A stretch of 42,731 bases of DNA from Alphaproteobacteria bacterium (lineage in GTDB: Bacteria; Pseudomonadota; Alphaproteobacteria; Bin95): assembly GCA_022826185.1 (NCBI GenBank), contig JAJDVH010000033.1, forward strand, positions 1 to 42,731, read 5' to 3'. Below, in pieces: positions 1 to 42,731 of this stretch (position 1 is its first letter; each line of letters starts with the position of its first letter). A model generated the notes under the pieces. It ran no database searches, was not told the DNA's origin, and saw nothing but the letters and a program-made list of their open reading frames with translations. Made by a program: the position numbers and the translations under genes.

Positions 1-75
1 CCATCCCTGACTCGCGCCACCGCTGCAGCCGGTGGAGGGCAAGCTCGACTGCTGAAACTGCCGCCAGGACCGAGG

Positions 76-157
76 CTGGGCCCCGGATCGGGGTCCGGGG
101 CGACGATATGGGCCGCAGTCTTCCCATGAGTCCGAAGTCGACGCCGCTGATATAACA
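76..157. repeat. REP-like hairpin plus 30-bp terminal repeat motif
   Basis: Positions 81-87 (ccccgga) and 94-100 (tccgggg) form a 7-bp GC stem with a 6-base loop. About 25 bases further on, 126-156 matches on the reverse strand a motif that recurs at 14057-14089 and 19693-19727 (core ATACCARCGG, then TCGACTT and GACTCA). No convincing gene lies in 1-194. This looks like the right half of a short intergenic repeat element whose left half is outside or degraded. Confidence 0.5.
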
Positions 158-194
158 GTTTTCTCCGTTCGTTCGGCTTCAGCGCACCCCGGTC

Positions 195-1016
195 TCACTG
201 CTTCGCCCCCGAGGCGAGGACGGCGGGGAGGGAGAGGTCGAGAACGCCGTCCGGTCCCGCCATGGCGCGGGCGTCGCTCAGAATGGCGGCTTCGATGGCG
301 GCGCGCGCTTCGGGCGTCTGCGCGTCCAGGAGCGCGCGGGAGCGCACCGTGGCGTGGCGCAGCCCCTCGACCAGCGCCTCGGGCGTCACGCGGCGGCGGA
401 CCGTCATTTCCTCCACCCTCGTGTCCCGGAAGCCCGCCGCCCTGAGCACATGTTGGCACTCTTCGGGGTCGGAGAAGCGGAACATCTCGGGGCCTTCGGG
501 AATGCCGCCTGCATGAGGGTCGCCATGGGCCGCGACCGCGCGGCGGAACATGCCGAAATGCGCCACCCGGTCCGCCGTGCACCAGGCGGAAAAGGCATGG
601 CGGCCGCCGGGCCGCAGCACCCGGAACGCTTCCGTGACCGCACGCTCGGGCCGGGCGAAATGCAGCATGCCGAAGGAGCAGGTGACGGCATCGAAACTGC
701 CGTCCTCGAAGGGCAGCGCCTCGGCGTCGCCTTCGCGGAACCCGGCTTCCGGGAAGTTGCGCCGCGCCTCCTCCACCATCGCGGCGGCGAAATCCACCCC
801 GGTCGCGTCGGCGCCGCGCCCGGCGGCCATCGCCGCGCCGTAACCGGGCCCCGTCGCAACGTCGAGCACCTTCATGCCGGCCGCCACCCCCGCAGCATCG
901 AGAACGGGGCCCAGGCCGAGGCGGGTGGAGTCCCAGGAAACGGTCCGGTAGCCGGCGGCCTGCCGGTTCCAGCCGGCGCGCTCGAACGCCTTGAAGGCGT
1001 CCGCGTCGAAGCTCAT
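195..1016 (-). CDS. Class I SAM-dependent methyltransferase
   Basis: The 273-residue product is a Rossmann-fold methyltransferase of the UbiE/COQ5-like Methyltransf_11 type. Motif I (VLDVATGPGYG) sits at residues 50-60, followed by an acidic residue ending strand 2 (GVDF) and the post-motif stretch CSFGMLHFARPERAVTEAFR, which in this family precedes the conserved LRPGG loop. No membrane segment is visible. The ATG at 1016 overlaps the stop of the upstream PLP-enzyme gene by 4 bases (ATGA), so the two are translationally coupled and were probably acquired or kept together. The substrate cannot be read from sequence; small-molecule methylation is the usual role. It is the last gene of a leftward pair. 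Confidence 0.85.
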   Translation of the reverse strand: MSFDADAFKAFERAGWNRQAAGYRTVSWDSTRLGLGPVLDAAGVAAGMKVLDVATGPGYGAAMAAGRGADATGVDFAAAMVEEARRNFPEAGFREGDAEALPFEDGSFDAVTCSFGMLHFARPERAVTEAFRVLRPGGRHAFSAWCTADRVAHFGMFRRAVAAHGDPHAGGIPEGPEMFRFSDPEECQHVLRAAGFRDTRVEEMTVRRRVTPEALVEGLRHATVRSRALLDAQTPEARAAIEAAILSDARAMAGPDGVLDLSLPAVLASGAKQ

Positions 1017-2044
1017 GCCGCCGCCTCGGCGAGAATGCGGGCGGCTTCCTCGCAGTCTGTGCGGCCGACGTCCAGATGGGTGACGGCCCGCATTCGCGTC
1101 GGCCCCATCGCGCCGATGCGCAGGCCCGCCTCTCCGGCGCGGGCCGCGATGTCGGGAGCGCTCCGTCCGGTGCCGCCCACGTCGAAGAACAGGATGTTGG
1201 TCTCGCAGGGTTCGACCGAGACTCCGTCGATCTGCGCCAGAGCATCGGCCAGCAGCGCGGCGTTGGCGTGGTCTTCGGCAAGCCGGTCCCAATGTCGGTC
1301 GAGCGCGTGGAGGCCGGCGGCGGCAAGGATGCCTGCCTGCCGCATGGCCCCGCCCATGCGCTGCTTCCAGCGCCATGCCTCGTCGATGAAGGCGGACGAG
1401 CCCGCAAGCACCGCCCCCACGGGACAGCCGAGCCCCTTGCTGAGGTCGATCCAGGCGCTGTCGAAGCAGGCGCCGTATTCGGCCGCGGCCGTGCCGGAGG
1501 CCACAACCGCATTCGGCAGCCGCGCGCCGTCCAGATGGGTCGCAAGGCCGTGCGCGCGGGCGACATCCGTGACCGCCCGGACCGCCTCCAAGGGCCAGAC
1601 CGTGCCGCCGCCCATATTGGCGGTGTTCTCGACCTCCAGCAGCGCCGACCGGGGCGCATAGCGGTGGTCCGGGCGGATCGCGGCTTCGGCCTGTTCGGCC
1701 GTGTAGATGCCGCGCTCGCCCGGTATGGGCGCGATCTGCACGCCGGAAAGCGCGGCCGGCCCGCCGCCCTCGAAGTTCAGGATGTGGCAGGAGGCCTCGG
1801 CGATCACCTCGTCGCCGGGCCGGCAATGGACCCGGATGGAAATCTCGTTGCACATCGTTCCGGAAGGAAGGAACACGGCTGCTTCGTGGCCGAGCAATGC
1901 CGCCACCCGTTCGCAGAGCGCATTGACGCTCGGGTCGGCGAAGGACTGCTCGTCGCCGACCGGCGCCTCGGCCATCGCCCGGCGCATTTCAGGCGTCGGC
2001 AGGGTCTGGGTGTCGCTGTAGAGGTTGATGTGCGGTGACATCAC
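1013..2044 (-). CDS. Low-specificity L-threonine aldolase family PLP enzyme
   Basis: The 343-residue protein is a fold-type I PLP enzyme of the beta-eliminating lyase/threonine aldolase family, which splits beta-hydroxy amino acids to glycine and an aldehyde. It starts with the family-typical N-terminus NLYSDTQTLPTPEMRRAM, has the HLDGAR motif (170-175, PLP-contacting Asp and substrate Arg) and the Schiff-base lysine in DLSKGL (K203). The length matches the family. Two start codons are adjacent (MM; 2044 or 2041). It overlaps the methyltransferase downstream by 4 bases. The AT-rich gene upstream (ending at 2058) has foreign composition, so its own promoter may lie inside or beyond that gene. 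Functional family is secure, exact amino-acid preference is not. Confidence 0.88.
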   Translation of the reverse strand: MMSPHINLYSDTQTLPTPEMRRAMAEAPVGDEQSFADPSVNALCERVAALLGHEAAVFLPSGTMCNEISIRVHCRPGDEVIAEASCHILNFEGGGPAALSGVQIAPIPGERGIYTAEQAEAAIRPDHRYAPRSALLEVENTANMGGGTVWPLEAVRAVTDVARAHGLATHLDGARLPNAVVASGTAAAEYGACFDSAWIDLSKGLGCPVGAVLAGSSAFIDEAWRWKQRMGGAMRQAGILAAAGLHALDRHWDRLAEDHANAALLADALAQIDGVSVEPCETNILFFDVGGTGRSAPDIAARAGEAGLRIGAMGPTRMRAVTHLDVGRTDCEEAARILAEAAA

Positions 2045-2057
2045 GACTTACAGATTA

Positions 2058-3110
2058 TCACTTAAAATTGCCAGAATTCTCTAGTTGGACTACACAATCT
2101 TTCTCCAGTGGGCGTTCCTCACGACTGACGCTTGTACCGTGATTCTTTTGCACACATTCTCTATCGTACACTAAAATTTGGGAAAGTATCTCCGAGTATT
2201 TTCGATCAATCTTTGGCAATTCATCTTTCCAAACCCAACTTCCAACCCAGCGTACTGTTGTCATGCCCTTCGCATTCGTAAAGTCGGTCCCACTAAGATT
2301 AACATCATAAAACGAAACTTCATACATCTTTGAATCTGAGAAATTTGTATCTCGTAAAACACTGTCAACAAAATTCGCTTGATTCATGTCCGAAAAGGAA
2401 AAATCCGAATTTGTAAACCACGAACCAATTATCTTTGCGCTGCTAAAGGTTGAATTCTTTGCAATAAATCCGTCGAAAAAGGAGCTTCGTATTGTTGCTT
2501 CATGAAAGTTAGCTTTTTCTGCATTCACGTTCTCACCATGGACCGTCAACAATGCTTTATGAAAATCAGCATGTATGAATTGTGCATGGTTGAGGGTTGT
2601 GCCAACCATAGTTGTATTTGTCAGGGTTGAGTAATTTACTCTTGCTCCCGTGAAATCGACATTATTGATAATAGAATTGTCCCATTTTACTTCGATCAAA
2701 TTTGCATCCACTAGCTCAGAGTTCGAGAAATCTGTGTAACTGAACCAGCCACGGCTTAGGTCTGCTTTATTTAGCATAACTCCGTTAACATTTGTGCGAT
2801 GAACATCTCCTGTTTTGAAATTACCGGCATGAGCTAAAGAAACTGGCCTTAAGTCTAAATCTCTTATGCTTACATCGCCATTATGTAAGCGTTCCAGTGC
2901 ACCACTTGTGCCTGAATTTCCAGGTGCATGGCCAGCAAGCGTGTTCCACGCATGGTGGTCTCCTTGCTGCGAAAAAGCTAACCAAGCCATGAATATTCCG
3001 GCGCAAGTCACAGCCAAAGAAATAACACCAATAGGTTCCCTGTAAAGAAAACCCCAAAACCACCGGACCTTAGACCAGATCACGGCCACCCGTCTGCGCG
3101 AAATATTCAT
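2058..3110 (-). CDS. Membrane-anchored pentapeptide-repeat protein (AT-rich, foreign)
   Basis: The 350-residue product begins with a basic N-terminus (MNISRRR) and a single membrane segment at about residues 26-46 (PIGVISLAVTCAGIFMAWLA). Residues about 75-285 are pentapeptide repeats of the A(D/N)LXX type (for example NKADLSRGWFSYTDFSNSEL), predicting a right-handed quadrilateral beta-helix. The tail is basic with two cysteines. Base composition is far more AT-rich than both neighbours and codon use is unlike theirs, indicating transfer. It sits alone between the threonine aldolase and a gamma-glutamyltransferase-family gene, both GC-rich and on the same strand. Membrane-tethered pentapeptide proteins are known in bacteria but roles are mostly undefined; no function is claimed here. 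Confidence 0.85.
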   Translation of the reverse strand: MNISRRRVAVIWSKVRWFWGFLYREPIGVISLAVTCAGIFMAWLAFSQQGDHHAWNTLAGHAPGNSGTSGALERLHNGDVSIRDLDLRPVSLAHAGNFKTGDVHRTNVNGVMLNKADLSRGWFSYTDFSNSELVDANLIEVKWDNSIINNVDFTGARVNYSTLTNTTMVGTTLNHAQFIHADFHKALLTVHGENVNAEKANFHEATIRSSFFDGFIAKNSTFSSAKIIGSWFTNSDFSFSDMNQANFVDSVLRDTNFSDSKMYEVSFYDVNLSGTDFTNAKGMTTVRWVGSWVWKDELPKIDRKYSEILSQILVYDRECVQKNHGTSVSREERPLEKDCVVQLENSGNFK

Positions 3111-3183
3111 GAGTTGCGATCAGTTGTCGTGCATAACAAGAAAGATATAAGCGATACATCGGCATATTGCAACCCGCAACCGG

Positions 3184-4902
3184 TCACGCGCCGACGGCGT
3201 AGGCCATGCGCCGCGGGTCGGCGCCGCCGGTCATCACGCCGCGTTCGCTGTCGGCGTCGATCATGCACACGGAGCCCGCGAGCCAGATGCGTTCCGGCCA
3301 CCACTCGATCTCGTGGCCGCGGCGGGCCAGGTCGTCGCCGACATCGCGCCCGATCCCGCCTTCCATCTTCAGCAGGCCCGGATAGTAGGCATGCGGCTCG
3401 AAGGAGGAGGGGAAGCTGTAGCTGGCGAAGCGGGGCGCGGAGACGGCCTCCTGGGCGGACATGCCGTGGACCGCGAGGTTCATCAGACATTGCGACATGG
3501 CCTGGGTCTGGACATCGCCGCCGGGCGTGCCGAAGGGCACGAAGCGGGCGCCGCCATCCAGCACGGCCAGCGCCGGGTTGGGCGTGAGCCGCGGACGCTT
3601 GCCGGGGGCCAGGGCTGAGGCATGGTCGGGGTCGGTCCAGGACTGGCAGCCGCGCGAGGAGATGGCGAGGCCGACGCCGGGCGCGACCGTGCCGCCATAG
3701 GAGCCGTCCGACGGCGTGGCGGAGAAGACATTGCCGTCCTCGTCCACGACGCAGATATAGGAGGTGTCGAGCGGCGCGACCTCGGGCTCCCTTGTCGGGA
3801 CGGGCGCCGCGGGGATCGCATGGCGCGAGCCGGCCTCGCCCGGCGGCGGCATTTCCGGCATGGCGCAGCCCATGTCGATCTCCGCCCGGCGCAGGGCGGC
3901 ATAGGCATCCGATGCGAGCGTGTCGATCGGGACATCCACGAAGCGCGGGTCGCCCAACCAGGCGTCGCGGTCTGCCATGGCGAGCTTCACGGCTTCGACC
4001 GTGACATGCACCGCGTCGGCGCCGTTATGGCCGAGCGCGCCGAGGTCGTAGCCCTTCAGGATGTTCAGCACCTCGATCAGCGCCGGCCCCTGGCACCAGG
4101 GGCCGCAGGCATAGACCTCCGCATTGCCGAACCGTCCCCGCACCGGCTCCTCGATGCCGACCCGGAAGGAGGCGAGGTCCTCAAGCGTCATCCAGCCGCC
4201 CTCGGCTGCCTGCCAGTCGGCGATGCGCCGGGCGATGTCGCCCCGGTAGAAGGCGTCGCGGGCGGCCGCGAGCCCGGCCTTGCGCCCGCCCCTGCGCGCG
4301 GCGGCGGCCTCTTCGTCGGCCATGTATTGCAGCGCTGCGGCCCCCTCCTTCTGGAAGAACAGCTCGCCGGTCCGGGGCGGCCGGCCGCCCGGCAGGAAGA
4401 TCGCCGCCGTGTCGGGCGCGGCGCGGAACTCGGCCTCGTGCTCCGAGATGATGCGCTCCATCAGCGGATACATGGGAAAGCCGTCGCGGGCGTAGCGGAC
4501 CGCCGCCTGCGCAACCTCGCCGAAACTCATCCGGCCCCAGAGTTCCAGCGCCGTGATCCAGGCGTCGGGAGCGGCGGGCACGACCGTCCTCAGGACGCCG
4601 TTCGGGATGGCGCCGCCATATTCGCGCCGGAAATGCTCGATATCCGCAGCCTCGGGCCACCAGCCGAGACCCGAGATCGTGACGACTTTCCGCGCCTCGG
4701 CGCTATAGACCATGATCGGCGCGACGCCGGCCACGCTGACAAGGTCGCTCTCCAGAATGCCGAGCGCCAGCCCGCCGGCCACGCCTGCGTCGATCGCGTT
4801 CCCGCCCGCTTCCAGAACGGAGAAGGCCGCGCTCGCCGCAAGCTGGTGTCCGGCCACGGCCATATGCCGGGTCGCGACCGTTTCGGCCCGTTCGCTCGCC
4901 AT
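3184..4902 (-). CDS. Gamma-glutamyltransferase family (Ntn hydrolase) protein
   Basis: The 572-residue product matches the gamma-glutamyltranspeptidase family, whose precursor cleaves itself before a Thr that becomes the nucleophile. That Thr is seen in PLDTSYICVVDEDGN at residue 380. The N-terminal half has the family GGNAIDA motif and GLALG segment; the tail has FGTPGGDVQTQ and PR. The usual signal peptide is missing, so the enzyme is probably cytoplasmic, and the glycine-rich stretch after GLALG is VSVAGVAPIMVY rather than GIGGGGF, so the acyl-donor pocket may differ. I prefer the ATG at 4902 because of the purine-rich stretch just upstream; an in-frame ATG at 4938 is possible. It is divergent from the M24 gene, with 94 bp between starts. 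Confidence 0.85.
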   Translation of the reverse strand: MASERAETVATRHMAVAGHQLAASAAFSVLEAGGNAIDAGVAGGLALGILESDLVSVAGVAPIMVYSAEARKVVTISGLGWWPEAADIEHFRREYGGAIPNGVLRTVVPAAPDAWITALELWGRMSFGEVAQAAVRYARDGFPMYPLMERIISEHEAEFRAAPDTAAIFLPGGRPPRTGELFFQKEGAAALQYMADEEAAAARRGGRKAGLAAARDAFYRGDIARRIADWQAAEGGWMTLEDLASFRVGIEEPVRGRFGNAEVYACGPWCQGPALIEVLNILKGYDLGALGHNGADAVHVTVEAVKLAMADRDAWLGDPRFVDVPIDTLASDAYAALRRAEIDMGCAMPEMPPPGEAGSRHAIPAAPVPTREPEVAPLDTSYICVVDEDGNVFSATPSDGSYGGTVAPGVGLAISSRGCQSWTDPDHASALAPGKRPRLTPNPALAVLDGGARFVPFGTPGGDVQTQAMSQCLMNLAVHGMSAQEAVSAPRFASYSFPSSFEPHAYYPGLLKMEGGIGRDVGDDLARRGHEIEWWPERIWLAGSVCMIDADSERGVMTGGADPRRMAYAVGA

Positions 4903-4996
4903 TCTTCTCTTGCCCCCCTTGCGTTGCCGCCTTGTCATTCGGGCGGCTCTTCATGCCATGATGCGCGAGGGCCGTCAGGAAAGCGAGAGAGGCAGC

Positions 4997-6148
4997 ATGC
5001 ACATCCATTTCAGCGAGGAAGAGTTCGCCGGGCGGCAGCGCGCCGCGGCCGAGGCGGCGGCGGCAGCCGGGTTCGACGGCCTGCTGATCTTCAAGCAGGA
5101 GAGCATGTTCTACCTCACCGGCTATGACACGTTCGGCTTCTGCTTCTTCCAGTGCCTCTGGCTGGGCGCTGACGGGCGCATGGCGCTGTTGACCCGCGCC
5201 CCCGACCGGCGCCAGGCGGCGTTCACTTCGGTCCTCGACGATATCCGCGTGTGGGAGGACTCGGCCGGCGCGCGGCCCGAGCGCGACCTGAAGGCGATGC
5301 TGGCGGAATTCGGCGTAGCGGGCGGCCGGCTCGGTGTGGAATGGCAGTCCTACGGGCTGCCGGCGGCGCTCGGCTTCCGGCTGCGGGAGGCGCTGGAAGG
5401 GTTTGTCGAGCTGGGCGATGCGTCCGGGCTGGTGGACGGGCTGCGGGTCGTCAAGAGCCCGGCGGAACTCGACTATGTGCGCAAGGCGGGCGAACTCGCC
5501 GACCGGGCTTACGATGAAGCCGTGCGGCTCGCTCGCCCGGGCGCGTTCGAGGGCGACATCCTGGCGGCGATGCAGGGCGCGGTCTTGCGGGCCGGCGGCG
5601 ACGAGCCGGCGAACGAGACCATCATCGGCTCGGGTCCCGGCGCGCTGATGTGCCGCTATTACACCGGGCGGCGGCATCTGGATGCGGACGACCAGTTGAT
5701 GCTGGAGTTCGCGGGGACCTGGCGCCACTACCATGCCTGCCTGATGCGCACGATCCGCATCGGCCCGCCGCCCGAACGCCAGCGCTTCCTGCACGATGCG
5801 GCGGTCGAAGCGCTGGCCGCCTGCCGGGAGGCGCTGAAGCCCGGCCGGCCGGTGGGAGACGTGTTCGACGCCCATGCCCGCGTGCTCGACGGGCGCGGCC
5901 TCGCCGAGCACCGCATGAATGCCTGCGGCTATTCGCTGGGAGCGACCTTTGCGCCGGTCTGGATGGACAGCCCCATGTTCTATCGCGGCAATCCCGTGCT
6001 GGCGGCGCCCGGCATGGTGTTCTTCATCCACATCATCATCTTCGACAGCGACGCCGGGCTGTCCGCGACTTCCGGCGCGACCGTGGTCGTGACGGAAGCA
6101 GGCAACGAGCCCGTCACGCACGCCTCCACCGACCTCGTCGTCAACTAG
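4997..6148 (+). CDS. Creatinase-like M24 family protein lacking metal ligands
   Basis: The 383-residue product has the two-domain creatinase/prolidase layout: an N-terminal creatinase-N domain (about 10-150) and a C-terminal pita-bread domain (about 155-383). By motif position all five M24 metal ligands are replaced: Asp by E237 (LEFAG), Asp by A247 (YHACLMRT, with R251 kept), His by Y312 (GYSLG), Glu by H345 (PGMVFFIH) and Glu by S359. This is the pattern of metal-free C-N hydrolases such as creatinase, and is also like ectoine-hydrolase-type proteins, rather than of Xaa-Pro aminopeptidase. The ATG at 4997 follows agagagg; longer in-frame starts back to 4712 run into the divergent gene. An acyl-CoA dehydrogenase gene follows after 25 bp. 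Confidence 0.82.
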   Translation: MHIHFSEEEFAGRQRAAAEAAAAAGFDGLLIFKQESMFYLTGYDTFGFCFFQCLWLGADGRMALLTRAPDRRQAAFTSVLDDIRVWEDSAGARPERDLKAMLAEFGVAGGRLGVEWQSYGLPAALGFRLREALEGFVELGDASGLVDGLRVVKSPAELDYVRKAGELADRAYDEAVRLARPGAFEGDILAAMQGAVLRAGGDEPANETIIGSGPGALMCRYYTGRRHLDADDQLMLEFAGTWRHYHACLMRTIRIGPPPERQRFLHDAAVEALAACREALKPGRPVGDVFDAHARVLDGRGLAEHRMNACGYSLGATFAPVWMDSPMFYRGNPVLAAPGMVFFIHIIIFDSDAGLSATSGATVVVTEAGNEPVTHASTDLVVN

Positions 6149-6173
6149 CCGGCCGCACCGGACCGCAGCTTCA

Positions 6174-7319
6174 ATGGATTTCCTTACGCCCGAACAGGAG
6201 ATGTGGCGCGAGACCGTCTTCCGCTTCATGGAAGAAGAGGTCGGCCGCGAATATGTCCGCGAGAAGGACCGCAACCGCGAATATCCCTATGAGGGTTATC
6301 GGAAGGTCGTCTCGCAAGGCTGGATCGGCCTGCTCGTGCCGGAGGAGCAGGGCGGGCAGGGCGGCGACATCTTCTCCTACGCGCTGATGTGCGAGGGACT
6401 TGCGCGCTACGGCCCGGATTTCGCCACGGCGCTGATGGTGCCGATGTTCACGGCGCAGAACATCGTCCGTCACGGAAGTCCGGAGCACGCGGCCCGCTAT
6501 ATCGAACCCTTCCTCGCCGGTGAAATGCGCTTCGTCATCTCCCTCTCGGAGCCGCAGGCGGGTTCGGACGCCGCCAATGCCCGCACCCGCGCCCGGCCGG
6601 ACGGAGACGAATGGGTGGTGAACGGGCAGAAGCTCTGGAACTCGGGCGGCGGAGCGAAGGGCGCGGTGCTTTGCGCGCTCGTGCGCACCGAAGCGGGGAC
6701 CGAAAAGCATGACGGGCTGTCCGTGCTGCTGATCCCGAACGATGCGCCGGGGGTGACGGTCCACAAGATCGAGGCGCTCGCCCGCCGGGCCACAGGGTCG
6801 AACACGATCTTCTTCGACGATGTGCGCCTGCCCGGCCACGCCCTGCTCGGCGCGGAAGGGCAGGGCTGGCAGATCATGACGGAGCATCTGGAGCTGGAGC
6901 GGATTTCCATCGCCGCGGGATATGTCGGCTGCGCCCAACAGGCCGTGGACGATGCCTGCGACTATGCCCGCTCGCGCGAACAGTTCGGGCGGCCGATCTT
7001 CGATTTCCAGGCGATCCGGCATATGCTGGCGGACATGCAGACCCGGGTGGATGCCGCACGACTCCTGACTTACCGCGCCGCTGCGGCGGCGAATGGCGGC
7101 GAGCCATGCCCGAAGGAAGCGGCGATGGCGAAGCTGTTCGCCTCCGAGACGCTGCAGGAGGTTTCGCGCCAGGGCGTGCAGATCATGGGCGGCATCGGCA
7201 CCACGCCGGAAGCCGACATGGAGCGCTATTTCCGCGAAGGCATGCAGGCGACCATCGGCGGCGGCACCAGCCAGATCCAGCGCACAATCATCGCGAGGCA
7301 CATGCGCCATGGCCGCTAG
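6174..7319 (+). CDS. Acyl-CoA dehydrogenase with Gly at the usual catalytic-Glu site
   Basis: The 381-residue FAD flavoprotein has the full acyl-CoA dehydrogenase fold: helical N-domain, middle beta-domain (SLSEPQAGSDAANARTRA at about 123-140, which contacts FAD/substrate) and C-terminal helical domain (SREQFGRPIFDFQAIRHMLADM). In the signature IGGGTSQIQR at 361-370 the position that is Glu in medium/short-chain enzymes (YEGT) is G363. A Glu in LELERIS (E242) sits where isovaleryl-CoA-type enzymes carry their base and may take over. It is downstream of the M24 gene on the same strand and its 3' end overlaps the TPR gene by 11 bases. Substrate unknown. Confidence 0.9.
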   Translation: MDFLTPEQEMWRETVFRFMEEEVGREYVREKDRNREYPYEGYRKVVSQGWIGLLVPEEQGGQGGDIFSYALMCEGLARYGPDFATALMVPMFTAQNIVRHGSPEHAARYIEPFLAGEMRFVISLSEPQAGSDAANARTRARPDGDEWVVNGQKLWNSGGGAKGAVLCALVRTEAGTEKHDGLSVLLIPNDAPGVTVHKIEALARRATGSNTIFFDDVRLPGHALLGAEGQGWQIMTEHLELERISIAAGYVGCAQQAVDDACDYARSREQFGRPIFDFQAIRHMLADMQTRVDAARLLTYRAAAAANGGEPCPKEAAMAKLFASETLQEVSRQGVQIMGGIGTTPEADMERYFREGMQATIGGGTSQIQRTIIARHMRHGR

Positions 7320-7845
7320 AAGCTGGATCGCGCTTGTCCTGCTGCTGTCGGCGGGGCCCGCGCTGGCGGCGGACAGCTGGGACAAGATGCTCTGCATGGC
7401 GGGCGGAGGCGCGCCGTCGGCGAATGTGATCCACTGCACGGCCGTGCTGGATGACGGCCTGTTCGAGACCCCGGAAGAGCATGCGCGCGTCCTGTTCAAG
7501 CGCGGCACGGCGCAGATCGAGACGGGTGACTACGCGAAGGCGGTTGCCGATTTCGACAAAGCCGTCCGCCTGCGCCCGGAGTTCGGAGAGGCGTTCCACA
7601 ATCGCGCCGTCGCCAAGTGGCGCAAGGGAGATCTGGAAGAAGCGCTGGCCGATTTCGACGAGAGCGTCGCGCTGGGTCAGGTGGAGCTCTGGCGCGCCTA
7701 CAAGGTGCGGGGCGACCTCAAGGCGGAAATGGGGCTGCTGGACGAGGCGCTGGCCGACTACAAGCGCTCGCTCGCTATCCGCCCCGACTGGGACTACACG
7801 CTCAAGGCGATCCGGCGGCTGACGGTCAAGAAACAGGGAAATTGA
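7309..7845 (+). CDS. Secreted TPR-repeat protein
   Basis: The 178-residue product opens with a Sec signal peptide (hydrophobic core IALVLLLSAGPALA, cleavage expected after ALA near residue 20) and then holds three tetratricopeptide repeats at about 59-92, 93-125 and 128-160, each with the A-x-x-G-x-Y/L pattern (GDYAKAVADFDKAVRLRPEF, GDLEEALADFDESV, GLLDEALADYKRSLAIRPD). It is therefore a periplasmic protein-protein interaction module. The ATG at 7309 lies inside the 3' end of the acyl-CoA dehydrogenase gene (11-base overlap, different frame), so it is co-transcribed with it. No enzymatic domain is seen and no partner can be named. Confidence 0.85.
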   Translation: MAARSWIALVLLLSAGPALAADSWDKMLCMAGGGAPSANVIHCTAVLDDGLFETPEEHARVLFKRGTAQIETGDYAKAVADFDKAVRLRPEFGEAFHNRAVAKWRKGDLEEALADFDESVALGQVELWRAYKVRGDLKAEMGLLDEALADYKRSLAIRPDWDYTLKAIRRLTVKKQGN

Positions 7846-7861
7846 CCGCCCGGCATCGACG

Positions 7862-8425
7862 TTACCGGTTTGCGCCGGGGACCCAGAGGATATCGGCGGC
7901 GCCCTTGTCGTTGACGAGCCTGGCGGCGACGAAGAGGTGGTCGGAGAGGCGGTTGATATAGTGCCGTGCGGCCTCGCCCACGGGCTCCTCGCGGGCGAGC
8001 GCCGTTACCGCCCGTTCCGCCCGCCGGGCCGTGGTCCTTGCAAGGTGCAGCGCCGCCGCCGCCGCCGATCCCCCCGGCAGCACGAACGAGTTGAGCGGGG
8101 CGAGGCCGGCGTTCATCGCATCGATCTCGGCTTCCAGGCGCCGGACCTGTTCCGGGACGACGCGCAAGGCGCCGGAACGCCGTTCGCCCCCTTCCGGCGT
8201 GCAGAGGTCCGCGCCCAGGTCGAACAGGTCGTTCTGGATGCGCGCCAGCATGGCGTCCACTTCATCGGATGTATGCTGGCGGGCCAGACCGATGCAGGCA
8301 TTGGTCTCGTCCACCGCGCCGAACGCCTCGACCCGGATGCTGTCCTTGGCGACGCGCGCGCCGTTGCCGAGCGAGGTTTCGCCCTTGTCGCCGCCCCTGG
8401 TGTAGATCTTCGTCAGCCGGACCAT
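7862..8425 (-). CDS. pduO: PduO-type cob(I)alamin adenosyltransferase
   Basis: The 187-residue protein transfers adenosyl from ATP to cob(I)alamin, giving coenzyme B12. It has the family motifs: N-terminal ATP-binding IYTRGGDKGETSL (7-19), the VDET segment (38-41), and the C-terminal helix RTTARRAERAV with the arginines that bind triphosphate. Length matches bacterial PduO/MMAB proteins. Its ATG overlaps the stop of the twin-transmembrane gene by 1 base (TGATG), so the two form an operon. Adenosylcobalamin would serve mutases such as methylmalonyl-CoA and ethylmalonyl-CoA mutase, which fits the presence of mcd in this window, although the mutases themselves are not here. Confidence 0.93.
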   Translation of the reverse strand: MVRLTKIYTRGGDKGETSLGNGARVAKDSIRVEAFGAVDETNACIGLARQHTSDEVDAMLARIQNDLFDLGADLCTPEGGERRSGALRVVPEQVRRLEAEIDAMNAGLAPLNSFVLPGGSAAAAALHLARTTARRAERAVTALAREEPVGEAARHYINRLSDHLFVAARLVNDKGAADILWVPGANR

Positions 8426-8610
8426 CAGGAGCCGGCCAGCAATGCCGCCGCGGCAATCAGGATAATGGCGAGGAATTGCAGGCCGACGCGCAGCTGCATC
8501 AGCCTGTTGCCGTATTTCCGGTTGAAATTGCCACCGCGCATCATCCCGAAAATCCCGATGAACAGGACGAGCGCCACAGCGGCGAGGAGAATCGGGATCA
8601 GGAAGGACAA
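8425..8610 (-). CDS. Twin transmembrane (HIG1-like) small membrane protein
   Basis: Starting at TTG 8610 the product is 61 residues: a first membrane helix (SFLIPILLAAVALVLFIGIF), a short polar loop with the conserved pattern MRGGNFNRKYGNRLMQLRV, and a second helix (GLQFLAIILIAAAALLAG). This is the small alphaproteobacterial twin-TM family related to the HIG1 domain, commonly found just upstream of the PduO gene. A longer in-frame ATG at 8748 would add an Arg-rich stretch that overlaps the antiparallel-free coding sequence of the preceding gene and is not family-like, so TTG is chosen. The 1-base stop/start overlap with pduO indicates coupling. Confidence 0.75.
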   Translation of the reverse strand: MSFLIPILLAAVALVLFIGIFGMMRGGNFNRKYGNRLMQLRVGLQFLAIILIAAAALLAGS

Positions 8611-8621
8611 GCGAGGGGCTT

Positions 8622-8915
8622 CTATTCCGCCGGCGCAGCAGGTCCGGTGCGCTGAATCAGAGCGCGAAGCGCCGTCATCGATTCCTCGTGCAAACCTCGC
8701 GTAGTCGCCATGGCTTCCTCGTGGCGGCGCATATCGGCGTCTCGCCATTCGACGAGTTCTGCGGCGGCAGTTTCACGGGCGCGGGCGCGCTCATCTGAAG
8801 ACCGGCGCATTTCCCGAATCCCGCGCCAGATCAGGAAACAGGTGGCACCGCCTACGATAACGGTCGAGGCGGCGATGGCGACGGTCGCCCAGGCGGTTAT
8901 GAGCGCAGGGTCCAT
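8622..8915 (-). CDS. Small membrane-anchored coiled-coil protein, copy 1
   Basis: The 97-residue product has one N-terminal membrane helix (residues about 6-30, ITAWATVAIAASTVIVGGAT, then FLIWRG), followed by a charged, heptad-like helix rich in Arg, Glu and Ala (about 35-90) that should form a coiled coil facing the cytoplasm. It is a tandem paralogue of the gene at 9019-9330: the two share nearly all of the membrane helix and the ending TALRALI-RT-PAA-AE. It has its own copy of a duplicated promoter (8955-8983). Similar architecture occurs in phage and plasmid accessory proteins, but I do not recognise a named family and assign no function. Confidence 0.65.
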   Translation of the reverse strand: MDPALITAWATVAIAASTVIVGGATCFLIWRGIREMRRSSDERARARETAAAELVEWRDADMRRHEEAMATTRGLHEESMTALRALIQRTGPAAPAE

Positions 8916-8954
8916 GGCGGCGATGTTCTCGTGAACGGCCTTCGATGTGAACCT

Positions 8955-8983
8955 AACCTATGGCTGGCCCCGATGCCCGTCAA
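8955..8983 (-). promoter_or_regulatory. Sigma70-like promoter of coiled-coil gene copy 1
   Basis: On the minus strand TTGACG (8978-8983) and TAGGTT (8955-8960) are separated by exactly 17 bp. The same boxes and spacer recur 385 bp away in front of copy 2, and this non-coding stretch is better conserved between the copies than much of the coding part. Confidence 0.55.
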
Positions 8984-9018
8984 TCGGAGCGCGCCGCAAG
9001 CGCGGATCGGGCGGCTTC

Positions 9019-9330
9019 CTATTCCGCCGCTGCGGGGCGCGCGGTGCGCTCGATCAGCGCGCGCAGCGCCGTCATCGTTTCCTCGTGACGGCGGATGTCG
9101 GCTTCGCGCCAGGCCTTGAGGTCGTCGCGCCAGGCCTTGAGGTCGTCTGCGGCTGCCCTGCGGTCGCGGGCGCGCTCGTCGGACGAACGGTCCATCGCCT
9201 TGAGGCCGCGCCAGATCAGGAAACAGGTGGCGCTGCCCACGACAATGGTCGAGGCGGCGATGGCGACGGTCGCCCAGGCGGCTATGAGCGCGGGGTCTAT
9301 GGCAGCAATGTTCTCGTGAACGGCCCTCAA
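9019..9330 (-). CDS. Small membrane-anchored coiled-coil protein, copy 2
   Basis: The product (up to 103 residues from TTG 9330) has the same membrane helix as copy 1 (ALIAAWATVAIAASTIVVGS), then a charged coiled-coil helix containing an internal 7-residue direct repeat (DLKAWRD-DLKAWRE). Where copy 1 has its ATG (ATGGACCC), this copy reads ATAGACCC, so the obvious start is lost. The only nearby alternative is TTG 9330, which lies within a few bases of the transcription start predicted from the promoter at 9340-9368. The gene may therefore be poorly translated or use a non-standard start. Function unknown. Confidence 0.55.
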   Translation of the reverse strand: MRAVHENIAAIDPALIAAWATVAIAASTIVVGSATCFLIWRGLKAMDRSSDERARDRRAAADDLKAWRDDLKAWREADIRRHEETMTALRALIERTARPAAAE

Positions 9331-9339
9331 CGTGAATCT

Positions 9340-9368
9340 AACCTATGGCTGGCCCCGATGCCCGTCAA
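9340..9368 (-). promoter_or_regulatory. Sigma70-like promoter of coiled-coil gene copy 2
   Basis: TTGACG (9363-9368) and TAGGTT (9340-9345) on the minus strand, 17-bp spacer, identical to the copy at 8955-8983. It would start transcription at about 9333, only a few bases before the sole in-frame start (TTG 9330). Confidence 0.55.
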
Positions 9369-9391
9369 TCGGAACGCGCTGCAAGTGCCGG

Positions 9392-10570
9392 CTACGCAGC
9401 CGCTTCGGAGAGCGCGGCCCCGGCGTCGTAGCCGTAGAGCCATATTTGCCCAGGCGGGAAGCCGCCGCGATAGTCCGCGCGGTCCTTCGCCAGCTTGGCG
9501 TTGCGCGCCGCGACTTCCGCCGGGTCCGCCAGCAGGCAGTGGCGCTCGACAGCGCGGGACCACGCTTGAACACGGTTGGCGCGGTCGCGCCGCAGCGCTT
9601 CGTAGCGCGCCAGCCCGTCCTCTCCCATGTCGTCGGCGAGGCAGCCGGCCAGCACCCAGGCGTCTTCCAGGCTCATGGCGGCGCCCTGCGCGTGATAGGG
9701 CATCATGGCATGCGCGGCGTCGCCGAGCAGCGTCGTCCGGCCGCGCGTCCAGGCGGGCAGGCCTTCCCGGTCGAACAGCGCCCATTCATGCACGGTTTCC
9801 GTGCGCTCCACCATGCGCGTCACCGTGGGCGGGAAGGGGGCCATCGCTTCGGCGGCGTCCTCCACCCGGCCGAGCCGCGACCAGGATTCCGGCGTCTCGC
9901 GGTCGGTGCGCGCAATCGCGATCCAGTTCATCAACCGCCCGGCCGCAACCCAATAGCGCACCATGCAGGCGTCCGGCCCCCACCACACACCCGACTCGCG
10001 CGGAATGTCGAGGTCGGCAAGCCGTTCGGCCGGAACCAGGGCGCGCCAGGCGACCGAGCCCGAGTCCCGCGCATTGCCTGTGCCGAAGAGATGGCGGCGC
10101 ACCGGGCTGTGTATGCCGTCCGCGCCGATGACGATGTCGGCTTCCACGGTCTCGCCATCTGTCAGCGTCAGGCGGCCTTCCTCCACGGCTGCAACCTGCG
10201 CCCCGAGCCTGATCCGACCCGAAGGCTGACGCCTGAGCAGGCCGTCCAGCAGGTCCGCCCGGTGGGCATGGTAGTAGGGATAGCCGAAGGTCTCCCGCGC
10301 CTCCCGACCGAGCGGAGCCTCGACCAGCATCTCGCCCTCGTGGCTGCGGATCGCAAGCCCCGCGGGCTCGACACCCCAGCCGGCCATGTCGTCTTCAAGG
10401 CCCAGCCAGGTCAGGATGCGCGTGGCGTTGGGGCTGAGCTGGATGCCGGCGCCGACCGCCTCGATAAGCGGCGCCTGTTCCAGCACCAGGGCGTCGATGC
10501 CTCGCTTTGCGAGGGAGAGGGAAAGCGCCAATCCGCCGATGCCGGCGCCGACGATGACGATCCGTGCCAT
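9392..10570 (-). CDS. FAD-dependent aromatic-type monooxygenase (salicylate hydroxylase-like)
   Basis: The 392-residue protein is a class A flavoprotein monooxygenase of the UbiH/salicylate hydroxylase group, which hydroxylates aromatic rings using NAD(P)H and O2. It shows the dinucleotide-binding GAGIGG (8-13), the DG motif in IGADGIHS (148-155) that binds FAD and NAD(P)H, and the GD motif LLGDAAHAMMPYHAQG (281-296) that contacts the FAD ribose. No membrane segment is present. The closest in style are salicylate 1-hydroxylase and 3-hydroxybenzoate 6-hydroxylase. A gentisate-dioxygenase-like gene lies 8 kb away (18363-19484) and would fit the product of a 3-hydroxybenzoate 6-hydroxylase, but the genes are not linked in an operon. 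The start ATG 10570 is 22 bp downstream of the mcd stop. Confidence 0.88.
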   Translation of the reverse strand: MARIVIVGAGIGGLALSLSLAKRGIDALVLEQAPLIEAVGAGIQLSPNATRILTWLGLEDDMAGWGVEPAGLAIRSHEGEMLVEAPLGREARETFGYPYYHAHRADLLDGLLRRQPSGRIRLGAQVAAVEEGRLTLTDGETVEADIVIGADGIHSPVRRHLFGTGNARDSGSVAWRALVPAERLADLDIPRESGVWWGPDACMVRYWVAAGRLMNWIAIARTDRETPESWSRLGRVEDAAEAMAPFPPTVTRMVERTETVHEWALFDREGLPAWTRGRTTLLGDAAHAMMPYHAQGAAMSLEDAWVLAGCLADDMGEDGLARYEALRRDRANRVQAWSRAVERHCLLADPAEVAARNAKLAKDRADYRGGFPPGQIWLYGYDAGAALSEAAA

Positions 10571-10591
10571 GCAAACCGCTCCCGGGGGCGC

Positions 10592-12223
10592 TCAGTTCCG
10601 GCGTTCGAGCAGGCCGCGCGCGATGACATGGGCCTGTATCTCCGCCGCTCCTTCGAAAATGTTGAGAATGCGGGCGTCGCAGAGGATGCGCCCCACTTCG
10701 TATTCCTGGGAATAGCCGTTGCCGCCATGAACCTGGACGGCATTGTCGGCATTGGCCCAGGCGGCGCGGGCAGCGAGCAGCTTGGCCATGCCGGCCTCGA
10801 TGTCGCACCGCCGGCCGCCATCCTTCTCGCGAGCCGCGAAATAGGCAAGCTGGCGTGCGATCTGCGTCTCGACCGCCATCCAGGCGATCTTCCCGGCGAC
10901 GCGCGGGAAGCCGAGGATCGCCTTGCCGAACTGCCTGCGTCCGGCGGCATAGTCGAGCGCCAGCTCCATCGCGCGCTCCGCCACGCCCACCGAGCGCGCC
11001 GCCGTCTGTATGCGCGCGCTTTCGAAGGTCGCCATCAACTGCTTGAAGCCCTGGCCTTCCTCGCGCCCGAGAAGGTCCCCGGCGTCCACTTCGAAGCCGT
11101 CGAAGCCGATCTCATATTCCTTCATGCCGCGATAGCCGAGCACGGGAATCTCGCCGCCGTCGATGCCGGGATCGGGGAACGGGTCGCCGTCATCGCCGCG
11201 GGTCTTCGGCGCGAGGAACATGGAGAGGCCGCGATAGCCCGGCGTGTCGGGGTCGGTGCGCGCAAGCAGGGTCATCAGGTCGGCGCGCGCCGCATGGGTG
11301 ATCCAGGTCTTCGCCCCGCTGATCCGGTAAGCGCCGCCGTTCCGGACCGCGCGGGTCTTCACGCCGCCCAGGTCCGAGCCGACATCGGGTTCGGTGAACA
11401 CGGCGGTCGGCAGCACGGCGCCGCTGGCAATGCCGGGAAGCCAGCGTTCTTTCTGCTCCGGGGCGCCGCCCATCCGTATCAGTTCGGCCGCGATCTCGGA
11501 GCGTGTGCCGAGCGAGCCGACGCCGATATAGCCGCGCGAGAGCTCCTCCGTGACGACGCACATGGCCACCTTGCCCATGCCGAGCCCGCCCCATTCTTCC
11601 GGCACGGTGAGCCCGAACACGCCCATCTCCGCCATCTCCTCGACGACCGGCATCGGGATAAGTTCGTCGCGGCTGTGCCATCCGTGCGCGGGTCCGACGA
11701 TCCGCTCGTCCGCGAATCGGCGGAACTGGCCGCGCACGAGAGCGAGCGACTCGTCCTCCAGCCCGTCCGACGGCCTCTGGCCCTCGGCAAGCAGGGCGGC
11801 GATCTCCATGCGGACCGCGTTGCTGTTGCCTTCGGCGGAGACGCGCGCGACGGCAGGGACGCGAAGCGTTGCGCCGTCGAGGCCGAGATCCGCGGGCCGC
11901 ACGACTTCCCCCTGCGACAGGACGATGCCGCCGGACAGCTGCGCCAGATATTCCCCGAAGGCCGCCTGCAGGACGAGCCGGTCCAGGTCCGTGAGCGAAT
12001 CCGCGGCGTCGAGCCGCTGCGCCCAGCCGAGCATCTCGCGCAGGCCTGCGACATAAGTCGCAATCCAGGCGAAGCCGTGGGCGGCGAACTGGTCGCGCTC
12101 GAGCGCGGCCGGGTCGGTTCGGCCGGCGGCCTGCACGCGCGCCGCGACGCTGCCGCGCGCTTCGTCCAGGTAGGACCCGGCCGCGTGGAGCGCTTCGTCG
12201 AGAAGGGAAATCGGAACTATCAT
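10592..12223 (-). CDS. mcd: (2S)-methylsuccinyl-CoA dehydrogenase
   Basis: The 543-residue protein is an acyl-CoA dehydrogenase carrying an extra N-terminal domain of about 150 residues, the mark of methylsuccinyl-CoA dehydrogenase, which makes mesaconyl-C1-CoA in the ethylmalonyl-CoA pathway for acetyl-CoA assimilation. The flavin/substrate segment is VFTEPDVGSDLGGVKTRAV and the signature near the end is LNIFEGAAEIQ with the catalytic Glu at 524; the N-terminal domain includes the family-like segment GLREMLGWAQRLD. It is followed by an FAD monooxygenase gene on the same strand and is divergent from nrdB, with about 73 bp between starts. The assignment rests on length and motif style; other long acyl-CoA dehydrogenases are the alternative. 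Confidence 0.85.
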   Translation of the reverse strand: MIVPISLLDEALHAAGSYLDEARGSVAARVQAAGRTDPAALERDQFAAHGFAWIATYVAGLREMLGWAQRLDAADSLTDLDRLVLQAAFGEYLAQLSGGIVLSQGEVVRPADLGLDGATLRVPAVARVSAEGNSNAVRMEIAALLAEGQRPSDGLEDESLALVRGQFRRFADERIVGPAHGWHSRDELIPMPVVEEMAEMGVFGLTVPEEWGGLGMGKVAMCVVTEELSRGYIGVGSLGTRSEIAAELIRMGGAPEQKERWLPGIASGAVLPTAVFTEPDVGSDLGGVKTRAVRNGGAYRISGAKTWITHAARADLMTLLARTDPDTPGYRGLSMFLAPKTRGDDGDPFPDPGIDGGEIPVLGYRGMKEYEIGFDGFEVDAGDLLGREEGQGFKQLMATFESARIQTAARSVGVAERAMELALDYAAGRRQFGKAILGFPRVAGKIAWMAVETQIARQLAYFAAREKDGGRRCDIEAGMAKLLAARAAWANADNAVQVHGGNGYSQEYEVGRILCDARILNIFEGAAEIQAHVIARGLLERRN

Positions 12224-12296
12224 GGGAACGGGTGAGCGCCTTTATTCGAGTGCGCGTTATAGCAACATGGCGCCGTCGGCTATACACTGGCCGCCC

Positions 12297-13256
12297 ATGC
12301 CGCTTCTCGACCCGAGCCCGACCTACAAGCCCTTCCGCTATCCGTGGGCTTACGATGCGTGGCTCACGCAGCAGCGCATCCACTGGCTGCCTGAGGAAGT
12401 GCCGCTTTCCGACGACGTGACCGACTGGCGGCGGAGCCTCACCCCGGCGGAGCGCAACCTGCTCACCCAGATCTTCCGCTTCTTCACCCAGGCGGATGTC
12501 GAGGTGAACAACTGCTACATGAAGCACTATGCCCGCGTGTTCGAGCCGACCGAGGTGCAGATGATGCTGGCGGCCTTCTCCAATATCGAGACGGTGCATA
12601 TCGCCGCCTACAGCCATCTGCTGGACACGGTCGGGATGCCGGAAGTCGAGTATTCGGCGTTCATGCATTACAAGGCGATGCGCGACAAATACGACTACAT
12701 GAAGCAGTTCGGATCGGACTCGAAGGCGGACATTGCGCGCACGCTGGCGGTGTTCGGCGCCTTCACCGAGGGGGTCCAGCTCTTTGCGAGCTTCGCCATC
12801 CTGCTGAACTTCCCGCGCTTCGGCAAAATGAAGGGGATGGGGCAGATCGTGGCCTGGTCGGCGCGCGACGAGACCCTGCACACCGAGAACGCCATCCGCC
12901 TGTTCCGCACTTTCGTCGGGGAATATCCCGAAGTCTGGACCGAGGCGCTGCGCCGCGAGCTGGCCGAGGCCTGCCGGACGGTCATCGACCATGAGGACGC
13001 CTTCATCGACCTCGCCTTCGAGATGGGCGGCGTGGAAGGCCTCCAGCCGGAGGAGGTCAAGGCCTATATCCGGTTCATCGCCGACCGGCGGCTGGAGCAG
13101 TTGGGCCTCGAGCCGGTCTTCGCCATGGCGGAGAACCCGCTGCCCTGGATGGACGAAATGCTGAACGGCGTGGAGCACGCCAATTTCTTCGAGAACCGCG
13201 CCACCGAATATGCGAAGGCCGCGACGCGCGGAAGCTGGGAAGAGGCATTCGCCTGA
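12297..13256 (+). CDS. nrdB: Ribonucleotide reductase class I small (beta) subunit
   Basis: The 319-residue protein carries the diiron centre and tyrosyl radical used by the large subunit to reduce ribonucleoside diphosphates. By motif, the ligands are D67 (TQADVE), E98 and H101 (ETVH), E158 (FTEG), E192 and H195 (DETLH), with the radical Tyr at Y105 (ETVHIAAY spacing as in NrdB). I choose ATG 12297 because PLLDPSPTYKPFRYPWAY is the family N-terminus. Upstream in-frame starts at 12222 and 12267 would add residues unlike the family, and 12222 abuts the divergent mcd start. No nrdA is in the window, so the two subunits are unlinked, or separated beyond it. Confidence 0.92.
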   Translation: MPLLDPSPTYKPFRYPWAYDAWLTQQRIHWLPEEVPLSDDVTDWRRSLTPAERNLLTQIFRFFTQADVEVNNCYMKHYARVFEPTEVQMMLAAFSNIETVHIAAYSHLLDTVGMPEVEYSAFMHYKAMRDKYDYMKQFGSDSKADIARTLAVFGAFTEGVQLFASFAILLNFPRFGKMKGMGQIVAWSARDETLHTENAIRLFRTFVGEYPEVWTEALRRELAEACRTVIDHEDAFIDLAFEMGGVEGLQPEEVKAYIRFIADRRLEQLGLEPVFAMAENPLPWMDEMLNGVEHANFFENRATEYAKAATRGSWEEAFA

Positions 13257-13315
13257 GCGGGCAAGGGCGAGGCGGCGCGGTCCGCATGACTGCCGGGGCG
13301 GCGGGGCGCTGAGCG

Positions 13316-14044
13316 ATGGAGTTCCTGTCGCCCGCACTGTTCATTGCGATGGGCGTCGCGGCCGCGGCCGGGCTGATGCGGGGGTTCGCGGGCGTCGGCT
13401 CCGGCATGCTGATGGCGCCGGTCTTCGCGATCCTGTTCGGGCCGGTCCAGACCGTAGCCGTCATCATCCTCATGGAAATCGTGGTCACCGGCCAGCTTCT
13501 TCCCGGGGTCCGCCGCGAGATCGACTGGAAGGTGATCGCTCCCATGGGCATCGCGGCCGCCCTCCTCATGCCGGTGGGAAGCTGGCTTCTCGTGACGCTC
13601 GATCCCGACCTGATCGCAAGGGGGATCGCGCTGGTCGTGGTGGCGTTCTCGGTCCTGCTGATGGCGGGGTGGCGCTATGAGGGCGAGAAAAAGCTCTGGG
13701 CGACTCTGGGTGTCGGGGGGCTGTCCGGCGTTCTGATGGCTTCCACCAGCCTCGGCAACCCGCCGGTCATGGCATACCACCTTTCCAGCCGGGATGCGGC
13801 GGCGACCAACCGGGCGAATTTCACCGGCTACTTCGCCGTCACCCTCGTGGCGCTGATCGCCATGATGGCGGCGACCGGCCTGATCGACCGCAATGCGCTC
13901 TGGACCGCGGCGATATTGCTGCCCGTGTTCATGGCCGGAGCCTGGGTCGGCTCCCGTCTCTTCCGCCGTTCGAGCGAGGCGCTCTACCGCCGCGTCGCCC
14001 TCGGCCTCCTGTTCTGCGTCGGCATGTACGGCCTGCTTCGGTAG
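13316..14044 (+). CDS. TauE/SafE family sulfite/organic-acid exporter
   Basis: The 242-residue protein is almost entirely hydrophobic with about seven to eight predicted membrane helices and the family's two half-repeats. The first opens with AAAAGLMRGFAGVGSGMLMAP (residues 15-35), the typical Gly-rich TauE/SafE motif, and the second with GVGGLSGVLMASTSLGNPPV. The family moves sulfite, sulfoacetate or similar small anions across the inner membrane. It begins 60 bp after nrdB on the same strand and is followed by a repeat-filled convergent gap, so it may be read from the nrdB promoter. Substrate not determinable. Confidence 0.87.
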   Translation: MEFLSPALFIAMGVAAAAGLMRGFAGVGSGMLMAPVFAILFGPVQTVAVIILMEIVVTGQLLPGVRREIDWKVIAPMGIAAALLMPVGSWLLVTLDPDLIARGIALVVVAFSVLLMAGWRYEGEKKLWATLGVGGLSGVLMASTSLGNPPVMAYHLSSRDAAATNRANFTGYFAVTLVALIAMMAATGLIDRNALWTAAILLPVFMAGAWVGSRLFRRSSEALYRRVALGLLFCVGMYGLLR

Positions 14045-14056
14045 GGTGATACGGGA

Positions 14057-14089
14057 CTCATACCGGCGGCCTCGACTTCAGACTCACGG
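14057..14089 (+). repeat. Short terminal repeat motif (ATACCGGCGG...)
   Basis: A 33-bp match to the reverse strand of 126-156 and 19693-19727 (ATACCNRCGGC, TCGACTT, GACTCA). It lies 15 bp past the TauE stop. Its partner terminus and hairpin were not found nearby, so it may be a solo end. Confidence 0.5.
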
Positions 14090-14208
14090 GAAGATTGCGG
14101 CCCGTATCGTCACCCCGGCTCGGGGGCCTGCCGCCTGCTCCCATCGCGTCCGGTATGCCTGTAGCCCCTCCGCCAGGGCCGGGACGCCGGCCGGGAGACC
14201 GGCGGATG

Positions 14209-14266
14209 TGTCATGGAATGTCATGTTCGGTCATGTGCGCCGCCGGAAATGTCATGTTTTGTCATG
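14209..14266. repeat. Five phased CATGACA heptamers, copy 1
   Basis: On the plus strand TGTCATG occurs at 14209, 14219, 14250 and 14260, and GGTCATG at 14229. Start-to-start spacings are 10, 10, 21 and 10 bp, about one or two helical turns. The mirror array in copy 2 has identical spacing. It looks like an iteron or multi-site operator for one DNA-binding protein. Confidence 0.65.
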
Positions 14267-14351
14267 CGGGGCCGTTTCCGCCGGGCTGTCGGCGCGGTCC
14301 TCCTGCCGGGCTGCGGCGAGGGTTTCGGCGGCGGGGGCCGGTTGCGGTCAT
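14262..14351 (-). CDS. Tiny downstream ORF of repeat element, copy 1 (frameshifted)
   Basis: ATG 14351 follows a strong ribosome-binding site (aaggaggagg) and overlaps the stop of the Arg-rich ORF. Here the frame runs 29 residues and ends at the first CATGA of the heptamer array. Copy 2 lacks one C in the opening codons and so reads a different 34-residue frame. At most one of the two copies can encode the ancestral product. Confidence 0.25.
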   Translation of the reverse strand: MTATGPRRRNPRRSPAGGPRRQPGGNGPA

Positions 14352-14515
14352 GCGTGCCTCCTCCTTCGGGGCCAGGGGCGGGACGGGCGGTCCCTGTTTT
14401 GCGCGCGTTTCGCGTGTGCGGGCGTGCGCGGCTGCGGGCGGGTGTCGGCGCCGGCGCGGTTCGCGCACCTGATTGCGCGCGCGAGACGGCGCACGCACCT
14501 CTCGCGCTTGCTCAC
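14348..14515 (-). CDS. Small Arg-rich ORF of repeat element, copy 1
   Basis: A possible 55-residue basic protein from GTG 14515 (starts SKRERCVRRLARAIRCANRA, ends RRRRHA). The copy 2 counterpart is 50 residues; the two differ by one 12-base and one 3-base indel, both multiples of three, so the frame and stop are kept. The stop overlaps the ATG of the next ORF (ATGA). There is no good ribosome-binding site before the GTG. The ORF lies downstream of two hairpins. It may be real, or a by-product of a GC-rich structured RNA. Confidence 0.35.
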   Translation of the reverse strand: MSKRERCVRRLARAIRCANRAGADTRPQPRTPAHAKRAQNRDRPSRPWPRRRRHA

Positions 14516-14712
14516 GCCGGGGGCTTTTTCGGCCCCCAGCCGGTCGCTTTCTGCAGAAAAGCCGAAAGGCGGCCCCGGAAGCCGCCTCTCTCTACTTTCA
14601 TTCTACACCATACCGCCAAATGTCAAGTCGGGCCGGGAACAAAAAATGAAAACATCAGAGATTCTCCACGAAATGCCAGTGGAATGGAGGTCCGGATCGA
14701 CGCTCGCCGGTA

Positions 14713-16146
14713 TCAGCTGCGGTCTGCGAACAGCGGCGCGGCGGCCCGGTATCTGACGGGGTCGGTCCGCCGCACCATCCGCCCCTCGTCCACCGCCCGT
14801 TTCAGCCAGTCCCCCGCCTGGCTTTCCCTTACTCCGATCTGCGCCGCGATATCGCCGGTCCGCGTCGGAACGGCCGATGCGATCGTCAAAGCGCGACCAA
14901 GAAACAGCTCGTAGAAATCGCCGTCCTGAGGGCTGCGGGGCGCGCATGGCGGCACGCTGTATTGTCCGCTGCGCTTACCTGCGGCGACCCGGCCGTTCGA
15001 GACTGCGCGCCGCAGCCAGTCTTCCGCTTGCGGCTTCTTCAGTCCGAGGCAGTCGGCGATGCGTTGCGCGCCGACAGGCTTGTCCGCCGTGAGTTCGGCC
15101 ATGCGGGCGAGGAAGAGCGCGTAGAGGCCGTCATCCGCCGGCGCGGTCGCGTACGGCTCCGGCTCTTCCTGCAACGAAGGGGCGGCAGGCTCCAGCGGCA
15201 GGCGGTCCTGTCGGGCGGGGCGCGCGCCCTCCACCAGTTGTGAAAGCGGGAAGGGTTCCTCCGGCAGCCATTTCGCGCCATGCCGGACAAGTTCCGGGTT
15301 GCCGGAACCGGGCGCATTGTCCGGCTTCACCCAGAGCGGGACCCGGCCATGCTTCAGGTTCTCTTGGGCGCCGCTCCAGGTTCCTCCCTTGCCGGACTCG
15401 CTGCTGACAACGACCGCAGCATCGGCGAGGCAATAGATATAGGCGTTCCGCTCCATCGCCTTGCCGACATGGAAGCGGGCCTCGGGATTGAACGGGGAAA
15501 TGAGGGCCAGGCCGCCCGACAGGATGTGTTGGCGGTAGTCGGCGGCCATCGCCGACCGGAGAAGGCTGTCGGCGAGGACGCCGAGCGCCGCGCCGTCCCG
15601 TTCGAGCGCTCCCTGCATTGCGCGCCTGTCTATGCCGCGCGCGCCGCCGGACACGAGCGAACAGCCTTGCTCGGCGGCCTTGGCACCCAGACTGCGGGCG
15701 AATTCGAGGCCGTCCTCGCCGGCGTTTCGGGAGCCGACGACGGCGATGCCGCCCCGCTCCAGCAGCGCCTTGTTTCCGCAACCGAAGAGCACGGCGGGCG
15801 CCGCCCTGCCGAGGCGCCGCTTCAGGCGCTCCGGATAATCGGGGTCGGAGCGGGTGAGCACCCACAGCCCGGCCCGCTCCCAACGCTCCAGGGAGAGGCC
15901 GAGCGCCGCGCCCCGGTTGAGCAGCGCGCGCAGCCGCTCGCGCGTTACCTTCCGGTCCTCCCGGCCCTCGAGCAGCGCGTCGAGATCGCCTTTCAGCAGA
16001 GCGGAAGGCTCCAGCCCGTTGTCGTGCAGCCAGACAGCGAGTCGTCCCCATTCCCTGTTGGAGAGCGGCTTGCTGCCACTGGAGTCGGATTTCCCGAACG
16101 AGACATTCAGGAGCAGCACTGCCTGGGCTTGAGGTGTCAGCAGCAT
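14713..16146 (-). CDS. dprA: DprA/Smf-like DNA-processing protein with duplicated C-terminal wHTH-like repeat
   Basis: The 477-residue protein has the DprA Rossmann-like ssDNA-binding core: GSRNAG and SGGARGID (about 138-143 and 166-173), the family signatures. After a linker rich in Pro and Glu (about 305-340) come two related winged-helix-like units, one with the pattern IADCLGLKKPQAEDWLRRAV and one with IAAQIGVRESQAGDWLKRAV, each about 60 residues. Canonical DprA has one such tail domain. I prefer ATG 16146, which has AGGTGG upstream; GTG 16155 is an alternative. The gene abuts the RecQ-phosphoribosyltransferase gene, so they form an operon. DprA normally loads RecA on incoming single strands; this lone paralogue paired with a helicase is more likely an accessory or defence form than the competence gene. 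Confidence 0.85.
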   Translation of the reverse strand: MLLTPQAQAVLLLNVSFGKSDSSGSKPLSNREWGRLAVWLHDNGLEPSALLKGDLDALLEGREDRKVTRERLRALLNRGAALGLSLERWERAGLWVLTRSDPDYPERLKRRLGRAAPAVLFGCGNKALLERGGIAVVGSRNAGEDGLEFARSLGAKAAEQGCSLVSGGARGIDRRAMQGALERDGAALGVLADSLLRSAMAADYRQHILSGGLALISPFNPEARFHVGKAMERNAYIYCLADAAVVVSSESGKGGTWSGAQENLKHGRVPLWVKPDNAPGSGNPELVRHGAKWLPEEPFPLSQLVEGARPARQDRLPLEPAAPSLQEEPEPYATAPADDGLYALFLARMAELTADKPVGAQRIADCLGLKKPQAEDWLRRAVSNGRVAAGKRSGQYSVPPCAPRSPQDGDFYELFLGRALTIASAVPTRTGDIAAQIGVRESQAGDWLKRAVDEGRMVRRTDPVRYRAAAPLFADRS

Positions 16147-16155
16147 GGCGCCCAC

Positions 16156-18309
16156 CTACCGGGCCGTCGCCAGCGCCAGCGGCCACACGGGACCGCCGCC
16201 GGCCCGCCGTAGCAGGGCCGCCACCACCGTCATCGTCCACGCCGAGTCCACCACATCGTCAACGAGCAGGACAGGATCGGCGGGCGGCTTGCCGGCGATG
16301 GAGAAAACGCCGTCGAGATTGCGGCACTGGTGGAACCTGTTCTGCTGGGCCTTCTGCGGCTCGTTGTCCATCACCTTCTCGACCAGCGGCAGGAACGGCA
16401 AGCCGAGCCTGTTGCCGAGGCGCTCGGCAAAGTCAGGCACAAGGTCCGGCCGGTTTCTGGAGGGCACGCAGGTTATCCATGCGGGCTCCGGCATCGGCCG
16501 CCAGCGGCCCCGGATCACCTCGGCTGCCGCATCGACGAGTTTATCGTCGAACCGGCCGCCGCGCTTGCCTTCCGCAACCAGTCCTCCCCAGCCCGTGTCG
16601 TTCCAGCGTGACAGGATGCGCCCGGTCTGGGCCAGCAGTTCGTCAGGAAGCCTTCCTTCGAATCCGTATTGGGCAAAGGCGTCCCGCGCGACCCATTTCT
16701 TGCATTTGAGATGGGTCTCCGACCGGCGCAGGAAGCGTTCTGCATCCTCTTGCAAACGGCGCTTGTAGGAACGTGTGACGATGGGACGGCCAACGCAGTT
16801 GGCGCATTTCCCGCAAGGTTGAGGATCCTCGTCGTCCAGAGAGCGGGCCAGGAACTCCATCAGGCAGCCGGGTTCGTCCAGGAAGGCCCGGACCTCGTTC
16901 CACTCGACGCTGCGTTGAGCCGTCAGCCGTCGGATGCGCTCAAGGTCCATCCGGTAGTGAACGGCTGTTCGATGCCATTTCGCTCCGTTCCGGAATACCG
17001 GGGCCGGAGTTTCCATCGAAAGGAACTTCAGCGCCTGCTCGATTTGCCCGCGGCGCAGATTGACGACCTCTTCCAGTTGGCGAAGCGACATTCCCTCGCC
17101 CTGTTCCAGAGCCGTGAGGATCGACTCGACCCATTGCTCGTCGGGAAAGGCGCTGCTGCGGAACCAGTCGTGTATGTCGTCGTCTTCCCGGCCGGACATG
17201 AGGACGCAAACGGCGCGGTCGATCGCCCGGCCGGCGCGGCCCACCTGCTGGTAGTAGGCAATGATCGATCCCGGCGCCTGGTAATGGATGACAAACCCGA
17301 GATCGGGCTTGTCGTAGCCCATGCCGAGGGCCGTCGTCGCCACCAGCGCCTTGATCCCGTTGCCCAGAAGAAGGTCTTCGAGATGCTGCCTGTAGGAGTT
17401 GCTGTCGGCGAACCCGTCGCCGGTCACACCGCTGTAATACGATTTGGCGGCTATCCCGTTCTGGTTCAGCCATGCGGCGACCTGGTCCGCGTCGCGCTTG
17501 GTCAGAGTGTAGATGATCCCGGTGCCGGGAAGCTCGTTCAGGTGCTCCGCCAGCCATGCGAGGCGAATGGCCTGGGAGGGTACGCGCATCGCCTGCAGTT
17601 CGAGCGATTGCCTCATCAGCGGACCGCGCTGCACCCTGATATTGCCGAGTTGGGTCTGGACGTCCTCGATGACCCTGTCGTTCGCCGTGGCAGTCGTGCC
17701 GACGACGGGCAGATTGCCGGGCATCGACCGCAGGATATTGACCAGGCGCCGGTAGTCGGGGCGGAAGTCGTGCCCCCAGTCCGAGATGCAGTGGGCCTCA
17801 TCGACGACCAGAAGGCCGATATTTCCGGCAATCGGCATCAGCACTTCGTTCGCGAACTCGTCATTTGCCAGGCGTTCCGGCGAGATCAGGAGGGCATCGG
17901 CTTCGCCCGCCCGAACGGTTCGCTGAAGCTCCGGCCAGTCGTCCCGGTTCGCGGAGTTGATCGTTAACGCGCGGATGCCGAGCCGTTCGGCCGCCTCGAT
18001 CTGGTTGCGCATCAGAGCCAGCAAGGGCGATACGATAAGCGCCGGGCCCTGACCCCTGTTCCGGAGAATCCGGGTCGCCACGAAATACACGGCGCTCTTG
18101 CCCCAGCCGGTCCGTTCCACGACCAGCAGCCGCTCCCGGCGGTTCGCCAGCGCGTCGATGGCTTCCCACTGGCCGGGGCGGAACGATGCCGTCGGATCGG
18201 CCAGCGCGGTGCGGAGCATGGCAAGCGCGGCGGTTTGGGTCGTGACTCCCATCGGGCCGTTTCGGCCGCCTCTGCGCGAACCTCCCGCCCCTCCCCTGCG
18301 GCTCCTCAT
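16156..18309 (-). CDS. RecQ-family DNA helicase fused to a phosphoribosyltransferase domain
   Basis: The 717-residue protein has a complete RecQ core: Walker A TGWGKS (67-72), DEAH followed by CISDWGHDFRPDY (170-186), motif VI QQVGRAGR (354-361) and the RecQ zinc site C482, C499, C502, C505 (CX16CX2CX2C). Residues about 600-717 are not the usual HRDC domain but a phosphoribosyltransferase-like domain, with the PRPP-loop pattern VLLVDDVVDSAWTMT at 680-694. It is directly upstream of the DprA-like gene with no gap. A second start at 18252 would remove an Arg/Gly-rich N-terminus. The protein would unwind DNA; the PRTase domain may bind a nucleotide or PRPP as a sensor, or modify a base. That last role is inference. 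Confidence 0.87.
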   Translation of the reverse strand: MRSRRGGAGGSRRGGRNGPMGVTTQTAALAMLRTALADPTASFRPGQWEAIDALANRRERLLVVERTGWGKSAVYFVATRILRNRGQGPALIVSPLLALMRNQIEAAERLGIRALTINSANRDDWPELQRTVRAGEADALLISPERLANDEFANEVLMPIAGNIGLLVVDEAHCISDWGHDFRPDYRRLVNILRSMPGNLPVVGTTATANDRVIEDVQTQLGNIRVQRGPLMRQSLELQAMRVPSQAIRLAWLAEHLNELPGTGIIYTLTKRDADQVAAWLNQNGIAAKSYYSGVTGDGFADSNSYRQHLEDLLLGNGIKALVATTALGMGYDKPDLGFVIHYQAPGSIIAYYQQVGRAGRAIDRAVCVLMSGREDDDIHDWFRSSAFPDEQWVESILTALEQGEGMSLRQLEEVVNLRRGQIEQALKFLSMETPAPVFRNGAKWHRTAVHYRMDLERIRRLTAQRSVEWNEVRAFLDEPGCLMEFLARSLDDEDPQPCGKCANCVGRPIVTRSYKRRLQEDAERFLRRSETHLKCKKWVARDAFAQYGFEGRLPDELLAQTGRILSRWNDTGWGGLVAEGKRGGRFDDKLVDAAAEVIRGRWRPMPEPAWITCVPSRNRPDLVPDFAERLGNRLGLPFLPLVEKVMDNEPQKAQQNRFHQCRNLDGVFSIAGKPPADPVLLVDDVVDSAWTMTVVAALLRRAGGGPVWPLALATAR

Positions 18310-18362
18310 TCCGTTACCGCCTCGCGGGGCCGGCCAGCGGGATGAATCTCATCGGCGACTCC

Positions 18363-19484
18363 TCAAACCAGCGGCTGCCGGCCGTCATTGTCGCCGAAGG
18401 CCTGTTCGCGGTAGAGGCCGAGGGTGCGCATGACCGGCAGGTCGGAGAGGCAGAACAGGCAGGCGTCGTCCGTGTCCGAGGCATTGGCGTGTTCGTGCCA
18501 GGCCCAGGACGGCACGCAGAAGATGTCGCGCTCGGACCAGTCGAAGCGCCTGCCGTCGATGACCGAATGGCCGCTTCCCTTCGCGCACTGATAGAGGAAG
18601 CTGCCGGTGTGGCGGTGCGCCTGCGTGCGCTCGCCCGGCCGCAGCAATTGCATGCTGGCGCCCATCGTCTGCATCACCGGCCCGTTGGTCGCCGGGTTCA
18701 CATATTCCATCAGCACGCCGTCATGGGGCGAGCCGTCGGTGCATTCGGCGTAGTTGCGGAGCGCCTCGTAAGTTCGCCGCCACTCATATTTGAACAGGGG
18801 CGAATATCCCTTCGTCCAGGCGCCGCCGCCAGGGGTCAGCCCGGGATTGCCCCAGGCGCCGGTCACATCGTCCACCTCGTATGCCACGGCCTGGGCCAGA
18901 TCGGGATGCACTTCGTAGAAATTCGCCTCCATGGCGTTGACGAACGGGATGTCCAGGCCGTCCTGCCAGATGCAGGGGCTGCCCCACGCCTCGACCCCGT
19001 GCTCGTGCCAGGTGCCGTTCGGGGTCAGCACGAAGTCGTTCCTGCCTAGCGTCATCTTGTGGCCGTCCACGACCGTGTAGGCGCCTTCGCCCTCCATGAT
19101 GAAGCGGATCGCGGAGGCCGAGTGTCGGTGCGCGCTCGCTGCCTCGCCCGGGTTCATCACCTGCAGCCCGGCATAGATCCAGCCCACCGCCGCCGCCACA
19201 TCGGTGCGGCCGGGATTGTTGAGATAGACGACCCGGCGGCCCGCCTCTTCGGGCGTCACCAGGTCGAGGGACCGCAACACATGGTCGCGAAGGTCGCGGT
19301 AACGCCAGACGACAGGGACGGATTGCGAGACGGGCTCCCAGGGTTCGATCCTGTTGGCGACCGTCCACAAGGCGCCGGCGTCGAGACCGTCCAGTTCGTC
19401 GTAATAGGCCAGCCGTTCCGGCGTATCCGCGACATTCGCCCTGCCGGGGACGTCTTCCCTGTAATTCTCGTGCTTCCTGGCCAT
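18363..19484 (-). CDS. Gentisate 1,2-dioxygenase-like double-cupin protein
   Basis: The 373-residue protein has two cupin barrels as in gentisate 1,2-dioxygenase, which opens gentisate to maleylpyruvate using Fe(II) and O2. The N-terminal cupin carries AHRHSASAIRFIMEG (H119, H121) and TWHEHG (H160, H162) as iron ligands, and the C-terminal cupin repeats the pattern (AHRHTGSFLYQ and WAWHEH). The overall length is that of the family. It lies on the same strand as the RecQ gene 53 bp downstream and an intergenic repeat upstream. No other gentisate-pathway genes adjoin it, so 1-hydroxy-2-naphthoate or salicylate dioxygenation are alternatives within the family. Confidence 0.85.
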   Translation of the reverse strand: MARKHENYREDVPGRANVADTPERLAYYDELDGLDAGALWTVANRIEPWEPVSQSVPVVWRYRDLRDHVLRSLDLVTPEEAGRRVVYLNNPGRTDVAAAVGWIYAGLQVMNPGEAASAHRHSASAIRFIMEGEGAYTVVDGHKMTLGRNDFVLTPNGTWHEHGVEAWGSPCIWQDGLDIPFVNAMEANFYEVHPDLAQAVAYEVDDVTGAWGNPGLTPGGGAWTKGYSPLFKYEWRRTYEALRNYAECTDGSPHDGVLMEYVNPATNGPVMQTMGASMQLLRPGERTQAHRHTGSFLYQCAKGSGHSVIDGRRFDWSERDIFCVPSWAWHEHANASDTDDACLFCLSDLPVMRTLGLYREQAFGDNDGRQPLV

Positions 19485-19522
19485 ATGCCACGCCTCCCGG
19501 CGATGACCGGCTTTCGGCCCGC

Positions 19523-19727
19523 CTTATACCAGCGGTCGTTGACCGGAACCCATGACAGATTCGACGCCCACCGCCCGATCGCCCCCCTTCCGTCATGCCC
19601 GGACTTGTTCCGGGCATCTCCCTCAACCGTTTCCGTCCGGCCAAGCGGCCGCATGGATGCCCGGAACAAGTCCGGGCATGACGAGAAGAAGACATGAGTC
19701 CCAAGTCGAAGCCGTTGGTATTACTCC
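19523..19727. repeat. MITE-like intergenic element with 27-bp inverted repeat
   Basis: Perfect inverted repeats of 27 bp occur at 19592-19618 and 19656-19682 (arm GTCATGCCCGGACTTG...), each itself a palindrome around CCGGA/TCCGG. The outer ends are imperfect inverted copies of TATACCARCGG (19525-19535 and near 19716-19727), so the whole 200-bp unit resembles a miniature element, or a BIME-like cluster. Its right end reaches the stop codon of the luciferase-like gene. The 19485-19720 gap holds nothing else I can support. Confidence 0.7.
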
Positions 19728-20878
19728 GCCGCGGCCTTGCGGGCTTCTTCCCTGGCGATTTCGGCGGCGATGGCTTCCGCGGCGGTGCCGACGAAAAGTT
19801 CGCGGTTCTCGTGGCTGTAGTCGTAGGACTCGCGCCGCAGCGCATTCGAGCCGTGGAAATGCGGCATCACATAGCGCTGCACCAGCTCGAAATGGCGCTT
19901 GGTCGCCGGGAAGTCGGCCCAGTTGTGCGCAAGCTCCAGGAAGGCGCCGAAGCCGCCCGAGCCCTCCTGCAGAAGCTCGATATGCTCGATCATGTCGTCC
20001 GGCGTGCCGATGACCGCCATGCGGTTTTCCGTCAGATAGGCGATCGGATCGTCGATCTCCGGCGGCACGATCGGGAAGGTCGCGATTTCGCGGAAATATT
20101 GGGCCCAGAGTTCCAGGCCGAATTCGACGTTCCGGTACGCCTGCTCGCGCGTCTCGGCGATATGGGCCAGGGTGACGATGCGCCAGTTCCCGCGGTCCAC
20201 CGCCTTGCCGTTCTCGCCCGCCGCCCGCTCGCAGAGTTTCCAGTTGTTCGCGTGCGCCTCCAGCGCCTCGGGCGAGGTGCCGCCGATGGAGAGCATGCCG
20301 AGCCCGTGCTTGCCCGCCGCCAGTCCGCCGGCAGGCGAACGCGCGCAGGCCACCGCCATTTCCATGTGCGGCCAGCTGTAGTTCGGCATCTGGAGCTGCG
20401 CCTCGCGAAGTTCGAACCAGTTCGTTTTCATCGAGACGCGCTCGCCCCGGAGCAGCGCCATCAGCGCGTCGAGGGCCTCGTTCATCATGCGGCGCTGCTC
20501 GCGCGGGTCGATCCCCATGCGGAAGGCGTCGCCCGCGAGCGCGCCCGGCCCGACGCCGAACATGGCGCGCCCCTTCGTCATGTGGTCGAGCTGCACCATC
20601 CGGTCCGCAAGCGCGAAGGGATGGTGGTAGGGCAGCGAGACGACGCCCGTGCCGAGACGGATGTGCCGGGTCCGCTCGGCGGCCGCCGCGATGAACAGTT
20701 CCGGGCAGGCGATGATCTCGAAACCGCCGGAATGGTGCTCGCCGACCCACACCTCGTGGTAGTTGAGCCGGTCCAGATGCTCGATCAGCTCCATGTCCCG
20801 GTCGAGGCAGGCGGTCGGGTTCTCGTTCACCGGGTGGAAGGGGGCGAGGAAGATGCCGAAGCGGAGCGGGGCGGGCAT
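19721..20878 (-). CDS. LLM-class flavin-dependent oxidoreductase (luciferase-like)
   Basis: The 385-residue protein is an F420/FMN bacterial-luciferase-like monooxygenase TIM barrel. It has the family N-terminus PLRFGIFLAPFHPVNENP, the segment GYHEVWVGEHHSGG-like (here NYHEVWVGEHHSGG), LGTGVVSLPYHHP, and the flavin-site stretch MFGVGPGALAGDAFRMGIDP. This subgroup includes limonene- and alkane-type oxygenases. ATG 20878 is preferred over 20926, as the added residues are not family-like. It is on the same strand as the MFS gene 72 bp away. Substrate unknown. Confidence 0.85.
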   Translation of the reverse strand: MPAPLRFGIFLAPFHPVNENPTACLDRDMELIEHLDRLNYHEVWVGEHHSGGFEIIACPELFIAAAAERTRHIRLGTGVVSLPYHHPFALADRMVQLDHMTKGRAMFGVGPGALAGDAFRMGIDPREQRRMMNEALDALMALLRGERVSMKTNWFELREAQLQMPNYSWPHMEMAVACARSPAGGLAAGKHGLGMLSIGGTSPEALEAHANNWKLCERAAGENGKAVDRGNWRIVTLAHIAETREQAYRNVEFGLELWAQYFREIATFPIVPPEIDDPIAYLTENRMAVIGTPDDMIEHIELLQEGSGGFGAFLELAHNWADFPATKRHFELVQRYVMPHFHGSNALRRESYDYSHENRELFVGTAAEAIAAEIAREEARKAAAE

Positions 20879-20950
20879 GGAGATCGGGGTCCTTGCTGGC
20901 AGGTCGCGGCGCATAATGCGCTTCAAGCCCGGATTAGGAAAGTCGCGCGC

Positions 20951-22192
20951 TCATGGCGTCTCAGGGGCCCGCCAGGGCCGGAGCGCAGGGATGGCGAGCA
21001 GCGCGAGCGCCATGCAGGCAAGACCTTCGGCAGCCATGATCCCGACGGCCGTCTGGGCGCCCAGATGCTCCGCCATGAACCCGACATGCAGCGTGCCGAC
21101 CGGCCCGCCCGCGCCGATGGCGACGGTCATCACTCCCATGACGCGCGCGCGGATCGCCGGCGCGGCGCTGTGAAGGATCAGCGTGCCCTGCATGGCCGAG
21201 AAGCCCGCAAAGCCGATACCGCTCGCCAGCAACACGGCCATGGCCTCGGGATAGCCGGGGGTGAAGGAAAAGCCGATGACGCATGCAAGGAACGCCGCAC
21301 CTGAAACGACATAGAGACGCAGGAAGTGGCGCGGCCGGACGAGGGCGGCGATGACCAGCGCCGTAGCCAGGGCCGTCGCCGCTTCCGCAGACATCAGCGA
21401 GCCGGTCGCGAGCGCGTCGAGGTCGAGTTCGTCCTTGCCGATAACCGGGATCATGTTGAGGTAAGGGAAGCCGAAGACATTCATCATCACGGTCAACAGG
21501 ACCGTGCCCAGAACCACCGGCGCGTGCGGCAGATAGGCGAAGGCATCGCGGACATCGACGAAGATGCCCCTGCCGGCGGGCGGCGCCGCCGGCCTCCGGT
21601 AGGATGTGAAAAGCAGCAGCAATGCAGCGCCGCCGAAACAGGCCACGCTGGCCAGGTAGGCGCCCGATATGCCGATGGTGAGCATCAGAGCGCCGCCGGC
21701 GAGCGGCCCCAGCATCCGGGTAAGGTTGGTGGTCGCGCTGTCCAGGGCCATGGCGGTGCCGAAGCGCGACGGTCCGGCGAGCTCCCCGAGCATGGTGCGC
21801 CTGACCGGGAAGTCGAGCGCCCAGATCACCCCGCTGCAAAAGACCCCGGCCGCGACGTGATAGACGGTCAGCCAGCCGAGGAAGGCAAGAACGGCCAGCA
21901 ACCCCATGATCGCGGTCATGGCGGTGAAAGCGGCGAGCAGGATTACCCGGCGGTCGCCTCGTTCCGAGATTGCGCCCGCGAAGGCGCCCAGCAGGAACAT
22001 CGGCGTCTGGCGGAGAAACAGCACCAGCGCGACCGCCATCGGCGAGCCCGTTTCCTCGACGATGAACCAGCCCACGGCCAGCACTTCCAGCCAGCGTACG
22101 GCCCCCGCCAGCGCTCCCGCCGTCCAGGCGCGCCGGAAGCGTTTTCGGGACAGCAGGCGCAGCGGCGCGGCGGCTACGAACCGGCGGGGCAT
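20951..22192 (-). CDS. MFS transporter (EntS-like exporter)
   Basis: The 413-residue integral membrane protein has about twelve predicted helices in two halves. The N-terminal half shows the MFS loop 2-3 pattern GAFAGAISERGDRRVILL (the G-x-x-x-D/E-R-x-G-R-R motif) and a LDFPVRRTMLGEL segment as in the EntS/tetracenomycin-type efflux proteins; the C-terminal half has matching Gly-rich helices. It would export a small molecule by proton antiport. It is followed by the luciferase-like gene on the same strand; the tRNA-Ala terminator lies upstream, separating transcription units. Confidence 0.86.
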   Translation of the reverse strand: MPRRFVAAAPLRLLSRKRFRRAWTAGALAGAVRWLEVLAVGWFIVEETGSPMAVALVLFLRQTPMFLLGAFAGAISERGDRRVILLAAFTAMTAIMGLLAVLAFLGWLTVYHVAAGVFCSGVIWALDFPVRRTMLGELAGPSRFGTAMALDSATTNLTRMLGPLAGGALMLTIGISGAYLASVACFGGAALLLLFTSYRRPAAPPAGRGIFVDVRDAFAYLPHAPVVLGTVLLTVMMNVFGFPYLNMIPVIGKDELDLDALATGSLMSAEAATALATALVIAALVRPRHFLRLYVVSGAAFLACVIGFSFTPGYPEAMAVLLASGIGFAGFSAMQGTLILHSAAPAIRARVMGVMTVAIGAGGPVGTLHVGFMAEHLGAQTAVGIMAAEGLACMALALLAIPALRPWRAPETP

Positions 22193-22231
22193 GCCGGCGC
22201 TTTCAAGCTCCGCCGCCCGGGCTCATCGGCA

Positions 22232-22258
22232 AAAGGCCCGGCGCTCGGCCGGGCCTTT
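22232..22258 (-). terminator. Rho-independent terminator after tRNA-Ala
   Basis: AAAGGCCCGGC (22232-22242) and GCCGGGCCTTT (22248-22258) pair perfectly over 11 bp with a 5-base loop. Read on the minus strand it ends in CCTTTT. It begins 10 bp past the tRNA 3' end. Confidence 0.8.
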
Positions 22259-22267
22259 CGGATGGGG

Positions 22268-22343
<76 letters not shown>

Positions 22344-22440
22344 CCAAGGCGTTCGCGCGCCGCGCAAGCCTGCGGCCGGCAGGCCGACTGCCCGCAATAT
22401 AGTCCCGGCCGCCGGCCGGCGGCAAGCCCGCGCCGGCTGT

Positions 22441-22764
22441 TCAGCCGTCGTCCTGCCCGTCCTTCTTGGCCCCGGTGGAAACGACATCGCCGAGATCGTC
22501 GTCATCGTCGTCCAGGTCGTCCACGGCTTCGTCGTCCTCGTCCTCGTCGTCGAGCGCGATATCGTCCGCGTCCTCTTCCTTCGGCACAGGCTTCTTCGGC
22601 GCGGCGCGCGGGGCGGGCGGTTTGACGCGGCGGGGTTTCAGGAAATTCGCCTGCGGGTGCTGCGCCCCGCATTCCGGGCAGATCGCAGGGTCTCGTCCGA
22701 GGTCGTAGAACTTGGCGTTGCATGAGGGACAGATACGCTTGCTGCCGAGAGTCGCACGGGCCAC
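22441..22764 (-). CDS. TIGR02300 / FYDLN-acid zinc-ribbon protein
   Basis: The 107-residue protein belongs to the alphaproteobacterial FYDLN-acid family: a zinc ribbon C12, C15, C29, C32 containing FYDLGRDP (19-26), then a Pro/Lys-rich linker and a very acidic Asp/Glu tail (residues about 65-105, with runs of D and E). The start is GTG 22764, since the family begins [14 protein letters not shown] and longer frames show no family sequence. Its neighbours, tRNA-Ala and divergent aroA 112 bp away, are the usual context for this family. Biochemical function is not established; a nucleic-acid or ribosome-linked role is only a guess. Confidence 0.88.
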
Positions 22765-22876
22765 GGGCAGTCTCCGGAAAGTGAACAAAGCGAAAGCGGC
22801 GAGCGTTTGCCAGAAGGCCGGCGGAGTGTCAAAACGAATTCGACGCAACCGGGAAACAAATCTGGAGGACGGATCG

Positions 22877-24190
22877 GTGACCGGGACTGGCGGCGCGGTT
22901 TCACACCCCTGCTCCGCCCTTGAAGGAGAGGTGAGTGCGCCGGGCGACAAGTCGGTTTCGCACCGGGCGTTGATGCTCGCAGGCGTTGCGGTCGGCGAGA
23001 CGAAGATCGACGGGCTGCTCGAAGGCGAGGACGTGCTGGCGACCGCCGCCGCACTGCGCGGGCTCGGCGTGGAGGTGGAACGCACGGGGCCCGGCCGCTG
23101 GCAGGTGCATGGCCGTGGAGTCGGCGGACTGGTGGAGCCCGAAGACGTGCTCGACATGGGCAATTCCGGCACCGCGGCGCGCCTCCTGCTCGGCCTGCTG
23201 GCGACGCACAGGCTGACAGCGACCCTGACCGGAGACGCCTCGCTCAGGTCCCGTCCCATGCGACGGGTAAGCGAACCGCTGTCTAGGTTCGGCGCCGCCT
23301 TCCACGGCCGGGCCGACGGCAGGCTGCCGCTTACGGTCGTCGGCGCGGGTGCGCCGGTGCCGGTGCGCTACGAGCTGCCCGTCGCCTCGGCGCAGGTCAA
23401 ATCCGCGGTGCTGCTGGCCGGCCTCAACACGCCGGGCGAGACGGTGGTCGTGGAGCCTTCGCCCACCCGCGACCATACCGAGCGGATGCTGCGGCATTTC
23501 GGTGCATGCGTGCAGCGGGAGGAGGGCGGCGTCGTGCGGGTCGCCGGCGAGCCGGAGCTCGTTGCGCGCGCCGTCTCGGTGCCGGGAGACATTTCGTCGG
23601 CGGCCTTCCCGCTCGCAGCAGCCGCCATCCTGCCCGGCTCCCGCGTGACCGTGACCGGTGTCGGCCTCAATCCGGGCCGCATCGGGCTGGTCGAGACGCT
23701 CCGCGAAATGGGCGCGGGCATCGCCGTCGCCAATGAGCGCGTCGAGGGCGGCGAGCCGGTCGGCGACATTACGGTGGCCTGGCGCCCGCTCTCCGCCGTC
23801 GATGTGCCGCCGGAGCGCGTCCCGAGCATGATCGACGAGTTCCCCGTCCTCGCGGTCGTCGCCGCGTTCGCCGGGGGAACGACGCGCATGTCCGGCCTCG
23901 CCGAATTGCGCGTCAAGGAAAGCGACCGCCTTGGCGCGATGGCGGCCGGGCTTGCGGCCTGCGGCGTCGCGGTGCGGGAGAGCGCCGACACGCTGGAAGT
24001 CGAGGGCGGGCGGCCGCAGGGCGGCGTCGGGATAGCAAGCCGGCTGGACCACCGCATCGCCATGGCGTTCCTGGTGCTGGGCATGGGAGCGCGCGAGGCC
24101 GTGCGGATCGACGACATCGCGCCGGTGGCGACCTCCTTCCCCGGCTTCGTCGGGCTGATGAACGGCCTCGGCGCGGCGATCGAGGCGTGA
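22877..24190 (+). CDS. aroA: 3-phosphoshikimate 1-carboxyvinyltransferase (EPSP synthase)
   Basis: The 437-residue enzyme condenses shikimate 3-phosphate with PEP to EPSP, the sixth step of the shikimate pathway. The substrate-binding GDKSVSHR (23-30), the [11 protein letters not shown] loop, RPMRRV and the ESDRL motif (in [11 protein letters not shown]) are present. The GTG at 22877 is chosen because GGAGG stands 8 bp upstream and the translated N-terminus starts the enzyme fold directly. The stop overlaps the cmk start by 4 bases (GTGA). The NSGTAAR motif is neither the textbook class I nor the CP4 class II form, so sensitivity to glyphosate cannot be read off. Confidence 0.95.
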
Positions 24191-24843
24191 TCGTCGCCAT
24201 CGACGGGCCGGCTGCGGCCGGCAAGGGAACCCTGGCCCGCCGTCTCGCGGCTGCGCTCGGCTATGTCTATCTCGACACGGGCGCGCTCTACCGCGCCGTT
24301 GCGAAATCGGTGCTGGATGCAGGCGGCGACCCCAACGATGCCGGGGAGGCCGCCGCGCATGCGCAGGCATTGGACCCTGCTGCGCTGGAAGCCCCCGGCC
24401 TGCGCAGCGAGGAGGTTGGCGATGCGGCCTCCCGCGTGGCGGCGCTGCCGGCGGTGAGAAGCGCCCTGCTCGCCTTCCAGCGGCGGGTGGCCGAGACGCC
24501 TCCGGGGGCCGTGCTGGACGGACGCGACACCGGTACCGTCATCTGCCCGGAGGCGGAACTGAAGCTGTTCGTGACCGCCGGTCTGGAAGAGCGGGCGCGC
24601 CGCCGGCTGCAAGAGTTGCGGTCCCGGGGGGAAACGCATATGTTGCCGCAGGTTCTGGCCGAAGTTGCCGAGCGCGACTCGAGAGACCGCGCCCGGCAGG
24701 CTGCGCCATTGCGGCCGGCGGAAGACGCCGTTGAGATCGACACGACGGGCATGACCCCGGATGCGGTTTTTCAACGGGCTTTTCTGTTGGCGAATGAGCG
24801 TCTCGCGGAATTGGAACGCGGGTCGGGCCCGGACGGACAATAA
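24187..24843 (+). CDS. cmk: Cytidylate kinase
   Basis: The 218-residue kinase phosphorylates CMP and dCMP with ATP, feeding CTP and dCTP pools. It has the P-loop GPAAAGKGT (7-15), LDTGALYRA, and the LID/NMP-binding [11 protein letters not shown] of bacterial Cmk. The GTG start overlaps the aroA stop by 4 bases, a standard alphaproteobacterial arrangement, and rpsA follows after 78 bp, as in most bacteria. Confidence 0.94.
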
Positions 24844-24921
24844 GGAAGGAATTGGCCTGCCTTGCGGCGATGATTGCAAGCGGCGGGCCGGTTTGCAGTT
24901 GGAAAGGAACGCGGCAGCCGA

Positions 24922-26676
<1,755 letters not shown>

Positions 26677-26694
26677 GCCGGGCGGCGGTCCCGA

Positions 26695-27612
26695 ATGGCC
26701 GCTATCCCGGCGATCCGGCTTCATCGCGCCAGGCTGAAGCGCCAACTGCGCATCTGGCGGTTCGCGGCGCTGATTGCTGCGGCGGCGGCGCTGGCTGTGT
26801 TGCTGTATCGCGTCGCAGGCCCCGTCGCCGTCGGCGAAGACCATGTGGCGCGCGTCCATGTGGAAGGGTTCATCCGCGACGACGGCGCGCTGCGGCGGCG
26901 GATTGAAGAAATCGCCGCGGACGACCGGGCGAAGGCGCTTCTGGTCTTCATCGACAGTTCCGGAGGAACCGCAGCCGGGGCTGAGGCTCTCTATGCGGCG
27001 TTGAGGAAAGTCGGCGCCGCAAAACCGGTCGTGGCCATCATGGGCGCAACGGCCGCGTCGGGGGCCTATCTGGTCGCTATCGGCGCAGACCGCATCTTCG
27101 CGCGCAATGCGACTCTGACGGGCTCCATAGGCGTCATTCTCCAGGCGCCGCAGGTCGCCGGGTTGCTCGAAACGCTCGGCATCGGCGTGGATGTCGTGCG
27201 CAGCGGGCCGCTGAAGACGGTGCCCAACCCCGTCGAACGGCTGACGCCGGCCGGCCGTGCCGCCGCCCAGGCGCTTGTGGATGAGATATTCGCCATGTTC
27301 GTCGACATGGTGGCCGAGCGCCGCCCGCTCAGCCGCGGGGAGGTGCTTGCTCTGGCGGACGGGCGCGTCTTCACGGGGCGGTCGGCCGTCGGGAACGGTC
27401 TCGTGGACGCCATCGGAGGAGAGGCTGCGGCGCGAGACTGGCTGGCGGAGGAACACGGCGTCGGGCGCGGCCTCGCCGCAATCGACCGGGACCCGGAACG
27501 CGATGCGGGCTGGCTGGAGCGGATTGCCGGTCGTCTATTCGGGAAAAGTACAGTTACGCAAGGTCTTTTGCTTGACGGGCTGATAGCTGTTTGGCATCCT
27601 GCGTTCCGTTAG
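26695..27612 (+). CDS. sppA: Signal peptide peptidase SppA (S49 family)
   Basis: The 305-residue protein has an N-terminal membrane helix at about residues 24-40 (AALIAAAAALAVLLYRVAG) and an S49 serine-protease domain that cleaves leftover signal peptides in the inner membrane. The catalytic Ser is S122 in ATAASGAYLVA, and K174 (GPLKTVPNPV) fits the general-base Lys of the SppA dyad. The length is that of the short, single-domain SppA. It lies in the conserved rpsA-sppA-ihfB run, 18 bp after rpsA. Confidence 0.93.
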   Translation: MAAIPAIRLHRARLKRQLRIWRFAALIAAAAALAVLLYRVAGPVAVGEDHVARVHVEGFIRDDGALRRRIEEIAADDRAKALLVFIDSSGGTAAGAEALYAALRKVGAAKPVVAIMGATAASGAYLVAIGADRIFARNATLTGSIGVILQAPQVAGLLETLGIGVDVVRSGPLKTVPNPVERLTPAGRAAAQALVDEIFAMFVDMVAERRPLSRGEVLALADGRVFTGRSAVGNGLVDAIGGEAAARDWLAEEHGVGRGLAAIDRDPERDAGWLERIAGRLFGKSTVTQGLLLDGLIAVWHPAFR

Positions 27613-27638
27613 TATTTGCTGGCGATGAGGGTTTGTAA

Positions 27639-27926
27639 ATGACACGTTCGGAACTCATCAGACGGATAGCGGAACGAAATCCCGAATTAGCATATAACGA
27701 TGCGGTGAAATTAGTCGTGACCTTTTTTGAAGAAATTTCCGGTGCATTATCGCGGGGAGACCGCGTCGAACTGCGGGGGTTCGGGGCATTTTGGACCAAG
27801 GAGAGACACTCGCGCATCGGACGCAACCCTGCAACCGGCGCCCCGGTGAGCGTGGACACGAAACAACTGCCGGCTTTCAAAGCCGGGAAGCGGCTGCGTG
27901 AACGGCTGAACCGGGATTCGGAGTAA
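27639..27926 (+). CDS. ihfB: Integration host factor subunit beta
   Basis: The 95-residue DNA-bending protein has the HU/IHF fold: basic helical body, then the beta-arm ending in the intercalating RNPATG (62-67). IHF-beta-type residues are seen in [10 protein letters not shown] and SRIGRNP. With IhfA it shapes nucleoid DNA, promoters and integration sites. The ATG follows GATGAGGG with a 7-8 bp gap. The gene is clearly less GC-rich than its neighbours, which is often seen for IHF genes. Confidence 0.96.
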
Positions 27927-27939
27927 AGGCTGGCCTGTC

Positions 27940-28248
27940 GTGGCGTTTATCCGGGCAGCTTGCATTCTGGCGATTGCATTGGTCGCCGCCCTCTTTGCTG
28001 TCGAGAACATGCACGAAGTTGCCATCGGTATTTTCCCGGTTGGATCGACCGTAACGCTGCCGGTTTACCTGATCGTGTTGGGCCCGCTTGCGGCCGGCCT
28101 GATTGCGGGCTGGATGTTTGCCAGAATAGCGGGCGGCAGGGCGCGCAGCCGCCGCCTTCGCCGGGAGGCGATGCGGACAGGAGGCCGCAAGCAGGCGCCG
28201 TCCGCGCGAGAGACCGGAAAGAGCGCGGTGCTGCCCGCCGCTTCCTGA
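27940..28248 (+). CDS. lapA: LapA-domain small membrane protein
   Basis: The 102-residue protein has two membrane helices (about 5-21, and 40-62 PVYLIVLGPLAAGLIAGWMF) and a basic cytosolic tail, the layout of the LapA (YciS) domain family. In Enterobacteria LapA assists LPS export regulation; in alphaproteobacteria this gene sits between ihfB and trpF as it does here. Start GTG 27940 is 13 bp after ihfB. The stop overlaps the trpF ATG by 1 base (TGATG). Confidence 0.8.
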   Translation: MAFIRAACILAIALVAALFAVENMHEVAIGIFPVGSTVTLPVYLIVLGPLAAGLIAGWMFARIAGGRARSRRLRREAMRTGGRKQAPSARETGKSAVLPAAS

Positions 28249-28889
28249 TGCCTGTCCGGGTCAAGATTTGCGGAATCCGGGACCGGGAGGTGCTGGAAAG
28301 CGCCGTGGAAGGCGGCGCGGCGGCGGTCGGCTTCGCCTTCGTCTCCGGAAGCCCGCGGGAAATATCGCCGGATGCCGCGGCCCTGCTCTCGTCCGCTGTT
28401 CCGTCCGGCATGCTCAAGGTCGGGCTGTTCGTGGATGCCGACGACGAGGCCATCGGTCGGGCGGCGGAGGCGTCCGGGCTCGACGTGCTGCAGCTGCACG
28501 GCCGGGAAACGCCCGAGCGGGTCGCCGAGCTTCGCACCAGGTTCGGGCGCAAGGTATGGAAGGCCGTGCCTGTCGCGGGGCAGGCGGATGTCCAGGCTTC
28601 CTTCGCTTTCGAGGGCGCCGCGGACTGCCTTCTGTTCGACGCGCGCCCTCCCAGGGGTGCACGGCTTCCGGGCGGCAACGCGCGGGCCTTCGACTGGTCC
28701 TTGCTGGCCGCTCCCCTGCCGGACCTGCCGTGGATGCTGTCCGGAGGCCTGACGGCCGGCAATGTGGAGGAGGCGGTGCGAATCTCCGGGGCGCGCATGA
28801 TCGATTTGTCGTCCGGCGTCGAACGGCGCCGCGGAGTCAAGGACCCGGCGCTGGTTCGGGCCTTTCTGGAGAAGGCGGCAACGCTTTGA
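28248..28889 (+). CDS. trpF: Phosphoribosylanthranilate isomerase
   Basis: The 213-residue TIM barrel carries out the Amadori rearrangement of PRA to CdRP in tryptophan synthesis. The catalytic Cys is C8 (KICGI, 6-10) and the acid Asp is D131 (LLFDARPP); QLHG (82-85) and the C-terminal phosphate loop [13 protein letters not shown] are in place. The ATG at 28248 is coupled to lapA (1-base overlap), and trpB follows after 58 bp. In this operon trpF is separated from the rest of the Trp genes (trpE, trpG, trpD, trpC), which are not in the window. Confidence 0.94.
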
Positions 28890-28947
28890 TTTCGCGGCCG
28901 GCGCGCGTATGGTCCGGCGCGATTGCGCGACCCGGGGAACGAACGCG

Positions 28948-30168
28948 ATGAGTCCCGACACCGCCGCCAACAGCTACCGCCTGGGACCGGACGAACGGGG
29001 CCATTTCGGCCTTTATGGCGGCCGCTATGTGGCCGAGACGCTGATGCCGCTCATCCGGGAGGTCGGCGCCGCCTATGAGGAGGCGAAGAACGATCCGGCG
29101 TTCCACGAGGAGATGGGCCGGTTCCACAAGCACTATACCGGCCGACCGAGCCCGCTCTATTTCGCCGAGCGGCTGACCGCGCATCTGGGCGGCGCGAAGA
29201 TCTACTTCAAGCGCGACGAGCTGAACCACACCGGCTCGCACAAGATCAACAATTGCCTCGGCCAGATCCTGCTCGCCCGGCGCATGGGCAAGACCCGGAT
29301 CATCGCGGAGACCGGGGCGGGGCAGCACGGCGTGGCGGCGGCGACGGTCTGCGCCCGGTTCGACCTGCCCTGCACGGTCTATATGGGGTCCGTCGATATC
29401 GACCGGCAGGCGCCCAACGTCTTCCGCATGCGCCTGCTCGGCGCGGAGGTGAGAGCGGTCGAGAGCGGCTCGCGCACCCTCAAGGACGCCCTCAACGAGG
29501 CGCTCCGCGACTGGGTCGCCAATGTCCACGACACCTTCTACATCATCGGCACGGCCGCCGGGCCGGCGCCCTATCCGGAGATGGTGCGGGACTTCCAGTG
29601 CGTCATCGGCGACGAGGCGCGCTCGCAGATCGCGGAGGCCGAGGGCCGGCTGCCGGACACAGTGGTCGCCTGCATCGGCGGCGGGTCGAACGCCATTGGC
29701 CTGTTCCACCCCTTCCTCGACGACCCGGATGTCCGCATTGTCGGGGTGGAAGCGGCGGGGCACGGTCTGGAGAGCGGCGAGCATGCGGCTTCCCTCACCG
29801 GCGGCTCGCCGGGCGTTCTGCATGGCAACCGCACCTATCTGCTCCAGAACGACGACGGCCAGATTACGGACGCGCATTCGATCTCGGCCGGCCTCGACTA
29901 CCCCGGAATCGGGCCGGAGCACGCCTGGCTCAAGGATGCAGGGCGCGCGGAATACATGTCGGCGACGGACGCGGAAGCGCTGGAGGCCTTCCAGCTTTGC
30001 GCCCGTCTGGAAGGCATCATCCCCGCGCTCGAACCGGCGCACGCGCTCGCCTGGGTGATCCGCACGGCGCCCGACCTTCCCCGGGACCATATCCTGGTGA
30101 TGAACATGTGCGGTCGCGGCGACAAGGATGTCTTCAGCGTCGGCGAAGCGCTGGGAATCGAGCTGTGA
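28948..30168 (+). CDS. trpB: Tryptophan synthase beta subunit
   Basis: The 406-residue PLP enzyme joins indole and serine to make tryptophan. The Schiff-base Lys is K99 in HTGSHKINN, the phosphate of PLP is bound by GGGSNA (244-249), and ETGAGQHG marks the active-site loop. The N-terminus [17 protein letters not shown] is that of TrpB1, which works with TrpA. ATG 28948 is 14 bp after ggggaac. Stop overlaps the trpA start (GTGA, 30165-30168). Confidence 0.96.
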
Positions 30169-30968
30169 GCCGGATTGCGGCGCGCTTCGAGGCCCTGCGG
30201 AAGGCGGACCGCGCGGCCTTTATGCCCTTTGTCAGCGGCGGCGACCCGGATTTCGACACCAGCCTCGCCATTCTGCGAGGCTTGGCGAAGGCGGGGGCGG
30301 ACCTGTTTGAGATCGGCATTTCGTTCACCGACCCGATGGCGGACGGGCCGACGGTCCAGGCGGGCGGCGCGCGGGCTCTGGCAGCGGGCATGACAACGAA
30401 GCGCGTCCTCGACCTCGTGCGGGCCTTCCGGTCGGAGGACGACGAGATGCCCATTGTCCTCATGGGCTATTTCAACCCGATCTACCGCTATGGCGCGGAG
30501 CGTTTCGCCGTGGATGCGAAGGCCGCGGGCGTGGACGGGCTGATTACGGTCGATCTGCCGCCCGAGGAGGAGGACGAACTGCGCGGCCCGGTGGAGCGCG
30601 CCGGCCTCGACATCGTCCGCCTTGTCGCGCCGACCACGGACGAGGAGCGCCTCCCGTTCGTCCTCGAGCGCGCGAGCGGCTTCGTCTATTACGTCTCGAT
30701 CGCCGGCATCACGGGGACGCGCTCGCCGACCATGGCAGATGTGCAATTCGCCGTCGACCGCCTGCGCCGCTTCACCGATCTGCCGGTCGCGGTCGGATTC
30801 GGAATCAACACGGCCGAGCAGGCAAGCGCCGTGGCCCGCATCGCCGACGGGGCGGTCGTCGGGTCGGCGCTCGTCCGCGAGATAGGCGCGGGCGGCCCGG
30901 ACATGCTGGACCGGGTGAACGGACTGGCCCGGGAGCTTGCCGGCGGCGTTGCGGGAGCGCGCACATGA
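30165..30968 (+). CDS. trpA: Tryptophan synthase alpha subunit
   Basis: The 267-residue TIM barrel splits indole-3-glycerol phosphate to indole and G3P and hands indole to TrpB. Catalytic residues are E49 (FEIGI) and D60 (DPMADGP); the phosphate-binding loop GFGI(N) is at about residue 210. The usual GIPFSDP reads GISFTDP here, a small change beside the catalytic Asp loop. GTG 30165 overlaps trpB; the stop overlaps accD (ATGA). A trpFBA-accD-folC run is conserved in many alphaproteobacteria and ties Trp, fatty-acid and folate synthesis in one transcript. Confidence 0.95.
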
Positions 30969-31924
30969 ACTGGCTGACCGAATTCGTCCGGCCCCGGCTG
31001 CGCAGCCTTGTGCGCAAGACGGACGTGCCGGAGAACCTCTGGCTGCAATGCGACAATTGCGGCCAGATGATCTTCCATCGCGAGCTGCACGAGCGAATCA
31101 ATGTCTGCCCGCATTGCGACCATCACATGCGCCTCGATGCGGCGGCCCGCCTGGGCATGCTGTTCGACCACGGCATCTACGAGACCATCGAGCTGCCGGA
31201 CGCGCCCGTCGATCCGCTCAAATTCCGCGACCGGCGGCGTTATACCGACCGGCTGAGGGACGCCCAGGCACAGTTGCAGACAAAGGACGCCATGCGCGTG
31301 GCGCACGGCACCATCGACGACCAGCCCGCCGTGGCGGCGCTGCTCGATTTCGCTTTCATGGGCGGTTCCATGGGGATTGCCGTCGGGGAGGCGTTCCTGG
31401 CCGCGGCGCGGCTGGCGGTCGTGCAGCGGGCCGCGCTGATCGCGGTGACGGCGTCGGGCGGCGCCCGGATGCAGGAGGGCATCCTGTCGCTGATGCAGAT
31501 GCCGCGCACGACCATTGCGGTTTCCGAGGTCAAGGAAGCGGGTCTGCCCTATATCGTGCTGCTGACGGACCCGACGACGGGCGGCGTCTCGGCCTCCTTC
31601 GCCATGCTGGGCGATGTCGCCATTGCGGAGCCGGGCGCGGCCATCGGCTTTGCCGGGCAGCGCGTCATCCAGCAGACGATTCGGGAAACCCTGCCGGAGA
31701 ACTTCCAGCGCGCGGAATATCTTCACGACCACGGCATCATCGACATGGTGGTGCATCGGCGCGAGCTGCGCGACACGCTCGGCCGGCTGCTTTCCATGCT
31801 CATGCAGCCGAAGCCCCCGCCGGCCGAGTTGGATGGCGCGGCCCTGCTGCCCGATCCGGAGATTGTCGAAGCGGCGGCGGCGAACGATGCCGGCAGGACC
31901 GGCCCGGAGCAGATCGAGGGTTGA
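30965..31924 (+). CDS. accD: Acetyl-CoA carboxylase carboxyltransferase beta subunit
   Basis: The 319-residue subunit forms the carboxyltransferase half-site with AccA, moving CO2 from biotin to acetyl-CoA to make malonyl-CoA. It opens with the family's four-Cys zinc ribbon (C29, C32, C48, C51), then the crotonase-fold core with TASGGARMQEG and TTGGVSASFA, which form the acyl-CoA oxyanion hole. The stop overlaps the folC start (TTGA). Confidence 0.96.
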   Translation: MNWLTEFVRPRLRSLVRKTDVPENLWLQCDNCGQMIFHRELHERINVCPHCDHHMRLDAAARLGMLFDHGIYETIELPDAPVDPLKFRDRRRYTDRLRDAQAQLQTKDAMRVAHGTIDDQPAVAALLDFAFMGGSMGIAVGEAFLAAARLAVVQRAALIAVTASGGARMQEGILSLMQMPRTTIAVSEVKEAGLPYIVLLTDPTTGGVSASFAMLGDVAIAEPGAAIGFAGQRVIQQTIRETLPENFQRAEYLHDHGIIDMVVHRRELRDTLGRLLSMLMQPKPPPAELDGAALLPDPEIVEAAAANDAGRTGPEQIEG

Positions 31925-33138
31925 CCGCGCTCGACCCGGTGCTGGCGCGGCTGACGGCGCTGCATCCCAAGCTGATCGACCTCAAGCTTGACCGGGTATT
32001 GCGGCTTCTGGAGCGGCTGGGGAACCCGGAGCGCCGCCTGCCGCCCGTCATCCATGTCGCCGGCACCAACGGCAAGGGTTCGACCGTCGCCTTCATGCGC
32101 GCGATGCTGGAGGCGGCGGGGCGGCGCGTGCATGCCTATACCTCGCCGCACCTCGTGCGGTTCAACGAGCGCATCACCGTGGCCGGCGAGACGCTCCCGG
32201 ACGGTGAGCTTCTGGCGCTGCTAGAGGAGTGCGAGCGGGCGAACGAAGGCCGTCCGATCACCTTCTTCGAGATCACCACGGCGGCGGCGTTCCTCGCCTT
32301 CTCCCGCGCGCCTGCGGATGTCCTGCTGCTGGAAGTCGGGCTCGGAGGCCGTCTCGATACCACCAACGTCGTCGAGCGCCCGGCGGTGACGGCGATAACC
32401 CCGGTCGCCCGCGACCACACGCAGTTCCTCGGCGAGACGCTGGCGGAAATCGCCGGCGAGAAGGCGGGCATCGTCAAGCCCGGCGTGCCGCTGGTGCTCG
32501 CCCCTCAGGAGGAGGAGGCGAGGGCGGTCATCCTGGCGAAGGCGGCGGAGGCGGGTGCGCCCGTCCATGACGACTGGCGGGTGTCGGAGGGCGTGTACCA
32601 CGGACGCGGGATGACGCTCGCCCTGCCGAAGCTCGGTCTCGCCGGCGCCCACCAGGCGGGCAATGCAGGCCTGGCGCTTGCCTGCCTCGAAGGCTTCGAT
32701 CTCCCGGAGGCGGCGCTGGTTCGTGGCCTTGAAAGCGCAAGCTGGCCGGCGCGGCTGCAGCGGCTTTCCGAAGCGCCTGAAATCTGGCTCGACGGCGGCC
32801 ATAACCCGGCGGCGGGGCGGGTGCTGGCGGACTGGCTGTCCGGGCGGCCGGAGCGCTTCGACCTCGTCGTCGGCATGCTGGACACCAAGGACCGCGACCG
32901 TTTCCTGGCCGCACTGGCGCCGCATGTCGAGCGGACGGTGGCAGTGCCCGTGCCCGGCAGCGCGGCTTCCGTGCCCGCCGAAGCGTTGGCCGCGACAGCG
33001 CGCGCCGCCGGCATGGACGCCTCGGCCGCGCCGGATGTGGAAACCGCCCTCGAACGCCTCGGCCCCGCCCGCCCGGTGCTGATCGCCGGCTCGCTCTACC
33101 TCGCCGGCGCCGTGCTCAGCGGTCTCAGGGAACAATAG
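31921..33138 (+). CDS. folC: Folylpolyglutamate synthase/dihydrofolate synthase
   Basis: The 405-residue Mur-ligase-fold enzyme adds glutamates to folate with ATP and usually also joins dihydropteroate and glutamate. The P-loop GTNGKGS is at 48-54; YTSPHLVRFNERI and the metal-binding GLGGRLDTTN stretch follow; DGGHNPA is the C-terminal family motif. TTG 31921 is the only start that keeps the family N-terminus and it overlaps accD by 4 bases. It is the last gene of the long rpsA-folC region; a repeat element fills the gap downstream. Confidence 0.95.
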   Translation: MTALDPVLARLTALHPKLIDLKLDRVLRLLERLGNPERRLPPVIHVAGTNGKGSTVAFMRAMLEAAGRRVHAYTSPHLVRFNERITVAGETLPDGELLALLEECERANEGRPITFFEITTAAAFLAFSRAPADVLLLEVGLGGRLDTTNVVERPAVTAITPVARDHTQFLGETLAEIAGEKAGIVKPGVPLVLAPQEEEARAVILAKAAEAGAPVHDDWRVSEGVYHGRGMTLALPKLGLAGAHQAGNAGLALACLEGFDLPEAALVRGLESASWPARLQRLSEAPEIWLDGGHNPAAGRVLADWLSGRPERFDLVVGMLDTKDRDRFLAALAPHVERTVAVPVPGSAASVPAEALAATARAAGMDASAAPDVETALERLGPARPVLIAGSLYLAGAVLSGLREQ

Positions 33139-33201
33139 GGATTTATACCAACGACCGCCGGTGCAATGCCCTGCATTTTCATTTTTTGTTCCCGGAGGGA
33201 C

Positions 33202-33228
33202 TTGACATTTGGCGGTATGGTGTATGAT
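33202..33228 (+). promoter_or_regulatory. Conserved TTGACA promoter of repeat element
   Basis: Consensus -35 TTGACA and a near-consensus -10 TATGAT (TAGAAT in copy 1) with a short 15-bp spacer. The same 27 bp are kept in both copies. The spacing is below the sigma70 optimum, so it may be weak or need an activator. Confidence 0.5.
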
Positions 33229-33312
33229 GAAAGTAGAGAGAGGCGGCTCCCGGGGCCGCCTTTCGGGGTTTCTGCAGAAAGCGACCGGCTGGGGGCCGAA
33301 AAAGCCCCCGGC

Positions 33313-33465
33313 GTGAGCAAGCGCGAGAGGTGCGTGCGCCGTCTCGCGCGCGCAATCAGGTGCGCGAACCGCGCCGGCGCCGACACCCGCCCGCGCCCGC
33401 ACGCGAAACGCGCGCAAAACAGGGACGCTCCGTCCCGCCCTTTGCCTGAAAGGAGGCACGCATGA
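33313..33465 (+). CDS. Small Arg-rich ORF of repeat element, copy 2
   Basis: A possible 50-residue basic protein from GTG 33313, whose first 29 residues are identical to those of copy 1 (SKRERCVRRLARAIRCANRA and on). It then loses four codons and later one codon relative to copy 1, keeping frame, and ends RRHA. The stop overlaps the next ATG (ATGA). No clear ribosome-binding site precedes GTG. It is not a family I recognise. Confidence 0.35.
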   Translation: MSKRERCVRRLARAIRCANRAGADTRPRPHAKRAQNRDAPSRPLPERRHA

Positions 33466-33566
33466 CCGAAACCGATCCCGCCGCCGAAACCCTCGCCGCA
33501 GCTCGGCGGAAACGGCCCCGCATGACAAAACATGACATTTCCGGCAGCGCGCATGACAGAACATGA
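33462..33566 (+). CDS. Tiny downstream ORF of repeat element, copy 2
   Basis: A possible 34-residue protein (begins MTETDPAAETLAAARRKRPR) whose ATG sits 5 bases after a near-perfect ribosome-binding site, aaaggagg, the best in the element. It reads through the first three CATGACA heptamers (33521, 33531, 33552) and stops inside the fourth. Copy 1 has an extra C and reads a different frame, so this version could be the intact one. Confidence 0.35.
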   Translation: MTETDPAAETLAAARRKRPRMTKHDISGSAHDRT

Positions 33567-33578
33567 CATTCCATGACA
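33521..33578. repeat. Five phased CATGACA heptamers, copy 2
   Basis: CATGACA starts at 33521, 33531, 33552, 33562 and 33572 (spacings 10, 21, 10, 10 bp). All five are exact and in the same direction. The array matches copy 1 in spacing. Confidence 0.7.
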
Positions 33579-33803
33579 CTTCGCGGAGGGTCTCTCGATA
33601 TGCGGCTGGCGCCGCTACGCGGGATGACGGACTTGTCCGCCCCGCCGCTATCCCGGCCCTAGCGGAGTGCGCCGCAGGCGGGTCGACGGGCATATCCTGC
33701 GCAAACCGGGGCGAGATGTGCGCCTGCGGCAGGGCTGAGGGCCGGTGCGGCCTGCTTGCCGGGGAATCGGTCCGGGCGCTAGTCTCCGGAGCGCCAAGGA
33801 GCC

Positions 33804-34892
33804 ATGCCGCCGATGACCGCCCCAACGACCGCCGAGCCAGCCGTCACCACCACCGCCAGCGCCGCCCCGGTGCTGGAGCAACACCGCTTTCCCGAGGACC
33901 GGCTCGCCGGCTTCATGGCGAGCGAGGTGCCCGGCTTCGCGCCGCCGCTCCGGGTCTCGCAGTTCCGGGGCGGCATGTCGAACCCGACCTTCCTGCTGGA
34001 GGACGGCGGGGGCCGGCGCTATGTCATGCGCAAGAAGCCGCCCGGCAAGCTGCTGCCCTCGGCCCATGCGGTGGACCGCGAGTTCCGGGTGATTTCGGCG
34101 CTCGCGGAGACGGAGGTGCCGGTGGCGCGCGCCTGGGCGCTCTGCGAGGACGAGGAGGTGATCGGCCGCGCCTTCTACATCATGGAGCATGTCGAGGGCC
34201 GGGTGGCGCGCAACCTCATGCTGCCGGACATGGCCCCGGCCGAGCGCGCCGCCGCCTATGACGCCATGAACGCCGCGCTCGCCGCGCTCCACAATGTCGA
34301 TTTCCGCGCCGTCGGGCTGGAGGGCTACGGGCGCGAGGGCGGCTACATGGCCCGGCAGGTGCGCCGCTGGGGCGGCCAGTACGAAATGAGCAAGACCGAC
34401 GAGATCCCGGAGATGGACAATCTCGCCGCCTGGCTCGGCGAGAACATGCCGGCCGACGACGAGACGACGGTGGTCCACGGCGACTACCGGCTGGAGAACA
34501 TGATCCTCCACCCGGCGGAGCCGCGCGTGCTGGCGGTGGTGGACTGGGAGCTCGGCACGCTCGGCAACCCGCTCTCCGACCTCGCCTACAACTGCCTGCC
34601 CTACCACTCGGGCGACGACGTGCGCGGCTTCCTCGGCGACATGGACCATGCGGAGACCGGCATCCCGTCCGAGGAGGACTATGTCACCGCCTATTGCCAG
34701 CGCACGGGCCGCGGCGGCATCCCCGACTGGCCGTTCTACCTCGCCTTCTCCCTCTTCCGCCTCGCCGCCATCAGTCAGGGCGTCTACAAGCGCGGCCTGG
34801 ACGGCAACGCCAGCTCCCCCGACGCCGTCCAACGCGGCGCCAAGGCCCGGCAGCTCGCGGAGACCGGCTGGGCGATTGCGCGGCGGGGGTGA
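33804..34892 (+). CDS. APH-like phosphotransferase family protein (ACAD10/11-type)
   Basis: The 362-residue protein has the aminoglycoside-phosphotransferase kinase fold: an N-lobe with RGGMSNPTFLLEDGG (nucleotide side), the catalytic HGDYRLEN (225-232, Asp base) and the metal-binding DWE (247-249, in VVDWELGTLGNPLSDLAY). This version, with TLGNPLSDLAY, is the group linked to acyl-CoA metabolism, where the human ACAD10/11 kinase domain phosphorylates hydroxyacyl-CoA. So it more likely acts on a 4-hydroxyacyl-CoA or similar compound than on antibiotics. ATG 33804 and 33813 are both possible; AAGGAG lies 2 and 11 bp upstream. Confidence 0.88.
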   Translation: MPPMTAPTTAEPAVTTTASAAPVLEQHRFPEDRLAGFMASEVPGFAPPLRVSQFRGGMSNPTFLLEDGGGRRYVMRKKPPGKLLPSAHAVDREFRVISALAETEVPVARAWALCEDEEVIGRAFYIMEHVEGRVARNLMLPDMAPAERAAAYDAMNAALAALHNVDFRAVGLEGYGREGGYMARQVRRWGGQYEMSKTDEIPEMDNLAAWLGENMPADDETTVVHGDYRLENMILHPAEPRVLAVVDWELGTLGNPLSDLAYNCLPYHSGDDVRGFLGDMDHAETGIPSEEDYVTAYCQRTGRGGIPDWPFYLAFSLFRLAAISQGVYKRGLDGNASSPDAVQRGAKARQLAETGWAIARRG

Positions 34893-34918
34893 AGGCCACC
34901 TTTGTCGGAAACTCCAAT

Positions 34919-36046
34919 ATGATAATTCTTCAGGGTGTGACACACGACAACCACTTCGAAGCGATTAAGGAAGTTTTTGCGATTGAAGAACCTGAGCGGG
35001 TAATCATTAGCGTCGCATTCGCAAATGAAGCGGGTGTAGCCTTGGTAGAAGAATGGCTTTCCAACCTCAATAGTGTTACGCGACTCATAATCGGTATCCG
35101 AAATGGAATAACTTCTGCTCAAGCGCTTCGACGCTGTTTAATCACGGATTGCGAATTATTCGTTGTCGATACAGGATCCCGCTCAACAATATTTCATCCC
35201 AAGGTGTACTTTGCAAGAAATTCTGCTCGAGCGCACTTGATAATTGGGAGCGCAAATCTCACATATGGGGGCCTTGTATCGAATATCGAAGCCAGCATTC
35301 TGTTGACGTTTCCACTTGACAACGAAGATCACCGACAACTCGCCGACGAGTTAGAACGTAAACTGGATCAACTTGTAGAGAATTTCGCAGAGCATGTCGT
35401 CCGTGTTGATGAAGACGACATGATAGAGAATCTCCTAAATGACGGGCGGATTACAGACGAGGCGGTGAAGCCGCCGCCGATGCTGACAGGTTTCTCGAGC
35501 AGGCCAACTACAAATCGTATCCCGCGAATGCCACTGAATGTTCGCCATGTTGCTAGAGTGCAACGAAGGCCCGGCACTTCGTCGGATGAAGAACGCGGCT
35601 ATCCGGCAACAAACGTAAACCGACCGACGTTAGTTTGGCAGAGTTCACGCTTGACGCGACGCGACTTAAATATTCCGACAAGCCCAAACACTGCCCCAAC
35701 GGGTTCAATGCTATTCAAAAAGGGGGCATCAGACATCGCCCACCAAATATACTTCCGACAACAGGTATTTGACAAATTGGATTGGCGTCCAGATCCAAGA
35801 ACTCAAGGGAAGGAATTGGCTGAGGCTGTGTTCCAGATAATCATTGGCATGATTGATTTCGGCGAGTATAATTTAACCGTTACGCACGACACTAGGACTA
35901 ATACAAGGAGCTTCGAACAAAGCCAGCCAATGTCGGCACTTCGCTGGGGCGAAATCAAGCCAATTATCGCGCGAGAGGACCTGCTTGGCCGAACACTGTA
36001 CCTTTATCGGGCAGGAGAGCATAATTTTATCATTGAAATTGACTAA
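34919..36046 (+). CDS. Phospholipase-D-type nuclease (candidate restriction endonuclease)
   Basis: The 375-residue product carries one PLD catalytic motif: HPKVY (93-97) and GSANLT (110-115), the HxK...GSxN pattern of metal-independent nucleases such as BfiI and NgoFVII, which work as dimers. The C-terminal 250 residues match no domain I recognise and may read the DNA target. Base composition drops sharply (AT-rich) from about 34900. The gene converges on the N6-methylase gene and overlaps its 3' end by 17 bases. Start ATG 34919 is preferred; GTG 34889 is possible. A nuclease facing an adenine methylase makes a type II restriction-modification pair likely. Confidence 0.8.
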   Translation: MIILQGVTHDNHFEAIKEVFAIEEPERVIISVAFANEAGVALVEEWLSNLNSVTRLIIGIRNGITSAQALRRCLITDCELFVVDTGSRSTIFHPKVYFARNSARAHLIIGSANLTYGGLVSNIEASILLTFPLDNEDHRQLADELERKLDQLVENFAEHVVRVDEDDMIENLLNDGRITDEAVKPPPMLTGFSSRPTTNRIPRMPLNVRHVARVQRRPGTSSDEERGYPATNVNRPTLVWQSSRLTRRDLNIPTSPNTAPTGSMLFKKGASDIAHQIYFRQQVFDKLDWRPDPRTQGKELAEAVFQIIIGMIDFGEYNLTVTHDTRTNTRSFEQSQPMSALRWGEIKPIIAREDLLGRTLYLYRAGEHNFIIEID

Positions 36047-37679
36047 GATCGGAACCATCAGAAGTTCGGCATCTACGGTCGCGCATTTTTTTCCATTCCT
36101 GCATCAAATCATCTTGCTCTCCGGTAGCAAGACCTATTGCTCCTAGTATGAGACGATTTTGGCCGCATAGAACATCGGTAATTGATTTGGTACGAATTGC
36201 TGTATCTAGGCTTTGCAGTTCTGGTTGAATGTTTGAAGAGATAGGAATGATTAGCTTCTCTATCTCGGATGGAACAAGTTCCAACACGCCGCCTCCATAA
36301 TGACGCCCCTCGAGTTCCGCACTGAGCGCGGTAAGGGCGTTGACAAAAGAGAATACAAGTGTCTGCGCATCGATCGTTTGGAGGGTAATGCGGTAAGCGG
36401 TATCAGTAGTGAAAGCGCCATATTGGTTATGAATTAATCTCGGCATATTATGTGATCTCTTGAGCATACCTACCTCAGTTGAATAGACCGAGGGGACACT
36501 ATACCAAGGCGTCCGGATACGGCATTTGTATCGAGTATGAAGGCGGTTATGCTCTCCACTTGTGATGTAAGATTTAGCCAGAGGCTCCGCTTCGGCACTG
36601 GTATCTTGGAACCATAGAAAATTCGTAGGCTTACCCTTCGCCGCATTTTCGCAATGTTGCTTCTCGTCATAGATTACCCCGGGACAATGATCACTTCGTC
36701 CAAACATGGGTTGAGCCCATTTGTGCAATTCAAAACGGTCAACAACATCATCAGTAACAAGGAAGAAATTATTTGCACCGGTAACGATACCTACATCGAC
36801 CTTGGCGAGGTCGTCGAAGCGGACCACGCGATTCTCTTCTATAACGAGATCTAGAAGTTCTCGAACTCCGGAGGTCAATAGTGCTCGGGTCCATTTACCT
36901 TCTACGGTTTTACCATTGATGGCATGAGGGGTTTGAAATAAGACTTCAGGGTCCATATCGACGAAGGCGCGTCCTCGAACCGGGTAGATTCCCACGCCTT
37001 CCGAGAAATCGCGAGGATCGCGCTTCTTTTCTGCAAGGAGGATTACGGCTCCCTGTAACGTCCCAGAGAACCAGAGCTCTTGGGGGTCAATGATTACCAA
37101 TCGGGAGCAGTTGGCGCCTAGATAAGTGCGTAGAGACTGTGCATGACTAACGTGAATAATTTCAGATGGCACCACCATCGCGAGCCGCCCACCAGGCCGC
37201 AATATAGCAAGCGATGCAAGGACGAAGGGAACCCAAGCATTGGTGTGCTTTGTGAATTTACAGTTTTCCTGACGAAAAATGTTTTCTGCATTGGATTGAA
37301 AGTGTGGCGGAAGATACTGATAGCGAACGAATGGAGGATTACCTACAACAGCGTCGAAACAAATAGAGCTATCTCGCAAGGCAGAGTTTGCCCAACTGAG
37401 AAAATCAGCATTATTGATCGTTGCATCGTTCAGGCCGGAAGAAAGGGCTTGTTCAGAGGATTTTTTTGCTTCAATTGAGTTAATTTCAAAGCCTGTAATA
37501 TTGGGATTATTAAGGTGAGAAGCGAGGTATGGAAAGAAAACACCATCACCACAGCTAGGTTCAAGAACCGAAATTGGTTGGGAGTTGGATATCCACCGAA
37601 CCAAAAATGCTGCAAGATCATTGGGAGTATAGTACCCGCCTCGGAGCTTTTGTGCAGATTGGTGTTCCCGGAAATTCAT
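36030..37679 (-). CDS. N6-adenine DNA methyltransferase (type II R-M, gamma/TaqI-like)
   Basis: The 549-residue protein has the N6-adenine methylase layout: GYYTP (15-19) near the start, the SAM-binding VLEPSCGDG (38-46), an acidic strand-2 end (TGFEINS) and the catalytic NPPF (114-117). The C-terminal half has a TaqI-like target-recognition region. Like the nuclease it faces, it is AT-rich. Its ATG (37677-37679) overlaps the TGA of the 60-residue ORF by three bases, coupling it to the MT-A70 operon. It would methylate the host sites that the PLD nuclease attacks. Confidence 0.9.
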   Translation of the reverse strand: MNFREHQSAQKLRGGYYTPNDLAAFLVRWISNSQPISVLEPSCGDGVFFPYLASHLNNPNITGFEINSIEAKKSSEQALSSGLNDATINNADFLSWANSALRDSSICFDAVVGNPPFVRYQYLPPHFQSNAENIFRQENCKFTKHTNAWVPFVLASLAILRPGGRLAMVVPSEIIHVSHAQSLRTYLGANCSRLVIIDPQELWFSGTLQGAVILLAEKKRDPRDFSEGVGIYPVRGRAFVDMDPEVLFQTPHAINGKTVEGKWTRALLTSGVRELLDLVIEENRVVRFDDLAKVDVGIVTGANNFFLVTDDVVDRFELHKWAQPMFGRSDHCPGVIYDEKQHCENAAKGKPTNFLWFQDTSAEAEPLAKSYITSGEHNRLHTRYKCRIRTPWYSVPSVYSTEVGMLKRSHNMPRLIHNQYGAFTTDTAYRITLQTIDAQTLVFSFVNALTALSAELEGRHYGGGVLELVPSEIEKLIIPISSNIQPELQSLDTAIRTKSITDVLCGQNRLILGAIGLATGEQDDLMQEWKKMRDRRCRTSDGSDLSQFQ

Positions 37680-37858
37680 TCGATTTTATCCTCGGGTAAT
37701 GATAAGGTCGGGTCGTAGATCGGCTCGCCCATCGGGCGCGTCCGCCGTGTTCCTTCCTGCAACCCGTCGGTCCGGTCCCGCGCGATCTCGATATAGCGGG
37801 GCACGGTATCGCAGCTCCCAGCCGACCTCCCGTGCGTGAGCGTCGCGTCGGCCGTCAT
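37676..37858 (-). CDS. 60-residue linker ORF between two methylases
   Basis: A 60-residue ORF whose ATG overlaps the MT-A70 stop (ATGA) and whose TGA overlaps the N6-methylase ATG. It is polar, with a middle segment PRYIEIARDRTDGLQEG and an acidic end; no fold is recognised. It may be a short regulatory protein, or a leader that only couples the two methylases. Its GC-rich 5' part and AT-rich 3' end straddle a composition junction near 37680. Confidence 0.45.
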   Translation of the reverse strand: MTADATLTHGRSAGSCDTVPRYIEIARDRTDGLQEGTRRTRPMGEPIYDPTLSLPEDKIE

Positions 37859-38742
37859 GGGAAGAGGGAAGCCGAGTTGTAGCTGTAGGTCGGCCAGTCG
37901 GGCCGGTAGCCGGGCTCCGCCTGATAGCCCCAGACCGTCCAGTTCGCCCGCGTCCCGCGCCCGAACAGTTCGAGATACGGCCCCCAGCTGCACGCCTCGA
38001 TCAACTCATACTGCTCGTCCGGCTTTCGGGAATGCTCGCGCTTCCGGCTGGCGATCAGGTTCACCTGGCTGCGCCCCGGACCGAGGGTGCGGGCGTGCTT
38101 GCCCCGCACGCCGAACAGGATCATCTCCGTGACGTTGCGGAAGTAGAAGCCGACGCCGCGCCCGTCCGACCCGCCGTCCTTGCGGACCTTGTGCCAGACC
38201 AGGTTCGTCTTGTACTCGAAGCCCCACGCTTCCAGCACGCCGAGCCCCCAGGGCAGGAGCGCGTTGGGAACCCAGAGGTAGCAATGCGCGCGTTCGTCCG
38301 AGAGAGCGGCCACGGGCAAGGCGGCGATCTCATCGAAGCTCAGGGTCTCGTAACGGTCGAGGCGGCGGTGTTCCGGGGCGATCTTGCCGGTGCGATTGGC
38401 GAAGCGCCATGGCGGATCGGCAAGGATCGTGCCGAACTTACGGCCCGCAAGGCTGGCGGCAAGATCGTCGGACGGGGATTTCGCAGCCCGCGCCTGTCCG
38501 CTCCGCGCTCCCGGCGCCGGACCGTTGTCCGCGGCAGGCCCGCGGCGGCCGCCATGCCCGTCCGTGCAGATCGCGGTTCCCTCCCCTGCATGGTCGCCGG
38601 CGGAGGATTGCAGCGATTCGCCCTCCGGGGAAGCGGCGGCCTGTGCATGAACGCGGTTTGCCGCGCGGTTCCCGGTGCCCGCCGCCGCCGTTTCCCCCGT
38701 GCTTCCCCGGCCCGCAAGCCCGTTCCGCTTCGCGCCCGGCAT
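37855..38742 (-). CDS. MT-A70 family N6-adenine methyltransferase
   Basis: The 295-residue protein has the MT-A70 catalytic DPPW (109-112, in TILADPPWRFANR) and the C-terminal fold with LIASRKREHSRKP and YLELFGRG. Phages and mobile elements often carry such enzymes to methylate adenine in DNA and evade restriction. The first 95 residues are low-complexity, Gly/Ala/Arg-rich. ATG 38742 overlaps the HTH gene stop (TAATG) and follows GGAGGT; an earlier ATG at 38754 lacks that. Target site unknown. Confidence 0.9.
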   Translation of the reverse strand: MPGAKRNGLAGRGSTGETAAAGTGNRAANRVHAQAAASPEGESLQSSAGDHAGEGTAICTDGHGGRRGPAADNGPAPGARSGQARAAKSPSDDLAASLAGRKFGTILADPPWRFANRTGKIAPEHRRLDRYETLSFDEIAALPVAALSDERAHCYLWVPNALLPWGLGVLEAWGFEYKTNLVWHKVRKDGGSDGRGVGFYFRNVTEMILFGVRGKHARTLGPGRSQVNLIASRKREHSRKPDEQYELIEACSWGPYLELFGRGTRANWTVWGYQAEPGYRPDWPTYSYNSASLFP

Positions 38743-39191
38743 TACGACCTCCACCGCCGCCCGGCCCTGCGCTTGCGGTAGAGGCGGGCGAGGCGGCGTT
38801 CGCGCTCCAGGCGGTGGCGTTTCAGGAAGCGCTGGACCGTCGTCGCGTGGAAGACCAGCCCCTCGGCGGCGAGCGCGTCGCGCAGCCCGTACATCGAAAT
38901 CGTCGGCCTTGCCGCCAGGATGCGGAAAATGCGCTCTCGTTCCGGCTCGATCCGCGAGTCGCTGCCGCCGATCGTCTCCGGCCGCACATGGCCGCGCTCG
39001 CGGAACTGCCGGATCCAGCGGCGGACGCTGTTCGCCGCCAGCCCGAAATGCCGGGCGACCGCCTCAGCGCTCATGCCCCGCTCCAGAACCGCCGCGACCG
39101 CAAGGCCCCGCAGCTCCTCGTTGACCGGACGGCCGCCCCTTCTCGGTCGCAGCGCCGCGTCCGCCGGTCCGTTCGTCGATTCCGCCGCCAT
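38742..39191 (-). CDS. IS630 OrfA-like helix-turn-helix protein
   Basis: The 149-residue protein has a first HTH (about 40-63, MSAEAVARHFGLAANSVRRW) and a second wing region (GLVFHATTVQRFLKRHRLER) as found in the N-terminal DNA-binding part of IS630/Tc1-type transposases. The catalytic DDE domain is missing. It is start/stop coupled to the MT-A70 gene and follows GGAGGATGAGCG. It may be a domesticated transposase fragment acting as the operon's regulator, or a leftover of an IS. Confidence 0.75.
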   Translation of the reverse strand: MAAESTNGPADAALRPRRGGRPVNEELRGLAVAAVLERGMSAEAVARHFGLAANSVRRWIRQFRERGHVRPETIGGSDSRIEPERERIFRILAARPTISMYGLRDALAAEGLVFHATTVQRFLKRHRLERERRLARLYRKRRAGRRWRS

Positions 39192-39622
39192 CGCTCATCC
39201 TCCCGCCGCGCCCACGCGGCCTTCATGACACTCAATTCGAGACACGCCGTTACGCCGCCTACCGCCGGTCCGAACGCCACAACGCGCCGCTATCGCCCCT
39301 CCTTCCGCCGCGCCCCGGCTGCCTCCTCGAACGCCCGGTTAAAGGCGTGCGATCCGGCTCCCCGCAACCGCCGTTCCTCCCGTCCGGCCGCCGGTCCGAG
39401 CGCCACAACGCGGCGCCGCGCGCGGGCCTCCCCCGCCTGCCGACCGGGCCCCGGCCGCAGTTTTGTTCCGGGTGGATACGCGGAAACAGCGCCTGCGTGG
39501 CGCTTCCGCCAGACGGTCAGGTCCAGGTCATTGCCCCCCTCATTCCATCGAGGACCGGAATGAGACAAATATAGAACATACAGGGGATATGTCAAGCCCG
39601 GAAATCCGGGCCGGCCGCCTGT
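39192..39622. other. Leader region with promoter, 25-bp direct repeat, no supported gene
   Basis: Between the CoA-transferase stop and the HTH start lie 431 bp. A strong leftward promoter sits at 39568-39595. A 25-bp sequence (39262-39286, starting CCGCCGGTCC) recurs at 39388-39412 with one mismatch, 126 bp apart. Short GTG-started frames exist after each repeat copy, but none is family-like. I would not annotate a gene. Confidence 0.5.
39568..39595 (-). promoter_or_regulatory. Strong sigma70 promoter of HTH/MT-A70 operon
   Basis: Minus-strand TTGACA (39590-39595) and TATATT (39568-39573), 16-bp spacer: the best consensus promoter in the window. It points at the HTH gene, leaving a leader of about 370 bases. 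Confidence 0.7.
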
Positions 39623-40816
39623 TCAGATCACGCCTTCTTCCCTGAGCCGCGCCGCGGTTTCGGCGTCGACGCCGCAATGTTCGGCCAGCACCTCGTCCGT
39701 GTGCTCGCTCAAGGTGGGCGGGCGGCGGATGTCGGCGGGGGAGTCGGAGAGCTTGATCGGGCAGCCGACCGTCTGGTAGGCGCCGCGGCCGGGGTAATCG
39801 ACCTCCACGATCATCTCCCGCTCGCGCAGATGCGGGTCGGCCAGCACCTCGCCCGTGTCCTGGCAGGCCCCGCAGGGCACGCCGGCGGCGCCGAGCAGCT
39901 TCATCACCTCGAATTTGCTGCGCTGGCGGGTCCAGCTCTCGACCAGCGCGTTGTATTCCTCGCGGTGCTCCCAGCGGCCCGCCGGCGTCTCGAAGCGCGG
40001 ATCGTCGAGTTCCGGAATGTCCACCACGCTGCGGAAGCCCTCATACATCTGCGGCTGGCAGAAAATATAGACATAGTCGTTGGGCCCCCCCTGCGCGCAG
40101 GGATAGGTGGTGCCCGGCACGGTCTGGCCGAGCTGGTTGCCGCGCCGGGGCTGCACCATGCCCTGGCGCTGATGGTCGCGCAGGCTGACGCGCAATATGT
40201 TGACCACCGCCTCCTGCATCGCGACCTCGACCTTCTGGCCCTTGCCCGTGGCATGGCGCTGCTGCAGCGCCGCGAGCAGGCCGATGGCGAGGTGCATGCC
40301 GGTGCCGGAATCGCCGATGGCGGGCCAGGTGTAGGTCGGCGGGTTGTCGGGAAAGCCGGTGACGCTCATCGCCCCGCCCATGGCCTGCGCGATGGGCTCG
40401 AAGGCCTTGTAGCCGGAGTTCGGCCCGTAGCTGCCGAAGCCCTTGATGGTGCCGTAGATGAGGCGCGGATTGATCTCCGAGAGCACGTCGTAGCCGAGGC
40501 CGAGCCGGTCCAGCGCGCCCGGCGAGAAATTTTCGACCAGCATGTCCACTTCCGCGATCAGCTTCCTAAACAGCGCCTTGCCGTCCCCGGTCTTGAGGTT
40601 GAGGGTCAGGCTCTTCTTGTTGGCGTTCAGCACCAGGAAGAACAGCCCGTCCTGGCCCGGTATGTCGGGCATGGCCCGGCGAGCGGCCTCGCCCCGGCCC
40701 GGCTCCTCCAGCTTGATGACCTCGGCGCCGAGCCAGGCCAGCACCTGCGTGCAGGCGGGGCCCGCCTGGTTGTGGGTCATGTCGATGATCCTGACGCCGT
40801 TCAGGGCCGCGCTCAT
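39623..40816 (-). CDS. CaiB/BaiF (type III) CoA-transferase
   Basis: The 397-residue enzyme swaps CoA between an acyl-CoA and a carboxylic acid through an aspartyl-CoA thioester. The catalytic Asp is D169 in PAIGDSGTGMH, matching formyl-CoA transferase; N-terminal NQAGPACTQVLAWLGAEVIKLEEP and LVENFSPGALDRLGLGYD are family motifs. The ATG 40816 follows AAGGAG. It diverges from the metallo-hydrolase with 51 bp between starts. The true acyl group cannot be told. Confidence 0.92.
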   Translation of the reverse strand: MSAALNGVRIIDMTHNQAGPACTQVLAWLGAEVIKLEEPGRGEAARRAMPDIPGQDGLFFLVLNANKKSLTLNLKTGDGKALFRKLIAEVDMLVENFSPGALDRLGLGYDVLSEINPRLIYGTIKGFGSYGPNSGYKAFEPIAQAMGGAMSVTGFPDNPPTYTWPAIGDSGTGMHLAIGLLAALQQRHATGKGQKVEVAMQEAVVNILRVSLRDHQRQGMVQPRRGNQLGQTVPGTTYPCAQGGPNDYVYIFCQPQMYEGFRSVVDIPELDDPRFETPAGRWEHREEYNALVESWTRQRSKFEVMKLLGAAGVPCGACQDTGEVLADPHLREREMIVEVDYPGRGAYQTVGCPIKLSDSPADIRRPPTLSEHTDEVLAEHCGVDAETAARLREEGVI

Positions 40817-40867
40817 GGGGGGCCGCTCCTTCTTGTCCTCATTGCCGGGCCGGCTATGCTCGCCGCC

Positions 40868-41392
40868 ATGACGCAGCAAATTCCGGGGACGGTCAACGGG
40901 TCGGCCTTCGCGGTCGGCGGCTGGGAGATCGACATCCTCGTCACCGGCTTTCCGGGCAAATCCGTCCGTCACGGCTCGCTCGGCTGGAGCACCATCGCGC
41001 TGATCCGCCACGGGGACCGGCTGGCGCTGGTGGATTGCGGCGCGTTCGGCCACCGCAAGCTGCTGGTGGCGGAGCTTGCCGCGCGCGGCCTCAGGCCGTC
41101 GGACATCACCGACCTGCTGCTGACCCACACGCATTACGACCATGCGGTCAACTGGGTGCTGTTCCCCAGGGCCCGGGTGGCGGTCGGCGCGGTCGAGCTC
41201 GACTGGGCGCTGGGCGAGCCCTGGGGCGAGACGGTGGTGCCGGAGCTCTATGTGCGCGAGCTCGGGCTCTTCCCGAAGACGGAGCGGATCGCGGACGGCG
41301 GCGAGGTGTTCCCCGGCATCACAGCCCACCTGGCGCCGGGGCACACGCCGGGCTGCCTGGTGTGCCAAGGACACCCTACTTCAAGACTATAG
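40868..41392 (+). pseudogene. Metallo-beta-lactamase-fold hydrolase, 3' truncated
   Basis: The frame gives 174 residues. The metal motif HTHYDH (87-92) and a second metal region APGHTPG (about 160-166) are present, but the family normally continues for 60-100 residues with a further metal-binding His and the last helix. After VCQGH the sequence turns abruptly to unrelated residues and stops at 41392, where base composition also changes. The break most likely marks an insertion or the end of a mobile element. The promoter region is shared with the divergent CoA-transferase. Confidence 0.75.
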
Positions 41393-41696
41393 GGACCTCT
41401 TGTTGATCGAAGCGCTGCCTTCCTCGTAAGTTGGCTTAGCATAGGCGATTATGGGGACCGATGCAAGCACATTGTGTCGCCATTATGCTTGTAGGGCAAT
41501 TGGACGAAAATAGCCTTTCAGTAACGTATTGGGGATTTTATAGTGTCTTGAGCTTGTGGTTGTCTGGGCGCATATATTGAGCCGGACAGGAGAAGGTCAG
41601 GCCATATGAACATGGGTATCACATGGATGTATCGTTCTTGTTGTTGACGGTCCAGAGGCGTAGGTCACGGCTGTGTTCCGGGCCGGGAGAGGCTTG
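41393..41696. other. AT-richer 300-bp gap at the edge of a possible mobile element
   Basis: This stretch has lower GC than both sides and no open frame with a family signature. No clean inverted repeat, tRNA or integrase site is seen. It joins the truncated hydrolase to the RHH genes and is the likely element end. Confidence 0.5.
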
Positions 41697-42017
41697 ATGG
41701 CGGCGGATGACGGCAGGAAGAGACCGCGCTCGGTGATGGCCACTGACAGCGACTGGCGCCTGGTCCGAAGCCGCGCCGACAGGGCGGACATGTCTGCCTC
41801 GGAGTTCCTGATCTCGCGCGGGCTCGCGCCTGCGGAGCCGGCGGCGGAGAGCACGGAAGACCTGCCCCTGGCGTTGAAGCGCCGCGCGCTGGTGGACCTG
41901 CGCCTTCTCGTGCTGGCCGAGCGCATGCGGTTCGAGGACGAGGGCCGGGGCGGCGTCTGGCGGCGGCTGGTGGAGGAAGCCGAGGCGTCGGTAGCGGTCG
42001 ACGGGCGGGAGGGCTGA
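41697..42017 (+). CDS. Ribbon-helix-helix-like protein 1 (MobC-like)
   Basis: The 106-residue protein has an RHH-like N-terminus: VMATDSDWRLVRSRADRADMSASEFLI (strand, helix, turn, helix), as in plasmid relaxosome accessory proteins of the MobC type, then an acidic/Arg-rich helical tail. ATG 41697 follows ggagagg with a suitable gap; a GTG at 41673 is possible. It is the first of three tandem paralogues, with 1 bp between this stop and the next start. Confidence 0.6.
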   Translation: MAADDGRKRPRSVMATDSDWRLVRSRADRADMSASEFLISRGLAPAEPAAESTEDLPLALKRRALVDLRLLVLAERMRFEDEGRGGVWRRLVEEAEASVAVDGREG

Positions 42018-42018
42018 G

Positions 42019-42375
42019 ATGGCGCGGCAATACTGCATCACCTGCCCGCGGTCCGACTGGCGGGCAATGCAGGACCTGGCGGAGGAGGCGGGGATGACGA
42101 CCTCGGCCTTCATCCTGAGGGAGGTGCTGGGCGAGGACTGCCGGATGACGCTGACGGGCGACGAGCAGCGGGCCCTGCACGACAGCACGCTCCGCCTTGC
42201 CGCCCTCGGCGAAGAGCTTGCCGGCCCCCTGCCCGGAAGCGGGGTGACGATGGCCGAGGCGCTCGCATTTCTCCGGAGCGAGCTCCAGTCGCGGCAACGT
42301 GTCGTAAGGAGGCGGGGCGTGCCGCCGCGGCCTGCCGGCGGCGCGCCGGACCTGTTCGGGGAGGGTCCGCCATGA
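42019..42375 (+). CDS. Ribbon-helix-helix-like protein 2
   Basis: The 118-residue protein shares the pattern CPRSDWRAMQDLAEEAGMTTSAFILREVL with the gene before it. It has two Cys near the start (C6, C9) and an extended C-terminal tail. Its stop overlaps the next ATG (ATGA), so the three form one operon. MobC-type or antitoxin-type DNA binding is inferred only. Confidence 0.6.
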   Translation: MARQYCITCPRSDWRAMQDLAEEAGMTTSAFILREVLGEDCRMTLTGDEQRALHDSTLRLAALGEELAGPLPGSGVTMAEALAFLRSELQSRQRVVRRRGVPPRPAGGAPDLFGEGPP

Positions 42376-42731
42376 GGGAGCGGAAGGCTCCCGAAAAGCT
42401 CTCGGTCTCGCATTCCATCTCCTGCACGCCGCTGCAATGGGCGCGGATGCGGGAGCTGGCGGAACGGGCCGGCATGCGGACCTCGCCATACATCGTGGGC
42501 CGGGTGCTGAAGCGCGAGGGCTTCGGCGCCGGGGAGGCCGGGCATGCGCTGGTTCTGGACGGAAAGCAGCAACGCGGCATGCACGATGCGGCACTCGGCG
42601 CGGCGGCGGCGCTGTCGGGCCTTTCCGGCGACGCCTACGCCTACGGCTACACCGGGCTTCGCGAGACGGTCGCGCTGCTGTTCGAGGCGCGCCTCGACGA
42701 AATGGCGCGTGAAGGCCGAAGGGGTGAGATG
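42372..42731 (+). CDS. Ribbon-helix-helix-like protein 3 (runs off window)
   Basis: From ATG 42372 the frame stays open to the window end (at least 120 residues). It has the same core, CTPLQWARMRELAERAGMRTSPYIV, as the two genes before it, and a longer, Gly/Ala-rich middle. The window ends in GAGATG, so a stop or a further coupled gene probably lies just beyond. Three RHH paralogues in a row usually precede a relaxase gene, which cannot be checked here. Confidence 0.6.
   Translation, partial: MRERKAPEKLSVSHSISCTPLQWARMRELAERAGMRTSPYIVGRVLKREGFGAGEAGHALVLDGKQQRGMHDAALGAAAALSGLSGDAYAYGYTGLRETVALLFEARLDEMAREGRRGEM

Follow-up and report, generated by a model that had tools for sequence, protein, structure and literature searches.

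A probable PsyrTA (RqlHI) toxin-antitoxin operon with a doubled antitoxin tail in an alphaproteobacterial lineage

Identity of the gene pair

The stretch of alphaproteobacterial DNA analyzed here (42,731 nucleotides; hereafter, the window) carries two adjacent genes, one for a RecQ-type helicase with a phosphoribosyltransferase (PRTase) domain at its C-terminus and one for a DprA-like partner. The first-pass annotation had described the pair as a RecQ-PRTase helicase and a long DprA with two winged-helix-like tails, which our analysis confirmed. Both open reading frames (ORFs) are indeed open on the minus strand, the helicase ORF at 16156-18309 (717 aa) and the DprA-like ORF at 14713-16155 (480 aa), with the GTG of the latter at 16155 directly after the helicase stop. 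In profile searches, the helicase matched the PADLOC model PsyrT (PDLC03928) over the whole of its length (E 1.4e-291, profile positions 5-684 of 689), while the second protein matched PsyrA (PDLC03927, 398 positions) with an E-value of 2.5e-153 and 509 bits, ShosA being a distant second at 96 bits. PsyrTA is the Pseudomonas syringae toxin-antitoxin system, also named RqlHI, under which name it was characterized in E. coli F11 in 2015 by Russell and Mulvey (PMC4670107). The window helicase is 60% identical to an E. coli plasmid homologue and 57% identical to the chromosomal copy of E. coli Nissle, and the window antitoxin is 43-46% identical to its E. coli homologues (46% to the Nissle copy). 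The gene order and architecture are likewise those of PsyrTA, with the helicase gene first and the antitoxin gene directly downstream on the same strand, starting 0-9 bp past the helicase stop. The same toxin-first, adjacent order occurs in every relative with both genes available for comparison and is the one given by Russell and Mulvey (PMC4670107). From these sequence comparisons, it is highly probable that the window pair constitutes a PsyrTA (RqlHI) toxin-antitoxin operon, composed of a RecQ-type helicase-PRTase toxin and a DprA-like antitoxin. The gene pair is thus one already known and named, present here as a complete and recognizable copy that is ordinary except for its doubled antitoxin tail. 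The earlier interpretation was partly borne out, the pair being operonic, patchy and accessory and its PRPP loop intact in relatives, but it had not recognized the known toxin-antitoxin system.

For both genes, the likely translation start lies inside the ORF. The helicase probably begins at the ATG at 18252 (MGVTTQ), which gives the best profile fit, rather than at the ORF opening at 18309, placing the PsyrT/RqlH-type toxin at 16156..18252 on the minus strand, an assignment drawn from the PsyrT match, the E. coli homologues and the predicted model. The antitoxin likely begins at the ATG at 16146 (MLLTPQ), three codons past the GTG at 16155; this ATG coincides with the first position of the PsyrA profile and is the start that congeners conserve. 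The PsyrA/RqlI-type antitoxin would then span 14713..16146 on the minus strand. Because profile alignment and conservation favor the later ATGs, the first 19 helicase and first 3 antitoxin residues are probably untranslated.

The toxin and its PRTase domain

A domain search of the helicase returned DEAD and Helicase_C, followed by a C-terminal Pribosyltran domain that was sub-threshold on the window protein itself (E 1.6e-4) but was detected in 13/13 relatives scanned. The RecQ motifs TGWGKS (Walker A), DEAH and QVGRAGR (motif VI) are intact and conserved, as are the four zinc-site cysteines (C482, C499, C502 and C505), bearing out the earlier description of an intact RecQ core and zinc site. 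A structure search with the predicted helicase model likewise matched RecQ catalytic cores; helicase matches filled the list and the PRTase was not placed separately, while a PDB search with the PRTase domain sequence found PRTase-class proteins only at weak E-values (0.2-0.4). The domain, at approximately 16156..16560 on the minus strand, was delimited from the Pribosyltran matches in relatives, motif alignment and the Nissle numbering, and its PRPP loop reads PVLLVDDVVDSAWTMT, in agreement with the C-terminal PRTase proposed previously. By alignment, K71, D170 and D685 of the window toxin correspond to K49, D148 and D663 of E. coli RqlH, a numbering reproduced in the Nissle protein, in which DIVD lies at 663. 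All three RqlH residues have been mutated in E. coli, where D663A or loss of the PRTase abolished toxicity, while the helicase mutants caused a complex change (PMC4670107).

The PRPP loop deserved particular scrutiny, as a degenerate loop in relatives would have argued against the earlier interpretation. In the window it is DDVVDSAWT, and the pattern D-D-x-x-D-S-x-W-T is kept throughout the family, with a single broken copy as the exception; none of the intact copies examined differs in the acidic residues. Within DSxWT, relatives differ at the third position, the usual glycine site (G, A, T, R or K), but not at the others, and the Nissle RqlH has the identical DSAWT loop, alanine included. 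With the acidic residues and those of DS-WT unchanged outside the broken copy, we reject degeneracy and regard the loop as a family variant.

Other helicase assignments fared poorly. A housekeeping RecQ was rejected, as the toxin has a RecQ helicase core but reaches only 255.1 of the 640.2 bits required by the NCBIfam recQ equivalog cut-off. The Dpd DNA-modification helicase DpdF matched the helicase portion as well as fragments toward the C-terminus, with a best E-value of 9.6e-88 that is far below the PsyrT match, and it missed the NCBIfam equivalog cut-off (144.6 of 550 bits); it too was rejected. The same genome has canonical DprA and RecQ-like genes at other loci. It also contains a RecQ-like helicase domain within an open frame of ~1805 aa (L005, G000:C272:6553-7647).

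The antitoxin and its doubled tail

The second gene carries a DprA Rossmann domain (DNA_processg_A, E 2.7e-40), and the predicted fold matches DprA and ShosA structures, ShosA (8zva) being the second-best match. Although this Rossmann core is shared with canonical DprA, the protein scores only 95 of the 191.15 bits of the NCBIfam dprA equivalog cut-off, and a housekeeping DprA was therefore rejected. ShosTA and the P2-prophage DprA plus PRTase system also couple a DprA-like antitoxin to a PRTase toxin, as in the window. ShosT is a PRTase that is not known to carry a RecQ helicase, whereas the window PRTase is fused to a helicase rather than stand-alone. Given this fusion and a ShosA score far under that of PsyrA, membership in ShosTA was rejected as well.

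The window antitoxin is ~80 residues longer than the PsyrA profile, and the excess corresponds to a second winged helix. Residues 341-402 (14950..15135) and 411-480 (14716..14925, both on the minus strand) form a tandem duplication, with an alignment score of 95 compared to 23.5 +/- 4.7 for shuffled sequences (z ~15). Each tail is predicted to be a three-helix winged-helix-like unit, the first having three helices plus a strand, at moderate model confidence (pLDDT ~70-75). The two winged-helix-like tails noted earlier therefore reflect a true duplication. Both copies are present in all six pair-bearing members of the genus, while the outgroup PsyrA proteins examined have one or none. RqlHI itself shares with the window pair the catalytic residues and the DSAWT loop, but RqlI of strain F11 is a 400-aa protein with one helix-turn-helix, as opposed to the two tandem tails found here. 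A tail of this type occurs in the window protein, but in duplicate, and judging from the sequences compared, the duplicated C-terminal winged helix alone clearly sets the window pair apart from the described PsyrTA family. In E. coli, RqlI 1-320 still neutralizes the toxin although it lacks the helix-turn-helix (PMC4670107). A single such tail is therefore no strict requirement of the family, and the likely role of the tails is in binding DNA or in regulation, not in neutralization as such. It seems rather unlikely that the doubling gives the antitoxin of this genus a novel layer of sensing or regulation, for instance cooperative DNA binding that autoregulates the operon or a two-site DNA sensor for toxin release.

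Distribution, context and possible function

The pair was expected to occur in a scattered way outside the core genome, and its distribution agrees with this. Strong PsyrT matches were found in 6/8 genomes of the genus (one copy, in G003, is split between contigs), in none of the six other genomes of the family examined, and in 1 of 101 genomes from the rest of the class. PsyrA occurs in the same six genus genomes and in no other of the order's 14, so that the pair, present in 6/14, is not universal in the order. The congener G006 provides an empty site, in which 84 bp separate the TauE gene from the cupin gene, compared to 4.3 kb in the window, indicating a clean accessory insertion or loss (segment 14046..18362). 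Among 19 loci fetched by PsyrA similarity, the helicase gene lies directly upstream of PsyrA in 18, the nineteenth (L047) being a distant DprA; of these 18 helicases, three are cut by contig ends (L029, L039, L041), one has only its C-terminal part open (L035), and one is interrupted (L045). The broken copy mentioned above belongs to G007, in whose toxin gene an in-frame TAG follows residue 355 and VDDVVDS has become VADVVDS, next to an intact antitoxin (L033 5894-7993, G007:C225). A broken toxin beside an intact antitoxin is as expected if toxin lacking its antitoxin does harm and antitoxin lacking its toxin does not. It is possible that this toxin was naturally inactivated, or it could be an assembly error, as the genome is metagenome-assembled. 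PsyrA identity is only 66-84% in four congeners, compared to mostly 90-98% for flanking genes. A search of a phage collection returned no record covering 80% of the helicase, and hence no sign of prophage carriage there.

Metabolic genes surround the pair both in the window and in four congeners; they encode an acyl-CoA dehydrogenase, a ribonucleotide reductase, TauE, a cupin, a luciferase-like protein and an MFS protein, together with what we take by eye from the sequence to be aroA and cmk. No defence genes flank the pair in any of these five genomes, and thus it does not lie in a defence island. More distant relatives do have such surroundings. An E. coli plasmid pair (L048, NZ_OX030731.1) sits within a type I restriction system, between its S and R genes, an Acinetobacter plasmid pair (L049, NZ_CP090068.1) lies inside a BREX system between pglX and pglZ, and the L034 pair adjoins CapP-like and Lit-like peptidases. 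The 668-bp spacer at 14045-14712 was considered as a part of the system and rejected, being a genome-wide repeat that is missing between the same genes in four congeners. This ~500 bp repeat also occurs at 33176-33582 and in ~40 further good copies in the genome (78-94% identity over part of the repeat's length), and it lies between the antitoxin and TauE genes in the window and L029, not in the four congeners. Elsewhere in the window, frames at 8947 and 9332 open with the same peptide, MNLTYGWPRCPSIG (8947-9400), suggesting a short direct DNA repeat.

In E. coli, RqlHI has been shown to be an operon whose products interact physically, with a PRTase-dependent genotoxicity that induces SOS and is neutralized by the partner (PMC4670107). 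We infer that the window pair would be toxic and neutralized in the same manner, with a DNA trigger freeing the toxin. While both proteins are present, PsyrA would bind PsyrT and, with the helicase part, restrain the PRTase, as shown for E. coli RqlHI. Upon loss of this balance, the PRTase would be taken to DNA by the helicase, resulting in DNA damage, SOS induction and growth arrest, an outcome shown in E. coli. The PRTase may act upon DNA bases or upon the free nucleotide/PRPP pool. Unusual DNA probably serves as the natural trigger, for instance single-stranded DNA from a phage, plasmid or damaged fork. The DprA Rossmann domain, the winged-helix tails or both may do the sensing, and the extra winged helix most likely offers one more contact, with DNA or with a partner, that serves in sensing or autoregulation. 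Against the toxin-antitoxin reading, many Gram-positive bacteria encode RqlH but not RqlI (PMC4670107), which suggests that RqlH toxicity is context-dependent.

What such a toxin-antitoxin pair is selected for can be read in several ways. In an abortive-infection role, which is compatible with the toxin-antitoxin reading and would make defence the selected function, PsyrA would sense phage DNA and free PsyrT to kill or arrest the infected cell. The restriction, BREX and peptidase contexts of some relatives make defence a reasonable guess for the family, which is listed in PADLOC, and a related DprA plus PRTase pair protects against T7 and lambda (PMC9122126); the accessory site and the fast divergence of PsyrA are in keeping with this as well. 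Set against these are the TauE, ribonucleotide reductase, cupin and luciferase-like neighbors in place of flanking defence genes in the window and congeners, and the E. coli NILS69 PsyrTA, for which no protection was detected in K-12 cells expressing it (PMC12409345). The anti-phage proposal of the first-pass annotation is thus plausible from the context of some relatives but finds neither a defence context here nor backing from the E. coli test, and we place its probability slightly short of even.

Cooperative genome maintenance, as proposed in PMC4670107, would have RqlH alter or unwind damaged DNA and RqlI resolve the intermediate, with toxicity a by-product of an unbalanced pathway. RqlH is a helicase that many bacteria retain without the antitoxin, which speaks for such a role, but the patchy presence and clean empty site within one genus do not, nor does the rqlHI deletion in E. 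coli, for which no fitness cost was found (PMC4670107), and we consider this account improbable. Control of DNA uptake, also suggested earlier, would tie the pair to competence via DprA and a ComF-like PRTase. It draws upon domain resemblance only, competence genes also bearing DprA and PRTase domains (PMC4670107), whereas the genome has its own canonical DprA (C213), competence genes were not found at the locus, and natural transformation was undetected in the E. coli authors' isolates (PMC4670107). The suggestion is unsupported and very improbable.

Read as a PsyrTA/RqlHI operon, the window pair would bring into this family a lineage of Alphaproteobacteria known through metagenome assemblies. 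The window also offers a clean comparison between presence and absence at a single site, along with a naturally occurring antitoxin whose tail is doubled. The alignment of the DSxWT loop shows which of its residues are constant.
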